Below are positions 1 through 64,000 of a stretch of 64,000 nucleotides of DNA, in pieces (within the stretch, counting starts at the first letter, position 1; every line of letters begins with the position of its first letter). The translations under genes were made by a program, and so were the position numbers. Location of the stretch: NCBI RefSeq assembly GCF_000731095.1, contig NZ_JMTZ01000010.1, positions 62,001 through 126,000 of the forward strand, read 5' to 3'. The notes beneath the pieces were generated by a model that made no database searches, was not told where the DNA came from, and worked only from the letters and a program-made list of their open reading frames with translations. Source of the DNA: Lysobacter antibioticus. Lineage in GTDB: Bacteria > Pseudomonadota > Gammaproteobacteria > Xanthomonadales > Xanthomonadaceae.

Positions 1-1
1 T

Positions 2-1777
2 TACGCCATGGCCTGGCTCGCGCAGGGCGAAGCCGCCCTCGCCATCGGCGAGCAGGACGCCGCCTTCGAAGCGATCGAACGCGGCCAGGCCGTGGCCGGC
101 ATCGGCGAACGCCTGCGGCGCCGGCTCGATGCCGAACATGCCCTGCTGCAAGGCGACCCGCCCAAGGCCGTCGCGGCCTGGCGCGAGTGGTTGGCCAAGA
201 CCCCGGACGACACCTACGCCGAACTCAACCTCGCCCGCGGCCTCGGCGCCGGCGGCGATTTCAAGGCCGCCGTCGCCGCCTTGCTGCGCCTGGCCGAGCG
301 CGACGGCGACGACCCGCGGGTGTGGTTCGAACTCGGCAAGTTTTCGATCCTGCAGGGGCAGGCGCGGCGCGCGGTCGACGACTACCTCGTGCGCGCGCTG
401 GTCTTGTTCAAGCGCAGCCGCAACCTCGGCGGCGAAGCCGAAACGGTCAACGCGCTCGGCGTCGGCTACGGCCGTCTCGGCCAGTCGGCCGACGCCGCCG
501 AGCAATACCGCAAGGCGGTGGAGCTGCGGCGTGCGCTCGGCAACCGCCGAGGCGTGGCGACCAGCTTGCGCAACCTCGCCAACGTGCTTGCCACCACCGG
601 CAAGTTCGACGAGGCCGCTGCCGCGTTGGCGCAGGCGCGCGCGCTGCATGTCGAGCTGGACGATCGCGCCGGCTTGGCCGCGGTCGAAAACGAACTCGGC
701 CTGCTCGCCGAGGAGCGCGGCGACTACCCCGGCGCGCTCGACGCGTTCCGTCGCGCTTTGCAGGCCTGGCGTCAGGTGGAGGACCCGCACGGCACCGCGC
801 AGGCGCTCAACAACATCGGCTTCGCCGACTATCAACTCGGCGCCTACGACGACGCCCAGGTGTATTGGCAGCAGGCCGCCGAGGCTTATGCTGCGCTCGG
901 CGAACAGACCGGGCGCATCCGCACCGAACAGAATCTCGGCCTGCTTGCGACGGCGCGCGGTCAGTGGGGCGAGGCGCGCCGCCTGCTGCAGCATTCCTTG
1001 AGCGCCGCCGAACAGCAGCAGATGTTGGAAGAGGTCGCGGTGAGCCGCCGCAACCTCGCCGAACTGGAACTGCTGCAAGGCCATTACGCTGCGGCGATCG
1101 ATCAGGCGCGCCAGGCCGGCGAGCTGTTCCGGCAACGCGAAGACGCGCGCGGCCAGGTCGATGTCGACCTGCTGCGCGTCCAAGCCCTGATGCAAGCGCA
1201 GGCCCTGGTCGAGGCCCGGCGTTTGCTCGACGAGCAAGACAAACCGCTCGCACAAGCGTCCAGCGAACAACGCGCGATCGCCTATCTGCTGCAAGCGCAG
1301 CTGGCCGCGCGCGGGCAACGCGCGGCGCAGGCCGGCCCCGCCTTGCGCCAGGCCCGGCAACTCGCCGAGGCCTCCGGCGTGCGCCAGTTGCAACTGCAGA
1401 TCGCGCTGGAGCAGGCCGCCAATGAGCGCGTTGATCCCTCGCTCGACCGCGCCACCGCCAGCCTCGGTCACGCCGGCTTGCGGCTGGCCTGGCTGGAGTT
1501 GGCGATGCGGCAGGCCCTGGCCGCAAGCAATCCCGCGCTTGCCCTGGGCCATTACCGCGAAGCCGTGCAGCGCCTGCGCGACGGCGACTTCCATCGCGCC
1601 CGAGCGCTGCATCGTCTCGGCGCGCGCGCCTACGCAGCGACCGGCGACGTCGCCGGCGAACGCAGCGCCCGCAACAAGGCCGATGCCGCACTGAAGACCA
1701 TGCGCGACGGATTGCCGCCGGCCCTGCGCGCCGGCTTCGACCGCATCGAAACGCCGTCAGGCAAGGAGGCGCCATGA
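2..1777 (+). CDS. Tetratricopeptide-repeat protein, 5' end outside window
   Basis: The frame is open to the left edge, so the N-terminus may be missing; the first internal ATG is at 8. The visible ~590 residues are almost entirely alanine-rich helical repeats. Typical TPR spacing is seen, such as 'ALGVGYGRLGQSADAAEQYR' and 'LNNIGFADYQLGAYDDAQVY', suggesting a superhelical scaffold for protein-protein contacts. No catalytic domain is visible in this part. It ends with ATGA overlap into the histidine kinase gene, so the two are probably co-translated. An input or scaffold role for the two-component system is inferred. The missing N-terminus could carry a kinase, an HTH or a signal peptide, so the full function is unknown. 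Confidence 0.8.
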   Translation, partial: YAMAWLAQGEAALAIGEQDAAFEAIERGQAVAGIGERLRRRLDAEHALLQGDPPKAVAAWREWLAKTPDDTYAELNLARGLGAGGDFKAAVAALLRLAERDGDDPRVWFELGKFSILQGQARRAVDDYLVRALVLFKRSRNLGGEAETVNALGVGYGRLGQSADAAEQYRKAVELRRALGNRRGVATSLRNLANVLATTGKFDEAAAALAQARALHVELDDRAGLAAVENELGLLAEERGDYPGALDAFRRALQAWRQVEDPHGTAQALNNIGFADYQLGAYDDAQVYWQQAAEAYAALGEQTGRIRTEQNLGLLATARGQWGEARRLLQHSLSAAEQQQMLEEVAVSRRNLAELELLQGHYAAAIDQARQAGELFRQREDARGQVDVDLLRVQALMQAQALVEARRLLDEQDKPLAQASSEQRAIAYLLQAQLAARGQRAAQAGPALRQARQLAEASGVRQLQLQIALEQAANERVDPSLDRATASLGHAGLRLAWLELAMRQALAASNPALALGHYREAVQRLRDGDFHRARALHRLGARAYAATGDVAGERSARNKADAALKTMRDGLPPALRAGFDRIETPSGKEAP

Positions 1778-2517
1778 GCCGCTCCGATCCCACCGAGCCA
1801 GACCTGTCGCTGGAACGCATCCGCGATCAATACCGCAGCCTGCTGCAACGCCTGGAAGCCAACGAACGCGAGTTCCGCCGGCTCGGCCGCTCGGTGTGGC
1901 GAGTGCAGGAAGACGAGCGCCGCCGCCTCGCGCGCGAACTGCACGACGGCATCGGCCAAAACCTCACCGCCCTCAAGCACCGCCTGGTCCAACTCGGCGA
2001 CGGCTTGTCAGCCGAGCAACGCGCGCGACTGGAAACGGCGATCGCGCTGTGCGCCGACACGCTCGAAGACACGCGCGAGCTCTCGCGCCTGCTGCGCCCG
2101 CCGATCCTCGACGACCTCGGCCTGGAACCGGCGCTGCGCTGGCTGGCGCGCAGCCAGAGCGAAGCCAGCGGCATGGACGTCGCGATCGAGATCGAAGCGC
2201 TGCCGGCGCTCGACGGCGATCTGCAGACCTTGCTGTTCCGCGTCGCCCAGGAGGCGATCAACAACGCGGCCAAACATGCGCAGGCACGCAGTGTGCTTTT
2301 GCGCCTCGTCGCGCGAGGCGGCCTGCTGCAATTGCAAGTCGTCGACGACGGTTGCGGTTACGACCCCGACGCGGTGGCCGCGTCCGGCGGCTGCGGCCTC
2401 GGCGGCATGCGCGAGCGTCTGCGCCTGTACGACGGCAAACTCGAAATCCATTCCGTGCCCGGCGAAGGCACGCGCCTGCGCACGGTGCTGCCGTTGCCGC
2501 CCGTCGCCGACGCCTGA
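1774..2517 (+). CDS. NarL-family sensor histidine kinase (HisKA_3), soluble
   Basis: This 247-residue kinase autophosphorylates on His and passes phosphate to a response regulator. It has a short coiled-coil N-terminus (about 10-50), the HisKA_3 H-box 'RELHDGIGQNLTALK' with His57, an N-box 'EAINNAAKHAQA' and a G-box 'GGCGLGGMRERLR'. No transmembrane segment is visible, so it is cytoplasmic and must sense through a partner. The TPR protein overlapping its start by 4 bp is the obvious candidate (inference). The LuxR-type regulator follows 38 bp downstream and is its likely partner. Confidence 0.9.
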   Translation: MSRSDPTEPDLSLERIRDQYRSLLQRLEANEREFRRLGRSVWRVQEDERRRLARELHDGIGQNLTALKHRLVQLGDGLSAEQRARLETAIALCADTLEDTRELSRLLRPPILDDLGLEPALRWLARSQSEASGMDVAIEIEALPALDGDLQTLLFRVAQEAINNAAKHAQARSVLLRLVARGGLLQLQVVDDGCGYDPDAVAASGGCGLGGMRERLRLYDGKLEIHSVPGEGTRLRTVLPLPPVADA

Positions 2518-2555
2518 GGCTTGACGGCGGCGAAGCCGGCGCGCACCTTGCCCGC

Positions 2556-3206
2556 ATGGCGAGTTTTACTATCCGGGTTCTGATCGCAGACGACCACACT
2601 CTCGTACGCGAGAGTCTCGTCAGCCTGTTGCAGGCCGACGGCGCGATCGAAGTCGTGGCCCAGGCGTCCGACGGCCTGGAGACCGTCACCCAAGCCATCG
2701 CCACCCGCCCCGACATCGTCGTCGCCGACATCTCGATGCCGCGCCTCAACGGCATCGAAGTCGTGCGGCGTTTACGCGAAGCCCTGCCCGACACCCGCGT
2801 GCTGGTGCTGACCATGCACCAGGAAGACGAGTACGTACTGCAAGCCGTGCGCGCCGGCGCTTCCGGCTACCTGGTCAAAGACAGCGCAGCCTCGGAACTG
2901 CTCGCCGCCGTGCGCTGCCTGCATGCGGGCCGCAGCTATTTCGGCCCGCAGGCGGCCAAGGCCATGGCCGAACAGATGCGCCACCCCGAGCGCACCGTCG
3001 AAGACCCTTACGGCCGCCTCACCCCACGCGAACGCGAAGTGTTCCATCTGATCGCCGAAGGCCTGACCACCAAAGAGATCGCCCGCAAGCTCGACATCAG
3101 CGCCAAGACCGCCGAGAACCACCGCGCCCGCGTGCTCGACAAACTCGACGTCCGCAACACTGCCGAGTTGGTGCGTTACGCCCTGCGCAAGGGCTTGCTC
3201 GACTGA
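2556..3206 (+). CDS. LuxR/NarL-family response regulator
   Basis: The product is 216 residues from ATG 2556; the reading frame is open further upstream, but that part overlaps the kinase gene. The receiver domain (about 5-120) has the acidic pocket 'IADDH', phospho-acceptor Asp58 in 'VVADISMPRLNG', and the conserved Thr and Lys ('LTMHQED', 'LVKDSA'). A GerE/LuxR HTH occupies about 150-214 ('LTPREREVFHLIAEGLTTKE', 'ISAKTAENHRARVLDKL'). It is a DNA-binding transcription regulator activated by the kinase just upstream. Target genes cannot be read from the sequence. Confidence 0.93.
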   Translation: MASFTIRVLIADDHTLVRESLVSLLQADGAIEVVAQASDGLETVTQAIATRPDIVVADISMPRLNGIEVVRRLREALPDTRVLVLTMHQEDEYVLQAVRAGASGYLVKDSAASELLAAVRCLHAGRSYFGPQAAKAMAEQMRHPERTVEDPYGRLTPREREVFHLIAEGLTTKEIARKLDISAKTAENHRARVLDKLDVRNTAELVRYALRKGLLD

Positions 3207-3269
3207 GCGTGCTCCGCGGCACACCTAGACTGCATCCTGCCAGTTCGCCTCGGCACGCCCGCGGCCCAA

Positions 3270-3430
3270 AGGGTAGGAGCGGCGCAAGCCGCGACCGCGA
3301 TCCCGCAACCTCGCGTCGCAACTTTCAGCATGGCCTAGGGTAGGAGCGGCGTAAGCCGCGACCGCGCAATCCAAAGCTCGCGCCGGAACCTCCGGTGCCG
3401 CCGAATGTAGGAACGGTGCAAGCCGCGACC
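3270..3430 (+). repeat. Three direct copies of a GTAGGAGCGGCGCAAGCCGCGACC repeat
   Basis: Copies lie at about 3272-3299, 3340-3367 and 3407-3430. All share GTAGGA(G/A)CGG(C/T)G(C/T)AAGCCGCGACC, and each can pair internally (GGCG..AAG..CGCC-type stem). The same element, often inverted, recurs at 23034, 23090, 25973, 26082 and 32398, so it is a dispersed intergenic repeat. The remainder of the 3207-3790 gap shows no convincing gene. Confidence 0.8.
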
Positions 3431-3790
3431 AAGCCCGACCCATTTCGTCTCGTCACTCCCAGCCGCGCCGACCTGTCTCCCTACCGTAGCCATTCGTCTA
3501 CACGCATGCAGCAAATGTCTACAGCTGATCGGAATTTTCCTATAGCCGGCTCAAGCGGCCCGCTGCTAGGCTGGATCGCAGGGGCCCTGCATCATCGGCC
3601 ACACTACCAAGCACATTGCAGTACGGACCGGAAGCCAAACCCGCGATAGCGGTGTATCGAATCGACACAAGGAGAAGTCCTTTGCGAGATCCCTCAAGCA
3701 TCCGCACACCGGTCCATCAATGTCGGCTATCCGTATCGTTGAATCGGGCGGGTTTATTCACAGAAATGAGGCCGCCATCCGGTCTGGAAA

Positions 3791-4420
3791 ATGATCATGT
3801 CAACTTCATGTCGATTCGTTCTAAGTCTATTAGCCGCTCTTCTGGCCAGTGCATGCTCGAGTGACTCCGGCGCCAACAAGCCCGAGTACAAGAAGAACCC
3901 TGATCCGAAGCAACGCCGTGAGATTTCTGTCGTTCTGGACAATGCGCCTGGCGCATTCGCGGTCGTAGACGCGACCATGCAATTCGACATCATCAACATG
4001 GATTGCCTTCCGCCAGCCGAGCCGTCATCTGGCGTCCAAACGACGCCGACTTCAACCTTCTTGCCGATCGTGCTTATCAAGGCTTCTGATGGTTCCTATA
4101 AGGGCGAAGTTGCCCTTGACGGCTTGCTCGATGGGGACTATTTCGGTCAGGGCGTATGCAAGTTCAAGCCTGTCGTAGCCACCACCATCTTCAAGGCAAC
4201 TGGGGCTGACGGCGAGACTCGGTTCATCGCGAGCCTGAGCGCCGAAGAGATCCGTGAATCGAAGAGCAAGAAAATCTACTACTGGCGTGGTGGCTATCCG
4301 AAAGAGGCCAAGTTGCCGAATTATCCGGACTACGGATATGGCGATCCGATGGAGTTCAAGGAAGGTCTCCGGGATGATCTTTTCAGCATACGCATGGCAC
4401 CTGAAGTCGCGCCGCCATGA
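3791..4420 (+). CDS. Periplasmic lipoprotein, predicted immunity protein for the downstream T4SS effector
   Basis: The product is 209 residues with a type II signal peptide (hydrophobic 'FVLSLLAALLASAC', lipobox L-A-S-A-C, lipidated Cys22). No enzymatic motif is recognised. It overlaps the lipase/XVIPCD gene by ATGA (4417-4420). Xanthomonadales T4SS effectors (X-Tfe) are typically paired with an adjacent immunity lipoprotein (X-Tfi) that protects the producer in the periplasm; this gene sits in that place and has that architecture. The region is visibly less GC-rich than its neighbours, consistent with horizontal transfer. ATG 3797 is an alternative start. Direct inhibition of the lipase is inferred. 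Confidence 0.7.
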   Translation: MIMSTSCRFVLSLLAALLASACSSDSGANKPEYKKNPDPKQRREISVVLDNAPGAFAVVDATMQFDIINMDCLPPAEPSSGVQTTPTSTFLPIVLIKASDGSYKGEVALDGLLDGDYFGQGVCKFKPVVATTIFKATGADGETRFIASLSAEEIRESKSKKIYYWRGGYPKEAKLPNYPDYGYGDPMEFKEGLRDDLFSIRMAPEVAPP

Positions 4421-5772
4421 GCATCACGACGCAGCAGTACGCCAATCTGGCCGACGATGCGTATCGGAGTCCGGACCTGGAGGACCCCGAAAGCAGAAGG
4501 GCAAAGATCGGAGGGGTCGAGTATGCGATCCTCGCTCACGTCAACAAGGACTCGGGCTATCAGGGCACGATTTACCAGCGCCTGGATACCAAAGAGATCG
4601 TTGTTGCGCATCGTGGCACCGAGTTCGGTGACCAGCCGATCAAGGATGGCTTGTTGGCTGACGGTGGAATGGTCGCAAATCGTGTTAACCGACAAGCGAG
4701 CGATGCGCTCGAGTTCACCCGATATGCCGTGGATATCGCGAACGTCCAAGGGGGGCGAAGTGGAATTGCTCCGCAGGTAACCGTCACGGGTCATTCGTTG
4801 GGCGGTTGTCTAGCCCAGATCACAGCAGCAAAGCTGAATTTGAACGGAGAGACCTTCAACCCTTATGGTGCAGTGGGGCTTGGATACAGGATTCATGAAG
4901 GCGGCAATCAGATAGTCAACCACGTAATGGCTGGCGATTTCGTAAGTGCAGGCAGCCGGCACTTCGGCAAAGTCAAGATGTATGCAGATCCCGTAGAGGT
5001 GAACATTCTCAGGGCTGTCGGCTATGAGGACAGCGGTAGCCGGTTTGATGTTCGTAATCCGCTGAAAGCTGCCGCCTATGGAAACGGCTCTCACCGGATG
5101 CATCATTTTCTGGATGTAGATTCCAACGGACGACGAGATCATTCCGTTCTAGGCGACGCTAGGGCGTTGGAACTGGCGGAACAGCATCGGCCAATGTTCG
5201 ATAGGTACAGGGGTGATGTCCTGGCGCTGCGTGGCGGCGCTTCGGTCGGAGTTGCATTGTCAGGCGGAGTGCAAGGATTCGTCGGGGAAATCAGCCGCCG
5301 TCTGCCCGACAAGGTGTCAAATCCATTCGAGGAGTCGAAGGGAACCTTGCCACCTTTACCAGACGAAAGGCATCGAGCAAGTGATCCGCGCGATCCGCGG
5401 CATCCTGACAATGGGATGTATCTGAAGATCCGAGACGGTGTAGGCGCCATCCTTCAGCAGCAAGGCAGGTCGTTCGACGAAGGCGGCGAACGGATTGCTC
5501 TCGACCTGCTCGTAGCGGCGAAGCAAGCCGGCCTGGATCGAGTCGATCATGTGGTGCCCAGCGTCGGCGCCAACCCGGGCGAGACCTGTTTCGTCGTGCA
5601 AGGCGATTTGCGCGACCCGGCGCACAAGCGCGCCCAAGTCTCGCTGGCTATAGCCGAAAAGACCCCTGTCATCGAGTCGCTGCAGAAGCTCGATATCGAG
5701 AACCAAGGGCTGGCGGAAAATCAGAGTCGAAACCAAGAACAGGCCCGGAATCTCGGTCCGCGTATGGTCTGA
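4417..5772 (+). CDS. Predicted antibacterial T4SS effector: lipase-3-like domain plus C-terminal XVIPCD
   Basis: The product is 451 residues without a signal peptide. The N-terminal half resembles class 3 lipases: 'IVVAHRGTEF' (oxyanion-side motif) and nucleophile elbow 'VTGHSLGGCLAQ' with Ser127. The last ~120 residues match the Xanthomonadales VirD4-interacting conserved domain: 'GLDRVDHVVPS' from residue 372, then 'FVVQGDLRDPAHKRAQVS' and 'TPVIESLQKL', with a Gln-rich tail. In this family the C-terminal domain docks on the VirD4 coupling protein and the N-terminal domain is a toxin delivered to rival bacteria. A phospholipase acting on target membranes is inferred. The adjacent lipoprotein is the likely immunity partner. 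No T4SS structural genes lie in this window. Confidence 0.88.
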   Translation: MSITTQQYANLADDAYRSPDLEDPESRRAKIGGVEYAILAHVNKDSGYQGTIYQRLDTKEIVVAHRGTEFGDQPIKDGLLADGGMVANRVNRQASDALEFTRYAVDIANVQGGRSGIAPQVTVTGHSLGGCLAQITAAKLNLNGETFNPYGAVGLGYRIHEGGNQIVNHVMAGDFVSAGSRHFGKVKMYADPVEVNILRAVGYEDSGSRFDVRNPLKAAAYGNGSHRMHHFLDVDSNGRRDHSVLGDARALELAEQHRPMFDRYRGDVLALRGGASVGVALSGGVQGFVGEISRRLPDKVSNPFEESKGTLPPLPDERHRASDPRDPRHPDNGMYLKIRDGVGAILQQQGRSFDEGGERIALDLLVAAKQAGLDRVDHVVPSVGANPGETCFVVQGDLRDPAHKRAQVSLAIAEKTPVIESLQKLDIENQGLAENQSRNQEQARNLGPRMV

Positions 5773-5939
5773 TCAGCGGCGTCGGAGTTACACTGCCGCT
5801 TGTTCGAACCTCGCCCAGAACCCGTTTCGGCACGAACGAACCGTAACCCTCCCTCTTCACCGCGACGCGTTGGGCGCTGTCATCGATGGTCGCAGTCGAG
5901 CGGGTGGTCTGATTGTTCCGGCAATCGTCGACTGACCTA

Positions 5940-6749
5940 ATGACCTCCATTCCCACCCGCGAGCACTGGATAAATACCGACCCAGGACGGTTGTACGCCA
6001 AGGCGTGGATGCCGGCGACGGATGCGGGGGAATCCGTTCCCATCATTCTGTTCCACGACTCGCTCGGTTGCGTCGAACTTTGGCGCGACTTTCCGGTGCG
6101 ACTCGCGCGCACGACCGGTAGGCAGGTGGTCGCTTACGACCGGCTTGGTTTCGGTCGATCCGACCGCCATCCCGGCCACCTCGATGGGCGCTTCGTTCAC
6201 GACGAAGCCCACGGAGCTTTCACTGCGCTGCGGAATCAGTTGAAGATCGGGCGCTTCGTCGCGTTTGGCCACAGCGTCGGCGGCGGCATGGCCATCGGTT
6301 GTGCGGCAAGCTTCCTCGAGGATTGCACGGGCCTGATCACCGAATCCGCCCAGGCCTTCGTCGAAGATCGGACGCTGCAAGGCATCCGCGCAGCGCAGCA
6401 GTCGTTCGCAGAGCCGGGTCAACTCGAGCGCCTGCAGAAGTACCACGGTGATAAAGCGGCCTGGGTGCTGAGTGCCTGGATCGACACTTGGCTGGCGCCG
6501 AGCTTCGCTGGCTGGAACCTCGACGAAGCCCTGGGCCGCATTCGCTGCCCGAACCTAGTCATCCACGGCGAGCACGACGAGTTCGGTTCGCTGCTGCACC
6601 CGCAACGGATAGCAGACCTGACGCACGGCCCAGCCATCAACCGCATCCTCAAGGGCTGCGGCCACGTGCCCCATCGCGAAGCGCCGGAGACGGTATTGGA
6701 GTTGATCGATAGTTGGCTCGATGCAAGCGACGACCGAATGGTTTCGTAG
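5940..6749 (+). CDS. Alpha/beta hydrolase
   Basis: The 269-residue alpha/beta hydrolase starts at ATG 5940; an in-frame TTG at 5913 is an alternative, and neither has a strong ribosome site. The catalytic triad is readable: Ser112 in 'FGHSVGGG', Asp213 in 'VIHGEHDEFG' and His242 in 'GCGHVPHREAPE'. 'ILFHDSLG' supplies the oxyanion-hole region. No signal peptide, so cytoplasmic. The fold covers esterases, lactonases, C-C hydrolases and haloperoxidase-like enzymes; the substrate cannot be deduced. It stands alone, 167 bp after the effector gene. Confidence 0.85.
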   Translation: MTSIPTREHWINTDPGRLYAKAWMPATDAGESVPIILFHDSLGCVELWRDFPVRLARTTGRQVVAYDRLGFGRSDRHPGHLDGRFVHDEAHGAFTALRNQLKIGRFVAFGHSVGGGMAIGCAASFLEDCTGLITESAQAFVEDRTLQGIRAAQQSFAEPGQLERLQKYHGDKAAWVLSAWIDTWLAPSFAGWNLDEALGRIRCPNLVIHGEHDEFGSLLHPQRIADLTHGPAINRILKGCGHVPHREAPETVLELIDSWLDASDDRMVS

Positions 6750-7225
6750 CAGGAGGTCGGCTTTCGGCCAACACTATCCATTCCGCTCGCGTCGCTCCGA
6801 GTATCAGCAGGGGGCAGCCAGGGGGCGGGCCGGACCGCCGGAGAGGGCGACCCCGCCCGGGGGAGACGATCGTGTCCGGGAGAGAGTTTGTGTTCGCTCA
6901 TCCACTGGGGGCGTTCATCGCTTTGGGGTGGAAGCGGTCACTCGATTCTCAAAGACCATTGTCTGCTTTCGGTTGGGGCGGGAGGTTCTCAACGCTCACA
7001 GGTCCAGCAGATGCATACCACTATCAAACGGCCTTGGGAGTACGCGGGAGTGGCGTCGATCCACATCTGGATGGTGATGGTGGAATCGTCCGGAGGGACG
7101 AGCAGGAGAGCACCAAGGTCAGACGACGATGGAGCGATCAGCCGCGTCGGTTCATGCACGGCCCCTGCGGTCGGGTGTCCGTGTCATCGAGATGAGCACT
7201 GATCCGGACTCAGGAGCCCGGCTCG
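6750..7225. other. Intergenic stretch, no supported gene
   Basis: About 475 bp between convergent genes. Overlapping short frames on the plus strand show no recognisable domain or codon-usage support. A purine-rich GGGGGCGGGCC-type tract lies near 6815-6865. No terminator hairpin with a T-run was seen. Confidence 0.5.
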
Positions 7226-7747
7226 CTATGGTGTTTTCTGGCGGATGTCCTGCCTCGTGAACAGCGTGTCCGCATGCCGGTGGACCACGCGCCAGCCTTC
7301 CGTTTCGCGCCGAAAGATGGTGGTCACGCGGTAGTCCCGTTTAGCTGCCTCAGGCTGTCCGGAAGGGTGATACCGAATGTGTTCGTACTGCACGATGTAA
7401 GCGAAGTCGCCGCTGATCGCCGTCGAGATCTGCTCGATGCTCTTGGAGCCGTTGGAACCCAGGAACTGGGAGCTCGCCCAGTCGAGCCTCGAGCTGACAT
7501 TGCTCCATCCTTTCGCAGTAGCGCCGCCAGCCGCGCCCGACAAGGTTACGTCCTGCGCGTGCGACCAGAGCGCCTTCACCGCCTCTGGCTTGCCGTTATA
7601 GAACAGCTCCGCGGCCTCGGCATACTTGCCGAGCATCGCCTGCAACGCGGCATCGGGTACCGACTGCACGGCAGTTTCCGCGGCGGAACTCATACTCGCT
7701 GCAGCCAGCAGAGCGGCCGCGAGAACACAGGATCGCAGGGTTTTCAT
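7226..7747 (-). CDS. Secreted SnoaL/DUF4440-like (NTF2-fold) protein
   Basis: The product is 173 residues with a clear Sec signal peptide ('VLAAALLAAASMSSAAETA', cleavage near residue 22). The remainder has the SnoaL/DUF4440 cone pattern: a helical 'YAEAAELFYNGKPEAVKALW' segment followed by strands ending 'YRVTTIFRRETEGWRVVHRHAD', the usual closing motif. Such proteins bind or modify small molecules, and many have no known activity. It lies 93 bp downstream of, and on the same strand as, the lipoprotein hydrolase, so a two-gene operon is plausible. Confidence 0.8.
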   Translation of the reverse strand: MKTLRSCVLAAALLAAASMSSAAETAVQSVPDAALQAMLGKYAEAAELFYNGKPEAVKALWSHAQDVTLSGAAGGATAKGWSNVSSRLDWASSQFLGSNGSKSIEQISTAISGDFAYIVQYEHIRYHPSGQPEAAKRDYRVTTIFRRETEGWRVVHRHADTLFTRQDIRQKTP

Positions 7748-7840
7748 GCTCGACTCCCAATGGTGGTGGGCGTGGCGCCAGTGCCTGAACTACGCGGAGT
7801 GGCGAGGCGGTTTCGGTTTGAGTGCAAGCCAAGTGCGTGG

Positions 7841-8773
7841 CTAGTGTCCCGGTTTCAGCAATGATCCGATTGCCTCGTGCACGACAGGCCACGCCGGCGA
7901 GGCTGGATCGGCGATCTCGAAATGGCCGAGCGATGGCAACACTTCTAGCCTTACGGAATCGCCGGCCTTACGCGCTGCGTCTGCGTAAGCCTCGCCCAGC
8001 CAAACAGGCGTCATCTCGTCCCGTTGACCCCAGATCAGAATCTGCCGTTTCGCTAGCGGAAGCATCCTCATGGCGGATGTCTGCGCATAGCGTTCGGGTG
8101 CAGCGGCAGGTTCGCCTCCAAGCAGGGTCTTGACGATGTTCGGGTCGCGGCAAGCGGTCATTTGCACCGGGATGAACGCCTCCAGGTCGCCGGCACCTGC
8201 GAGATCGACTACGCCACTGATCGGCAGTGGATCCGCAACATGCAGTTGACTCTTGGCCGGAAGGCGGGAGCGAGCCGCCACCCACATCGCCAGGTGTCCG
8301 CCGGCCGAGTGTCCCAGCACGACCACGCGGTCGAGATCGAGCCGGTACTTCTGCGCGATCACTCGAAGGTGATCCGTTGCCCGTCCGACATCTGCATAGG
8401 TTCCCGGCCAGCCGCTGCCCGGTTGGGGAATGCGGCGGTATTCAATGTTCCAGCTAGCGATGCCGTCGGCTTTCAGCGCATCGGCCATGGGCGCCAGGCC
8501 GCGCAGCGTGGCGTAGTCCGCTTTCCAGCAGCCGCCATGGATCAGGATCACCACGGGATGCGGCCCCGCCGTGGAAGGAACGCTCAAATCGGCGTATTGA
8601 TTCGGGTCATCGCCATAGGCGATGCGATGGTCCGCCGGTCGACTGGGCAAGGACCGGAACTCGGCGGGCCCCATCAGCTCGTCGGCACTCTGCGACGCTA
8701 TGCGAGGCGGCGGCATCGCCGTACATGCCGCAAGAATCGCCAGAGTCAAAACGCCGGGTGACTGTCGAAGCAT
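7841..8773 (-). CDS. Alpha/beta hydrolase lipoprotein (BD-FAE/esterase type)
   Basis: The product is 310 residues. It begins with a lipoprotein signal ('GVLTLAILAACTA', lipidated Cys17). The alpha/beta hydrolase core has 'VVILIHGGCW' (HGG oxyanion motif), Ser156 in 'LGHSAGGHLAMW', Asp252 in 'WGQRDEMTP' and His284 in 'SLGHFEI'. The HGG plus GHSAGG combination is typical of carboxylesterases, kynurenine-formamidase-like enzymes and feruloyl-esterase-like enzymes. It is probably anchored in the envelope and acts on a small ester or amide. The substrate is unknown. The SnoaL-like gene follows it. Confidence 0.87.
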   Translation of the reverse strand: MLRQSPGVLTLAILAACTAMPPPRIASQSADELMGPAEFRSLPSRPADHRIAYGDDPNQYADLSVPSTAGPHPVVILIHGGCWKADYATLRGLAPMADALKADGIASWNIEYRRIPQPGSGWPGTYADVGRATDHLRVIAQKYRLDLDRVVVLGHSAGGHLAMWVAARSRLPAKSQLHVADPLPISGVVDLAGAGDLEAFIPVQMTACRDPNIVKTLLGGEPAAAPERYAQTSAMRMLPLAKRQILIWGQRDEMTPVWLGEAYADAARKAGDSVRLEVLPSLGHFEIADPASPAWPVVHEAIGSLLKPGH

Positions 8774-9533
8774 TGGAGTGGTTCCCCATGCTGCTTAACA
8801 ACCTGATAGACGGCCCCTTGGGTATCGGCGCACCCACCGGCTGGAGTGTAACTCCTGACCCTGCTCGCGCCCTACAACCCGGCCCTGGTCAACAAGCCGG
8901 CGCATGGCCGGGCCGGACACATCTGCACAGGCGGGTGACCGAATAAGCGCAACCGGTGGCTCGGCCATCCTCTCCGTTCTGTCCGCTTTCGGCCGGCAGC
9001 GGACATCGCTCTTTTCGATGGGTCGCCCCTGCCAAGCTTCGATGCCTCGGCGAAGAGGCTGGGCCGAGGCCCTGGCCTACGGCCCCGGACCATCCGAACC
9101 TGGCCGACTCGAACCGGGTCGGCCGGGCGCACTCGACCCGGCCGGTTGGAACTTGGAGGCGAGCCTATGAGGAAACGAACGGCCGCCTGCTCCGCCCGGC
9201 CAGGTTCGACGACCGCATCCGGACGGTCGTGCGTCCACGACCCACGCGCATGCACCCACATGAGCGGCCGACGTAAAAGTCCACGGTCTACGGCGGCGAG
9301 GCGCAGGAAACGGACTCCTGCGGTAGGTGATCGCCGGCGGTGCCTCGCCAGAACCGCGCCCCGGAAGGGCGATGGGCAAGTGTGTACCATTGCGTACCCT
9401 CGTCGAGGCGCATAAGGCCGGGCGCCGGATCGGGGCGATGTAAGCATGTTCCCGCCTGTTCGCCGCAAGCGCGCGCTGCCGTCTCGCCGTGCGGTCGCGA
9501 CTCGACCAAAACCGATCTTTCGATGCGCCGATC
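8774..9533. other. Long intergenic region upstream of the AraC-type regulator
   Basis: About 760 bp separating two divergent genes. Long frames on both strands are Arg/Pro-rich and look like GC-driven shadows. Direct and inverted GGCCGGG/CCCGGCC-type runs occur near 9065-9150. No tRNA, terminator or clear operator was recognised. Promoters of both flanking genes must lie here. Confidence 0.5.
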
Positions 9534-10571
9534 ATGCTGAGCCAGCATTTCCTGTTCTTCTTCGCCATGCTCGGCGCCTTCAACGGCATCGGCGCGGCGT
9601 CGTTTCTCTGGTGGCGGGCCAAGGGCGAACCCACACAGCGTTGGCTATCGCTGCTGATCCTCGTGGTCAGCGTACGGACGGGAAAATCCGTTGCCTTCTA
9701 TTTTTGGCCCGACATTCCCAAGATCGTTCTCCAGCTCGGCCTGACCGCCTGTTTCATGATCGGACCCTGCCTGTTCTTTCTGGTCCGCTCCAGCCAGGGC
9801 GATAGCCCCGGCCCCGGGCGGGCCGACCGTCGGCATATCGCCGGGCTGTTGGCCATAGCCGCCGCCGTCAACGTGTTCCTGCCCTATGCCGGCCACATCG
9901 ACTTGTGGCGACACGTCGTCGCGCCGGCTATCACCTACTCGTGGCTGGGCTATCTGCTGCTCGCCACCGCGCAGGTGTACCTGCATCGCACGCGGCTTTC
10001 GGGGACGCCGTCCGGCCCGCTGTTGCTGGGGGCGGTGGGCGGCATCTGGTTGATCTGGATCGCCTACTACACCTCCGGCTATACCTCCTACATCGTCGGC
10101 GCGCTGTCGTTTACCTTCGTCCTCGCGGCGAGCGTCCTGATCTACCTGCGCCTGCGGTCCGGTCAGGCCCCGATCGAGCCCTATCAGGATCGGCGGATTC
10201 CGGAGTCCGAGGCTTCCGTGCAGTTGCAGGCCTTGGCCGAGTTGATGGCGCGCGAGCGCTTGTATCTGGACCCCGCATTGACGCTGCCTCGCCTCGCTCG
10301 CCGCCTCGGCGTGCCCCAGACCCGGTTGTCGCAGCTGCTGAACGACAACAACCAGACCACCTTCAAGCAATACCTGGCGCAACTGCGCGTGGGTGAGGCG
10401 AAGGCGCTGCTGCGGCAGCTCCCCCCGAAGCCGCTCGAAGTCGTGGCCGAAGAAGCCGGCTTCCAATCGATGTCGACCTTCCACAGCGCATTCAAAAAGC
10501 TGGAGGGGGTCACGCCGGCGGCGTTTCGCGCGACCAAAGCCGACTCCGAAAAGCGATTCCAGCACTCCTGA
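9534..10571 (+). CDS. Membrane-anchored AraC-family transcriptional regulator
   Basis: The product is 345 residues from ATG 9534 (an upstream in-frame ATG at 9489 would add 15 polar residues before the first membrane helix). The first ~230 residues form about seven hydrophobic helices ('FLFFFAMLGAFNGIGAASFL', 'LVSFTFVLAASVLIYL'-like), followed by an AraC HTH (about 260-345) with 'LTLPRLARRLGVPQTRLSQL' and 'VAEEAGFQSMSTFHSAFKKL'. Membrane-embedded AraC regulators sense at the inner membrane. The DJ-1/PfpI gene follows 70 bp downstream and may be its target (inference). Confidence 0.87.
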   Translation: MLSQHFLFFFAMLGAFNGIGAASFLWWRAKGEPTQRWLSLLILVVSVRTGKSVAFYFWPDIPKIVLQLGLTACFMIGPCLFFLVRSSQGDSPGPGRADRRHIAGLLAIAAAVNVFLPYAGHIDLWRHVVAPAITYSWLGYLLLATAQVYLHRTRLSGTPSGPLLLGAVGGIWLIWIAYYTSGYTSYIVGALSFTFVLAASVLIYLRLRSGQAPIEPYQDRRIPESEASVQLQALAELMARERLYLDPALTLPRLARRLGVPQTRLSQLLNDNNQTTFKQYLAQLRVGEAKALLRQLPPKPLEVVAEEAGFQSMSTFHSAFKKLEGVTPAAFRATKADSEKRFQHS

Positions 10572-10641
10572 AGAGTATTTCAAGACATTGATTTGAAAGA
10601 GATTGGGTAGTGTGCGGGCTCCTCCCCGCGAGCTCGCGCTC

Positions 10642-11601
10642 ATGCACCTACCTCGCTTCATCCAATGCATCCTGATGCTCATGCTGTCCGCCTGGCTGGG
10701 CGGCGTTTCCGGCGCCCAGGCGGCCCATGCTTTCACCGGGCCGACCTTTACCGGGCATGCCATCGCCGGCCAGGCTCTCGCCGGCCAGGTGGCCGTTGAC
10801 CGTTCGCCGACCGTGGCGCCCACGGAGCCGACGGGCACGGCCCGATCCGTCGCGAAGACCGACCGCCGGGAGCCTGCCGGTGGCAACCCGGGGCGCATCC
10901 TCTTCATCCTCGCCAGCAGCAAGGTCCACGGCGCTTCGGCCCTGCCGGCCAGCATCAGCTTCGGCGAGGTCGTGCATGCGTGGGATACGTTCCATGCCGC
11001 GGGCTATTCGGTCGACTTCGTCTCGCCCGACGGCGGGGCGGTGCCGATTCTCGACACTTATGTCAGCAAAGAGGTGGAGCCTCGGCTGAAGGACGGGCGC
11101 ATCATGGACGGGCTGCGGAACACCGCCAAACCCGCGCAGGTCGACCCCGCCCGATACCGCGCCGTGTACTACGTCGGGGGCAGCAATGCCATCTACGGCG
11201 TGCCGGAGCATCCGGTCCTGCAGAACATCGCCATGCATGTTTACGAGCGTAACGGCGGGGTGGTTTCCGCCGTCTGTCACGGCACGGCTGGAATCGTCAA
11301 CCTCAAGCTCTCCAGCGGCCAAGCCTTGGTCGCGGGCAAACGCATCACCGGTTTTCCCGAAGAACACGAAGATCAGGGCGCTGCCTACTTCAAGGAGTTC
11401 CCTTTCCTGATCCGGAAAACGGTCGAAGCCCGCGGCGGCTCCTTCCATGCGCTCGATGGCAACCAGCCTTACGCCGAAGTCGACGGCAGGGTGGTGACAG
11501 GCCAGAACTACGCGTCCGCGAAGCCCGTGGCGGAAGCCGTGGTCGATGTCCTTCGCAAACTGGCCGATCGACAGCCAGGCAGCGGCGCAGCGAAACGCTG
11601 A
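10642..11601 (+). CDS. Secreted DJ-1/PfpI-family protein
   Basis: The product is about 319 residues from ATG 10642, chosen because it begins the signal peptide 'LMLMLSAWLGGVSGAQA'. A low-complexity linker is followed by a class I glutamine-amidotransferase-like domain (about 90-310). The nucleophile elbow 'VSAVCHGTAGIV' has Cys212 followed by His213, and 'FVSPDGGAVPILD' is a family motif. The domain is related to Hsp31/YajL chaperones, glyoxalases and ThiJ/PfpI proteins. The export signal is unusual for cytoplasmic members. It follows the AraC regulator. The exact reaction is not known. Confidence 0.8.
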   Translation: MHLPRFIQCILMLMLSAWLGGVSGAQAAHAFTGPTFTGHAIAGQALAGQVAVDRSPTVAPTEPTGTARSVAKTDRREPAGGNPGRILFILASSKVHGASALPASISFGEVVHAWDTFHAAGYSVDFVSPDGGAVPILDTYVSKEVEPRLKDGRIMDGLRNTAKPAQVDPARYRAVYYVGGSNAIYGVPEHPVLQNIAMHVYERNGGVVSAVCHGTAGIVNLKLSSGQALVAGKRITGFPEEHEDQGAAYFKEFPFLIRKTVEARGGSFHALDGNQPYAEVDGRVVTGQNYASAKPVAEAVVDVLRKLADRQPGSGAAKR

Positions 11602-11684
11602 TCTAAACGCTGATCTTCCGGACCATCGCCGTCGCCGGGCGAGGCCGGACCACCCTCACGTACCCGATAAACCTCAGGACAATC

Positions 11685-12125
11685 ATGAAAATCTCGATCC
11701 GGTCGCTCGTTCTCGCACTAGCTTTCCTCGTTCTTCCGACATCCGTCATGGCGCAAAACAGCGAGCATGACGCGGTAGACCAAACCATGAAAAAGATGAT
11801 GCGCGCCTTCGAAACCGGCGACGCCAATCTGGCTTTCGAAGTGCTCAGAAAAGACGGTGTCGTGCTCGGCTACTCGGCAACCAGAGGCCAGGTTGTCGCG
11901 CAAACCGCGGAGGAATGGGCGAAGGGGTTCCAGGGCAAGCCGGCCGACGATGAGGCCCAGCGCAAACGCAGTTACGAAATCGTGGATGTGACCGAACACG
12001 CTGCGGTCGTCAAAGTGATGCTGGATTATCCCGCGTGGAAGGGGCTGGACTATCTTGCGTTGTCGAAGATCGACGGGAAATGGATGATCGTGAGCAAATC
12101 GTGGAGCGGTCAACGTAAACCCTAA
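11685..12125 (+). CDS. Secreted NTF2-like (lumazine-binding-type) protein
   Basis: The 146-residue product has a signal peptide ('LVLALAFLVLPTSVMAQ'). The mature part is an NTF2-fold domain: the helix 'VDQTMKKMMRAFETGDANLA', the strand 'VVLGYSATRG', and the closing strands 'VVKVMLDYPAWKGLDYLALS' and 'WMIVSKSW'. Its pattern is close to the putative lumazine-binding (DUF4440-like) group. No function can be assigned. It sits 84 bp after the DJ-1-like gene and may be co-transcribed with it. Confidence 0.75.
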   Translation: MKISIRSLVLALAFLVLPTSVMAQNSEHDAVDQTMKKMMRAFETGDANLAFEVLRKDGVVLGYSATRGQVVAQTAEEWAKGFQGKPADDEAQRKRSYEIVDVTEHAAVVKVMLDYPAWKGLDYLALSKIDGKWMIVSKSWSGQRKP

Positions 12126-12387
12126 GCACCGTAGCGCGGCTCTCGAACCCGCCGCTTTGCGCGCAGGGCGGCGCGAAGCGGCGGCATAGTGCCGGCGTAT
12201 TCTTTGCGCGAGGGCGGGCGGAATGCCTGCCCCGAATGAAACCGAATCAGGTTCACTCCACCCGTGCCCGTGCCGGACGCGGGTGCGCGCTCATGCGCAT
12301 GCTTCCGGCGTCTGTCGAATTCCGCTCCGGCCGTTCGTCGTGTATGTAGCGGACAACCCGCAACCGGCTCACCAGGAGCGCGTCACG

Positions 12388-13041
12388 ATGACCATCACCA
12401 TTACCGCCTTTGAACGGTCGCCCGACGGGGGCAAGGGGCTGGCGCGCGATACGCGTCTGCGCTGGGCACTGGAAGAGACAGGCCAAGCCTACGAGGCCCG
12501 CCTGGTTTCGTTCGCTGCGATGAAGGAACCCGCGCACCTGCGCCTGCAGCCCTTCGGCCAGATTCCCACCTACGAGGAAGGCGATCTCGCCCTGTTCGAA
12601 ACGGGCGCGATCGTCTTGCATCTCGCGCAAAGCCACCCGGGGTTGTTGCCGGGCGACGCCAACGCGCGGGCGCGTGCCATCGCCTGGATGTTCGCCGCGC
12701 TCAACACCGTGGAGCCGCCGATCCTCGACCTCGTCGTCGCCAAGTTCCAGGAAGGCGACCGGCCCTGGGCTAAAGAGCGCCTGCCGCTGGTCGAAGATCG
12801 CATTCGCCATCGGCTGGTGCAGCTTGCGGCCCGCCTGGGCGATGCCGACTGGCTCGACGGTGCATTTAGCGCGGGCGACCTGATGATGGTGTCGGTGCTG
12901 CTCAGGCTGCGACCGTCGGGCATCCTGGACGAATTTCCGCGTCTGGCCGCCTACGTCGCCCGCGGCGAAGCGCGGCCCGCCTACCAGCGTGCATTCGCCG
13001 CGCAATGGGCGGTCAACGCCGCCAAGCCGCAAGCCGGTTGA
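12388..13041 (+). CDS. Glutathione S-transferase family protein
   Basis: The product is 217 residues from ATG 12388, with a CAGGAG ribosome site 9 bp upstream; the frame is open further 5' without support. The N-terminal thioredoxin-like domain has 'LRWALEETGQAYEARLVSF' and the cis-Pro/Ser glutathione motif 'FGQIPTYEEGDLALFETGAI'. The helical C-terminal domain covers about 90-215. The expected role is glutathione conjugation or reduction of electrophiles in the cytoplasm. Together with the DJ-1-like gene it hints at carbonyl or electrophile detoxification (inference). Confidence 0.85.
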   Translation: MTITITAFERSPDGGKGLARDTRLRWALEETGQAYEARLVSFAAMKEPAHLRLQPFGQIPTYEEGDLALFETGAIVLHLAQSHPGLLPGDANARARAIAWMFAALNTVEPPILDLVVAKFQEGDRPWAKERLPLVEDRIRHRLVQLAARLGDADWLDGAFSAGDLMMVSVLLRLRPSGILDEFPRLAAYVARGEARPAYQRAFAAQWAVNAAKPQAG

Positions 13042-13119
13042 GGGTTCGGTTCGGGGTGGGAGCTGTGGTCCGGAGCGGCGGTCGGCTTTAGGCCAAATGC
13101 AGACGCTCGGCCGTGGGTG

Positions 13120-14673
13120 TTAAGCCCCGAAACCGGGCGGCGCCTGAAAACCGCCTAGCTCCTGTGCGATCAGTCGGGCCACTTCAATGGTGGTCCGGTC
13201 GCCATACTCCGGGCCGATGATCTGCAGGCCGATTGGAAGCCCGTCGCTTGATGATCCGCAGGGAAAAGCGGTGCTCGGCAAATATGCGAGGGTCGCAAGG
13301 CCTACCCAAAAGTAATGCTCGTAATGCGAGGTCGGTGCCGTGTCGACGGCGAGAACTCGCTCGAGCTTGGGCCGATGATCATGTTCGTAGGCCGTGGTTG
13401 CGGAAATCGGGCATATCACCACATCCCAATCGTTGAAGAAGGCGCGCCACCGCAGTCGGTAGCGGGTACGCGCTTCATCGTGATCGGACCAGCTTCGATG
13501 ATCGAGTACGCGGGCGCGCGTAACTACCGCTAACGGCGATTCGTCGTTCGCATCGAACTCTGCAGCCGCCGCTTGAGCAACGGAATAGTATTCATCGGGA
13601 AGGTCGACGAGTCCTGTCGATGCCAACAGGTTCAGGTATGTGTTGTGCGATTGCCGTGACGAGAGTTCAGGGCGGGCCAGATCAGAAACGACCGCGCCAG
13701 CCCGGGCAAGAGCTTCTCCGACTTGCTGCACGCGATCCGATATCTCGACCGAAGTAGGAACGAAATCCTCCTGCGGCCAAATCGCAACGCGCAAGCCTCG
13801 TAAAGTGCGTGCCTTCGGCGGTGGAAGCACCAGTCTCCAGCCCGGCGACCGGAACCGGTCAGGACCCGCTACGACGTCCAGAGCCAGCGCCAGATCTTCC
13901 GCACTTCGCCCCATCGGCCCGACGACATTCAGATCCGGCGCAGATACGACGCCGAGGGGATTGTGGCCCAGCGTCGGAACGATTCCATACGTGGGTTTGT
14001 GCCCATACACACCACAGAAGTGAGACGGATTTCGGATCGACCCCGCGATATCGGAGGCGAATTCCAAGCCAGTCAAACCGGCCGCCAGGGCGGCGGCCGA
14101 TCCGCCGGAAGATCCGCCCGGCGACCTCGCCGTGTTCCAGGGGTTGTTGGTTATTCCGTAAACGTCGTTGTAGCTCTGCCAGTCCGCGAGTCGCAGCGCG
14201 ACGTTCGTCTTCCCCATGAAATGGGCGCCGGCTGCCTTCAGGTACCCGACGACCGTTGCGTCGTTCAGGGCGAGGTTGTCCTGTTGCTCCGGCACGCCCC
14301 ACGTGGTCGGCAATCCGGACACGTCGAAGGCTTCTTTGATCGTCATCGGCACGCCGTGCAGCGATCCCAATCGCTGTCCCCGGGCAAGAGACTCGTCGGC
14401 TGATTTCGCCGCTTCCAGTGCGCGTTCGAAATCCCTCGCCACGACGGCATTCAACGCTTCATCGAATCGTTCGATGCGCTCGATGTAGTACTGAGTGAGT
14501 TCGAACGAGCTGACTTGTTTTCGCTGAATCAGTTGCGCCAGATCGGTCGCCGACGAAAAAGCCAGCTCTCCCGATGCGAGGCCATTGTGTGCAGAGGTAA
14601 TGGCAGGACCGCAGGATGAATCTGAAGTGCCGTCTGGCGCCCTAGGAAAGTCACGCCTGGAGATCGGATTCAT
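13120..14673 (-). CDS. Amidase-signature family enzyme
   Basis: The product is 517 residues. The Ser-cisSer-Lys triad is readable: Lys113 in 'VPMTIKEAFDVSG', cis-Ser188 in 'SPGGSSGGSAAALAAGL' and nucleophile Ser212 in 'ASDIAGSIRNPS', with the 24-residue spacing typical of the family. It hydrolyses an amide bond of unknown substrate; GatA is less likely given the absence of partner gat genes. The N-terminus 'MNPISRRDFPRAP' looks like a Tat twin-arginine motif, but no hydrophobic stretch follows, so the export signal seems degenerate and the protein is probably cytoplasmic. Confidence 0.88.
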   Translation of the reverse strand: MNPISRRDFPRAPDGTSDSSCGPAITSAHNGLASGELAFSSATDLAQLIQRKQVSSFELTQYYIERIERFDEALNAVVARDFERALEAAKSADESLARGQRLGSLHGVPMTIKEAFDVSGLPTTWGVPEQQDNLALNDATVVGYLKAAGAHFMGKTNVALRLADWQSYNDVYGITNNPWNTARSPGGSSGGSAAALAAGLTGLEFASDIAGSIRNPSHFCGVYGHKPTYGIVPTLGHNPLGVVSAPDLNVVGPMGRSAEDLALALDVVAGPDRFRSPGWRLVLPPPKARTLRGLRVAIWPQEDFVPTSVEISDRVQQVGEALARAGAVVSDLARPELSSRQSHNTYLNLLASTGLVDLPDEYYSVAQAAAAEFDANDESPLAVVTRARVLDHRSWSDHDEARTRYRLRWRAFFNDWDVVICPISATTAYEHDHRPKLERVLAVDTAPTSHYEHYFWVGLATLAYLPSTAFPCGSSSDGLPIGLQIIGPEYGDRTTIEVARLIAQELGGFQAPPGFGA

Positions 14674-14911
14674 GATGGCCCTGTCGGTAGGTCGGCGGTC
14701 TTCAATCAGGGGTGTTTGCGCCCCCGATTCTTACTTGCTTGTCCTGCAACGCCCGAATTCTAGCGGAAACAAGTGACCGCAACCGGCTGGAAGCGGTCAC
14801 TTCGGGCCTACTGCAAGGGAGTAACAGCCTTGCCTGGACGAGACACGGTAAGCCCGATATTTCTACTCGAACGGAGCATGCCCGGACCGCAAGATCAGCC
14901 CGCCTATAGCT

Positions 14912-15553
14912 TCAACCTTCCGGAATAGTCGCAGCAGCGAACGGTGCGAGCACCGTCCAGCCCAGGTTCGCATACAGGCCGCGGCCGTCTTCGGTCGCGA
15001 CCAGGAGCTGTTGGCTTGCAACGGAGTTTCTCGCGCTGCCAAGCGCGACCATCACCGCGACGCCCAGTCCTTTACGGCGATGATCCTGTGCGGTTTCGAT
15101 TCGGTCGTAGATGAAGGCCTCTGCGCTTTCCGCCGCGCATCCGGTTGCGGCCAGATCGCCGTTCGGCGCGATGACGCTGGCTCGGGTGACCGGCCCGGCA
15201 CGATGCAGTTCCATCCTGTACCCGGCCGGCAGGGGCTTCGTGTCGAGGTCGGCGATGGCCGTCGTCATCAGATAGTTCGCCGGCTGAATCGCCCAGCGGG
15301 CGGGCAGTGCGCTTCGCAGTTCCTCGTCGCTGCCGCACAGCTTCAAGTAATGCCGTGGCGCCGTAATGTCGTGAGCGATTTCGCGCAGGCCGTCGCATAG
15401 CGCCGGGAACACCCAGCGCTTCACTTCCTTTTCCGAGTGGGTATCCACGCGAAAGCCGCCGCGGTCGTGCACGGGAACCGGGGAGCCGCGGGCGATGGAA
15501 TGCGCGGCTTGCCAGGCGAACAATAGCTTCGGATCGATGTTGGATACGGTCAT
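14912..15553 (-). CDS. GNAT-family N-acetyltransferase
   Basis: The product is 213 residues from ATG 15553; an upstream ATG at 15619 would add a basic, disordered 22-residue leader. The C-terminal half contains the acetyl-CoA pyrophosphate loop 'AQDHRRKGLGVAVMVALGS' and the closing 'ATEDGRGLYANLGWTVLAPF' typical of GNAT enzymes. The N-terminal ~100 residues ('ARGSPVPVHDRGGFRVDTHS') are a separate region I do not recognise. The acceptor substrate is unknown. The gene stands alone between two intergenic gaps. Confidence 0.82.
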   Translation of the reverse strand: MTVSNIDPKLLFAWQAAHSIARGSPVPVHDRGGFRVDTHSEKEVKRWVFPALCDGLREIAHDITAPRHYLKLCGSDEELRSALPARWAIQPANYLMTTAIADLDTKPLPAGYRMELHRAGPVTRASVIAPNGDLAATGCAAESAEAFIYDRIETAQDHRRKGLGVAVMVALGSARNSVASQQLLVATEDGRGLYANLGWTVLAPFAAATIPEG

Positions 15554-15750
15554 GGTGGGTCGTCGGCGACGCTCGGCAGGTGGAGGGGCATTCTCCGACG
15601 ACCGCAGGCGTTGCGCCATTGGCTCTCTGCTATGAAGTTCCTGTGACTTCCAACTAAATCATCGCCCTGTCTCAGGAGTTAAGACGACGGCGGTAGGGCT
15701 GGACGAACGGTCGGAACGAATCGCCCGTACGAAGCAGACGACACCCCAAC

Positions 15751-16641
15751 TCACGTCACCGTCCGCGCCTTGTTCTTCGCCGTCTGCGTGTCCCGCACCG
15801 GCGGCAGGCCGAACACGCGGCCGTACTCGCGGGTGAATTGCGGCACGCTTTCGTAGCCGACTGCGAAGGCGGCGCTGCTGGCGCTGACGCCTTCCGACAA
15901 CATCAGCCGCCGGGCTTCGATCAGGCGCAGTTGTTTCTGGAACTGCAGTGGCGACAGCGAGGTCACTTCGCGGAAATGTTGGTAAAGCGAGGACGGGCTC
16001 ATGCCGGCGGCCGCGGCGAGGCGCTCGACCGGCAGCGGTTGGGCGAACTCGGCGCGCAGCACGGCCACTGCCCTGGCGACGCGTTGGGCGTTGCTGTTGG
16101 GCCAGCCCAGGCGGCGGATCGCCGCGCCGTGCCGGCCGAGCAGCAGCCAGTAATGCAGTTCGCGCAGCAACTGCGTTTGCAGGACCGGCATCGACGCGGG
16201 GCGGTCGAGCAGGCGCATCAGGCGCAGGGCCGCGTCGGCGACTTCGCTGTCGGTCGGCTCGATCTGCACCGGGAAACGCTCGGCCGTGGGCGCTGCCTGC
16301 ATTTCCGTCGCCAGGTTGGCGATGACGGCGGCATCGAGTTCCATCACGAAGGACAGGTAGGGCGCGGCAGCGCTGGCCTGGGTGATCTGGCTGACCGTCG
16401 GCACGTCGGCGGCGATCAGCAACGAGTCGCCGGCGCCGAAGGCGAAGGTCTGGGTGCCCATCGTGACTTGCTTGCTGCCTTGCAGGACCAGGCAAACCAG
16501 CGGCCGCGAGATTTCGTGCAGCAGGCCGCTGGGTGCGGTGGCGCGGATCGCGGCGAGGCCGGGGATCGGAGTGCGGGCCAGGCCGGTCGGGTCGGCATGG
16601 GCCTGGGCGTAATGGCCGACGGTATCGAGAAGAGTGGTCAC
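15751..16641 (-). CDS. AraC-family transcriptional regulator
   Basis: The product is 296 residues. The N-terminal AraC_N cupin-like ligand domain covers about 20-175 ('LLHEISRPLVCLVLQGSKQV', 'FGAGDSLLIAADVPTVSQI'). The C-terminal double HTH covers about 190-290 ('LAAAAGMSPSSLYQHFREV', 'AFAVGYESVPQFTREYGRVF'). It is divergent from the SDR gene with a 134-bp shared promoter region. AraC_N regulators of this type commonly control a neighbouring oxidoreductase, so the SDR is the likely target (inference). Confidence 0.9.
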   Translation of the reverse strand: MTTLLDTVGHYAQAHADPTGLARTPIPGLAAIRATAPSGLLHEISRPLVCLVLQGSKQVTMGTQTFAFGAGDSLLIAADVPTVSQITQASAAAPYLSFVMELDAAVIANLATEMQAAPTAERFPVQIEPTDSEVADAALRLMRLLDRPASMPVLQTQLLRELHYWLLLGRHGAAIRRLGWPNSNAQRVARAVAVLRAEFAQPLPVERLAAAAGMSPSSLYQHFREVTSLSPLQFQKQLRLIEARRLMLSEGVSASSAAFAVGYESVPQFTREYGRVFGLPPVRDTQTAKNKARTVT

Positions 16642-16775
16642 GGGGCGAGCCTACTCCGTCGCTGCGGCGGCACGGGCCAGCCTGGAGGATCAGGCAAACA
16701 ACGCCGAGATTCCAGCAACCGGCGGCGGGCCGCCGGTCCGATAGTGGCGCCCTCACTCGCCCCAGGATTCGCAGC

Positions 16776-17531
16776 ATGAACAAGATCGCCCTCGTCACCG
16801 GCGCCAGCCGCGGGCTCGGCCGCAACACCGCACTCAACATCGCCCGCCACGGCGGCGACGTCGTCCTCACCTACCAACGCCGCGCCGAAGACGCGGCCGA
16901 CGTCGTCGCCGAGATCGAGGCGATGGGGCGCAAGGCCGTCGCCTTGCCGCTCGACACCGGCGACGTCGCCGCGTTCGCGCCGTTCGCGCAGACGCTGCGG
17001 ACCGCACTGCAGGACAGGTGGCAGCGCGAGACCTTCGACCACCTCGTCAACAATGCCGGCCACGGCGACAACGCGCCGTTCGAGCGGACGACCGAGGCGC
17101 AGTTTGACCGCCTGGTCGACGTCCACTTCAAGGGCGTGTTCTTCCTCACCCAGGCCTTGCTGCCCCTGATCGCCGACGGCGGCCGCATCGTCAATCTGTC
17201 GACCGGCCTGACCCGCTTCTCGGCGCCGGGTTGGTCGGCGTACGCGGCGGCGAAGGGCGCGGTGGAAGTGTTGACGGTGTATCTGGCGAAGGAACTCGGC
17301 AGCCGCGGCATCGCCGTCAACACGGTGGCGCCGGGCGCGATCGAGACCGATTTCTTCGGCGGCGCGGTGCGCGACACGCCCGAGTTCAACCGCCATTTCG
17401 CCGAGATGACCGCGCTCGGCCGTGTCGGCTTGCCCGACGATATCGGGCCGATGATCGCCAGCCTGTTGTCCGAGCAGAACCGTTGGGTCAACGCGCAGCG
17501 GATCGAGGTATCGGGCGGTCAGGCGATCTGA
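16776..17531 (+). CDS. Short-chain dehydrogenase/reductase
   Basis: The product is 251 residues from ATG 16776. The Rossmann motif 'TGASRGLG' starts at residue 8, and 'NNAGHGDN' at 93. Catalytic Ser142, Tyr156 and Lys160 lie in 'VNLSTGLTRFSAPGWSAYAAAK', with 'VNTVAPGAIETDF' after them. It is a classical SDR reducing or oxidising a carbonyl/alcohol with NAD(P)H. Arg near the first strand ('TYQRRAED') suggests NADP preference (inference). It is divergent from the AraC regulator, and its 3' end overlaps the convergent hybrid kinase gene by 13 bp. Confidence 0.92.
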   Translation: MNKIALVTGASRGLGRNTALNIARHGGDVVLTYQRRAEDAADVVAEIEAMGRKAVALPLDTGDVAAFAPFAQTLRTALQDRWQRETFDHLVNNAGHGDNAPFERTTEAQFDRLVDVHFKGVFFLTQALLPLIADGGRIVNLSTGLTRFSAPGWSAYAAAKGAVEVLTVYLAKELGSRGIAVNTVAPGAIETDFFGGAVRDTPEFNRHFAEMTALGRVGLPDDIGPMIASLLSEQNRWVNAQRIEVSGGQAI

Positions 17532-20500
17532 GGCGGCGGCCGCAGCCTGACCTGCGCGGCCTGTTTCTGCGCGGCCAGGAACGCGCGCAGCGAGGCCGGC
17601 TTGATCGGCTTGGTCAGCACCCGGCAGCCGCGTTCGCGCGCGGCGAGCTTGAGGGCGTCGCTGCCGTCGCCGGTCAGTAGTGCGGCCGGCAAGGCGATGC
17701 CGAGGCGTTCGCGCAGGGCCTCGATGGTGGCGAGGCCGTCGAGGCGGTCGTGCAGGTGGTAGTCGACCAGGGCGACGTCGGGGTTTTGATCGAGCAATGC
17801 CAAGGCATCGTCGACGGTCGCGGCCAGCAGCGCGGTCGCGCCCCATCGGTCGAGCAGGGCGCGCATGCCGTCGAGAATCTCGCGGTCGTTGTCGATGCAC
17901 AGCACGCGCAGGCCGGACAATGAGTCGGCCGCCGACGAGTTCGCCGGTTCGACGAGGGGCTGGGCGCGCAGTGCCTGGCCGCGCGGCACGAAGATCGAGA
18001 ACACGCTGCCGCGGCGGATCTGCGAACGCACGCGCAGCGGATGGTCGAGGGTGCGGGCGATGCGCTGGCAGATCGACAGGCCCAGGCCGAGGCCGCGCTC
18101 GCCGCCGCTGCCGGGCTGATCGAAGCGGCGGAACTCGTCGAAGATCTGTTCCAGATGGTGCTCGGGTATGCCGGGGCCGGTGTCCCAGACCTGCAGTTCG
18201 ATGCGGCCCGGTTGCGAGGGGTCGTGATGCGGGCGCAGGCGCGCGGCCATCAGCACGCCGCCTTCGCGGGTGTAGCGCAAGGCGTTGGCGAGGAAGTTCT
18301 GCAGCGCGCGGCGCAACAGGCGGCGGTCGCTGCGCACCGGCATCGAGGCTTGCGCCAGGCGCACGCGCAGTTCCAGGCCGCGGCCGGCCGCGCTCGGTGC
18401 GTACTGCGCGGCGAGTTCGCGCAGCAGTTCGCCGGCGTCGAAGTCGGTCAGCTCGGGCCGCAGCGCACCGGCGTCGAGGCGGGAAATGTCGAGCAGGCCG
18501 TCGAGCAGGTCTTCGGCGGCGCGCAGCGAAGCGTCGACGCGTTCGGCCAGGCGCCGTTGTTCGCCGATGTCGTCGCTCTCGCGCAGCGCGGTGGTGAACA
18601 GGCGCGCTGCGTTGAGCGGTTGCAGCACGTCGTGGCTGACCGCGGCGAGGAAGCGGGTCTTGGACTGCTGCGCCGATTCGGCTTCCTGGGTGCGTTGCTC
18701 GACGCGTTGTTCGAGGTTCTCGTTGGCTTCGCGCAGCGCCTGTTCGGCGCGCTTGTAGTCGGTGACGTCGCTGTAACTGGTGACGTAGCCGCCGCCGACC
18801 AGCGGGCGGCCGACCATCTCGATGACCTGGCCGTTGGCGCGCACACGCTCGAACACGTGCGGCGCGCCGGCGCGCAGGTGGGCGAGGCGGCGGCCGACCA
18901 GTTCGTCGATGGCGCGTTCGTCGAGCGGGCCGGTGCCCATCTCGCCGCGCTCGGCGTTCCAGCGCAGCAGGTCGCCGACCGGGCGGCCGACGTAGAGCAT
19001 GCCGTCCGGGTAGTCGAACAGTTCCTGATAGCGCCGGTTCCAAGCGACCAGGCGCATTTCCGGGTCGACCACGCTGACCCCCTGGCTGATGTTCTCCAGG
19101 GTGGTCGACAGCACCTGGCGGTTGAAACGCAGCTCTTGGTTGGCCTCGTCGAGCAGGGCCACCACTTCGCCGAGTTCCATGCCCGAGCCGCGCAGCGCGC
19201 TGGTCAGGGTGAGGCGCGCCGAGGCCGCGCCGATGGCCGAGGCGAGCAGGCGTTCGGTGAATTGGGCCAGGGCGCGGTCGGCCGGTTGCAGCGGCTGCCA
19301 TTCGCGGCCTTGCTGGTGGGCGTAGTCCTCGAAAGCGCGGCGCGCATGGCGTTCGCCGACGATGCGTTCGGCCAGGGTCAGCAGTTCGCCGCTGCGCACG
19401 CTGCCGGCCCAGCCGCCGGGGCCGAGCGCGGGGCGGCGCACGTAGGGGTCGAGGAAGGGTGCGGCGAGCAACTGGTCCTGCAAGCGCGGACGCTGCCGCA
19501 CCGAGATGAACAGGAAGGCGCCGATGTTGAACAGCAGCGACCAGAAGGTGCCGTGGGTCAGCGGGTCCCAACCGACGAGGCCGAACAGCTGCTCCGGGCG
19601 CAGCCAGACGATGTCGAGCGGGCCGGTCGCGAGCCAAGCATCGGGAATCCAGCCGCCGCGCGCGAGCGCCGGCAGCAGCAAGGTGTAGATCCACAGCACG
19701 GTGCCGGCGAACAGGCCCGAGAACGCGCCCGAACGGCTGGCGCCGCGCCAGTACAGGCCGCCGATCAGCGCCGGGGCGAATTGCGCGACCGCGGCGAAGG
19801 CGAGCAGGCCGTGTTGGGCCAAACCGTTCGAGCCGAGCGAACCGCGGTGGTAGGCATAGGCCATCAGCGCCAGCATGACGATGGTGATGCGCCGCACCCA
19901 CAACACCTGGCGGTCGATGCCCTGGCTTTCGTTCAAGGCGCCGCTGCGCAGCAGCAGCGGCACCACCAGGTCGTTGCTGACCATGGTCGACAGCGCGACG
20001 CTGGAGACGATGACCATGCCGGTCGCGGCCGAGAAGCCGCCGATGTAGACCATCAAGGCCAGCGCCTGCTGGTCGAACTGCAGCGGCAGCGCCAGCACGT
20101 AGGTGTCGGGCGAGATGCCGCTGCCGGCGAGAACGGCCTGGCCGGTCAGGGTGATCGGCACCACCAGCACGGTGATCAGCGCCAGATAACCGCCGAACAG
20201 CCAGCGCGCCGCACGCAGGTCGTTCGGGTCCTGGCATTCGACCACGGCGACATGGAACTGGCGCGGCAGGCAGATGATCGCGGTGAAGGCGAGCAGGGTC
20301 TGGGTGACGAAACCGGCCGGCAGGCCGGGCTGGATCACCACCTGCGCGGCCTGTTGGATACGTTGCGGGAAATTGCCGAGGCCGGGCAGGTGCAGTAACG
20401 CGAACACGCCGATGGCGATGAAGGCGATCAGCTTGACCAGCGACTCCAGCGCGACCGCGAGCACCATGCCGTGATGGTGTTCGGTGGCGTCGATCTGGCG

Positions 20501-21028
20501 CGTGCCGAACAGGATCGCGAACACCGCCAGCATCATCGCCACGTAGAACGCCGGGTCGGCGAGTAGGCCGCCGTCGGACGGCACCCCGGCCAGCACTTCC
20601 ACGCTCATCGCCACCGCCTTGAACTGCAGGGCGACGTAGGGCACCGCGGCGGTCAGCGCGACCGCGGCGACCAGGGCGGCCAGGCCCGGTGCGCGGCCGT
20701 AGCGCGAGGACAGGAAGTCGGCGATCGAGACGATGCGGTGTTCGCCGGAGATCAGCACCAGGCGTTCGAGGATGCGCCAGCCGAACGCCAGCATCAGCAG
20801 CGGGCCGAGGTAGATCGGCAGGAAGCCCAGGCCGGTGCGCGCGGCGGTGCCGACCGCGCCGTAGAAGGTCCACGACGAGCAATAGACGGCGAGCGCGAGC
20901 GAGTACACCGCGGTGCGCAGCCAGCGCGCGCGCGGCGTGCGTTCGCGCTGGTCGCCGTAATAGGCGACCGCGAACAGCAGGCCGACGTAGCCGGCCGATA
21001 CCAGCAGCAGAATCCAGCCTGGGATCAA
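17519..21028 (-). CDS. Hybrid sensor histidine kinase with sodium/solute-symporter-like N-terminus
   Basis: The product is 1169 residues. Residues 1 to about 510 form ~13 membrane helices resembling the SSF transporter family ('YCSSWTFYGAVGTAARTG', 'VSIADFLSSRYGR'). A PAS domain follows at about 650-770 ('LENISQGVSVVDPEMRLVAW'), then a coiled coil. HisKA has His799 in 'FLAAVSHDVLQPLNAARL', and HATPase_c has 'GLGLGLSICQRIA'. A receiver domain at about 1040-1160 has phospho-Asp1089 in 'VALVDYHLHD'. The architecture is like CbrA/PutP-type hybrid kinases that couple solute binding or uptake to signalling. No dedicated response regulator lies next to it. The inducing solute is unknown. Confidence 0.92.
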   Translation of the reverse strand: MIPGWILLLVSAGYVGLLFAVAYYGDQRERTPRARWLRTAVYSLALAVYCSSWTFYGAVGTAARTGLGFLPIYLGPLLMLAFGWRILERLVLISGEHRIVSIADFLSSRYGRAPGLAALVAAVALTAAVPYVALQFKAVAMSVEVLAGVPSDGGLLADPAFYVAMMLAVFAILFGTRQIDATEHHHGMVLAVALESLVKLIAFIAIGVFALLHLPGLGNFPQRIQQAAQVVIQPGLPAGFVTQTLLAFTAIICLPRQFHVAVVECQDPNDLRAARWLFGGYLALITVLVVPITLTGQAVLAGSGISPDTYVLALPLQFDQQALALMVYIGGFSAATGMVIVSSVALSTMVSNDLVVPLLLRSGALNESQGIDRQVLWVRRITIVMLALMAYAYHRGSLGSNGLAQHGLLAFAAVAQFAPALIGGLYWRGASRSGAFSGLFAGTVLWIYTLLLPALARGGWIPDAWLATGPLDIVWLRPEQLFGLVGWDPLTHGTFWSLLFNIGAFLFISVRQRPRLQDQLLAAPFLDPYVRRPALGPGGWAGSVRSGELLTLAERIVGERHARRAFEDYAHQQGREWQPLQPADRALAQFTERLLASAIGAASARLTLTSALRGSGMELGEVVALLDEANQELRFNRQVLSTTLENISQGVSVVDPEMRLVAWNRRYQELFDYPDGMLYVGRPVGDLLRWNAERGEMGTGPLDERAIDELVGRRLAHLRAGAPHVFERVRANGQVIEMVGRPLVGGGYVTSYSDVTDYKRAEQALREANENLEQRVEQRTQEAESAQQSKTRFLAAVSHDVLQPLNAARLFTTALRESDDIGEQRRLAERVDASLRAAEDLLDGLLDISRLDAGALRPELTDFDAGELLRELAAQYAPSAAGRGLELRVRLAQASMPVRSDRRLLRRALQNFLANALRYTREGGVLMAARLRPHHDPSQPGRIELQVWDTGPGIPEHHLEQIFDEFRRFDQPGSGGERGLGLGLSICQRIARTLDHPLRVRSQIRRGSVFSIFVPRGQALRAQPLVEPANSSAADSLSGLRVLCIDNDREILDGMRALLDRWGATALLAATVDDALALLDQNPDVALVDYHLHDRLDGLATIEALRERLGIALPAALLTGDGSDALKLAARERGCRVLTKPIKPASLRAFLAAQKQAAQVRLRPPPQIA

Positions 21029-21392
21029 GGGCGCGGGTTCGGAATCGGTGAAGTCGGTCGAGTGTACGGCCTGCGCGCGCGGGCCGGACCGGCGCCGGGC
21101 TTCGACTTTGGCCGCGGGGCGGGCCGGAGCGGGGCGAATCGGCGCCGGGCCGCCGGCACGCTCGCGCTGAGGCCGCGGTCAAGGTTCAGCGATACGGCCG
21201 CGGAGGGAACCACTGCGATCACGGTTTCGGCCGGGGCGATCTGAGAGCGTGCTGCGGCGCCGGCCCGTCGCCGCGCGCTCCGACTCATCACCCCCGGCGT
21301 CTGCACCGCGACGCTGCGCCGCCGTCCGCACGGCGGCCGACCGCCGTTGCGACTGCTCTGTGCGCCATCGCCGCTCCAGGAGGGAAACCGCA

Positions 21393-22979
21393 ATGAAGTC
21401 CGGAACCACGAAATTCTTCGCGCCCACGCTGCTCGCCATCGCCCTGACCACGGGCCTGGCCCTGTCTTTCGCCCCAGAAGCCGTCGCCGCCGACCCAGCG
21501 CCGGCGCCGCTCAAGATCGCCGAGCAGCGCAGCACCGACCTGCGCCTGGGCGCCGGCGGCAAAGCCGCGTTCGAGCCGGTCGAAATCCGCACGCCCGACG
21601 CCGCCTTCATCAAGGTGCACTTCGACCGCTTGTCGCTGCCCGAAGGCGTGATGCTCGAAGTCGCCAGTCCTGACGGCCGCGAGGTCTATCGCTACGGCAA
21701 CACCCAGCGCGACCGCTACACCGTCGCCGAGGACCTCGGCCAGGACGGCCGCCTGAGCTTCTCGGCGATGTCGATCGGCGGCCCGGTCGCGGTGCTGCGC
21801 CTGGTCGGCACGCCGCGCGAGCCGTGGAACTCCGGGCACGGCGTGGTGGTGACGCGTTATCTGGAAGGTTATCCCGAGGCGATGCTCGGCGAATTGCAGG
21901 ATGCGAATCTGCTCGGCGGCCAGGTCGGCACCAAGTCGATCTGCGGCGTCGACGACAAGAAGGCCGCGGCGTGTTACGCCAGCAGCGACGCCGCCGCCTT
22001 CGATCGTTCGCGCCCGGTCGCGCGCATGCTCAGCAGCGGCGGCAGCCTGTGCACCGCGTGGCGCGTCGGTCCCGACAACCGCATGTTCACCAACAACCAC
22101 TGCATCAACACCGCCGCGGCGGTGGCCGGCGCCGAGTTCTGGTTCAACTATCAGCTCAGCAGTTGCGGCGGCGCGCAGGGCACGGTGACCAAGGTCGCCG
22201 GCGACCAGATGCTGCGCACCGATGCCACGCTCGACTACACGCTGTTCACGGTCAAGAACTTCGCGACCATCTCCAGCTTCGGCTACCTCGGCCTCGACGT
22301 GCGCGCCGCGACCGCGGGCGAGGGCTTGTTCATCTCCGGCCACCCGGGCGGGCGCCTGAAGGAACTCAGCGTCGTCGACGACCGCAACGGCGGCGGCAGC
22401 TGCCGCGTCGATTCGGCCAACGTCAACGGCAACGGCACCAACACCGACATCGGTTACTACTGCGATACCGAAGGCGGCAGCTCGGGCTCGCCGGTGATCG
22501 CGCGTTCCACGCGCAAGGCCATCGCCCTGCACCATTTCGGCGGCTGCCTGAACTCGGGCGCGAAGTTCTCCTTGATCTGGCCGCAGGTCTCGACCCACTT
22601 CGGCGGGGTAGTGCCGGACGGCGACGACGGCGGCGGCACGCCGGCACCGCGTTTCGAGAACACCACCGACTATGCGATCAACGACAACGCCACCGTCGAC
22701 AGCCCGGTCACGGTCAGCGGCATCAGCGGCAGCGTGCTGTCGGTGAGGGTCGAGGTGGCCATCGTGCATACCTACCAGGGCGATCTGAAGGTTGACTTGG
22801 TCGCGCCCGACGGCAGCCTCTACAACTTGCATAACCGCACCGGCGGCAGCACCGACAACATCAACAAGGTCTATACCGTGCCCGTCAGCGAGATCGCCAA
22901 CGGCGTGTGGAAGCTGCGCGTCAACGACAACGCCACGCAGGACGTCGGCAAGATCGACCGCTGGGCCCTGCAGTTCTGA
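21393..22979 (+). CDS. Secreted trypsin-fold serine protease with C-terminal P domain (lysyl-endopeptidase-like)
   Basis: The product is 528 residues from ATG 21393, with an AGGAGGG ribosome site. It has a signal peptide ('LLAIALTTGLALSFAPEAVAA') and a propeptide-like beta domain (about 30-170). The catalytic domain has His236 in 'FTNNHCINT', Asp281 in 'TLDYTLFTVKN' and Ser364 in 'EGGSSGSPV', with paired cysteines. A P/homoB domain occupies about 420-528 ('VEVAIVHTYQGDLKVDLVAP', 'GVWKLRVNDNATQD'). The catalytic layout resembles Achromobacter/Lysobacter lysyl endopeptidases. P domains are often removed after secretion and assist folding. A probable extracellular lytic protease, with specificity inferred only. 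Confidence 0.92.
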   Translation: MKSGTTKFFAPTLLAIALTTGLALSFAPEAVAADPAPAPLKIAEQRSTDLRLGAGGKAAFEPVEIRTPDAAFIKVHFDRLSLPEGVMLEVASPDGREVYRYGNTQRDRYTVAEDLGQDGRLSFSAMSIGGPVAVLRLVGTPREPWNSGHGVVVTRYLEGYPEAMLGELQDANLLGGQVGTKSICGVDDKKAAACYASSDAAAFDRSRPVARMLSSGGSLCTAWRVGPDNRMFTNNHCINTAAAVAGAEFWFNYQLSSCGGAQGTVTKVAGDQMLRTDATLDYTLFTVKNFATISSFGYLGLDVRAATAGEGLFISGHPGGRLKELSVVDDRNGGGSCRVDSANVNGNGTNTDIGYYCDTEGGSSGSPVIARSTRKAIALHHFGGCLNSGAKFSLIWPQVSTHFGGVVPDGDDGGGTPAPRFENTTDYAINDNATVDSPVTVSGISGSVLSVRVEVAIVHTYQGDLKVDLVAPDGSLYNLHNRTGGSTDNINKVYTVPVSEIANGVWKLRVNDNATQDVGKIDRWALQF

Positions 22980-23375
22980 GCCCATGCGGCATGAGGCGCG
23001 GCCCGCATGCGGGCCGCGCTTCGCGCTTCACTTGTAGGAGCTGGGTGAGCTGCGACCGCGAGATCGCACATCGCGCCGTAATCGTGAGGCATCGTGGTCG
23101 CGGCTTGCGCCGCTCCTACCCTTAAAGCGACGCGCCCCACGATTGGGGCGCCATCCGCCGCTGCATCGCGTTCAGCTCATGCGCACACACGCGCTGCGCG
23201 CTCGATCCAAGTTCCGCACATCCGCGCCGCGAATCCGATCGCGGTCACGTTTGCATGCGGTTTTGGTGTTGCGCGAGGCGTCCGTGCGGCGTTCGTGCTG
23301 TGCAAGCTCGTGCGCGGCGCATGCGTGCCGTTCGCAGTCGCGTAGAGAGCGCCGGATCGCAATCTAGGAGACGAC
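22980..23375. repeat. Intergenic region with an inverted pair of the GTAGGAGC...GCGACC repeat
   Basis: A degenerate copy (GTAGGAGCTGGGTGAGCTGCGACCGCG) begins at about 23034. An inverted copy (GGTCGCGGCTTGCGCCGCTCCTACCC) occupies about 23096-23121. Transcribed together they could form a long hairpin between the two protease genes. No gene is supported here. The ribosome site of the second protease (CTAGGAGAC) lies just before 23376. Confidence 0.75.
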
Positions 23376-24614
23376 ATGACTATCGCAAGGATTTCGCCGC
23401 AGGCGTTCGGCCTGCTGATCGGCGCCTGCCTGTTGAGCGGCACCGCCTTCGCCGCCGACACCCGCCCGGCCCCGCTGACCGCCGGCCAGACGCGTGCCGT
23501 CGACCTGCGGCTGGGACCGCATCTGGGCCTGTCGAAGTCGGCATGGTCGCAGCCGGTGCGGATCGGCACGCCCGATGCGGCCTTCATCAAAGTGCACTTC
23601 GAACACTTCGATTTACCGGCAGGCGTGACCCTGCAGGTGTCGAACCCGCAGGGCACCGAGGTCTATCGCTATCGCCAGGGCGACCTGGGTCGCCACACGG
23701 TCGATGCCGCGCTCGGCGAGGACGGCAAGACCCGTTTCGGCGCGATGTCGATCGCCGGCAATACCGCGGTGCTGCGCCTGGTCGGCACGCCGACCGAGCC
23801 GTGGGCCCCGCGGCACGGCGTGCGCGTGAGCCGTTACGACGAAGGCTTGCCGCAAGCGTTGATGGGCGAGTTGAACGATGCCGGCCTGCTCGGCGGCGAC
23901 GTCTCGGCCAAGTCGATCTGCGGGGTCAAGGACAGCCGCCCGGTCGCCTGTTATGCCGGCACCGACGCCACCGCGGTCGCGCGCTCCAAGCCGGTCGCGT
24001 TGATCCTGCTCAACGGCACCAAGTGGTGCACGGCCTGGCGCGTGGGCGCCGACAACCGCATCTTCACCAACAACCACTGCCTCGACAGCGCCGCCGACGT
24101 GGCCGCGTCCGAGTACTGGTTCAACTACCAGGCCACCACCTGCACCGGCACCACCAGCGGCACCTTGACCAAGGTCGCCGGCGACAAGTTGCTCAAGACC
24201 GATCAAACCCTGGACTACAGCCTGCTCACGGTGAAGAACTTCGCCGCCATTTCCAGCTTCGGTTACCTGAGCCTGGAGGTGCGCAAGCCGGTGCTCGGCG
24301 AGGAGATCTACATCAGCGGTCATCCCGCCACGCGCATGAAGGAGTTGTCGGTGGTGAGCGACCGCGACGGCGGCGGCCGCTGCAAGGTCATCGACGCCGA
24401 TGCCGACGGTTACGGCACCAACACCGATGCCGGCTACTACTGCGACACCGAAGGCGGCAACTCCGGCTCGCCGGTACTGGCGCGCTCCTCGCACAAGGTC
24501 GTCGCGTTGCACCACTTCGGCGGCAACTGCAATCTGCAGGCACCGAACCGCGGCGTGAAGATGCAGTTGATCTGGCCGCAGGTGAAGTCGTTCTTCAACA
24601 ACGTGGTGCCCTGA
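23376..24614 (+). CDS. Secreted trypsin-fold serine protease, paralogue lacking the P domain
   Basis: The product is 412 residues with a signal peptide ending 'LLSGTAFAAD'. It aligns along its whole length with the preceding protease up to that protein's P domain. Shared pieces include 'RIGTPDAAFIKVHFE', 'KSICGVKD', 'FTNNHCLD' (His234), 'TLDYSLLTVKN' (Asp280), 'EGGNSGSPVLARS' (Ser363) and 'LHHFGGNC'. It stops at 'IWPQVKSFFNNVVP', where the first protein continues into the P domain. Tandem duplication with later gain or loss of the P domain is inferred. It is an extracellular protease, probably with similar basic-residue specificity. Confidence 0.92.
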   Translation: MTIARISPQAFGLLIGACLLSGTAFAADTRPAPLTAGQTRAVDLRLGPHLGLSKSAWSQPVRIGTPDAAFIKVHFEHFDLPAGVTLQVSNPQGTEVYRYRQGDLGRHTVDAALGEDGKTRFGAMSIAGNTAVLRLVGTPTEPWAPRHGVRVSRYDEGLPQALMGELNDAGLLGGDVSAKSICGVKDSRPVACYAGTDATAVARSKPVALILLNGTKWCTAWRVGADNRIFTNNHCLDSAADVAASEYWFNYQATTCTGTTSGTLTKVAGDKLLKTDQTLDYSLLTVKNFAAISSFGYLSLEVRKPVLGEEIYISGHPATRMKELSVVSDRDGGGRCKVIDADADGYGTNTDAGYYCDTEGGNSGSPVLARSSHKVVALHHFGGNCNLQAPNRGVKMQLIWPQVKSFFNNVVP

Positions 24615-24814
24615 GCTGCGTCTAACCGTACAGCCGTGCGGATTGCCGCACGGCTGTACGCGAGCGGCTGTGGCGGTTGGAAGAGTTACTGCGTCATCCG
24701 CCTGCCGTCGTTCCCGCGAAGGCGGGCTCCACTTTACTTCGGCGCAGCCGAATACTTAGGGCTCTATCGAAGCAATGCGCTGAAGGCTTTGCGACCCGGC
24801 CAGGGCGCACAGCC

Positions 24815-24946
24815 GCCCTGGCGTTCATGGATGCGCGAGCCAGTGGCTCGCGCATCCATTCACCCCGCCTTCGCTGGGATGCCCTGGCGTTCATGGATGC
24901 GCGAGCCAGTGGCTCGCGCATCCATTCACCCCGCCTTCGCTGGGAT
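24815..24946 (+). repeat. Two tandem 66-bp repeats containing a perfect 13-bp inverted repeat
   Basis: Units at 24815-24880 and 24881-24946 are identical apart from the junction. Each contains GGATGCGCGAGCC-AGT-GGCTCGCGCATCC, a perfect 13-bp stem with a 3-nt loop, followed by CCCCGCCTTCGCTGGGATG. Related CCCGCCTTCGCGGGGGTGACG sequences lie at about 24706-24728, 24990-25003 and 25044-25066 in both orientations. The whole 24615-25104 gap looks like a repeat sink without genes. Confidence 0.85.
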
Positions 24947-25104
24947 GACGGTTGGGAAAGGCGTTACCTCATCTACCTGCTGTCCCTCCTGCGAAGGCGG
25001 GAGCACAGGGTTTTACCGAGGCATTGCGCTGAAGTCTCTGGACCCCCGCCTTCGCGGGGGTGACGGCTGAGAGCGTTGTTCTCGATGACGTGCGCGAGAA
25101 TCAT

Positions 25105-25174
25105 CGACTCCCGACTCCCGACTCCCGACTCCCGACTCCCGACTTCCGACTTCCGACTTCCGACTCCCGATTCC
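25105..25174 (+). repeat. Heptamer array, 10 copies (CGACTCC/CGACTTC)
   Basis: Ten contiguous 7-bp units: five CGACTCC, three CGACTTC, one CGACTCC and one CGATTCC. It ends beside the rpmB-rpmG terminator. A second array with a similar unit (CCCGATT) lies at 35412-35467. Such arrays may expand or contract by slippage. Confidence 0.9.
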
Positions 25175-25178
25175 GGGC

Positions 25179-25210
25179 AAAAGAAAACCCGCCACGTGGG
25201 CGGGTTCTCT
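25179..25210 (-). terminator. Rho-independent terminator for rpmB-rpmG
   Basis: On the minus strand, GAGAACCCGCC-CACGT-GGCGGGTTTTC forms a stem of about 10 bp followed by TTTT. It lies 82 bp after the rpmG stop codon. On the plus strand the preceding AAAAGAAAA would serve as the complementary A-tract. Confidence 0.75.
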
Positions 25211-25291
25211 TCTGAAGGCTTTGGATCTCCGCTTACGCGGGGATGAGGCCTTGGCAACGCCGTTCGCGCGCGGCGCGAACGGGCCAAGACA

Positions 25292-25456
25292 TCACTTGAT
25301 CTTGCCTTCCTTGTAGATCACGTGCTTGCGAACGACGGGGTCGTACTTCTTGACCTCCATCTTCGCCGGGGTGTTCTTCTTGTTCTTGTCGGTCGTGTAG
25401 AAGTGACCGGTGTTCGCCGTCGAGATCAGGCGGATCTTGTCGCGCTTGGAAGCCAT
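25292..25456 (-). CDS. rpmG: 50S ribosomal protein L33
   Basis: The product is 54 residues, short and strongly basic. '[20 protein letters not shown]' and '[20 protein letters not shown]' match bacterial L33 closely, and the length is typical. It lacks the CxxC pairs of zinc-binding L33 versions, so this is the zinc-independent form. It lies 13 bp downstream of rpmB, the standard bacterial order, and is followed by a terminator hairpin. Confidence 0.97.
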
Positions 25457-25469
25457 GGGTCAGTCCTCC

Positions 25470-25706
25470 TCAGATCTTTTCGCCGCGGGCGCGGAGCTCG
25501 GCGAGAACGGAGTCGATGCCGTTCTTGTCGATGGTGCGCAGGGCATGGGCGGAAACACGCAGCTTCACCCAACGGTTCTCACTGGCGACCCAGAAACGGC
25601 GCTCGTGCAGATTGGGGAGGAAACGGCGGCGGGTTTTGTTCATGGCATGCGAGACGTTGTTACCAGTCGTCGTTCGCTTGCCCGATACTTGGCATACGCG
25701 GGACAT
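25470..25706 (-). CDS. rpmB: 50S ribosomal protein L28
   Basis: The product is 78 residues from ATG 25706, the family's usual length; the frame is open 90 bp further upstream without support. It has '[20 protein letters not shown]', then '[19 protein letters not shown]' and '[17 protein letters not shown]', all characteristic of L28. It is the first gene of the rpmB-rpmG operon; its promoter should lie in 25707-25900. Confidence 0.97.
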
Positions 25707-25972
25707 TACGCACCTCGAAAAGGTCTGTGCTTCCCTTGGCCAGGGAGGCGGCGGCCCCGATGCCGACATTCGATCGAATGCTGCATCACGCGACACGGGT
25801 CAGGATTGAAAACCGCTGCACCATGGCGGGCCGGAATCGCGTTTCCGGGTCCGCCCGGATACCCCTAAGGGCAAGCCGGACGCAGCGAGCCGCGCATTAT
25901 GCCGGCAAATGCAAGCCGGAACAAGCACTTGGGGCCGGGCAAGGGCCGAAACCGCCAGCGCTGCTCCCTGGG

Positions 25973-26115
25973 TAGGAGCGGCGCGAGCCGCGACCCCGGG
26001 TGACAGGTCGCGGCGGAGGGGCCGGCTAGAGGTTTCGAGGGCCAGGGCCGGAGTCTACGGCCGGTGGTGCCGTGTTCGGGGTTGCGCGGTCGCAGCTCGC
26101 GCCGCTCCTACCCTT
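25973..26115. repeat. Inverted pair of the dispersed GTAGGAGCGGCG repeat
   Basis: The direct copy GGGTAGGAGCGGCGCGAGCCGCGACCCC lies at about 25971-25999. An inverted copy CGCGGTCGCAGCTCGCGCCGCTCCTACCC lies at about 26087-26115. They are ~90 bp apart between rpmB and the LAB_N gene, in the 25707-26149 gap, which has no supported gene. Confidence 0.8.
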
Positions 26116-26149
26116 GGAGTCCAGATAATCGCAGGCCAGCCTGAGACGC

Positions 26150-26485
26150 TCAGTGGCTGTTGCGGTCGCGGTGCCAGCCGCGGTGCTTGATGTCCAGGTA
26201 CAGGCTGTAGGCGGCGGTGAAGGCCGGGAACAGGTTCTGGATCACGCCGACCGAGTCCTGCTTCTGCGAGAACACGAAGTAGCTCAGGGTCATGACGCTG
26301 CCGACCAGGCTCATGTACCAGAACGCGCGCGGGATCACCGGCTTGCCCTGGCGCTTGCTGGCGATGAACTGCACCAGCCAGCGGCCGCCGAACATGAAGG
26401 CGCCGACCAGGCCGATCAGCTTCCACGGCGACATGTGCAGCCCGGTCCAGGCCAACCACGAGATCGGGGAGTTCATGAAGTCCAT
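26150..26485 (-). CDS. LAB_N (lipid A biosynthesis N-terminal) domain membrane protein
   Basis: The product is 111 residues from ATG 26485, with three predicted membrane helices ('LIGLVGAFMFGGRWLVQFIA', 'FWYMSLVGSVMTLSYFVF', 'NLFPAFTAAYSLYLDI'). 'RWLVQFIASKRQGKPVIPRA' followed by 'FWYMSLVG' is the LAB_N signature. In other bacteria this small protein is found beside GtrB-like glycosyltransferases. Here it is 8 bp downstream of one, so the two probably act together on a lipid-linked sugar (inference). Confidence 0.88.
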   Translation of the reverse strand: MDFMNSPISWLAWTGLHMSPWKLIGLVGAFMFGGRWLVQFIASKRQGKPVIPRAFWYMSLVGSVMTLSYFVFSQKQDSVGVIQNLFPAFTAAYSLYLDIKHRGWHRDRNSH

Positions 26486-26493
26486 GGCGGGCC

Positions 26494-27234
26494 TCAGCGT
26501 TCGACGATCGCGGTGAGCTTGGCCCGGCGGATCAGCCAGGCGACGCCGCGCAGGTCGGCGATGCCGACCAGGGCGCGGTTGAGGTTGTTGTACTTGGACA
26601 CGCCGGTGCTGCGGGCGCGGTGGTTGACCGGCACGCTCACGGTCTTCCAGCCGGCGCGTTGGATCAGCGCCGGCAGGTAGCGGTGCATGTGGTTGAAGTA
26701 CGGCAGTTCGAGGAAGGCGGCACGCTCGAACAGCTTGATGCCGCAACCGGTGTCGGGGGTGTCGTCGCGCAGCATGCGGCTGCGGATCGCGTTGGCCCAC
26801 TTGGAGGCCCAGCGCTTGCTGCCGGAGTCTTGGCGGTTGACCCGCCAGCCAGCGAACAGTTTCACCTCGGCGCCGGACTCGGCGCGCTTGGCGAGCAGCT
26901 TGGGGATGTCGGCCGGGTCGTTCTGGCCGTCGCCGTCGAGGGTCGCGATCCAGGTGCCGCGCGCGGCTTTGACGCCGTTGCGCACCGCGGTGCTCTGCCC
27001 GCTCTGGGTGACGTGGTGCAGCACCCGCAGCTCGGGCACGCCGGCTTTCAGCGCTTCCAGCGCGGCCAGGGTACCGTCGCGCGAGTGGTCGTCGACGTAG
27101 ACGATCTCGAAATCGCCGCCGTCGGACGGCGCGCGGCCGCGCAGGGCGGTGGTGATTTCCTGGATCAGCGGGGCGACGTTGTCCTGTTCGTTGAACACCG
27201 GTACGACGACGGACAGTTGTGGGCTTTGCGTCAT
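26494..27234 (-). CDS. Family 2 glycosyltransferase, dolichol-phosphate-mannose-synthase-like
   Basis: The product is 246 residues. The GT-A domain begins 'LSVVVPVFNEQDNVAPLI' and carries the catalytic acidic motif 'IATLDGDGQNDP', plus 'YVDDHSRDGTL' in the nucleotide-binding region. The later 'DTGCGIKLFERAAF' and 'VNHRARSTGVSKY' are typical of DPM1/GtrB/ArnC-like enzymes. It lacks the C-terminal membrane helices of GtrB; the downstream LAB_N gene could supply the membrane part. It likely transfers a sugar to a polyprenyl phosphate at the inner membrane. Confidence 0.9.
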   Translation of the reverse strand: MTQSPQLSVVVPVFNEQDNVAPLIQEITTALRGRAPSDGGDFEIVYVDDHSRDGTLAALEALKAGVPELRVLHHVTQSGQSTAVRNGVKAARGTWIATLDGDGQNDPADIPKLLAKRAESGAEVKLFAGWRVNRQDSGSKRWASKWANAIRSRMLRDDTPDTGCGIKLFERAAFLELPYFNHMHRYLPALIQRAGWKTVSVPVNHRARSTGVSKYNNLNRALVGIADLRGVAWLIRRAKLTAIVER

Positions 27235-27562
27235 TGCTTGGAACTCGCGATGGATTCGATGCGATTGCGCCCTGGAGCGGACAGGCGAAGGCGGGCGCGC
27301 TGCGGGCGAGTGCAGACGCGACCGCCGGTACGCGACGGCACCTCACGCCCCCTTACCGCCGGGGCGCCCGGTCTTTCGGGCTGCCTCCCCCGAGGGGAAG
27401 GGAACTGCAGGGGATTCAGGTTCTTCTTGTCGGCGCCGACCGCGAGCGCGGTGGAGCCAGGATAGTGTGTCATCGCGGCGGCGAACCGGAGCTTCACATC
27501 GTCACGGTGCCGCCGGGAAGCGCCGGTCCGGCCGGCCGCCGCAACCGCCGCCGGCGATGGGC
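27235..27562. other. Intergenic gap, no supported gene
   Basis: About 330 bp between two same-strand genes. A C-rich CCCCCTTACCGCCGGGGCG segment followed by TCCCCCGAGGGGAAGGGA lies near 27349-27403 and could fold. No frame carries a recognisable domain. Confidence 0.5.
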
Positions 27563-28528
27563 TCAGGCACGGTCGCCGAAGTAACCGCGGCACCAGTCGA
27601 CCACCCGCGGCAGGCCGAGCTCGATCGAGGTGCTCGGCTCGAAGCCGAACGCCGCCCGGGCGCGGCCGGTGTCGGCCATGGTCTCGATCATGTCGCCCGG
27701 CTGCATCGGCTTGTAGACCTTCTCGGCGCTGCGGCCGGCGGCCTCCTCGATCACCGCGATGAAGCGCTCCAGCTCGACCGGGGTGTGGTTGCCCAGGTTG
27801 AACACGCGGTGCGGCGGGTCCTGCTCGGAAGGGTGGCCGAGCGCGCCGAGCACGCCGGCGACGATGTCGTCGATGTAGGTGAAGTCGCGCCGCATCTTGC
27901 CGTGGTTGAACACGTCGATCGGGCGCCCGGCCAGTACCGCGCGCGAGAACAGCAACGGCGCCATGTCGGGCCGGCCCCAGGGGCCGTAGACCGTGAAGAA
28001 GCGCAGGCCGGTCGCGTGCAAGCCGTAGAGGTGGGCGTAGGTGTGCGCCATCAGCTCGTTGGCGGCCTTGGTCGCGGCGTACAGCGAACGCGGCTGGTCG
28101 ATGCGCTGGTCTTCGGAGAACGGCGGCGTGGCCGAATCGCCGTACACCGAGGAGGAGCTGGCGTAGACCAGGTGGCGCACCTCGCGGTGCCGGCACAGCT
28201 CGAGCAGATTGACGAAGCCGGCCAGGTTGCTGTCGACGTAGGCGTGCGGATGGGTCAGCGAATAGCGCACGCCGGCCTGGGCGGCGAGGTGAATGACGCG
28301 TTCGGGCCGGACCTCGTCGAACAGCGCGGCCAGACCGTCGCGATCGCCGAGGTCGAGGGCGCGGATGTCGACATCCGGGCACAGCGCGGCGACGCGGTCG
28401 CGTTTGAGTTGCGGGTCGTAGTAGTCGTTGTAGTTATCGAGGCCGATCACCGCCTGGCCTTGCGCGCGCAGGGCGCGGCAGACGTAGGCGCCGATGAAGC
28501 CGGCTGCGCCGGTGACGAGGATGGTCAT
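27563..28528 (-). CDS. NAD-dependent nucleotide-sugar epimerase (UDP-glucuronate 4-epimerase-like)
   Basis: The product is 321 residues of the extended-SDR fold: 'ILVTGAAGFIGAYVCRAL' (GxxGxxG), 'LDNYNDYYDPQLKRDR', 'VIHLAAQAGVRYSLTHPHAY', the Ser-rich 'YASSSSVYG' and catalytic 'YAATKAANE'. 'AGVRYSLTHPHAY' and the ~320 length fit the UDP-glucuronate/UDP-glucose 4-epimerase subgroup. It probably makes a sugar precursor for surface polysaccharide, in line with the neighbouring glycosyltransferase. Confidence 0.92.
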   Translation of the reverse strand: MTILVTGAAGFIGAYVCRALRAQGQAVIGLDNYNDYYDPQLKRDRVAALCPDVDIRALDLGDRDGLAALFDEVRPERVIHLAAQAGVRYSLTHPHAYVDSNLAGFVNLLELCRHREVRHLVYASSSSVYGDSATPPFSEDQRIDQPRSLYAATKAANELMAHTYAHLYGLHATGLRFFTVYGPWGRPDMAPLLFSRAVLAGRPIDVFNHGKMRRDFTYIDDIVAGVLGALGHPSEQDPPHRVFNLGNHTPVELERFIAVIEEAAGRSAEKVYKPMQPGDMIETMADTGRARAAFGFEPSTSIELGLPRVVDWCRGYFGDRA

Positions 28529-28696
28529 GGGAACTGCAACGGGGTAGAGGAAGGGAAGCTTGCCCGAGTTTCGATGAACCGTTGTCGGAAGGAGGTCGTA
28601 ACGCCCGCGGCGAAGAGGCCGAGGGCGTTACGACGACGTCGTTGTGGGGCGCTCATGCCGGCCGCCGGCAACGAAGGTCGCGAACCGCTGCGCCGC

Positions 28697-29128
28697 TTAC
28701 TGGACCGCAATCTGCTTCGACAGGCCGAAGGCCTCGTCGAGCTGTTCCTGGCTGCTCGCATCGATCCAGACATAGACCTTGACCTTGCTCTTGGGCTTGG
28801 CGCCGGGCAGGTTGATCTGGGTTTCGCGCGAATACGGACGCGCGTTGTTGACGGTCGCCTTCTTGAACCAGGTGACCGCCTGGGTGCCGACCGTGCCCTT
28901 CTCGGCACGCGCCTTCTTGCCCGGCTTGAAGTTGCGCTGGCCGAGGTACACGCCCAGGCCGGAACCGGCGCCGAGGCTCGACGGCAGTTCGAGGTAGCAG
29001 ATGGTGTAGTTGGCGCCTTGGCGTTCGCCCCATTTCAGGCTGGGGTCGCTGAGTTCGGGGCAGGTGCCCGACTGTGCGAAGGCCAGGGCCGGTGCCAGCA
29101 ACAAGGTGGCGGCGGCAATCCATTTCAT
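28697..29128 (-). CDS. Secreted small protein of unknown function
   Basis: The product is 143 residues from ATG 29128, preceded by AAAGGAGATTCGT. It has a signal peptide 'WIAAATLLLAPALAFAQSG'. The mature part contains two cysteines ('GTCPELSDPS', 'TICYLELP') that could form a disulfide, and it ends in a hydrophobic strand plus helix ('KVKVYVWIDASSQEQLDEAF'). Basic overall. I do not recognise a family. It is probably periplasmic or extracellular. Confidence 0.75.
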   Translation of the reverse strand: MKWIAAATLLLAPALAFAQSGTCPELSDPSLKWGERQGANYTICYLELPSSLGAGSGLGVYLGQRNFKPGKKARAEKGTVGTQAVTWFKKATVNNARPYSRETQINLPGAKPKSKVKVYVWIDASSQEQLDEAFGLSKQIAVQ

Positions 29129-29313
29129 ACGAATCTCCTTTCGGTGGTGTCGGTATTGGCGGTCGAACGGCAGGCGGTCGAACGGCGGCGCGATGCGTCC
29201 GGCCAAGATGGACGCAGCATTTTAGTGGATCGATCCGGCCCTGCCGCCGTAAAGCGTCACAGGACGACCCCGCCTCGTCCCCGCAGGCTATGCCGGACGA
29301 ATCGAGCCCGTGC

Positions 29314-29763
29314 TCAACTCGCCGCGGCGGTCGGCGGCTCGGGCGGATAAAGGTCGAACCCCAGCTCGACCCCAAGCGCGGCCGCCTTGGCCATCAAGGC
29401 TGGAGACAATACAAGGCCGGAGTTGTCGTCGCAGAACAGGCCGATGAAGAATCCGGCGCGACCGCCATCGGCATTCAGGGCCTGCAGCCGACCGGCGTGC
29501 GGGCTGAGGCGGTCGAGCTGTCGCTCTATGAACGCCTCCAGATCTTCCTCCCGGGAGTCCGCCGGGTGTTCGCCTGGGGTGAGGTCCGCCGACCAACTCG
29601 AATCCTGGCGCAGGCCCGGCAGGACCGTGCCCTTGGGTGTGACTCGCGGATCGCCGGCCTGCCAACTTCGCGATGGCGTTGCATGCAGATAACTGCCGAG
29701 CTCGCGCAGATCGGCCTGCGGATGCTGAAGTTGTAACGCGACGCGGTAACGGTAAGGGTGCAC
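29314..29763 (-). CDS. DUF4279 domain-containing protein
   Basis: The product is 149 residues, cytoplasmic. The pattern 'YRVALQLQHPQADLRELGSY' followed by 'RSWQAGDPRVTPKG', 'SWSADLTPGEH' and a closing 'LGVELGFDLYPPE' matches DUF4279 proteins, which have no known activity and sometimes accompany polymorphic-toxin loci. No toxin partner is visible here. It is followed 14 bp downstream by parB on the same strand's 3' side. Confidence 0.7.
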   Translation of the reverse strand: MHPYRYRVALQLQHPQADLRELGSYLHATPSRSWQAGDPRVTPKGTVLPGLRQDSSWSADLTPGEHPADSREEDLEAFIERQLDRLSPHAGRLQALNADGGRAGFFIGLFCDDNSGLVLSPALMAKAAALGVELGFDLYPPEPPTAAAS

Positions 29764-29777
29764 GCAGCGGCGACGAG

Positions 29778-30695
29778 TTACGCCTCGACCTTGCCGCGCA
29801 GCCGTTCCAGCACGCCTTCAAGCGAATCCAGATCGGTGTAGTGGATGACCAGGCGGCCCTTGCCGCCGCGGCCGTGCAGCACGTTGACCTTGGTGCTCAG
29901 CGATTCCGACAGCTCGCGTTCCAGGGTGACGATGTCGGCCTGTGGCTTGGCCTTGGCCGGCTTGGGCTTGCCCGACACCGGCACCTTGCCGGCGGCGAGC
30001 TGCTGCACGCGGTGCTCGACGTCGCGCACCGACCACTGGTTTTCGGCGGCCTGGCGGGCGAGCGCGATCGCCGCCTGCGGGGCCAGCGTGAGCAGGGCGC
30101 GCGCATGGCCCATTTCGAGGGCGCGGGTTTCGACCAGGATGCGGATCTCGCTCGGCAGTTCGAGCAGGCGCAGCAGGTTGGACACCGCCGCGCGCGAACG
30201 GCCGACCGCTTCGGCGGCCTGGGCGTGGGTGAGGTCGAATTCGTCGATCAGCCGCTGCAGCGCGGTGGCTTCTTCGAGCGGATTGAGGTCTTCGCGCTGG
30301 ATGTTCTCGATCAGCGCCATCGCGACCACGGTGCGGTCGTCGACTTCGCGGATCACCACCGGAATCACGTCGAGCCCGGCCAGGCGCGAGGCGCGCCAGC
30401 GGCGCTCGCCGGCGATGATCTCGTAGGTCTTGCCGCCCTTCTCGCCGATCTCGCGCACCACGATGGGCTGGATCACGCCCTGGGCCTTGATCGATTCGGC
30501 CAGCTCGGCCAGCTTGTCCTCGTCCCAGTGCTTGCGCGGCTGGTACTTGCCGGGGCTCAGCGAATCGACCGGCAGGTTGCGCAACATGTCGCCGGGCTGG
30601 GCTTCGACCAGGGTCGGCGCTTCGGCGGCGGCCTTGGGGCCGAGCAGGGCTTCGAGGCCGCGGCCGAGGCCGCGCTTCTTGGCAGGGTGACTCAT
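29778..30695 (-). CDS. parB: Chromosome-partitioning protein ParB
   Basis: The product is 305 residues from ATG 30695, with 4-bp overlap to the parA stop. Its N-terminus 'KKRGLGRGLEALLG' is typical of chromosomal ParB. The nuclease-like/CTPase domain has 'YQPRKHWDEDKL', 'GVIQPIVVRE' and ParB box 'GERRWRASRLAGLDVIP'. The HTH has 'LTHAQAAEAVGRSRAAVSNL', and a C-terminal dimerisation domain ends the protein. It binds parS and loads as a CTP-dependent clamp. No parS palindrome (TGTTTCACGTGAAACA-like) was noticed in the window. Confidence 0.96.
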   Translation of the reverse strand: MSHPAKKRGLGRGLEALLGPKAAAEAPTLVEAQPGDMLRNLPVDSLSPGKYQPRKHWDEDKLAELAESIKAQGVIQPIVVREIGEKGGKTYEIIAGERRWRASRLAGLDVIPVVIREVDDRTVVAMALIENIQREDLNPLEEATALQRLIDEFDLTHAQAAEAVGRSRAAVSNLLRLLELPSEIRILVETRALEMGHARALLTLAPQAAIALARQAAENQWSVRDVEHRVQQLAAGKVPVSGKPKPAKAKPQADIVTLERELSESLSTKVNVLHGRGGKGRLVIHYTDLDSLEGVLERLRGKVEA

Positions 30696-31510
30696 GCCGG
30701 GGTCTCCGCGGTGACGGCGTGGACGGCGGCCTTGGCGGCCTGGTCGCGTTCGCGCTGGCGGCGCAGCACTTCGCCGGCCAGGCCCAGGTAGGCGATGCCG
30801 CCGCGGCTGGCCTTGTCGTAGCCGACGATGCTCTGGCCGTGGCTCGGGGCCTCGGCCAGGCGCACGTTGCGCGGCACGATGGTCCGGAACACGCGGTCGC
30901 CGAAGTGATTGGTGAGTTCGGCCGAAACCGCGTTGGCGAGGTTGTTGCGCACGTCGAACATGGTGCGCAGCACGCCTTCGATTTCCAGTGAAGGATTGAG
31001 GTTGGCCTTGAGCGCCTCGATCGTGTCGACCAGCGCGCTGAGGCCTTCCAGTGCGTAGTACTCGCACTGCATCGGCACGATGATCGAGTCGGCCGCGGTC
31101 AGCGCGTTCAGGGTCAGCAGCGACAGCGCCGGCGGGCAGTCGATGATGATGAAGTCGTAGTTGCCGCGCAGCGGCGCCAGCGCGCGCTTGAGCCGCTGCT
31201 CGCGTTCGCTCTCGCCCATCAGGGTGATCTCGGCCGCGGTCAGGTCGATGTTGCCGGGCAGCAGGTCGAAGTCCTCGGGCGCCCGCACGATGGTCGCGGC
31301 GGCGTCGGCTTCGCCGAGCAGGACATCGCAGATCGAGTCCTCGAGCTGGCGCTTGTCGATGCCGCTGCCCATGGTCGCGTTGCCCTGCGGGTCCAGGTCG
31401 ACGAGCAGGACGCGTTTGGGCGTGCGCGCGAGCGCAGCGGCGAGGTTGACCGCGGTGGTGGTCTTGCCGACCCCGCCTTTTTGGTTGGCGACGGCGATGA
31501 TGCGGGCCAT
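30692..31510 (-). CDS. parA: Chromosome-partitioning ATPase ParA
   Basis: The product is 272 residues. The deviant Walker A 'NQKGGVGKTTTAVNLAAAL' (KGGVGKT, 11-17), 'LLVDLDPQGNATMG' and 'FIIIDCPPALSLLTLNAL' are diagnostic of ParA/Soj. It forms ATP-dependent patterns on the nucleoid that segregate ParB-parS. It overlaps parB by 4 bp and follows rsmG by about 110 bp on the same strand, the common rsmG-parA-parB order, often near oriC. Confidence 0.97.
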   Translation of the reverse strand: MARIIAVANQKGGVGKTTTAVNLAAALARTPKRVLLVDLDPQGNATMGSGIDKRQLEDSICDVLLGEADAAATIVRAPEDFDLLPGNIDLTAAEITLMGESEREQRLKRALAPLRGNYDFIIIDCPPALSLLTLNALTAADSIIVPMQCEYYALEGLSALVDTIEALKANLNPSLEIEGVLRTMFDVRNNLANAVSAELTNHFGDRVFRTIVPRNVRLAEAPSHGQSIVGYDKASRGGIAYLGLAGEVLRRQRERDQAAKAAVHAVTAETPA

Positions 31511-31620
31511 GCGGCTCGTCCCCTGCTGTAACGGTGAGATGACATGAAGGAGGACGGCGCCTGGCGCCGGCCGGACTGGGGATTATGCCCCAGGGCGGGA
31601 GTCGGGGAGGGGACCGGGGA

Positions 31621-32298
31621 TCAGGAAGCGCCGGCCGCCTCGCCGCTGCGCCCGACCACCACCATGTGCCGCTCGGCGGCCAGGCCGGGTACTCGCATCG
31701 GTTCGACCGAGCGTACGCTCCAGCCGGCCGGCAGGGCGGCGATCTCCTCGTCCGGGCGCACGCCCTTCATCGCCAGCAGCACGCCGCCGGGCTTGAGCAG
31801 GTGGCCGCCAAGTTCGAGGATCAGCGGCAGGGTCGCCAAGGCGCGCGCGGTGATCGCATCGTAAGCACCGGGTTCGGCGAAGGCCTCGATCCGCGACTCG
31901 GCCACGCGCGCGTCCTTCAGGCTCAGCTGGCGCAGGGCTTCGCGCATGAAGCGGGCCTTCTTGCCGTTGCTCTCGACCAGGGTCACGCGCAGGCCGGGCT
32001 TGACGATGGCCAGCGGAATGCCGGGCAGGCCGGCGCCGGTGCCCAGGTCGGCCAGGGCGCCGCCGCGACCGGCGAGCTCCTCGACGTAGGGGTGCATGGC
32101 CAGAGAGTCGAGCAGGTGCTTGCCGACCATCTCGTGCGGGTCGCGCACGGCGGTCAGGTTGTAGGTGCGGTTCCAGCGCGCGAGCAGGGCCAGATAATCC
32201 AGCAAGGGCGCGGCCAGGGCCGGATCGAGGGCGAGCGCGGACAAGCCGGCTTCGAGCTCGCTGCGCAGCCCGGGCGGTAGGGAAACGGGGGTATTCAT
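31621..32298 (-). CDS. rsmG: 16S rRNA (guanine527-N7)-methyltransferase
   Basis: The product is 225 residues from ATG 32298. It has the family N-terminus '[20 protein letters not shown]', '[12 protein letters not shown]', SAM-binding '[20 protein letters not shown]', '[16 protein letters not shown]' and '[15 protein letters not shown]'. It methylates G527 of 16S rRNA; loss gives low-level streptomycin resistance in other bacteria. It is the first gene of the rsmG-parA-parB group. Confidence 0.96.
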
Positions 32299-32397
32299 CG
32301 GCGACAGTATCGCCGATGGGCCGAGTCGGGCGCAGCCAGGAGCAGTGGGCGGGGTGTACGAACGATGGTTGCGGTGCCGGTCGCGCCGGCGCTGCAA

Positions 32398-32432
32398 GGG
32401 CGCGGTCGCGGCTTGCGCCGTTCCTGCCCTTT
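32398..32432 (-). repeat. Single inverted copy of the dispersed GTAGGAGCGGCG repeat
   Basis: GGGCGCGGTCGCGGCTTGCGCCG followed by TTCCTGCCCTTTG is the reverse-oriented form of the element seen at 3270, 23096 and 26087. It lies between rsmG and the phosphopantetheinyl transferase gene. Confidence 0.7.
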
Positions 32433-32443
32433 GGACACGCTGC

Positions 32444-33055
32444 CTACTCCGCCAACGGCCGCCACGCCAACGCGCCCAGATACCCCGGCGCCGGCTCGAT
32501 CTCGCGCAAGGTCCACTGCTCCGGCCGGCCCAAGGCCGGGTCGCATTCGACCAGGCGCAGCTTGTCGTCGCGTTCTTCGAAACGCAGCTTGTCGAGGCCG
32601 AACGACAGCCCGTGGCCATGCGCCTTGAGCACCGCTTCCTTGGCGCACCACAGGCGCAGGAAGGCGCGGTCGCGATCGGGGTGCGTGCGCAGCCAGTCGG
32701 ATTCGCGATCGGTGAAGAAACGCGCCGACACTTCCAGCGCGCGCGGCCGTCGCTGCAGACGCTCCAGGTCGACGCCGACCCGCGCCTGCAGGGCCAGTGC
32801 GACCAGCAGGCGTTCGCCGCTGTGGCTCCAATTGCAGTCGTAGCGATCGTGCGGCGGGTCCAGGTGCGGACGCTGGCGGCCGTCGCGGGTCAGCGACAAG
32901 GCCGGATCGCCGAGCTGCCCGGCCAGCCACTCGCGCGCTTCCGGTTCGGCCGGTCGGCCGTGCCGGTGCGGCAGCCAGGTCCAGCGCACACCGTGGCCGT
33001 CGGAGCGTTCCGAATACGTATCGACTAGCGAAGGTGAACGGCCGGACAGGGACAT
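32444..33055 (-). CDS. 4'-phosphopantetheinyl transferase (Sfp type)
   Basis: The product is 203 residues. It has the superfamily motifs '[13 protein letters not shown]', '[12 protein letters not shown]' and '[19 protein letters not shown]' in the right order; the Asp/Glu residues bind Mg-CoA. It activates carrier-protein domains by attaching phosphopantetheine, and could serve the NRPS at the right end of the window and any aryl-polyene carrier proteins. It is divergent from the AMP ligase gene across 207 bp. At ~200 residues it is short for Sfp (~225) and resembles HetI-like forms of Xanthomonas. Confidence 0.92.
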
Positions 33056-33262
33056 GAACAGGTGTGCTTTGGCCTGGAACAGGCCGGTCAGCGTAAGCTA
33101 AACCCTGGGGGTACGGGTTCGTGGCGGCGGCACAGCGCGGGGGCGCGGTGCGATCGCATTGGTGCCGCGAGGGTCCGAAGGGACCGTCAGCTGCCGATCA
33201 GGCGGGCCCGGGCAAGTTGCAACACATTGGAAGCGGCCCTCAGGCCGCGGGAAATCTATTTG

Positions 33263-34648
33263 ATGTCAGCGGTTATCGATCCGAGCCTTGTTCCGTTCAG
33301 CCAGGATCCTGCGTCGCCCGGCGGCGAGTCGTTCGCGCTGGTCGCGGGTGCGCCCGAGCGCACCTTGGCCTTCGGCCCCGACGGCGTCGTCGATCGCGCG
33401 AGTTTCGAGGCCGAAGTGCGCGCGCTCGCGGCGACGCTGCCGGCGGCGCAGTACGCGGTCAACCTGTGCGAAAACCGCTATCGCTTCCTGGTCGCCTTGT
33501 GCGCGGTGGCCTTGCGCGGGCAAGGCAATCTGTTGCCGCCTTCGCGCGCGCCGGCGGTGGTCGACGATGTGCTCGCGCGTTATCCCGACAGCTACTGCAT
33601 CGGCGATCTCGCCCTCGATCCGCTGCCGCCGCGTTATCTGCGTTTGCCGACCGAACTGCCGCGCGACGCCGGCGACGCGTTGACCGCGCAGGCCGCGGCC
33701 TTGCTCGCGATCGGCTTCACCTCCGGCAGCACCGGCCAGCCCAAGCCCAACGCCAAGACCTGGCAGGCCTTCCGCACCAGCACCGCGCAGAACCTGATCG
33801 CGCTGGGCGACTTGTTGCGCGCCGGCGAAGTCACTTATCTGGTCGCGACGGTGCCGCCGCAGCACATGTACGGCATGGAGATGTCGGTGTTGCTGCCCTT
33901 GCTCGGCCCGGTCGCGGTGCACGCAAATCGGCCGTTTTTCCCGGGCGATGTCGCACTTGCGCTCGGCGATGCGCCGACCCCGCCCTTGCTGGTGACCACG
34001 CCGGTGCATCTGCGCGCGCTGGTCGAATCCGGCGTCGAGCTGCCGCCGCTGGCCGGCATCGTCTCGGCGACCGCACCGCTGCCGGTCGAACTCGCGGTGG
34101 CGGCGGAAACGCGCTACGGCTGCGAAGTGCGCGAAGTGTTCGGCTCGACCGAGACCTGCGTGTTCGCCCGTCGCCGCACCGCGCGCGAGGCGGCGTGGAC
34201 GCCGTTGCCGGGCGTGCGCGTATGTCCGCAACCCGACGGCACCGCGATCCACGCGCCGCATCTGTCCGAGCCGGTGGTCCTCGCCGATCTGATGGAAGTC
34301 GAGGCCGACGGGCGTTTCGTGCTGCGCGGGCGCAGCGCCGACTTGCTGGAGATCGCCGGCAAGCGCGCCTCGCTCGGCGACCTCACCCGCAAGCTGCTCG
34401 CGATCGAGGGCGTACTCGACGGCGCCATGTTCCAGCTCGATGCCGCCGACGCCTTCGGTGTGCGCCGCATCGCCGCTCTGGTGGTGGCGCCCGCGCTCGA
34501 CGAAGCTTCGATCCTGCAGGCCCTGCGCCAGAGCATCGACCCGGTGTTCCTGCCGCGTCCGTTGCGCCGCGTCGACGCTTTGCCGCGCAACGAAACCGGA
34601 AAGCTGCCGCGCCACGCGGTCGAGGCGATGCTCCGCGACGCCGAGTGA
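33263..34648 (+). CDS. Stand-alone acyl/aryl-AMP ligase
   Basis: The product is 461 residues from ATG 33263; the frame is open upstream but only over the divergent promoter. The adenylation-fold P-loop is 'IGFTSGSTGQPKPNAKTW'. Other motifs are 'VPPQHMYGMEMSVLLPLL', 'VSATAPLPVELA', 'VFGSTETCVFARR', 'FVLRGRSADLLEIAGKRASL' and the C-terminal catalytic Lys region 'LPRNETGKLPRHAV'. There is no carrier or condensation domain. Similar enzymes in xanthomonadin/aryl-polyene clusters load a hydroxybenzoate-like starter on an ACP, and the divergent phosphopantetheinyl transferase fits that. The rest of such a cluster is absent here, so the substrate is open. Confidence 0.85.
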   Translation: MSAVIDPSLVPFSQDPASPGGESFALVAGAPERTLAFGPDGVVDRASFEAEVRALAATLPAAQYAVNLCENRYRFLVALCAVALRGQGNLLPPSRAPAVVDDVLARYPDSYCIGDLALDPLPPRYLRLPTELPRDAGDALTAQAAALLAIGFTSGSTGQPKPNAKTWQAFRTSTAQNLIALGDLLRAGEVTYLVATVPPQHMYGMEMSVLLPLLGPVAVHANRPFFPGDVALALGDAPTPPLLVTTPVHLRALVESGVELPPLAGIVSATAPLPVELAVAAETRYGCEVREVFGSTETCVFARRRTAREAAWTPLPGVRVCPQPDGTAIHAPHLSEPVVLADLMEVEADGRFVLRGRSADLLEIAGKRASLGDLTRKLLAIEGVLDGAMFQLDAADAFGVRRIAALVVAPALDEASILQALRQSIDPVFLPRPLRRVDALPRNETGKLPRHAVEAMLRDAE

Positions 34649-34993
34649 TCGCGCTGCAAGAGGCCTCGGCGCGAACGCGAAAACCGCCGCGGCTTCATGC
34701 CGGTTTCGCGCAGAATCGATGCGGACCATGCCGGATCGGTACCGACCATCGGCGAATCGCGACGTTCATCGGGAGAAGCGAAACGCAGCTGCCGTAGGCC
34801 TGTGAACCATACCCAGGCGCAATGTGCTTTTTGCCTTGTGGTACAGCGTTTTCTTCACATTCCTAAGCGCGGTTTCTGACGTCGTCGTCACGTGCGCCGA
34901 TTCATGCTGCAGCTGCCCCCGAACGAGGGACAGCGATTCGCACCATGCGCATCGTGTCGCCTTGGGCTCATCAGAATCGCTAGGAGAACGCAC
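34649..34993. other. Intergenic region upstream of the glsB-like gene
   Basis: About 345 bp; the segment from roughly 34800 to 34880 is more AT-rich than its surroundings and probably holds the promoter. A TAGGAGA ribosome site at 34981-34987 precedes ATG 34994. No gene or RNA was recognised. Confidence 0.5.
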
Positions 34994-35269
34994 ATGCTCG
35001 GTATCATCATTTGGCTGGTAGTAGGCGGCATCATCGGTTGGATCGCCAGCATGATCATGAAGACCGATGGTCAGCAGGGTCTCTTCCTCAACATCATCGT
35101 CGGCATCGTCGGCGCGTTCCTCGGCGGTTGGCTGGGCGGCGTGCTCGGCATCGGCGCCGGTACTATCAACAGCGGTGCGTTCAGTCTGTCCGGATTGTTG
35201 CTGTCGCTGGTCGGCGCGATCGTTCTGCTCGCGATCGTGAACCTGTTCCGTCGCGGACGCGTGCGTTAA
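34994..35269 (+). CDS. GlsB/YeaQ/YmgE-family small membrane protein
   Basis: The product is 91 residues with three glycine-zipper membrane helices: 'IIIWLVVGGIIGWIASMIM', 'LNIIVGIVGAFLGGWLGGVL' and 'SGLLLSLVGAIVLLAIVNLF'. 'GGIIGWIAS' and 'NIIVGIVGAFLGG' are the transglycosylase-associated (YeaQ) signature. Family members are induced by general or envelope stress, but their activity is unknown. The gene has its own ribosome site and is closed by a strong terminator hairpin. Confidence 0.93.
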   Translation: MLGIIIWLVVGGIIGWIASMIMKTDGQQGLFLNIIVGIVGAFLGGWLGGVLGIGAGTINSGAFSLSGLLLSLVGAIVLLAIVNLFRRGRVR

Positions 35270-35281
35270 GCGCTACGCGTT

Positions 35282-35326
35282 GCCCCATAAAAAAGGCCCG
35301 GCATTGCCGGGCCTTTTTTATGGGGC
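35282..35326. terminator. Bidirectional rho-independent terminator, 45-bp perfect palindrome
   Basis: Two perfectly complementary 22-bp arms flank a single T. The core is AAAAAAGGCCCGGCA-T-TGCCGGGCCTTTTTT, extended by GCCCCAT/ATGGGGC. It has a T-run in both orientations, so it can end glsB-like transcription on the plus strand and xth transcription on the minus strand. Confidence 0.93.
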
Positions 35327-35411
35327 GGGAATGGGGAATCGGGAATGGAGAATCGTGAGCAGCGCCGTCGAAGTGAATGCTTGCAACAGCACACAAGCTT
35401 CTTATGCTTTT

Positions 35412-35467
35412 CCCGATTCCCGATTCCCGATTCCCGATTCCCGATTCCCGATTCCCGATTCCCGATT
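35412..35467 (+). repeat. Heptamer array, 8 perfect CCCGATT copies
   Basis: Eight uninterrupted CCCGATT units end 2 bp before the xth stop codon (35469-35471). Inverted degenerate GGGAATC units lie at about 35325-35353, on the other side of an ~55-bp spacer. It is probably slippage-prone. Confidence 0.93.
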
Positions 35468-35468
35468 C

Positions 35469-36236
35469 TCAAGCCAACTCCACCCAAGCCGGCGCGTGAT
35501 CGCTCGGGCGGTCCCAGGTGCGCGGTTCGCGGTCGATGCCGGCAGCGACGCAGCGGGCGCGCAGCGAGTCGGAGATCAGGGTCAGGTCGATGCGCAGACC
35601 GAGGTTGCGGCGGAAGCCGGCCTGGCGGTAATCCCACCACGAGAACTGGCCTTCTTCCTGGTTGTGCAGGCGGTAGGCGTCGTGCAGGCCGAGCGCTTGC
35701 AGGCGTTGCAATGCTTCGCGTTCGGCGGTCGAGGTCAGGATGTGGTGCTCGTTCCACACCGCCGGGTCGTGGGTGTCGCGCGCTTCCGGTGCGATGTTGA
35801 AATCGCCGAGCACGATCAGGTCCGGATAGCGGGCGAGTTCGTTCTGCAGCCAGGCGTGCACGGCGTCGAGCCAGCGCAGCTTGTAGGCGTATTTGTCGGT
35901 GCCGACGTCCTGGCCGTTGACCACGTACAGATTGACGATGCGCAGGCCGGCGACGGTGGCGGCGATGACGCGCTTTTGCTCGTCGTCGAAACCGGGGATG
36001 CCGATCTGCACGTCGCTGGCGCTTTCGCGCGAGAGGATGGCGACGCCGTTGTAGGTCTTCTGCCCGGCGAACACGCTGCGGTAGCCGGCGCCGACCAGCG
36101 CGGTGTCCGGGAAGCGCGTGTCCTCGAGCTTGGTTTCCTGCAGCGCGACGATGTCGGGAGCGAACGTGCCGAGCCACTGTTCCAGATGCGGCAGGCGCAC
36201 GTTGAGCGAGTTGACGTTCCAGCTGACGATTTTCAT
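35469..36236 (-). CDS. xth: Exodeoxyribonuclease III
   Basis: The product is 255 residues from ATG 36236; the frame runs upstream into the next gene without support. AP-endonuclease family motifs: 'KIVSWNVNSLNVRLPHLEQW', 'DIVALQETKLED' (metal-binding Glu), 'NLYVVNGQDVGTDKYAYKLR', 'LIVLGDFNIAPEARD' (Asp/Asn) and 'RPSDHAPAWVEL' (catalytic Asp-His). It is a base-excision-repair nuclease with AP-endonuclease and 3'-5' exonuclease activity. The next gene upstream on the same strand (stop at 36253) is 16 bp away. Confidence 0.96.
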   Translation of the reverse strand: MKIVSWNVNSLNVRLPHLEQWLGTFAPDIVALQETKLEDTRFPDTALVGAGYRSVFAGQKTYNGVAILSRESASDVQIGIPGFDDEQKRVIAATVAGLRIVNLYVVNGQDVGTDKYAYKLRWLDAVHAWLQNELARYPDLIVLGDFNIAPEARDTHDPAVWNEHHILTSTAEREALQRLQALGLHDAYRLHNQEEGQFSWWDYRQAGFRRNLGLRIDLTLISDSLRARCVAAGIDREPRTWDRPSDHAPAWVELA

Positions 36237-36252
36237 GGCGGCAAGTGTAGCC

Positions 36253-37581
36253 TCAGCGCCGCTCGCTGTCGGCCTCGGCGGTCTCGTTGGTGCCGGCGCG
36301 GCGGTCGTTCGCGCTCCCGCCGTCGGCAGTCTTTCCCGGTTGGGCCGAACCGTCGGGCGGGCACAGGGCGTGGTGGATGCGCGCGGCCGCGGCGATGCGT
36401 GCGGCCGAGTCCGCGCCCGTCGGCCGGCGTTCGGATTCGCTGAGTTCGTAGACCGCGCAGGGTTTGCGCGCGTGCTCGGAGCGGCGCGGGTCGGCGCCGG
36501 CCTTGCGCAGGGCTTCGACGAGTTCGGCCGGCACCGCCGGGTCCGGGCCGCGGTCGAGCAGTTCGGACAATTCATAGCTCAGGTGCGACAGCGCATCCGC
36601 GCCCTCGCTCTGTCCCGCGCTCAACATCGCCGCGAACTCAGGGTCGGCGGCGATCAGTTCCTGCAGCATCGGTTTGGAGCGCACCGCGCGCAGGGCGAGG
36701 TTGCGCTGTTCCTCGCTGAAGCCGAATCCGGCCTGCAGCCATGCGCGCAGGCCGGCGTCGTGCCAGCGCTTCAGTACGGTATCGGCGGGGTCGCGCGCGG
36801 CGCTGCACGTGCCGGTGTCGCCGCGGTAGTCGGACGCGAGCAGAGGGGTGCGCGCCGCATCGGGTTGCTCCAGGGTGCGCCGCCACAGGCCGGCCCAGGT
36901 CGGGAACAGCGCGGGCTCGTCGCGTTCGCTCAGGTAATGCAGTAAGACCAGCAGCGCCGCCTGTTTCTCCTGGCGCGGCCAGGCGCCGTCGACGACGGCC
37001 GCGGCGGCTTCGAGCAGGTCGGCGCTCGGCAAGGCCTCGCCATAGGCGTGATCGTCGAACCACAGCCACTGTTCGAAGGTGTAGGTGGCGCCGCCGCCTA
37101 GCGCACACAGCGCTTTCGGCGCGCTGAAGCCGTCGGGCAAGGCGGGCAGCGCTTTGCGGATGCGGGCGTGGTCGTGGCTGCGCACGGTCGCGACGAATTC
37201 GGCATAGCGCGCCTTCTTGTCCTCGAAGGCCTGGGTCCGGCGGGCATGGATCAGGTGCAGGCTGAGTGGCAGTGCGAGCACCGCGACGACCGCGCCGATC
37301 GTCACCCCGAGCAGGGCCTGGCCGATGCGTCGGCTCAGGCCGCCCCAGATCAACACCGGCAGGGGCACCAACAGGGCGACGACTGCACCGGTCAGGACGG
37401 CGTCGGAGTAATCCCAAAAATCGGCGGCTTCGGTGCCGCGGGTCAGCACTACCCAGACCAGCCAGGCGAAGGCGGCCAGCGGAAAGGCCGCCAGCGCGAC
37501 CCAGAACACCGCGCGGCTGCGGCGGGGCGCCGGCGATGAGGGCGGCAGGTCGTTCGGTGCGGGAGGTACTGAGCCGGCCAT
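36253..37581 (-). CDS. Membrane protein of unknown function
   Basis: The product is 442 residues. After a Pro-rich, cytoplasm-like N-terminus come three membrane helices: 'VFWVALAAFPLAAFAWLVWV', 'AVLTGAVVALLVPLPVLIWG' and 'LLGVTIGAVVAVLALPLSLH'. A long soluble, helix-rich domain follows (about 130-380, with conserved-looking 'CALGGGATYTFEQWLWFDD'), then a disordered Gly/Asp/Ser tail. No known domain was recognised. It lies just upstream of xth on the same strand and may be co-transcribed with it. Confidence 0.72.
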   Translation of the reverse strand: MAGSVPPAPNDLPPSSPAPRRSRAVFWVALAAFPLAAFAWLVWVVLTRGTEAADFWDYSDAVLTGAVVALLVPLPVLIWGGLSRRIGQALLGVTIGAVVAVLALPLSLHLIHARRTQAFEDKKARYAEFVATVRSHDHARIRKALPALPDGFSAPKALCALGGGATYTFEQWLWFDDHAYGEALPSADLLEAAAAVVDGAWPRQEKQAALLVLLHYLSERDEPALFPTWAGLWRRTLEQPDAARTPLLASDYRGDTGTCSAARDPADTVLKRWHDAGLRAWLQAGFGFSEEQRNLALRAVRSKPMLQELIAADPEFAAMLSAGQSEGADALSHLSYELSELLDRGPDPAVPAELVEALRKAGADPRRSEHARKPCAVYELSESERRPTGADSAARIAAAARIHHALCPPDGSAQPGKTADGGSANDRRAGTNETAEADSERR

Positions 37582-37628
37582 GGCATGCGATCCGTGGTGG
37601 GCTCCGACCCGGCATGGGTCGGAGCGAG

Positions 37629-37828
37629 GCCGGCTATTTCGCCAGCCAGCGGATCATCGCATCGATCTTACCGCGGTACGGCGGCTTGAGCAGGTCGCTC
37701 CCGGCGAGGCGGCGCTGGTGGAACACCGGCAACAGCTTGCTGAAGGTGTCGAAGCCGATGCGGCCGTGGATGGCGCCGATGCCGCTCGGGCCGATGCCGC
37801 CGAACGGCAGGTCGGGGTCGTCGCGCAT
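37629..37828 (-). pseudogene. Stranded 3' fragment of the aldehyde dehydrogenase gene
   Basis: Residues from 'DLPFGGIGPSGIGAIHGRIG' to 'KIDAMIRWLAK' stop are nearly identical to the C-terminal ~60 residues of the intact aldehyde dehydrogenase at 41399-42826. At DNA level 37629-37814 matches 41394-41579 over 186 bp with about four mismatches. Homology ends abruptly at GGCAGGTCG. The catalytic domain is missing, so this copy is non-functional. It marks the left edge of the GH16 cassette. Confidence 0.9.
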
Positions 37829-37994
37829 ATCGCCAACGCTTCCAGCGTCGAACGCCGCGTCGAGCAGGCCAAGGCGGATCCGTTGTTGGCTGCAAGCCTA
37901 TTCTCAGGCCACGCCTCCCCCCCCCCGAAGCGCCAGGATCGGCAAATGAGCGGGCGGTCACGTCAACGCCGTGTGAAATCGATTACATTCATTT

Positions 37995-38030
37995 ATGTAA
38001 ACGGTTACATGATTTTGTAACCGTTTACAT
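37995..38030 (+). promoter_or_regulatory. Paired LacI-family operators
   Basis: ATGTAAACGGTTACAT (37995-38010) and its reverse-complement form TGTAACCGTTTACAT (38016-38030) both fit the LacI/CcpA-type consensus TGTAANCGNTNNCA. Their centres are about 20 bp apart, two helical turns. They lie 36 bp before the start of the predicted beta-propeller gene, so sugar-responsive repression by a LacI-type regulator encoded elsewhere is inferred. Confidence 0.75.
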
Positions 38031-38065
38031 CATTCAAACATCACTCAGAAGGACACGAGCTGAAA

Positions 38066-39766
38066 ATGAAATTGAATTCGCTAATCGCAGCTATGAGCGT
38101 CGCCGGAATCGCTCCGGTCATGGCGTGGGCCTCCTTCGGCGCCGTCGCCGAAACCCCGGCCGCAGACGGACAAGCGATCAGTCGCGCTATCGAGCCGGCC
38201 GCGGCTGCCATGCTCGCCGATACGCAGTCGCCCAAGGTCCGCATCAGCGGCGGCGCATGGGTCGTCGCCGGCCAGAGTCACTCGCTGACCGGCTGGGTCA
38301 GCGACGATGTCGCGGTGTCCAAGGTGGTGTGGCACAACACCCGCACCGGGCTGATCGGCACCGCCACGCTCAGCGGCGCCGGCACGGTCGCGTCGTGGAC
38401 GATCGGCAAGATTCCGGTGGTCGCCGGCGCCAACCTGATCTACGTGGCGGCATTCGACGCGGCCGGCAACAAGACCCGCATAGAAACCACGATCACCGCC
38501 AACGCCACCACCTCCGACGGCACCGTCGGTCCCTGCGCCGGGTTCTATCCGGCCGGCTTCCAGTTGGCGCAAGGCAAGCTCGTGCAACCCTGGGCGACCA
38601 CACCCCAGCCGCAGCGCGGCATCGCCACCCGCGGCTACAACTACGGCACCTGCCAGATGCGGCTGACCGACCGCGCGGCCGACGGACTGCCCGGCTATGC
38701 GCGCAACGATTACTCGCGCAAGCAACCGTTCAACGCCGACGACAGCGCGCAGCTGATCGCCGCCGGCGACGGTTCCTGGCACTTGTACGAGCCTGCGACC
38801 GGCCGCTACATCCGGTCGCTGTCCTACCTGCCCGGCGGCGACGGGCTGGCGGGCGACGCCGAGCCGCAGTGGGACCCGCTCAACCGCGACCTGCTGTACT
38901 ACATGAACTCCGAAGGCGTCGGCATGTTGCTGCGCAAGATCGACGTGAAGACCGGCGTGCGCTCGGTGCAGGCGAACTTCGCCGCTCGCCTGAAGGCGCG
39001 TTGGCCGGCCGCGGCTTCGGCATCGACGGCCGCCGAAGGCTCGCCGTCGGCCGACGGCCGGTACTGGTGCTTGATGGTGAAGAACAGCGCCGGCTCGCGC
39101 CTGGGCATCTTCACCTGGGACAAGACCGAAGACCGCATCCTCGGCATGGCCGATCACACCGGGCACATCGACAACGTCAGCATGAGCCCGAGCGGGAATT
39201 ACTGCGTGGTCAACGTGCCTTACGTCGGGACTACGGTATGGCCACGCGACCTGAGCAGCTCGCGGCAGATCACCAACGACGGACAGCACTCCGACATGGC
39301 GATCGACAAGAACGGCGACGACGTCTACGTCAGCAACTACCTGCGTATCAGCGATCCGGTGCTGAAGGACGGAGACGTCTACATGTACAACCTGCGCACC
39401 GGGCAGAAGACGACGCTGTTCTCCTCGTACTTGAACGGCACCACCACGGCCATGCACTTTTCCGGCCGTGCCTTCGCCAAGCCGGGCTGGGTGGTGATGG
39501 GTACGCAGGCCGAAGGCTGCGCCCGCACCAGCTGCAGTCAGCAGTGGGCGCATCGCAAGATCATGGTGGTGGAACTGGCGGCCAATCCCCGGATTTACAA
39601 CATCGCCGACACCCGGGTGAGTTACGTCGACTACGACAGCGCACCCGTGCCGGCGGTGAACCGCTCGCTGACCAAGATCGCGTGGAACTCCAACTGGGGA
39701 CGGTCGGCCGCCTCCACGGAAACCTATAACGTGCAGATTCCCAGCTACGCCATTCCAGAAAGATGA
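38066..39766 (+). CDS. Secreted protein with Ig-like and predicted beta-propeller domains
   Basis: The product is 566 residues. Signal peptide-like start ('LIAAMSVAGIAPVMAWASFG'). Residues about 55-150 look like an Ig/Bacteroidetes-type beta-sandwich ('VAVSKVVWHNTRTGLIGTAT', 'NLIYVAAFDAAGNKT'). From about 160 on come repeated beta-blades: 'SWHLYEPATGRYIRSLSYLP', 'GHIDNVSMSPSGNYCVVN', 'QHSDMAIDKNGDDVYVSNY', 'YMYNLRTGQKTTLFSSYL'. His and Asp residues recur at blade tips, as in polysaccharide lyases with propeller folds (oligogalacturonate-lyase-like), but I cannot assign a family. Paired LacI-type operators upstream and a GH16 gene downstream suggest a role in glycan use. Confidence 0.75.
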   Translation: MKLNSLIAAMSVAGIAPVMAWASFGAVAETPAADGQAISRAIEPAAAAMLADTQSPKVRISGGAWVVAGQSHSLTGWVSDDVAVSKVVWHNTRTGLIGTATLSGAGTVASWTIGKIPVVAGANLIYVAAFDAAGNKTRIETTITANATTSDGTVGPCAGFYPAGFQLAQGKLVQPWATTPQPQRGIATRGYNYGTCQMRLTDRAADGLPGYARNDYSRKQPFNADDSAQLIAAGDGSWHLYEPATGRYIRSLSYLPGGDGLAGDAEPQWDPLNRDLLYYMNSEGVGMLLRKIDVKTGVRSVQANFAARLKARWPAAASASTAAEGSPSADGRYWCLMVKNSAGSRLGIFTWDKTEDRILGMADHTGHIDNVSMSPSGNYCVVNVPYVGTTVWPRDLSSSRQITNDGQHSDMAIDKNGDDVYVSNYLRISDPVLKDGDVYMYNLRTGQKTTLFSSYLNGTTTAMHFSGRAFAKPGWVVMGTQAEGCARTSCSQQWAHRKIMVVELAANPRIYNIADTRVSYVDYDSAPVPAVNRSLTKIAWNSNWGRSAASTETYNVQIPSYAIPER

Positions 39767-40011
39767 AGCAGCGCTTCGGTCGCCGCGGTCTACGCGCACG
39801 ACGCGGCTGACGCGGGCCATTGATCCATACGGCCGAAACGGAACCAAGGCGCCTGACGATCGCACTCGCAGGCCCAGGGCCGCGGCCAACGCGGCCGAGT
39901 CCGGCTCCATCGAAAGGCCCGGCTGCAACGGGCCTTTCGATCCGGTCCCGTCCTGCGTCGTGTCGAGGCGCGATGGGTTCAGCCGGGCGCATTTACGTCA
40001 AGGAGATCACG

Positions 40012-40938
40012 ATGAAATTACGCAAGCATTCGCAGTGGGTGCGGCTGATCGCCGCAACGATGGTCCTCGCATTGCCGGCGCTGGAGTCGGTGCACGCAGC
40101 CGAGCTGCGTCAACCGATCGCGAGCAGCGTCGGCAGCTATGTTCCGGCCGGATACTCGGTGGTATTCAATGATGAATTCAACGACACTCAGTTGAATCGG
40201 GAAAAGTGGGCGACCCGTTACATCTACGCCAACGGTACGCTCGACCGGCTGACCAGCGAGGCCCAGGTCTATCGGGACAATGCGAACCACCTGATGTACG
40301 ACGGGATGCTGAGCCTCACCGCGCGCCGAGTCGGTGCCGGCTATGAATCGGGCATGATCCGGTCGCGTTGGGAATTCAAGCCCTCTTCGAGCACCAGCTA
40401 TTACCTGGAAGCTCGGGTGCGCATGCCGGACGGAAAAGGCGTATTCCCGGCGTTCTGGTTGAACTCGGGTTACTCGCCGACCGGCAAGCTGTATTGGGGG
40501 CCGGAGATCGACATCTTCGAGTTCGTCGTCGACGGTGTCGAAGAGAACCCGTCGTCGCGGCCGAAGAACATGGTGCACAGCGGCGCCGTCACCCATGCCG
40601 GGCGGATTCCGAGCGCGCTCACCTACGCCCATCCGAATTACCAGCGTGCATGGAATCTGTTTTGGGCCCCGTCCGACCTGACCGCGGATTTCCACACCTA
40701 TGGCCTGCTGTGGACGGAGACCGGCATTGCGTTCTACGTCGATGGTGTGCGGACCAACGCGCGCACTTACCAGTGGATCTACGACAACGACGGCAAGCCT
40801 GCGGGGCCGGCGCATATCCTGCTGAATCTGGCCATCGGAGGCGATTGGGCCGGCCGCCACGGCATCGACGACAATGCGTTCCCGCAAGCGCTGGATATCG
40901 ACTGGGTGCGTGTGTACAGGAAGACGACGTTGCCCTGA
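40012..40938 (+). CDS. Secreted GH16 family glycoside hydrolase
   Basis: The product is 308 residues from ATG 40012 with AAGGAG 8 bp upstream; the frame is open 5' but unsupported. It has a signal peptide ('LIAATMVLALPALESVHAAE'). The GH16 jelly-roll has the active-site ExDxxE in 'GPEIDIFEFV', with nucleophile Glu165, Asp167 and acid/base Glu170. Aromatic subsite residues ('SRWEFKPSSSTSYYLEAR', 'FPAFWLNSGY') and the closing strand 'LDIDWVRVYRK' are also family-typical. It likely cleaves a beta-1,3/1,4-glucan, agarose-like or other beta-galactan polymer outside the cell; the missing extra Met in the motif points away from classical laminarinases of the ExDxxxE type. Confidence 0.92.
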   Translation: MKLRKHSQWVRLIAATMVLALPALESVHAAELRQPIASSVGSYVPAGYSVVFNDEFNDTQLNREKWATRYIYANGTLDRLTSEAQVYRDNANHLMYDGMLSLTARRVGAGYESGMIRSRWEFKPSSSTSYYLEARVRMPDGKGVFPAFWLNSGYSPTGKLYWGPEIDIFEFVVDGVEENPSSRPKNMVHSGAVTHAGRIPSALTYAHPNYQRAWNLFWAPSDLTADFHTYGLLWTETGIAFYVDGVRTNARTYQWIYDNDGKPAGPAHILLNLAIGGDWAGRHGIDDNAFPQALDIDWVRVYRKTTLP

Positions 40939-41393
40939 GCTGGAGTCGCTGCGCCGGACAGGGCGACCTTATCGTTGTGGGCAGATTTCCGCGCCCGCCT
41001 GATGGCGGCAGGTCGCCAGGGCCTGTTGATACGGACAAGCTGAGACATGGCGATGCTGTTGGCAGCCAGTTCTATCGCAAGCTTCCCAATCGGCGGCAGG
41101 CCGATCTCGACTTCGTATCCTTGGCGACAATTGGCTGTGTGGCATGCGGTCAGACGTAGCACATCGCCGCCGGACCAAAGTCGCGCGCAAAAGCCTGAAA
41201 ACCACCGAGACGCCAGGGGGCGACTAAGCTGTTCGCTGGATGCAACAGACGGTCGGAGCAAGGCAGAACGCAGAAACCGGCCGACGTCATTTTGTCGGCC
41301 AGTTTCCGCGCGCGCCTTTGGAAGCTAGCAAGCTCAGCGGTAACGCGAAGGCTTGCGATTCCTGTTGAGTCCGATCCGGCGCGGCCGGCGTGC
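40939..41393. other. Non-coding end of the GH16 cassette
   Basis: About 455 bp between the GH16 stop and the right-hand ALDH repeat. Several short frames exist, but none shows a domain. GC content appears lower than in the neighbouring housekeeping genes. No integrase fragment or insertion-sequence end was recognised. Confidence 0.5.
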
Positions 41394-41579
41394 GCCGGCT
41401 ATTTCGCCAGCCAGCGGATCATCGCATCGATCTTGCCGCGGTACGGCGGCTTAAGCAGGTCGCTGGCGGCGAGGCGGCGCTGGTGGAACACCGGCAACAG
41501 CTTGCTGAAGGTGTCGAAGCCGATGCGGCCGTGGATGGCGCCGATGCCGCTCGGGCCGATGCCGCCGAACGGCAGGTCG
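41394..41579. repeat. Right copy of the 186-bp direct repeat bounding the GH16 cassette
   Basis: This copy coincides with the 3' end of the intact aldehyde dehydrogenase gene and has the same orientation as 37629-37814. The two copies are 3,765 bp apart start to start. About four substitutions separate them. Confidence 0.9.
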
Positions 41580-42826
41580 TGGGCGCCGAAATGCAGCAGG
41601 GTGTCGTTGACGGTGACGCCGCCGGCCAGGGTCTGGGCGAGGATGCGCTCGATCTGGGCGCGGTCGTGGCCGAACGGGTACAGCGCCAGCGGCCGGTCGA
41701 GCGCGTTGATGCGGGCGATGGCTTCGTCGAGCGTGCGGTAGGACAGCACCGGCAGGATCGGCCCGAAAATCTCGTGCTGCATGACCTGGGCGTCGGCGCC
41801 GGGCTCGATCACCAGCGCCGGTGGGAAGATGCGTTCGGCCACGCGCTGTTCGCGCGGCACGCTGTCGGCGAAGGGCTCGACCACGTCCAGGCCGCGTGCG
41901 CGGGCGTCGTCGAGATAACCCGACAGGCGCTGGTACTGGCTGGCGTTGATGATGCGGGTGTAGTCCTGCGGCGCGACCAGGTCGCCGTAGCGTTCTTTCA
42001 ATTGCTTGAGCAGGGCCGCGACCAGTTCGTCGCGGCGTGCCGCGTCGACCAGCACGTAGTCGACGCCGATGCAGGTCTGGCCGGCGTTGAACCATTTGCC
42101 GCTGGCGATGCGCGCGGCGGCGCGTTCGATCGGGTAGTCGGCGCAGATCAGCGCCGGCGCCTTGCCGCCGAGTTCCAGGGTCACCGGGGTCAGGTTAGGC
42201 GCGGCCGCCGCCATGACCTTGCGCCCGACCGCGGTCGAGCCGGTGAACAGCAGATGGTCGAACGGCAGCGCCGAGAACGCCGCACCGATCTCGGGGCCGC
42301 CGAGCGCGACCGCGACGCGGTCCTCGGGGAATACCTCGGCCAGCAGGTCGCGCAGGAACTGGGCGGTGCGCGGGGTGTGTTCGGACGGCTTCAGATAGAC
42401 GTGGTTGCCGGCGGCGATGGCCGACACCAGCGGCACCAGGGCCAGGTTCACCGGGTAATTCCACGGCGAGAGGATGCCGACCACGCCGACCGGTTCGGGA
42501 CGGATCTCGGCGCGCGCCGGCCAGAAGCGCCAGCCGACCGCGGCCCGGCGCGGGCGCATCCAGCGGCTCAGATGGCTCAGGGCGTGATCGATTTCGGCCA
42601 GAGTGATCATCGCCTCCGAGAGCAGGTTCTCGTGGCTGGAGCGGTGGCCGAAATCGGCGCGGATCGCCGCGTCCATCGCCGCGCCGCGGGCGCGGAAGGC
42701 GTCGCGCAGCCGCAGCAGGTCGGCGCGGCGTTGCGCGTAGTCGGGCTTGCGCGCCTGCCAGGCGGTGCGCAGGCGCTCGCGGGTGGCGGCGAGTTCGGTC
42801 GGGGCGGTGTCGGCGATCGTATCCAT
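41399..42826 (-). CDS. Aldehyde dehydrogenase, coniferyl-aldehyde-dehydrogenase-like
   Basis: The product is 475 residues. ALDH motifs: 'GILSPWNYPVNLALVPLVSA', 'KPSEHTPRTAQFLRDLL', 'LLFTGSTAVGRKVM', 'VTLELGGKAP' (Glu base) and 'FNAGQTCIGVDY' (catalytic Cys). The C-terminal 'LPFGGIGPSGIGAIHGRIG' and short length place it in the class 3/coniferyl aldehyde group, which oxidises aromatic or fatty aldehydes with NAD. Its 3' end is duplicated at 37629. A GC-rich 208-bp gap separates its start from the divergent carbonic-anhydrase-like gene. Confidence 0.93.
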   Translation of the reverse strand: MDTIADTAPTELAATRERLRTAWQARKPDYAQRRADLLRLRDAFRARGAAMDAAIRADFGHRSSHENLLSEAMITLAEIDHALSHLSRWMRPRRAAVGWRFWPARAEIRPEPVGVVGILSPWNYPVNLALVPLVSAIAAGNHVYLKPSEHTPRTAQFLRDLLAEVFPEDRVAVALGGPEIGAAFSALPFDHLLFTGSTAVGRKVMAAAAPNLTPVTLELGGKAPALICADYPIERAAARIASGKWFNAGQTCIGVDYVLVDAARRDELVAALLKQLKERYGDLVAPQDYTRIINASQYQRLSGYLDDARARGLDVVEPFADSVPREQRVAERIFPPALVIEPGADAQVMQHEIFGPILPVLSYRTLDEAIARINALDRPLALYPFGHDRAQIERILAQTLAGGVTVNDTLLHFGAHDLPFGGIGPSGIGAIHGRIGFDTFSKLLPVFHQRRLAASDLLKPPYRGKIDAMIRWLAK

Positions 42827-43034
42827 ACGCCGCAGTCTAGTCGGGTTCGGGCGCTCAGCGTGCGGGCGGCAGGGGACAGCTGAGGGGGGCGAATCGGCCG
42901 AACACCGTCGCCCGGCATGCCGATCGCATCCGTTCGCCGTACCGCATGCGGCGGCTGCGTATCGTCGCTCGTCCAGCGGCGTTCGACATGCCCGCTTGCG
43001 CCTGGGGTCGCCCGCGAACGCCTACAATGCGCGC

Positions 43035-43577
43035 ATGAGCCTACGTCCCTATCTCGACAAATTTCCCGTCCTCGGCGAGCGCGTCTACGTCGACCCGGCC
43101 GCGACCGTGATCGGCGAGGTCGACCTCGGCGACGACGTCTCGATCTGGCCCGGCTGCGTGGTCCGCGGCGACGTCAATTCGATCTTGATCGGCGCACGCA
43201 CCAACGTTCAGGACGGCACCATCGTCCACGTCACCCACGAAGGCCCCTACACCCGTCCCGGCGGCCTGCCGACGGTCATCGCCAACGACGTCACCATCGG
43301 CCACGGCGCCATCGTCCATGCCTGCACGATCGACGAGTTCGCCCTGATCGGCATGGGCGCCAAGCTGCTCGACGGCGCGCGCGTGTCGCGCTACGGCTTC
43401 GTCGCCGCCGGCGCGGTGCTGTCGCCCGGCAAGATCGTCGGCGAAGGCGAGCTGTGGGTCGGCAATCCGGCCCGCCTCGCGCGCCGCCTCAGCGACCGCG
43501 AGATCGAACAGCTGCAATACAGCGCACAGCACTATGTGCGGCTCAAGGATCGCTACCTGGGCATGCTGTCGGGCTAG
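43035..43577 (+). CDS. Gamma-carbonic-anhydrase-like hexapeptide-repeat protein
   Basis: The product is 180 residues from ATG 43035. Left-handed beta-helix hexapeptide repeats run through about 15-150. Zinc-ligand histidines lie in 'TIVHVTHEG' and 'IGHGAIVHACTI'. 'VVRGDVNSILIGARTNVQDG' is the YrdA/CaiE/gamma-CA signature. Family members are trimeric; many YrdA-type proteins show little carbonic-anhydrase activity. It precedes the RDD-MoxR operon by 80 bp and could share its promoter. Confidence 0.92.
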   Translation: MSLRPYLDKFPVLGERVYVDPAATVIGEVDLGDDVSIWPGCVVRGDVNSILIGARTNVQDGTIVHVTHEGPYTRPGGLPTVIANDVTIGHGAIVHACTIDEFALIGMGAKLLDGARVSRYGFVAAGAVLSPGKIVGEGELWVGNPARLARRLSDREIEQLQYSAQHYVRLKDRYLGMLSG

Positions 43578-43657
43578 TCACGGCCGGGCTAGTCAGGGCC
43601 GATGGCCGCGTTTACAGTCGCGGCAGGGGAAAGCAGGACTCAGGGAGTCAGGGCTAC

Positions 43658-44161
43658 ATGGAAGAAACGCAGAATCCGTACGCCGCGCCGAATGCGCCGG
43701 CGCTGCCGAATGCCGAATGGCAACAAACCGTACGCGCCGACCGCGGCATGCGCCTGGTCGCCCGCTTGATCGACGGCGGCCTGTATCTGGTGTGTTTCCT
43801 GCCGATGTTCATCGCCGTCGCGATCGATCCGGAAAGCAAGGAACCCTCGGCGATCCAGATGGCCATGATGGGCCTGAGCTTCATGCTCATGCTCGGCCTG
43901 TTCGTCTACAACCTCGTCCTGCTCAACGAGAGCGGCCAGACCCTCGGCAAACGCTGGATCGGCATCAAGATCGTGCGCACCGACGGCACCCCGGCGTCGC
44001 TCGGCCGCATCCTCGGCCTGCGCATGTTCGTGATCGCCCTGATCGAGGCGATTCCCTGCCTCGGCAGCGTCTTCGCCCTGGTCAACGTGCTGTGGATCTT
44101 CGGCGAAGACAGCCTGTGCCTGCATGACCTGATGGCGGATACGAAGGTCATCAACGCCTGA
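43658..44161 (+). CDS. RDD-family membrane protein
   Basis: The product is 167 residues from ATG 43658, with a CAGGGAG ribosome site. It has the RDD signature 'RLVARLIDGGLYLVCFLPMF', then helices 'MMGLSFMLMLGLFVYNLVLL' and 'FVIALIEAIPCLGSVFALVN', with 'GQTLGKRWIGIKIVRTDG' and 'LCLHDLMADTKV' between and after them. Function of RDD proteins is poorly defined (transport or membrane scaffolding proposed). It starts a string of overlapping genes ending with MoxR and DUF58; the next gene overlaps its stop. Confidence 0.9.
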   Translation: MEETQNPYAAPNAPALPNAEWQQTVRADRGMRLVARLIDGGLYLVCFLPMFIAVAIDPESKEPSAIQMAMMGLSFMLMLGLFVYNLVLLNESGQTLGKRWIGIKIVRTDGTPASLGRILGLRMFVIALIEAIPCLGSVFALVNVLWIFGEDSLCLHDLMADTKVINA

Positions 44162-44844
44162 TGCTCGACACGTACCGCCAGGTGGTGACGCCGGAGGGCG
44201 TGGCCTTGCACCTGCGCGCGGCCGGACCGGTACCGCGCGCGCTGGCCTGGATGATCGACCTGGCGTTGCGCGCGGTCATCTACGTGGCCCTGTTCCGCGC
44301 CCTGGTCGGCCTGTTCGGCGAGGCCGGCAACGCCATCCTGGGCTTGGCCGTGTTCGTGATGACCTGGTTCTATCAGGTGCTGTTCGAGGTTCTCATGCAG
44401 GGCCGCACGCCCGGCAAGTGGGCGCTCGGCCTGCGCGTGGTCGCCGCCGACGGCGCCCCTGTCGGCTGGATGGCGTCGTTCACCCGCAACCTGCTGCGCG
44501 TCGTCGATGCGCTGCCGGTCTGCTATGCGGTCGGCCTGATCACCAGCCTCATCGATCCCTGGGGCCGCCGCCTCGGCGACATGGTCGCCGGCACCCTGGT
44601 CGTGCATGCCGCGCGCCAGACCGACATCCGCGCCGCCGCGGTCAGCCCGCCGCTGGCGCCGTCGATGGTGTTGCTGCCGCACGAGCAGGCCGCGGTGGTC
44701 GCGTTCGCCGAGCGCGGCCCGAACCTGACCGCGGCGCGCCAGGCCGAACTCGCCGACCTGACCGAAGCGCTGACCCAGGCCCGCGGCGAAACCGCGGTGA
44801 TGCGCCTGTACGGCATCGCCAACTGGTTGCTGGGGCGGCGATGA
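44161..44844 (+). CDS. RDD-family membrane protein, second copy
   Basis: The product is 227 residues. RDD core: 'RALAWMIDLALRAVIYVALF', 'GNAILGLAVFVMTWFYQVLF', 'GRTPGKWALGLRVVAADGAP' and 'DPWGRRLGDMVAGTLVVHAA'. A soluble C-terminal helical extension follows (about 155-227). Its start overlaps the previous RDD stop by 1 bp and its stop overlaps the SpoIIM-like start by 4 bp, so translation is coupled along this operon. The two RDD proteins differ strongly, so this is not a recent duplication. Confidence 0.9.
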   Translation: MLDTYRQVVTPEGVALHLRAAGPVPRALAWMIDLALRAVIYVALFRALVGLFGEAGNAILGLAVFVMTWFYQVLFEVLMQGRTPGKWALGLRVVAADGAPVGWMASFTRNLLRVVDALPVCYAVGLITSLIDPWGRRLGDMVAGTLVVHAARQTDIRAAAVSPPLAPSMVLLPHEQAAVVAFAERGPNLTAARQAELADLTEALTQARGETAVMRLYGIANWLLGRR

Positions 44845-45857
44845 GGCAGGAGCATTTCGTCGCCCGTCATGAGGCCGAGTGGCGCGAACTCGAGCGCTGG
44901 CTGGAGATGCGCGCCTCGAGCGCACGCAACGCCCGCAGCCATCGCCGCGACTGGACCGGCCTGCGCGACGACAAGATTCCCGAGCGCCACCGTCGCCTGT
45001 GCCAGCAACTGGCCCTGGCGCGGCGGCGCGGCTACAGCGCGGTGGTCACCGACCGCCTGCAGCAACTCATGCAACGCGGCCACAGCGTGCTGTACCGGAC
45101 CAAGCCGGTGCACTGGCGGCGTTCGGCCGAGTACTTATTGGCCGGTTTCCCGCGCCTGGTCCGCGCCGAGTGGCGCTGCATGCTGGCCGCGGCGCTGCTG
45201 TTCTGGCTGCCGCTGATCAGCATCTTCGTCGCCATCCAGGTGCGCCCGGAACTCGCCGCCGGCCTGTTCGACGCGCAGTCGCTGGTCCGCTTCGAGCAGA
45301 TGTACGACCCGGCCCGGCCCGACAGCGCCCTGGGCCGCACCAACGAAGACGACCTGCAGATGTTCGCCCACTACATCGGCAACAACGTCGGCATCGGTTT
45401 CCAGACCTTCGCCAGCGGCCTGGTGGCCGGGCTCGGCACGGTGTTCGTGCTGATCTTCAACGGCGTGATGATCGGCGGCGTCGCCGGGCATCTGCAGGCG
45501 GTCGGCCACGGTGAACCCTTCTGGCGCTTCGTCGCCGGCCATTCGGCGCCCGAGCTCACCGCCATCGTCATTTCCGGCGGCGCCGGCCTGCGCTTGGGCC
45601 TGAGCCTGATCGCGCCCGGGCAGCGCCGGCGCATCGATTCGCTGATCCATGGCGGCCGCCGCGGCGCGTTGATCTGCATCGGCGTGTTCGCGATGCTGGT
45701 GTTCGCGGCGTTCGTCGAAGCGTTCTGGTCGTCGATCGGCAGCGTGCCGGCGGCGATCAAGTACGGCGTCGGCCTGGCGTTGTGGGTGTTGGTCGGCCTG
45801 TGGTTGCTGCGCGGCGGGCGTAACGCCGTCCACCGCGACGACGAAGACGCGGCATGA
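44841..45857 (+). CDS. SpoIIM-family (stage II sporulation protein M-like) membrane protein
   Basis: The product is 338 residues from ATG 44841. A helical, basic cytoplasmic N-terminus (1 to ~110) precedes membrane helices: 'CMLAAALLFWLPLISIFVAI', 'NNVGIGFQTFASGLVAGLGT', 'ALICIGVFAMLVFAAFVEAF' and 'AAIKYGVGLALWVLVGLWLL'. The conserved 'NNVGIGFQTFASG' and 'HSAPELTAIVISGGAGLRLG' identify the SpoIIM/DUF95 family. In non-sporulating bacteria it is regularly linked to MoxR operons. Role unknown. Confidence 0.9.
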   Translation: MRQEHFVARHEAEWRELERWLEMRASSARNARSHRRDWTGLRDDKIPERHRRLCQQLALARRRGYSAVVTDRLQQLMQRGHSVLYRTKPVHWRRSAEYLLAGFPRLVRAEWRCMLAAALLFWLPLISIFVAIQVRPELAAGLFDAQSLVRFEQMYDPARPDSALGRTNEDDLQMFAHYIGNNVGIGFQTFASGLVAGLGTVFVLIFNGVMIGGVAGHLQAVGHGEPFWRFVAGHSAPELTAIVISGGAGLRLGLSLIAPGQRRRIDSLIHGGRRGALICIGVFAMLVFAAFVEAFWSSIGSVPAAIKYGVGLALWVLVGLWLLRGGRNAVHRDDEDAA

Positions 45858-47530
45858 AGCTCGAAGCGCTGACGGTTTCGCTGCGCCCGCGCACTGCGTG
45901 GGAAGCCTGCGAGCTCGGCATGGCCCTGGTGCGCAGCCAGGCCGGCGCGATCTGGAAGCCGTGGCTGCTGGTGACCTTGCCGATCCTGGTGCTGCTCAAT
46001 GCCGCCGGCTGGGCCCTCGACCTGTTGTGGTTGTCGGGCCTGCTGATGTGGTGGCTCAAGCCCTGGTTCGATCGCATCCCGCTGTTCGTGATTTCGCGCG
46101 CGGTGTTCGGCGAAACCCCGAGCACGCGCCAGACCGTGCGCGCGCAACTGCGCTGGGGCGCGCGCTGGTGGCTGCCGTATCTGACCTGGCGCCGGCTCAG
46201 CCCGGCCCGGCCCTTGTACCTGCCGGTGGACCTGCTGGAAGGCGGCGACGGCGCCGAGGCGCGCCAGCGCCGTTCCGCGCTCGGCGCGCCGGTGTACGGC
46301 GTGTGCGCGCTGCTGACCTTGGTCTGCGTGCATTTCGAGTTCGCGATCATCATCGGCAGCGTGCTCGGCGGCCTGATGTTCGTGCCGTTCGATTACCTGC
46401 CCGACACCTTCAAGTCGTTGATCGAAGCGATCGGAGTGGAGCCGCAATGGCTCAGCGCCTTGTTCAACGTGCTGGCCTGGGGCGCGGTCAGCGTGATCGA
46501 GCCGTTCTACGTCGGCGCCGGCTTCGGGCTGTATCTCAACCGCCGTACCCAGATCGAAGGCTGGGACATCGAGATCGTGTTCCGCCGCCTGCGCGCGCGC
46601 CTTACCGCCGCGGCTGCGCCGATGCTGCTGGTGCTGTGCGCGATGATCGGCTTCTCGCCGGACGCCGCCGCGCAAACGCCGCCTGCAGTCGAGACCAGTG
46701 TCGCCGCGAGCACGGACACGCAAACGGACGCGGGCGAGGACGTTGTCGCCGCCGACAGCGAAGACGAGGAAGCGGAAGCCGAAGCGCCGGCCGAGGCGCC
46801 GATCCGCGATTACCTCGAAGACGGCAAGAAAGCGCGCCGCCTGCCGTCGACGCTCGGCGAGGTCTACCGCGACGGCCGCAGCGACGACCGCGGCCTGCGC
46901 GATGCGGTCGCCCGGGCGATGAAAGATCCGACCGTCGACCCCAAGCGCAAGCAGAGCGTCTGGAAAGCCAAGTCCGAGAGCACGAAGAAGAAATCCGAGG
47001 ACAAGCGCGATCAAGCCATCAACGAGGGCCTGTTCAAGGGCCTTAGCGGCGGCGTGGCGGGCTTCCTGCAAGTGCTGATGTGGGGCGTGGTGGCCTTGAT
47101 CGTCGTCGCCCTGCTGCTGACCGCCTCGCGCTGGCTCGGCTGGTTCCGCGACGGCGGCATCGAAGAGGACGAGGCGCCCGGCGACGTGCGCAACGCGCCG
47201 TTGCCCGAACACGAGCCGCTGCCCGACGACATTCCGACCGCGATCCGCCGCCTGTGGCAGGCCGGCCGCCGTCGCGATGCGCTGGCCTTGATGTACCGCG
47301 CCGCGGTCGAATCGATGGCGCAACGCGCCGACATCGTATTGGTGCCGGGCGCGACCGAGGCCCAGTGCCTGCGCGCCTCGCGCAAGCTGGCCTCGGCCGA
47401 GGACCGCGAGGCCTTCGCGCGCGCGGTGCGCACCTGGCAGTACGCGGCCTATGCCGAAACCCTGCCGAGCGGCGACGACTTCGACGATCTGGTGGGCCAG
47501 CTGAGCCGGCGTTTCGGGTGGGCGGCATGA
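45854..47530 (+). CDS. DUF4129-domain membrane protein
   Basis: The product is 558 residues. The N-terminal half has several membrane helices ('LLVTLPILVLLNAAGWALDL', 'FEFAIIIGSVLGGLMFVPFD'). A long acidic, low-complexity linker follows (about 275-320, 'DEEAEAEAPAEAPIRDYL'), then another helix ('VLMWGVVALIVVALLLTASR'). The C-terminal DUF4129-type helical domain is 'IPTAIRRLWQAGRRRDALAL' to 'LVGQLSRRF'. DUF4129 is found with MoxR/DUF58 systems and in transglutaminase-like proteins. It overlaps both neighbours by 4 bp. Confidence 0.85.
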   Translation: MKLEALTVSLRPRTAWEACELGMALVRSQAGAIWKPWLLVTLPILVLLNAAGWALDLLWLSGLLMWWLKPWFDRIPLFVISRAVFGETPSTRQTVRAQLRWGARWWLPYLTWRRLSPARPLYLPVDLLEGGDGAEARQRRSALGAPVYGVCALLTLVCVHFEFAIIIGSVLGGLMFVPFDYLPDTFKSLIEAIGVEPQWLSALFNVLAWGAVSVIEPFYVGAGFGLYLNRRTQIEGWDIEIVFRRLRARLTAAAAPMLLVLCAMIGFSPDAAAQTPPAVETSVAASTDTQTDAGEDVVAADSEDEEAEAEAPAEAPIRDYLEDGKKARRLPSTLGEVYRDGRSDDRGLRDAVARAMKDPTVDPKRKQSVWKAKSESTKKKSEDKRDQAINEGLFKGLSGGVAGFLQVLMWGVVALIVVALLLTASRWLGWFRDGGIEEDEAPGDVRNAPLPEHEPLPDDIPTAIRRLWQAGRRRDALALMYRAAVESMAQRADIVLVPGATEAQCLRASRKLASAEDREAFARAVRTWQYAAYAETLPSGDDFDDLVGQLSRRFGWAA

Positions 47531-48753
47531 ACCGCGCCGGCCTGAGCCTCGTCGGCGCCGGTGCGGCCCTGCTGATCGTGCTGGTGCTGATCGTCGGCGC
47601 GCTGTGGCGCCGCGACTACCACAAGGTCGAGGAAACCGTCGCCGCCGCGCGCAGCGGCGAGGCCGCGAGCAACCCGCTGTATGTGCTCAAGCTTGCCCTG
47701 CAACGCGACAAGGTCAAGGTCGAGGCGCGCCAGCGTCTGCAACTGTCGACCCACCCGCTGCAGACGCGCGACACGGTGCTGATCTACCGTGACCCGCGCA
47801 CGCTGGCCGCCAGCGAAGCCGAGGCCCTGCTCGGCTGGGTCGAGCGCGGCGGCCATCTGATCGTGCGCACGCCGCCGCTGCAGGACCAGGTCGGCGATTC
47901 GCCGGTGCCGGTGCTCGATGCGCTCGGCATCACCCTGCTCGATGCCAGCGACGCCGCCGATCCGGAGTACCTGCGTAACGAATGCGTCGGCCTGTACGAG
48001 CGCGGCCTGGAGCCGCAGCAGGTGTTCTGCTCGGCGCGCCGTTTCTATTTTTACAACAGCGACGCCGACCCCGATTACGCCTGGGGCGGCGAGGACAGCG
48101 CCTACGTCTACGTGCGCTTGCCGCGCGGCAAGGGCCATGTCGACGTGCTCGCGGACCTGGATTTCCTGTCCAACCGCACCGGCACCGGCAACCCCTTGCT
48201 CGACAGCATCGGCATGGGCGACGACGAGATCGCCGCGCCGGCCAATGCCGCATTCGCGCGCCAGGTGCTGGCGCCGAACTACCGCGCCGGCACCGTGCAC
48301 CTGATCTACGCCGCCGAAGTGCCGAAGCTGTGGAAGACCCTGCTGCGCGACAGCTGGATGGCCTGGTTGCCGCTGCTGCTGTGCCTGCTCGGCTGGCTGT
48401 GGCAACGCACCCAGCGCTTCGGTCCGCTGCGCCCGGCACCGGCGCTGGAGCGGCGTTCGCTGCTCGAACACATCGTCGCCAGCGGCGAGCACGTCTATCG
48501 CTACGGTTACGGCCCGCGCCTGTACGAATCGGCGCGCCGCGCCTTCATCGCCCGCCTGCGCCGCCGCGATCCCTACGCCGCCGCGCTCGACGGCGAGCCG
48601 CAGATCGCGTTGTTGATCGAGCGCTTCAAGGCCGATCCGGCGCCGATCGCCGCCAACGACATCCGCGACGCCCTCACTCCGCCGCCGGCACGCGACCACG
48701 CCGCGTTCCGCGCCCGCATCGCCACTTTGATCCGCATGAGAAACCGCTTATGA
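47527..48753 (+). CDS. DUF4350-domain membrane protein
   Basis: The product is 408 residues from ATG 47527 (4-bp overlap upstream). It has an N-terminal helix 'GAALLIVLVLIVGALWRRDY', then a periplasmic-facing Rossmann-like DUF4350 domain ('TVLIYRDPRTLAASEAEALL', 'WVERGGHLIVRTPPL'). A helix at about 280-300 ('WMAWLPLLLCLLGWLW') and a cytoplasmic helical C-terminal region follow. In MoxR operons this protein sits between DUF4129 and the ATPase, as here. It probably forms part of a membrane complex remodelled by MoxR (inference). Confidence 0.87.
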   Translation: MNRAGLSLVGAGAALLIVLVLIVGALWRRDYHKVEETVAAARSGEAASNPLYVLKLALQRDKVKVEARQRLQLSTHPLQTRDTVLIYRDPRTLAASEAEALLGWVERGGHLIVRTPPLQDQVGDSPVPVLDALGITLLDASDAADPEYLRNECVGLYERGLEPQQVFCSARRFYFYNSDADPDYAWGGEDSAYVYVRLPRGKGHVDVLADLDFLSNRTGTGNPLLDSIGMGDDEIAAPANAAFARQVLAPNYRAGTVHLIYAAEVPKLWKTLLRDSWMAWLPLLLCLLGWLWQRTQRFGPLRPAPALERRSLLEHIVASGEHVYRYGYGPRLYESARRAFIARLRRRDPYAAALDGEPQIALLIERFKADPAPIAANDIRDALTPPPARDHAAFRARIATLIRMRNRL

Positions 48754-49739
48754 GCCTCGACGCCGCTCCGCTCGTCCCGATCACCGGCACCGCGCTGGCC
48801 GAACGCGCCGCCGCCGTGCGCGACGAAGTCGGCAAGGCCTTCATCGGCCAGGCCGACGTGCTCGACCAGATCCTGATTGCCCTGCTCGCCGGCGGCCACG
48901 CGCTGCTCGAAGGCGTGCCCGGGCTCGGCAAGACCCTGGTCGTGCGCGCGCTGTCCAAGGCCCTGGACTGCGGCTATGCCCGCGTCCAGTTCACCCCCGA
49001 CCTGATGCCCAGCGACATCAGCGGCCATGCGGTCTACGACCCCAAGACCGAGAGCTTCAACATCCGCCGCGGCCCGGTATTCACCAACCTGCTGCTCGCC
49101 GACGAAATCAACCGCGCCCCGGCCAAGACCCAGTCGGCGCTGCTGGAGGCGATGCAGGAACTGCAGGTGACGATCGAAGGCCACAGCTTCGAGTTGCCGC
49201 CGCCGTTCCTGACCCTGGCCACGCAGAACCCGGTCGAACAGGAAGGCACCTATCCCTTGCCGGAGGCGCAGCTCGATCGCTTCCTGCTGAAGATCCTGAT
49301 CGGCTACCCGACCCGCGCCGACGAAAAGCGCATGGTCACCGCGGTCAGCCTAGGCCGCAGCGCGTCGGACTTCGATCTGTCGCAGGTGCGGCGCGTGCTC
49401 GGCCCGGAAGAGATCGTCGCCATGCAGCAGGGCACTGCCCTGGTGCGCGTCGACGAGACGGTGATCGACTACGTCGTGCGCATCGTCGGCACCACCCGCG
49501 ACTGGGCCGGCATCGCCCTCGGCGCCGGTCCGCGCGGCAGTCTCGCCCTGGTGCGCGCGGCGCGCGCGCAAGCGGTGCTGTCGGGGCGCGATTTCGTCAC
49601 CCCCGACGACGTGCGCGAGATCGCCAAGCCGGCCCTGCGCCATCGCATCGCGCTCGCGCCCGAGCTGCAGATCGAAGGCCAGTCGCCCGACGACGTGTTG
49701 CAGGCGCTGTTGGCCAAGGTCGAAGCGCCCCGGCAATGA
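48750..49739 (+). CDS. MoxR-family AAA+ ATPase
   Basis: The product is 329 residues from ATG 48750. 'KAFIGQADVLDQILIALLAG' is the MoxR leader. Walker A is 'LLEGVPGLGKTLVVRAL', Walker B 'LLLADEINRAPAKTQSALLE', sensor 1 'LTLATQNPVEQEGTYPLPEA' and a sensor-2 Arg lies further on. It is a chaperone-like ATPase that typically works with a VWA or DUF58 partner on membrane or metalloprotein substrates. The DUF58 gene overlaps its stop by 4 bp. Confidence 0.95.
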   Translation: MSLDAAPLVPITGTALAERAAAVRDEVGKAFIGQADVLDQILIALLAGGHALLEGVPGLGKTLVVRALSKALDCGYARVQFTPDLMPSDISGHAVYDPKTESFNIRRGPVFTNLLLADEINRAPAKTQSALLEAMQELQVTIEGHSFELPPPFLTLATQNPVEQEGTYPLPEAQLDRFLLKILIGYPTRADEKRMVTAVSLGRSASDFDLSQVRRVLGPEEIVAMQQGTALVRVDETVIDYVVRIVGTTRDWAGIALGAGPRGSLALVRAARAQAVLSGRDFVTPDDVREIAKPALRHRIALAPELQIEGQSPDDVLQALLAKVEAPRQ

Positions 49740-51127
49740 GCCGCGCCGCGCCACCGCCGCTGCCAGTCACCGCCGCCAGCGCCGGCCTGACGGTGCCGCG
49801 CGACCGCGCCCTGCCGCGTCGCGGTTGGGCACGGCCGGCGCCGCGCTGGATCTGGCTCGCGCTGCCGTGGTCGGCGCTCGGCCTGGCCGCGAGCGTGGGT
49901 TGGGTGCAAGCCGCGGCCTGGCAGGTGGCGACCCTCGTCATCGTGCTGCTCGCGATCGTCGATCTGTTGCGTCTGCTGTACGCGCCGACGCCGCGGGCGA
50001 GGCGCAGCATGCACGACACCTGGGCGATCGGCGTCGAACGCCCGGTCACCCTCGAATTCGAGGCCGATCGCCGGCAACGCCTGGATGCCTTCGACTTGCA
50101 TCCCGGCAACTGGAGCATGCGCAACCTGCCGCGCCGGATCGACCTGCGTCGCGGCGAGAGCGCCAGCTTCGAGTACGAACTGCGCCCCGGTATGCGCGGC
50201 GATTTCCAGTTCGACGGCGTGCAACTGCGCCTGCACTCGCCGTGGGGGCTGTGGTGGCAGTCGCGCATCGGCGGCGAGATCCAGCGCGTGCGCGTGTTCC
50301 CCAACTTCGCGCCGCTGGCCAAGTTCGCGATGTTCAGCGCCGAACAGGCCTCGCGCCTGGTCGGTGCGCACGTCAAGCGCCGTCGCGGCGAAGGCACCGA
50401 CTTCCATCAGATGCGCGAATACCGCGTCGGCGACAGCCTGCGCCAGATCGACTGGAAAGCGACCGCGCGTGCGCGCCGGTTGATCTCGCGCGAGTACCAG
50501 GACGAGCGTAATCAACAACTGGTGCTGATGCTCGACACCGGTCGCCGCCTGATGGCGCGCGACGGCGAGCATTCGCATTTCGACCATGTGCTCGACGCGG
50601 CCCTGGTCGTGGCCTATCTGGCTTTGCGCCAGGGCGACGGCGTCGGCCTGCTGGCCAGCGGCGGCGAAAGCCGCTGGGTGCCGCCGCAGCGCGGTGTCGG
50701 CGCGATCGACAACCTGCTGCGCGCCAGCTACGCCCTGCAGCCGCAGCCGGTCGCGACCGACTTCCTCGCCGCGGCGACCGAACTGTCGTTGCGCCAACGC
50801 CGCCGTTCGTTGGTGATGCTGGTGACCAACCTGCGCGACGAGGACATGGACGACCTGCTCGCCGCCGTGCGCATGCTGCGTGGTCGCCATCTGGTCTGCG
50901 TCGCCAGCCTGCGCGAAGGCTCGCTGGATCAGGCGCTCGCCGAAGAAGTCGCCGACCTGCCCGGTGCGATCCGCGCCGGCGCCACCGCGCAATACCTCGA
51001 ACACCGCGTCGCCGCCCACGAAGCCCTGCGCAACCACGGGGTGATGGTGCTGGACGTCAGCTGCGATCAGCTGGCGGCATCCTTGGTCGAGAAGTACCTG
51101 GCGGTGAAGCGCGACGGCTTGCTTTGA
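49736..51127 (+). CDS. DUF58-domain protein
   Basis: The product is 463 residues. It has two N-terminal membrane helices ('PRWIWLALPWSALGLAASVG', 'VATLVIVLLAIVDLLRLLYA') and a beta-rich middle. The DUF58 signature is 'RRGEGTDFHQMREYRVGDSL' with 'RQIDWKATARARRLISREYQ', followed by a VWA-like part containing 'LVLMLDTGRRL'. It is the usual partner of the MoxR ATPase and the last gene of this seven-gene overlapping operon. The substrate is unknown. Confidence 0.93.
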   Translation: MSRAAPPPLPVTAASAGLTVPRDRALPRRGWARPAPRWIWLALPWSALGLAASVGWVQAAAWQVATLVIVLLAIVDLLRLLYAPTPRARRSMHDTWAIGVERPVTLEFEADRRQRLDAFDLHPGNWSMRNLPRRIDLRRGESASFEYELRPGMRGDFQFDGVQLRLHSPWGLWWQSRIGGEIQRVRVFPNFAPLAKFAMFSAEQASRLVGAHVKRRRGEGTDFHQMREYRVGDSLRQIDWKATARARRLISREYQDERNQQLVLMLDTGRRLMARDGEHSHFDHVLDAALVVAYLALRQGDGVGLLASGGESRWVPPQRGVGAIDNLLRASYALQPQPVATDFLAAATELSLRQRRRSLVMLVTNLRDEDMDDLLAAVRMLRGRHLVCVASLREGSLDQALAEEVADLPGAIRAGATAQYLEHRVAAHEALRNHGVMVLDVSCDQLAASLVEKYLAVKRDGLL

Positions 51128-51226
51128 GAATCCGCGAGCTGCTTGATGCGCTCGGCTAAGGCGGATCAAGACAACGTCAGCAGCAACAGCAACGGCAAAT
51201 CCCCCACGACCGCTACGCGCTCGTTC

Positions 51227-51319
51227 GCCCCCTTTTTCTAAGGGGGCAAAGGCAGGAGCGTCGTAGCAGGGCCGCAATCGCGACCCACACCTGCTGTTCC
51301 CCCACTTTGCAAAGGGGGG
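51227..51319. repeat. Two CCCCC...GGGGG imperfect palindromes
   Basis: GCCCCCTTTTTCTAAGGGGGC (51227-51247) and CCCCCACTTTGCAAAGGGGGG (51299-51319) are each inverted repeats and lie between convergent genes. They could act as transcription barriers. No gene is supported in 51128-51370. Confidence 0.7.
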
Positions 51320-51370
51320 CTCTAACCGCCGCATCGCCGCGTTCGAAGCCCTCGCGGCGACGCCGCACGC

Positions 51371-51634
51371 TCACCCCGGTCGGGTCTGCGCTTCCAGCCA
51401 GTCCAACCACTGCATCGCCTGCCCGCGATCCTCGCCGCACATCTCGCGCGATGGCTGCAGCGAACCGCAGAACGCCGGCCGCTCCGGCTTGCCGAACAAA
51501 CGACAGCGCAGTTCGTCGTCGAGTTGCACGCAGGGGATGCCGGCCGGTTTGCCGTGCGGCATGCCCGGGATCGGCGAGGTGATCGAAGGCGCGATGCAGC
51601 AGGCGCCGCAATGGCTGCGGCAGGCGAAGCTCAT
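51371..51634 (-). CDS. YkgJ-family cysteine-cluster protein
   Basis: The product is 87 residues from ATG 51634. '[20 protein letters not shown]' has the CxxxCxxCC cluster, with a further Cys in '[15 protein letters not shown]', '[14 protein letters not shown]'. Such UPF0153/YkgJ proteins are thought to bind zinc or iron. Overlaps the DUF952 gene by 4 bp, so translation is likely coupled. The biochemical role is unknown. Confidence 0.88.
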
Positions 51635-52059
51635 GGCGGCGCCGTGAACGGCTCGACCGCGCGTACCGCGTCCAAGGGAATCGGCGCGTACACGTGCGGG
51701 AAATAATCGCCGCTGCGTTCGCTCCAGTCGTAGCGCAGGGTCGTGCCGAGCGCGGCCGCGTCGATGCTCAGCACAAGCAAGGCGCCGCGCCCGCGTTGAT
51801 GGCGTTCGATGACGCCGGCGAGTTGCGCCTGCGTCGCGCAATGCACGAAGCCTTCGCGCATCCAGCCGTCCGGGGCATAGGCGCCGGTGGCCTGCGCCCG
51901 GTGCCAGTCGGCCGGCGCGGCGAAATGAAAGATCGTGTCGGGGCGGGGGCCGGGGTGGGCGCCGGCGAAGTCCGCTCGCGGCGTCGGCTTGTGCTCGCCG
52001 GGGCCGGAAACGGTCGCGGCGCCGTCGTCGGGCGCCGCGTCGCGGTCGATCGCCGTCAT
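51631..52059 (-). CDS. DUF952-domain protein
   Basis: The product is 142 residues. A disordered N-terminus (1-38) is followed by the DUF952 core '[20 protein letters not shown]', '[18 protein letters not shown]', '[20 protein letters not shown]' and '[15 protein letters not shown]'. His residues in 'FVHCA' and 'FPHVY' are the conserved, possibly catalytic or binding residues. It resembles glutathione-transferase-associated or ADP-ribosyl-like small proteins. Function not established. Confidence 0.85.
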
Positions 52060-52066
52060 CGCCGGG

Positions 52067-52936
52067 TCAGTCGGCGGTGACCAGGGCGTCGGCGCGTTCG
52101 CGCAGCATCGCGTAGACCGGATCGGTGTCCGGGCGTTTGCGGTGCCAACGCTCGAAGCTCTCGGCGGCCTGTTCGACCAGCATGCCGAGCCCGTCGATGC
52201 GGTCGTGCGCGCCGGCGACCTTGGCCCAGGCCAGGAACGGAATCGCGACCTCGCCGTAGCTCAAGTCGACCGCGGCGGTGCGCGGCGTCGCCAGACTCAT
52301 CGGCAGGGTCGGCATGGCGTCGTCGCGCGCGGCCGAGGTGGCGTTGACGATCAGGTCGAAGTTGCCGAGCGTGGCGACGTCGGCGAGATAACGCGGATGC
52401 ACGCGGCCGGGCATGCCGAGCGCGTCGGCCAGGGCGTCGACGCGTTCGCTGGTGCGGTTGACGATGTAGAGATCGCCAATGCCGGCATCCAGCAGGGCCG
52501 GGGCCACGCCGCGCGCGGCGCCGCCGGCGCCGATCAGCAAGGTGCGGCGCGAACGCAGGTCCAGGCCGTGGCGTTCGGTGAGGTCGCGGATCAGGCCGGT
52601 GCCGTCGGTGTTGTCGCCTTCCCAGCCGGTCGCGCTGCGGATCAGGGTGTTGACCGCGCCGGCGCGTTGCGCGCGTTCGCTGAGGTGGCTGCAGATGCTC
52701 GCCGCGCGCGTCTTCAGCGGCAGGGTGATGTTGGCGCCGAGGCCGCCTTCGGCCGCGAACGCGGCGAGGGCGACGTCGAACTGCTCCGGCGCGGCGTCGA
52801 TGGCGGTGTATTCCAGGGCGATGCCGAGCTGGCGCCCGAACGCGGCATGGATGCGCGGCGACAGCGAGTGCGCGACCGGATGACCGAAGACCGCATAGCG
52901 AAGGACAGGGCTGGACGAACTGGAATCGATCGACAT
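52067..52936 (-). CDS. aroE: Shikimate dehydrogenase
   Basis: The product is 289 residues. '[20 protein letters not shown]' is the shikimate-binding start. Catalytic Lys75 is in '[12 protein letters not shown]', Asp111 in 'GDNTDGTGL', and the NADP loop is '[18 protein letters not shown]', with '[12 protein letters not shown]'. It reduces 3-dehydroshikimate in aromatic amino-acid synthesis. It lies 7 bp upstream of the DUF952 gene and is divergent from the PD40 gene. Confidence 0.96.
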
Positions 52937-52983
52937 GGACGCGCCTCGTTCTAGACTGGTGACCCTAGTTCGGGAGACGCACG

Positions 52984-53898
52984 ATGCGGCACGCCAGGGT
53001 CCGGTTCGGCCTCAGTCTACTCCTCGCCTGCGGGCTCGCCAGCACGGTTCAGGCGGCCCTGTCCGAATTCGGCATAGAAGGCATGGGAGTCGTATCGACT
53101 GTGCACAGTGAGGTGCGCGCGGCCGTGTCTCCCGACGGACGGCGCATCGTCTGGGGCAGCACCGACCGCAGCGGCGGCGCCGGCGGCTGGGACCTGTGGC
53201 AGGCCAGTCTGATCGATGGCCGCTGGCAGGACGCGAAGCCGTTGCCGCTGAACGCCAAGGCCAACGATTTCGACCCCGCCTTCAGTGCCGACGGGCGCTG
53301 GCTGTACTTCTTTTCCAACCGCCCCGGTGGCCACGGCGGCGACGATCTCTATCGCGCCGCGGTGCGCGACGACGGCGGCTACGGCCCGGCCGAAAACCTC
53401 GGCCGCGGCGTCAACGGCCGTGGCGACGAATGGGCGCCGACACCGAGCCGCGACGGCCGTCATCTCTTGTTCGCCAGCGACGGCTTCGGCGGCAGCGGCC
53501 GTCACGATTTGTTCGTCGCCCATTGGAACGGCCAGGCCTTCGTCGACCCCAAGCCGGTGCCCGGGGTGAACAGCGCCGACAACGAATTCGATGCCGCCTG
53601 GCTCGGCGACGGCAAGACCCTCGTGTTCGCGCGTTCCAGGGACGTGGAGAAACTACCGATCCGTTTGTATGTCGCCCACTGCGACGGCGCGCGCTATGCG
53701 CAGGCCGCGCCGCTCGCGCTGTCGTTCAATACCGAAGAGGCCTACACGCTCGGCCCGGCGATCGACTGGAACAAGCCCGGCGAGCTGTTGGTCACCGGCT
53801 CGGCGAAAGCGCCGCGCGCCGGCAAGATGGATTTGTACCGGATGAAGGCGCCGGCGGCGATGGGCCGGGAGGGTTGTGTCGCGAGCGCGGCGCGCTGA
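52984..53898 (+). CDS. Secreted PD40/TolB-like beta-propeller protein
   Basis: The product is 304 residues. Signal peptide '[20 protein letters not shown]'. PD40 blades follow: '[18 protein letters not shown]', '[19 protein letters not shown]', '[19 protein letters not shown]' and '[19 protein letters not shown]', spaced by about 45 residues. It is probably a periplasmic or extracellular binding propeller. Such proteins accompany TolB-like or OmpA/PD40 systems, but no partner is next to it. It is divergent from aroE with a 47-bp gap. Confidence 0.87.
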
Positions 53899-54000
53899 TC
53901 CGCATGCGCACGGCGAGCGCCGCGATGGCGACGCCGTGCGAAACGCAGCAGGCGGCGTCGCGCCGATGCTGCGTTTGCCTGCGCGGTGTCGAGCGAGGCC

Positions 54001-56272
<2,272 letters not shown>

Positions 56273-56292
56273 GTCGGGCGATTACCTGTGAA

Positions 56293-57153
56293 TCAATGTC
56301 GGCGATGCGAACGCGCGAGCGCGTCGCCGTGACGTGCCTCGAGCCAGATCTTGAACACCAGCGTGACCAGGGCCAGGCCGGCGAGCAGCGAGGCGACGGC
56401 GAACGCGGCCGCGGCTTCGCCGCCGAGTTGTTTGTACAACACCTCGACGTGCAGCGAGAGCGTGTTGGTCTTGCCCATGATGTTGCCCGACACCACCGTG
56501 ACCGCGCCGAATTCGCCCATCGCGCGCGCGCTGCACAACAGCACGCCGTACAACAGGCCCCACTTGATGTTCGGCAGGGTCACGCGGAAGAACATGGTCC
56601 AGGCACTGGCGCCGAGCGAGCGGGCGGCGAGTTCTTCGTCGCTGCCCTGTTGCTCCATCAGCGGGATCAGTTCGCGCACCACGAACGGGAAGGTCACGAA
56701 CATGGTCGCCAGGACGATGCCGGGCGTGGCGAACAGGATCTTGATGTCGTACTGGTTGAGCAGGTCGGCGAAGTAGCCGTGGGTGGGGCTGAACAACAGC
56801 ACCAGGCACAGGCCGGCGACCACCGGCGACACCGCGAACGGCAGGTCGATCAAGGCCAGCAGGGTGCGCTTGCCGCGGAATTCGAAACGGGTCAGCGCCC
56901 AGGCCATGAACACGCCGCAGATCGCGTTGACCGGCACCACCACCGCCGCGGTCAGCAGGGTCAGGCGCAGCGCCGACAAGGTGTGCGGCTCGGTCACCGC
57001 GGCGATCCAGACCTTGAGGCCGCTGCCGAACGCGGCGCCGAGCAGCATCAGCAGCGGCAGCACCAGCACCAGGGCCATGATCGCCACGGCGAGCGTGATC
57101 AGAGTCCAGCGGACCCAGGCCGGTTCCTGCAATTGGTCGCGCGCGTCAGCCAT
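56293..57153 (-). CDS. cysW: Sulfate ABC transporter permease CysW
   Basis: The product is 286 residues with about six helices ('LITLAVAIMALVLVLPLLML', 'LTLLTAAVVVPVNAICGVFM'). The BPD permease loop 'EELAARSLGASAWTMFFRVT' with 'LPNIKWGLLYGVLLCSARAM' contacts the ATPase, and 'GEFGAVTVVSGNIMGKTNTL' is characteristic of CysW. Overlaps cysT by 8 bp. Confidence 0.95.
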   Translation of the reverse strand: MADARDQLQEPAWVRWTLITLAVAIMALVLVLPLLMLLGAAFGSGLKVWIAAVTEPHTLSALRLTLLTAAVVVPVNAICGVFMAWALTRFEFRGKRTLLALIDLPFAVSPVVAGLCLVLLFSPTHGYFADLLNQYDIKILFATPGIVLATMFVTFPFVVRELIPLMEQQGSDEELAARSLGASAWTMFFRVTLPNIKWGLLYGVLLCSARAMGEFGAVTVVSGNIMGKTNTLSLHVEVLYKQLGGEAAAAFAVASLLAGLALVTLVFKIWLEARHGDALARSHRRH

Positions 57154-58012
57154 CGCGGCGGCTCCCGTGAGCGAACAGGGCCGAGGCGGCGTTGATCGCG
57201 ACCAGGCAGGCGAAGGACATCAGCAACAGCAGGGTGGCCAGTACGATTGCCGCGGTCACGCCGCCTTCTTCTTCCAGGCGGATGGTGATCAGCAAGGGCG
57301 CGATCTCGGTCTTCATCGGCAGGTTGCCGGCGATGAAGATCACCGAGCCGAACTCGCCCAGGCCGCGCGCGAACGCCAGCGAGAAACCGGTCAGCAGCGC
57401 CGGCAGCAGCTCGGGCAGGATCACCCGCCGCAAGGTGGTCAGGCGCGAGGCGCCGAGCGAGGCGGCGGCCTCTTCCTGCTCGCGGCCCAGCGCTTCGAGC
57501 ACCGGCTGCACCGTGCGCACCGCGAACGGCAGGCCGATGAAGATCAGGGCGATGACGATGCCGGTGGTGTTGTTGACCAGCTTGATGCCGAGCGGCTGCA
57601 GCAACTGGCCGACCCAGCCGTTCTCGTCGTAGATCGCCGCCAGGGTGATACCGGCGACCGCGGTCGGCAAGGCGAACGGCAGGTCGACCAGGGCGTCGAG
57701 CAGGCGCCGGCCGCTGAAACGGTAGCGTTCGAGCACCCAGGCGATCAGAGCGCCGCCGAGCAGCGAGCACACTGCGGCGATGAAGGCGGTGGCGAAACTG
57801 ACCTTGAGCGAGGCGATCACCCGCGGATCGCCGATCGCGCGCAGCCACCCGGCCAGCCCCAATCCGCCCGAACGCAGGATCAGCGCCGCCAGCGGCAACA
57901 GCACGACCAGGCCGAGCCAGGTCAGGCCCAAGCCCAGGCCGAGCCCGAAACCGGGCAACGGCCGGCGCCAGCGAACGGCGGAGGTCGGTAGGGGCAGGGC
58001 GTGCTCGCTCAT
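57146..58012 (-). CDS. cysT: Sulfate ABC transporter permease CysT
   Basis: The product is 288 residues with six helices, including 'GLGLGLTWLGLVVLLPLAAL' and 'VSFATAFIAAVCSLLGGALI'. 'DLPFALPTAVAGITLAAIYD', the permease loop 'EAAASLGASRLTTLRRVILP' and 'GEFGSVIFIAGNLPMKTEIA' identify CysT/CysU. It is the first gene of the operon. The sulfate-binding protein gene (sbp/cysP) that often precedes it is absent; the NRPS end lies 234 bp upstream instead. Confidence 0.95.
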   Translation of the reverse strand: MSEHALPLPTSAVRWRRPLPGFGLGLGLGLTWLGLVVLLPLAALILRSGGLGLAGWLRAIGDPRVIASLKVSFATAFIAAVCSLLGGALIAWVLERYRFSGRRLLDALVDLPFALPTAVAGITLAAIYDENGWVGQLLQPLGIKLVNNTTGIVIALIFIGLPFAVRTVQPVLEALGREQEEAAASLGASRLTTLRRVILPELLPALLTGFSLAFARGLGEFGSVIFIAGNLPMKTEIAPLLITIRLEEEGGVTAAIVLATLLLLMSFACLVAINAASALFAHGSRRDG

Positions 58013-58246
58013 GTGGCGTGGGCGGCCGTCTGGATAGGGACAGAGAGGTGGGACGCTATCCCAGCGGCCAGCGCCTAGGGAAATGCGCGTTGGTTGTTTC
58101 GAGGTGCGAGATGGCGATATGGGCAGGATGGGGCGGCCCGGATTCGCGGCGGGTGAAGCCGCGCAGGCCTTGCGCGGCGGCGACCGGCCGGCCGGATCGG
58201 GCCGGCGCGGAGGCCGGCCCGCCGTGATCGCCGGAGCGCCTGGCGC

Positions 58247-61200
58247 TCAGCCCCAGTCGATGACGCCGCCGCGGCTGCGGCCCAGCAGGCCGTGGCCCCG
58301 GTCGATGGCGTGGACGATGGCGGCCACCTGCGCCGGCTGCCGGCTGACGAAATAATGCCCGCCGTCGGCCAGGACGATGGCGTGGACCCGCTCCGAGCAG
58401 GCCCGCCAACGCCGGTACTTGCGGCGATGGCCGCGGGTCAGCGGGTCGTCCTCGCTGTTGATGTTGAACAGCGGGGCCTGGATCCGCGGCGGCGGCCGGC
58501 CTTTGAGGTGGGCCGCGGCCAGGCGGGCGTCCTGGCGAAAGCCGGCGCTGAGGCGTTGCAGCGCGTCCTCGTGCAGGCCCTCGATCGACCCGCCCCAGGC
58601 CCGGATCAGTTCGCGCAGGTGTGCATCGCTGGTGGACTTCCAGGGATCGCGCCCGAGCAGCCATCGCGACAGCCTCGACAGCGGCAGCACCCCGCCGACG
58701 CAGACGAACTTCAGCGGCCGCCCGGCCGCTTCCAGGCGGCGGGCGATCTCCAGCGCCAGCACGCTGCCGACGCAGTGGCCGTACAGGCCGATCTTGCCGT
58801 CGGTCTTCGCCAGCAGGCGTTCGACGCAGAGCGCGGCCAGCGCATCGAGGTCGCGCAGTCCGGCCCCGGCCTCGTCGGCATCGCGGCCCGGCATCGCCAC
58901 CGCATACACGCTGATGCGCGGGTCCAATGCGGCCAGGTGCTCGGCGAGCGGTCGGAACATCGTCGCCGAGGCGCCGGCATAGGGCACGCACAGCAGCGTC
59001 AGTTCGCTGCGGGCGCGGCTCGCCAACAACTGCGGCACCGGGTCGTAGCCCGCGGCCTGTCCGGCTTGCAGCGACTGCGCCAGCGCCGCGATCGTCGGCT
59101 GCGCATAGAAGGCCAGCAACGACAGCGACTGGCCGTCGAAGGCCTCGGCGACGCGCGCGACCAGGTTGATCGCCTTGAGCGAATGGCCGCCGAGTTCGAA
59201 GAAGTGATCGTGGCGGCCGACCCGGTCGAGCTTGAGCAGTTCGCACCAGATGCCGGCGAGCGTGGTCTCGACTTCGCCGCGCGGCGCTTCGTAGCGGCGG
59301 GTCGCGACCGCATCCAGGTCCGGGGCCGGCAAGGCCTTGCGGTCGAGCTTGCCGTTGGCGGTCAGCGGCCACTGCGGCAGGTGCACATAGGCCGCCGGCA
59401 GCATGTGCTCGGGCAAGCGCGCCTGCAGCCGCGCGCGCAAGGTTTCGGCTGGCAGCGACGGGCCGGTGTAATAGGCGATCAGGCGTTTCTCGGCGGGACC
59501 ATCGACAGCAGGACCGTCCTCAACGAGCGCGCCGGGGCCGTCGTCGCGCGCGACGACCAGCGCCTGCTCGATGCCGGCGACTTGCTGCAAGGTCGCCTCG
59601 ATCTCGCCCAGCTCGATGCGGAAGCCGCGGATCTTGACCTGATCGTCGTTGCGGCCGAGGTATTCGAGGCTGCCGTCGGGCAACCAGCGGCCCAGGTCGC
59701 CGGTCTTGTACATGCGCGCGTGCGCCGCCTGCGGCCAAAACGGATCGTCGAGAAAACGTTCCGCGGTCAGCGCCGGGCGATGCAGATAACCGCGCGCGAC
59801 GCCGGCGCCGGCCACGTAGAGCTCGCCGATCGCGCCGATCGGCAGCGGTTGGCGCTGCGCGTCGAGCACGTAGACGCGCAGGTCGGCGAGGGCGCGCCCG
59901 ATCGGGCTGGCGCCGGTGCGCTCGGCGTCGGCCGCGCTCAGGGCGCGATAGGTCACGTGCACCGTGGTCTCGGTGATGCCGTACATGTTGACCAACTGGG
60001 TGCGTGCGTTGTCGGCGCGCCGGTACCAGGGGGCGAGCAGGTTCGTCTGCAGCGCTTCGCCGCCGAAGATCACCACCCGCAAGCGGTGCTGGCTGCGGCT
60101 CTGCGCGGCGATCAGGTGACGGAACGCGGTCGGGGTCTGGTTGAGCACGGTCACGCCTTCGCGGCACAGCAATTCGTAGAACTCTTGCGGCGAACGGCTG
60201 GTCGCTCGCGACACCAGCAGCAGTCGCCCGCCGTGCAGCAAGGCGCCCCACAGCTCCCAGACCGAGAAATCGAAGGCGAAGGAATGGAACAGCACGCCGA
60301 CGTCGTCGGCGCCGAACCGGAACTGCGCCGCGGTCGCGGCGAACAGGCGCGCGACCTGGCGGTGTTCGACCATCACGCCCTTGGCTTGTCCGGTCGAACC
60401 CGAGGTGTAGATCACGTAGGCCAGATGTCGGGGCCCGAGCGCGGGCAACTGCGGGTCGTGCGTCGGCAGGTCGGCGAAGGCCTCGGCGCTCAGTTCGAGC
60501 AGCGGTACCGAGGTCGCGCCCAGCGTCTCGTGCATCTGCGACGACGCCAGCACCGCCACCGGCGCGCTGTCGTCGAGCAGATAGCGCAGTCGTTCGGCCG
60601 GATAGGCCGGGTCCAAGGGCACATAGCCGGCGCCGGCCTTGAGGATGCCGAGCACGCCGATCACCAACTCCGGCCCGCGCTCGGCGCACAGGCCGACGCG
60701 GTCGTCGGGCGCGATGCCGAGTGCGAGCAGGCGATGGGCGACCCGGTTGGCGCGGGCGTTGAGCTCGGCGTAGGTCAGCGCGGCGCCTTCGTAGCTCAGC
60801 GCGACCGCGTCCGGGCTGCGCGCGGCCTGCGCCTCGAAACGGCGATGCAGGCAGTCGTCTTCAGCGGCGTCCATCTGCGGCGTGTTGAAGCCGACCAGGA
60901 CTTGCTCGCGCTGCGGCGGCGGCAAGACTTCGAGACCGAGCACGGGCGTGTGCGGCGCGTGTTCGAGCGCGTCGACCAGGGATTCGAGCGACTGGCGCAG
61001 GCAGGCGCAAACGCGCGCGGCATCGATGCCGGCACAGGTGCGCACGCCGAGGGCAAAGCCCGTACCCAGGTCGTCGACCGCCACGGTCAGCGGATAGTGG
61101 GTGCGTTCGCCCGCGGCCGAGTCCAGGGCCTCGATGCCGGGCCAGGCGGCGTCGGCGGTCGGCGCGCTGTGGCGGTAGTTGAGCAGGCTGTTGAACAGCG

Positions 61201-64000
61201 GCCGCGGCGCGGCGACGCCGCTGCAGGCCTGCGCCAGCACCAGCGGCGCGTGTTCGTGTTCCAACAACGCGGCGAGGCTTGCGTGGGTGGCCTGCACCGC
61301 TGCACGGACGTCTGCGGTCAGTGCGACGCGCAAAGGCAAAGTGTTGATGAACATGCCCAGGGCGCGATCGGAGTGCGCGGCGCCGTGCAAACGGCCGAAC
61401 AGCACCGTGCCGAACACCACGTCGTCGCGTCCGCTCAACCGTCCCAACACCTGCGCCCAGGCCAGGTGCAGCAGACTCGCCACGCTGACCCCGAGTTGCC
61501 GCGCCTGGACGCGCAGGCGCTGATCGAGTTCTCTGCCTAGTTCCTCGTGGGCTTCGTCGTCGCCTGTGGCTGCGTCGTGCGCGCCGGGTTTGTCGTGGCT
61601 CTTGGCCGGCGATCCGTCGACGCCGAACGCGAGGGTCGGCTCGTCGACATCGCCGAGCAGGTCGCGGAAGAAGGCTGCGTGCGCGGCCTGGCCTTGCGCG
61701 AGGGTCGCCTGCACCACGTAATCGCGGTACGGCACCGGCGCGGGCAGGCTCGCCATCTCGCCGTGCAGGAAAGCCTGCATCTCGCGTTGCACCACCTCGA
61801 GCGCGGTGTGGTCCAGGGCCATGTGATGAAACTGCAGCGCACCGACCCAACGGCCGTCGGCGCCGTCGTGTGCGCAACTCAAGCGCAGCAGCGGCGCGCG
61901 ACGCACGTCGAGCCGACGCGTACGCGGATCGACCTGGGCTTGCAACTGCGCGGCGACAGCGCCGGCCCTCGGGTCCAGGGCGATCTCCTCGATCGGCAGC
62001 TGCGCGCGTCGCCACACCACCTGCACCGGTTCGGCCAGGCCCTCCCAGGCCATCGCGGTCCTGAGGATGTCGTGGCGGTCGATCACCGCCTGCAAAGCGT
62101 CGCGGAACGCGTCGAGGCGGGCGCGGCTGTCGAAGCGGAACAGCGCTTGCAGCAGATAAGGGTCGCCGGCCTGGGCGGTGCGGTGGTGGTACAGCAGCCC
62201 CTCCTGCAAGGGCGCGAGCGGGTAGATGTCCTGGACGTTGCGGATGCCGCCGGGCACTTCGGCGATCAAACGGTCGATCGCAGCCTGGCTCAGATTCGCC
62301 AGCGGCAGCATCGACGGCGTGATCGCGGTGCTATCGGCGGGGATCGCGTACGTGGGCACCTCGGGCTGCGCGCGATGTTCGATTGCCGCGGTTTCCACCG
62401 AGGCGGCGAAGGCGGCCAGGGTCGGCTGAGCGAACAGCAGGCGCACGCGCGCGATCAGCCCGGCCTGGCGCATGCGTTCGATCAAGCGCACCGCCAACAG
62501 CGAGTGCCCGCCGAGCTCGAAGAAGTGATCGTGGCGGCCGACCCGCGGCAGGCTCAGCAATTCCTGCCACAGCGCCGCGATGGTTCGTTCGACCTCGCCG
62601 CGCGGCGCTGCGTAGTGTTCGGTCGCGGCCGCATCGAGCCCGGGCGCCGGCAAGGCGCGGTGGTCGAGCTTGCCGTTCGGTGTCAGCGGCCAGCGTTCGA
62701 GGACGACGAAGGCCGCCGGCAGCATGTGCTCGGGCAGGCGTAACGCGAGCCGGCGCCGCAGCGCCGCGGTGTCGGCGTTCGCAGCGACGAGATAAGCGAC
62801 CAGGCGCGGCTGATCGTGCGGGCCTTCGCGTGCGACGACGGTGTTGTGCGGGAAACCGGCCTCGGCCAGTGCGGCCTCGATCTCGCCGGGTTCGATGCGG
62901 AAGCCGCGCAGCTTGAGCTGGCGGTCGGCGCGGCCGAGGAACTCGAGCTGGCCGTCGCGCCGCCACCGCGCCAGATCGCCGGAGCGGTACATGCGTTCGC
63001 CGGGCGCATCGGGGTCGGCGACGAAGCGCTCGGCGCTCAGGCCGGGGCGATCGAGGTATCCGCGCGCCAGCCCCGGGCCGCCGATGTAGAGCTCGCCGGG
63101 CACGCCGACCGGCACCGCACGCAGGCGCGTATCCAACACATGCAAGCGGCTGCCGCGCACCGCGTGCCCGATCGGCAAGCGGTGCTGCGACGCCACCACG
63201 TCGCTCGCCAGTGGCGCGGTCAAGCTCGTGCAGATCGTGGTCTCGGTCGGGCCGTAGGCATTGATCAAACCGCGGCCTTGCGCCCAGGCATGGGCCAGCG
63301 CGGGTGCACAGGCATCGCCGCCGACGATCAGGCGACGGCAGTCCGGCAGGTCGTCCGGGTTCAACAGCGACAACACCGCCGGCGGCAGCAGCGCATGGGT
63401 GATGCGATGCGCGCGCATCGTTGCGGCCAGGGCCGGGCCGGGCAGCAGGCGCTCGGACTCGGCCATCACCAGTGCGGCGCCGGACAACAGCGCCATGCAC
63501 AGCTCCCAGAACGCGGCATCGAAACTCAGCGAGGCGAACTGCAGCACGCGCGCATCGGCGCCGATGGCGAGCGGTTCGACACCGCTTTCGATCAGGTTGG
63601 CGATGCCGGCGTGAGCGACGACCACGCCCTTGGGCCGGCCGCTGGAGCCGGAGGTGTAGATGACATAGGCCGGGTGCTGCACCCGCAGCGCGCTCGTGCG
63701 TTCGCGATCGCTCGGGTTGTGCAGCGGGCTGTCGTCGATCGCGGCGAGGTTGGCCTCGTCGTCGAGGCCGAACCAGACCGCGTCGGCCAGTGCCGGCAAG
63801 CGGGCGCGGCCGGCGCGATCGCCGATGCTCAGGCGCGGGCTGGCGTCGTCGAGCATGTAAGCGAGGCGATCGAGCGGATACTCCGGGTCCAGCGGCACGA
63901 AAGCGGCGCCGGCCTTGAGCACGCCGAGCACCGCGACGATGGCGTGCGGCGAGCGCGGCAACACCAGCGCGACCCGGTCTTCCGGGCCGATGCCTCGGCC
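58247..64000 (-). CDS. Non-ribosomal peptide synthetase, C-terminal part (A-T-C-A-T-TE), N-terminus outside window
   Basis: About 1,917 visible residues, numbered from the window edge. First A domain (1 to ~450): specificity residues read D-A-W-L-I-G-A-I-C, close to gramicidin's Phe pocket but with Leu at 278 and Gly at 301. Carrier domain Ser500 ('FFELGGHSLLAVRL'). Condensation domain (~560-1030) with 'IYPLAPLQEGLLYHHRTAQA', then GD, and 'FHHMALDHTA' (catalytic His726), the dual condensation/epimerisation pattern. Second A domain (~1050-1555) has D-F-W-N-I-G-M-V-H, the canonical Thr code. Carrier Ser1607 ('FFELGGHSLKAINL'). Thioesterase (~1665-1917) resembles type II enzymes ('LLCVPYAGASATMFRPLAEH') and has 'YGHCVGSVLAL' with Cys1743 where Ser is usual, and His1882. 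It ends an assembly line, predicted ...-D-(Leu-like)-Thr. Confidence 0.95.
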   Translation of the reverse strand, partial: GRGIGPEDRVALVLPRSPHAIVAVLGVLKAGAAFVPLDPEYPLDRLAYMLDDASPRLSIGDRAGRARLPALADAVWFGLDDEANLAAIDDSPLHNPSDRERTSALRVQHPAYVIYTSGSSGRPKGVVVAHAGIANLIESGVEPLAIGADARVLQFASLSFDAAFWELCMALLSGAALVMAESERLLPGPALAATMRAHRITHALLPPAVLSLLNPDDLPDCRRLIVGGDACAPALAHAWAQGRGLINAYGPTETTICTSLTAPLASDVVASQHRLPIGHAVRGSRLHVLDTRLRAVPVGVPGELYIGGPGLARGYLDRPGLSAERFVADPDAPGERMYRSGDLARWRRDGQLEFLGRADRQLKLRGFRIEPGEIEAALAEAGFPHNTVVAREGPHDQPRLVAYLVAANADTAALRRRLALRLPEHMLPAAFVVLERWPLTPNGKLDHRALPAPGLDAAATEHYAAPRGEVERTIAALWQELLSLPRVGRHDHFFELGGHSLLAVRLIERMRQAGLIARVRLLFAQPTLAAFAASVETAAIEHRAQPEVPTYAIPADSTAITPSMLPLANLSQAAIDRLIAEVPGGIRNVQDIYPLAPLQEGLLYHHRTAQAGDPYLLQALFRFDSRARLDAFRDALQAVIDRHDILRTAMAWEGLAEPVQVVWRRAQLPIEEIALDPRAGAVAAQLQAQVDPRTRRLDVRRAPLLRLSCAHDGADGRWVGALQFHHMALDHTALEVVQREMQAFLHGEMASLPAPVPYRDYVVQATLAQGQAAHAAFFRDLLGDVDEPTLAFGVDGSPAKSHDKPGAHDAATGDDEAHEELGRELDQRLRVQARQLGVSVASLLHLAWAQVLGRLSGRDDVVFGTVLFGRLHGAAHSDRALGMFINTLPLRVALTADVRAAVQATHASLAALLEHEHAPLVLAQACSGVAAPRPLFNSLLNYRHSAPTADAAWPGIEALDSAAGERTHYPLTVAVDDLGTGFALGVRTCAGIDAARVCACLRQSLESLVDALEHAPHTPVLGLEVLPPPQREQVLVGFNTPQMDAAEDDCLHRRFEAQAARSPDAVALSYEGAALTYAELNARANRVAHRLLALGIAPDDRVGLCAERGPELVIGVLGILKAGAGYVPLDPAYPAERLRYLLDDSAPVAVLASSQMHETLGATSVPLLELSAEAFADLPTHDPQLPALGPRHLAYVIYTSGSTGQAKGVMVEHRQVARLFAATAAQFRFGADDVGVLFHSFAFDFSVWELWGALLHGGRLLLVSRATSRSPQEFYELLCREGVTVLNQTPTAFRHLIAAQSRSQHRLRVVIFGGEALQTNLLAPWYRRADNARTQLVNMYGITETTVHVTYRALSAADAERTGASPIGRALADLRVYVLDAQRQPLPIGAIGELYVAGAGVARGYLHRPALTAERFLDDPFWPQAAHARMYKTGDLGRWLPDGSLEYLGRNDDQVKIRGFRIELGEIEATLQQVAGIEQALVVARDDGPGALVEDGPAVDGPAEKRLIAYYTGPSLPAETLRARLQARLPEHMLPAAYVHLPQWPLTANGKLDRKALPAPDLDAVATRRYEAPRGEVETTLAGIWCELLKLDRVGRHDHFFELGGHSLKAINLVARVAEAFDGQSLSLLAFYAQPTIAALAQSLQAGQAAGYDPVPQLLASRARSELTLLCVPYAGASATMFRPLAEHLAALDPRISVYAVAMPGRDADEAGAGLRDLDALAALCVERLLAKTDGKIGLYGHCVGSVLALEIARRLEAAGRPLKFVCVGGVLPLSRLSRWLLGRDPWKSTSDAHLRELIRAWGGSIEGLHEDALQRLSAGFRQDARLAAAHLKGRPPPRIQAPLFNINSEDDPLTRGHRRKYRRWRACSERVHAIVLADGGHYFVSRQPAQVAAIVHAIDRGHGLLGRSRGGVIDWG

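Follow-up and report, generated by a model that had tools for sequence, protein, structure and literature searches.

Thioesterases with a Cys nucleophile that close four-membered rings are already known from two systems, ObiF and SulM. In the obafluorin system the closure of the beta-lactone by the thioesterase (TE) has been demonstrated, and the catalytic triad of ObiF1 together with Gly1173 is important for making the ring, in that altering these residues lowers the product (PMC6668435, here and below in the part of its text that is available). The C1146S variant yields the hydroxy acid as its only product, R1190A brings an approximately tenfold loss and D1177A and R1263A bring none. The A domain of ObiF1 shuts out L-Thr and L-Ser, L-Thr being the simplest analog of the backbone stereochemistry of the obafluorin amino acid, and thiols trap obafluorin itself immediately (PMC6668435). 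The TE of SulM carries the motif Gln-Cys-Asn, and both this domain (SulTE) and ObiF1 cluster with type II TEs and have an Asp at position II (PMC11298585, likewise in its available part).

The nonribosomal peptide synthetase (NRPS) described here is encoded on the minus strand of a 64,000-nucleotide stretch of Lysobacter antibioticus DNA, which is referred to as the window. The 3' part of the gene (58247..64000, 1917 codons) has its stop at 58247, is still open beyond window position 64000 and continues past the window to the end of the contig. According to Pfam this part has the domain order A-PCP-C-A-PCP-TE, with all domains on the minus strand. The preceding module contributes an A domain with the code DAWLIGAICK (62670..64000, running beyond the window) and a PCP (62396..62593, approximate limits, from Pfam and motifs), and the last module consists of a C domain (61070..62236), an A domain whose core was located by Pfam and the code readout (59783..60838), a PCP with the motif LGGHSL (59075..59263, converted from residue numbers) and the terminal TE (58250..59029). 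The last C domain shows HHMALDH with HHRTAQAGD upstream, motifs that we take to mark the dual epimerisation/condensation type, and to judge from them the residue preceding Thr is probably D-configured. The last A domain reads DFWNIGMVHK, presumably the canonical threonine code, which upholds the threonine module that the original prediction had placed before the TE. In its complete form the enzyme probably comprises three or more modules and a first C domain, because one further module (code DAYWWGCTFK) is visible in the NRPS of a second genome of the same genus (G005) and the start region of the NRPS bears yet another C domain.

The terminal TE, recognised by Pfam, by alignment with ObiF1, by an AlphaFold model (mean pLDDT 86.8) and by Foldseek, is the single match to PF00975 (Thioesterase) in the 1917-residue open frame (residues 1668-1898, score 80.2 bits, cut-off 26.4) and is thus fused as the only TE, as had been proposed. 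The frame stops 19 residues past this match and has no MbtH-like domain behind the TE. GHCVG forms the nucleophile elbow, whose Cys (TE residue 86) is indeed encoded by a TGC codon at 58772..58774, to which the strand, absent from the original prediction, can be added as minus. In the alignment with ObiF1, whose numbering offset was set by Cys1146, the residues Cys1146, Gly1173, Asp1254 and His1284 of ObiF1 fall on C86, G113 (58691..58693), D195 (58445..58447) and H225 (58355..58357) of the window TE, the last being the triad His that had been claimed. D195 is the triad Asp at position II, and G113 occupies the place where EntF-like TEs have Asp. Arg1190 of ObiF1 is not kept in the window TE, which has Thr133 instead, and Asp1177 and Arg1263 are replaced by Ser and Lys, respectively.

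The Cys is neither a chance change nor a reading error, since it recurs in two further genomes and the domain bears the marks of selection. The ortholog in G005 is 93% identical over the TE and has the same GHCVG elbow and likewise a TGC codon, and the TE of Pseudomonas karstica has a Cys nucleophile in the elbow GHCAG. Comparison of the window and G005 TEs (pN 0.041, pS 0.154) shows a substitution pattern indicative of purifying selection. In a search of 100 genomes, made up of the own one and those of 99 relatives, G005 was the single genome other than the own to give a near match to the TE, the next best having an E value of 2.6e-19.

The best sequence match of the window TE in the PDB is ObiF1 (6n8e, E 1.1e-28), followed by BorB (4e-25), RifR (5e-16), surfactin TEII (1.6e-13) and then the SulM TE (4.6e-12). 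With the TE model as query, Foldseek places ObiF1 at rank 1 (TMq 0.81, 33% identity) and SulM TE chains at ranks 2-5 (TMq 0.78), with BorB, RedJ and RifR next. The suspected kinship with the Cys TEs of obafluorin and sulfazecin is borne out by these matches, and so is the type-II-like character of the domain, which has a RifR-like triad layout with the Asp at position II and has type II TEs among its matches by both sequence and fold. BorB, RifR and RedJ have the same fold and triad layout as the window TE but differ from it in their Ser nucleophile and in that the window TE is fused C-terminally rather than free-standing.

Like ObiF1, the window TE combines the GHC Cys nucleophile, the position II Asp and the His with the Gly that replaces the EntF-type Asp, and it is placed after a (2S,3R)-type beta-hydroxy amino acid. 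The two systems differ in the last A domain, which has a Thr code in the window and a code for beta-OH-p-NO2-homoPhe in ObiF, and in the product, the window NRPS making a multimodular peptide whereas obafluorin is a dihydroxybenzoyl amide. The window also differs in having no MbtH domain behind the TE, no Arg1190 and no second threonyl-tRNA synthetase (ThrRS) gene, and its TE lies on a separate, deeper branch of the tree described below. The ThrRS search gave one match each in the window genome, G005 and P. karstica, and two in Chitiniphilus. By analogy, this argues that the product would have no need for the obafluorin type of self-protection, and the single gene thus argues against the same target as that of obafluorin and not against the ring. 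Obafluorin proper was considered as the product and is ruled out by the missing MbtH domain and second ThrRS. With SulM the window NRPS shares the Cys nucleophile, the position II Asp and the position of the TE as terminal domain of a multimodular enzyme, and it differs in its His-Cys-Val in place of Gln-Cys-Asn and in its terminal Thr in place of diaminopropionate (Dap); no sulfotransferase gene is present among the six window neighbours scanned. A SulM-like monobactam is likewise ruled out, as the TE has no Gln-Cys-Asn and the last A domain no Dap code.

In a tree of 48 TE rows, a clade of 21 NRPS-fused rows (17 Cys and 4 Ser, with one place on G751 contig 9 entered twice as L093 and L106, so that 20 rows are distinct) is separated from 27 Ser TEs of the type II kind with a support of 100/100. 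The separation is still 100/100 when the nucleophile is masked, in a tree of 18 against 27 rows from which L083, L078 and, as the second copy of the repeated place, L106 were removed. A sporadic Cys within an ordinary group of Ser type II TEs, the outcome that had been named as refuting the original prediction, is therefore not what is seen. RifR is placed outside the fused clade (the tree does not include BorB and RedJ). Within the clade, the TEs of the window, G005 and P. karstica make up one branch (97/93) and the ObiF-type TEs another (100/98), and the SulM-like TE L083 (motif AQCNG) is included on a long branch with weaker support (95/68). The threonine branch leaves the clade first, in that it lies together with the 27 type II rows on one side of a 100/95 branch of the unrooted tree, and its deep position means that ObiF and SulM do not bracket the window TE. 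Forcing the ObiF and threonine branches into one clade lowers the log-likelihood by 5.4 units, a grouping that the tree does not show and that the AU test does not reject (p-AU 0.25). Transfer of function from ObiF and SulM to the threonine branch thus draws on the likeness of residues and on the A-domain rule set out below, and not on bracketing.

A-domain codes could be taken from all 19 clade loci with enough context, and in 19/19 the last A domain upstream of the TE has the code of a beta-nucleophile residue, compared with 3 of 15 readable controls. The threonine code is found at three loci (the window, G005 and P. karstica), and five loci have an obafluorin-type code, assigned because of their TE kinship and the architecture of the locus L008. 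Four have DVWHFSLVDK, which we take to be a serine-type code, five have DIWQST[AT]DDK, one has DVWEVTADDK and one, a SulM-like locus, has DVWELTADDK. The last three codes are read as Dap or a close residue. For DIWQST[AT]DDK and DVWEVTADDK this is because Dap biosynthesis genes adjoin at the loci tested, which were L009, L103, L104 and L108: SbnA and SbnB are above the cut-off at L104 and L108 and SbnA is above it at L103, and L009 has an SbnA-like gene nearby that is below the cut-off. For DVWELTADDK (L109) the assignment rests on the SulM-like motif of the TE.

The controls are 20 terminal-TE places from one order, chosen from the genome search list and mostly in long frames, of which two are broken (L112, L128) and three give no code (L126, L127, L129); at L116, L123 and L125 the TE was not seen in the same frame by motif search. 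The three serine codes among the controls are from orthologs of each other, and none of the other readable codes is recognisable as Thr, Ser or Dap-like. As the codes DSLVAAGVVK (L114) and DMKELGMVDK (L117, L120) are not assignable, the number of beta-nucleophile codes could in principle be as high as 6/15. Fisher's test gives p 8e-7 when loci are counted, although the loci are not independent, and p 3e-4 when the loci are grouped, by our own assignment, into 10 lineages and compared with the 8 control codes that are distinct. The control L118 has a terminal TE with GWCLGG behind a valine-like code, and Cys alone is therefore not diagnostic. The Cys TE of L118 resembles the window TE weakly and in part (G016, E 2.1e-4).

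We propose, and consider it fairly probable, that the peptide set free by the window TE ends in a beta-lactone formed from its C-terminal threonine. A peptide ending in D-Xaa-L-Thr would pass from the last PCP to Cys86 of the TE as a thioester, with Cys86 activated by His225 and the position II Asp195, and Gly113 would give the pantetheine arm the space that it needs. The hydroxyl on the side chain of L-Thr could then attack its own thioester (4-exo-trig) inside a closed pocket that is poor in water, by which the peptide would leave as the beta-lactone. The beta-lactone is favoured because ObiF1 is the best match of the window TE, because the triad and Gly1173 are kept, because the clade is separated at 100/100 with beta-nucleophile codes in 19/19 loci and because a threonine-coded A domain precedes a TE of the ObiF1 clade. 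Counting against it are the deepest branch position of the window TE, the type II TEs that rank ahead of SulM by sequence and the loss of Arg1190, as well as the non-diagnostic Cys (L118), the four Ser rows of the clade and the unassignable control codes. The original prediction had left the release chemistry open between beta-lactone formation, macrolactonisation and capture by an external nucleophile; all three had been allowed, and the A-domain codes of the clade now favour the first over the other two, without proving it.

The acyl-enzymes of TEs are often hydrolysed, and it is conceivable, if unlikely, that the window TE is a plain hydrolase in which water resolves the Cys acyl-enzyme and the free threonine acid leaves. 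The four Ser rows, which imply that an oxoester intermediate is acceptable in the clade, and the hydrolysis by ObiF1 C1146S (PMC6668435) are in line with this. However, the window TE keeps the Cys together with the Gly113/Asp195 arrangement, and a hydrolase needs no bias towards residues capable of four-membered rings, yet all 19 clade loci show such a bias. Macrolactone formation or oligomerisation, in which an upstream side chain or a second peptide chain would attack in the manner of EntF, is a common release mode and here distinctly unlikely. Serine-coded last modules do precede tandem Ser TEs in the controls L110, L111 and L124, presumably lysobactin-like macrolactone systems, but these tandem TEs match the window TE over part of their own length only, the window TE being nearest to ObiF1, and the two-module NRPS of P. 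karstica would be short for a macrolactone, though dimers are possible.

Thioester acyl-enzymes favour capture by amines and thiols, which would fit a release in which an amine, thiol or alcohol acts as an external nucleophile and either takes the acyl group over from the Cys or adds to a beta-lactone formed transiently. The trapping of obafluorin by thiols would fit it as well (PMC6668435). This route is nevertheless improbable, given that no partner gene is present among the six window neighbours scanned and that the 5' neighbour of the NRPS is apparently a sulfate-binding-protein gene (see below). It is highly improbable that the domain is an ordinary type II editing TE that has become fused, with the Cys as a sporadic and weakly active change. 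The triad layout of the RifR/RedJ kind would suit such an origin, as would the rank of BorB, RedJ and RifR after ObiF1 and SulM by fold and of BorB and RifR after ObiF1 by sequence, but the split from the 27 Ser TEs at 100/100 with and without the nucleophile and the Cys in three genomes of two genera, under apparent purifying selection, speak against it.

N-acyl threonine beta-lactones are not without precedent, since a Bacillus has yielded SQ 26,517, and beta-lactones acylate catalytic residues of enzymes. If the beta-lactone reading is correct, it would suggest that NRPSs can use a common amino acid to equip peptides several residues long with a beta-lactone warhead, and the determinants of a ring-closing TE would become testable in a system that has no unusual precursor pathway. 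A threonine-coded branch with a Cys TE of this clade was not found in the open-access literature searched (most subscription papers being outside the scope of the search), and neither was an NRPS for a threonine or serine beta-lactone, the available part of PMC12297239 included. More broadly, and with some reserve, the clade may be a general family for release by four-membered ring closure (threonine, serine and aryl beta-lactones and Dap beta-lactams) with the window as its peptidyl-threonine branch, and one upstream line may perhaps be finished in two ways. Two alternative finishes are suggested because the same genus has a giant NRPS pair whose second gene starts with a near-identical sequence to that of the window gene. 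The pairing of TE and residue provides a simple rule by which gene clusters for beta-lactones and beta-lactams can be sought, and it points to branches of the Ser, Thr and Dap-like kinds that are uncharacterised and occur in Pseudomonas, the order of Chitiniphilus and the Actinomycetota.

Clade members were found in at least 5/298 genomes from the P. karstica genus (6 places), at least 5/396 genomes of the phylum of Micromonospora (6 places), at least 3/399 genomes of the order of Chitiniphilus and at least 1/369 genomes of the class of the window, namely the own genome; these are lower bounds, as the profile searches scored up to 6-8 candidates per genome. Six further genomes of the P. karstica genus gave matches near 1e-31, of which five have Ser and the sixth (L083) is SulM-like. 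The NRPS of P. karstica itself (L007) has the order C-A-PCP-C-A-PCP-TE and shares with the window the TE branch, the threonine code and the dual-type last C domain. It differs in having only two modules, the first with DALWIGGTFK, which we take to be a valine-like code, and it is flanked by genes for an NtaA/DmoA-family FMN monooxygenase and a LysR regulator.

An actinobacterial subclade (L010, L089/L102, L090/L103, L091/L104) has a Ser TE with GHSSG or GHSAG after a DIWQST[AT]DDK module in 4/4 loci. In L099 and L100 from the P. karstica genus and L105 and L106 from the Micromonospora phylum, a Cys TE of the clade stands behind a serine-coded module, which makes these four loci candidate serine beta-lactone NRPSs. 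The neighbours of L099 include a KamA-like radical SAM gene (below the model cut-offs), an ATP-grasp-like gene and AzlC. L108, from the order of Chitiniphilus, has a GHCSG TE and the last code DVWEVTADDK, adjoins SbnA, SbnB and AzlC genes and is a candidate beta-lactam cluster with no SulM-type motif. L109, from the P. karstica genus, is a SulM-like NRPS with the TE motif AQCNG and the last code DVWELTADDK, and an adjoining gene at 8166-8960 is sulfotransferase-like by eye. L008 of Chitiniphilus eburneus is an obafluorin-type cluster with the architecture C-A-PCP-TE-MbtH-A, which also contains an SHMT-family gene, a class II DAHP synthase and a second ThrRS.

Directly 3' of the NRPS lies a cysT-like sulfate permease gene (57146..58012, minus strand), followed in the same operon by genes for a cysW-like permease and a cysA-like ATPase (55229..57153, minus strand). 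Next come the gene for ALA dehydratase and, further on, that for shikimate dehydrogenase; no tailoring gene is present among the six window neighbours scanned. The cysT-like gene is found in 20/20 genomes of the genus, own included, and is read as belonging to a host operon and not to the peptide pathway. Its 5' neighbour is a sulfate-binding-protein gene, named by eye, in all seven readable loci (L133, L135, L140-L144) of the 20 examined. In the window genome about 110 bases separate the end of this gene from that of contig C16. In G005 about 0.65-0.7 kb lie between the gene and the NRPS start (MRNAQIEDLLPLSPLQHG), behind which comes a run of 36 Ns. The NRPS therefore appears to have been inserted between the sulfate-binding-protein gene and cysTWA of the sulfate-uptake operon, a placement obtained by joining contigs through this operon, as the 5' part of the NRPS falls in an assembly gap. 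In G005 a ggt gene stands 5' of the NRPS, but the join is a 36-N run and this neighbourhood is dismissed as an artefact of scaffolding; in the own genome (G000) ggt is on contig C52, where the upstream frames are by eye unrelated to the NRPS.

Contig C10 of G000 breaks off within an A domain, and the matching NRPS repeats of G005 coincide with 36-N runs. In principle, the first enzyme of the giant NRPS pair could feed either the Cys-TE NRPS or the second gene of the pair. The N-terminal module parts of the Cys-TE NRPS resemble this second gene at 95-99% over stretches of 0.3-1.7 kb, and such near-identical stretches are found at L062, L064, L034 and L153 in G005 and on C3, C38 and C10 in G000, where both assemblies break.
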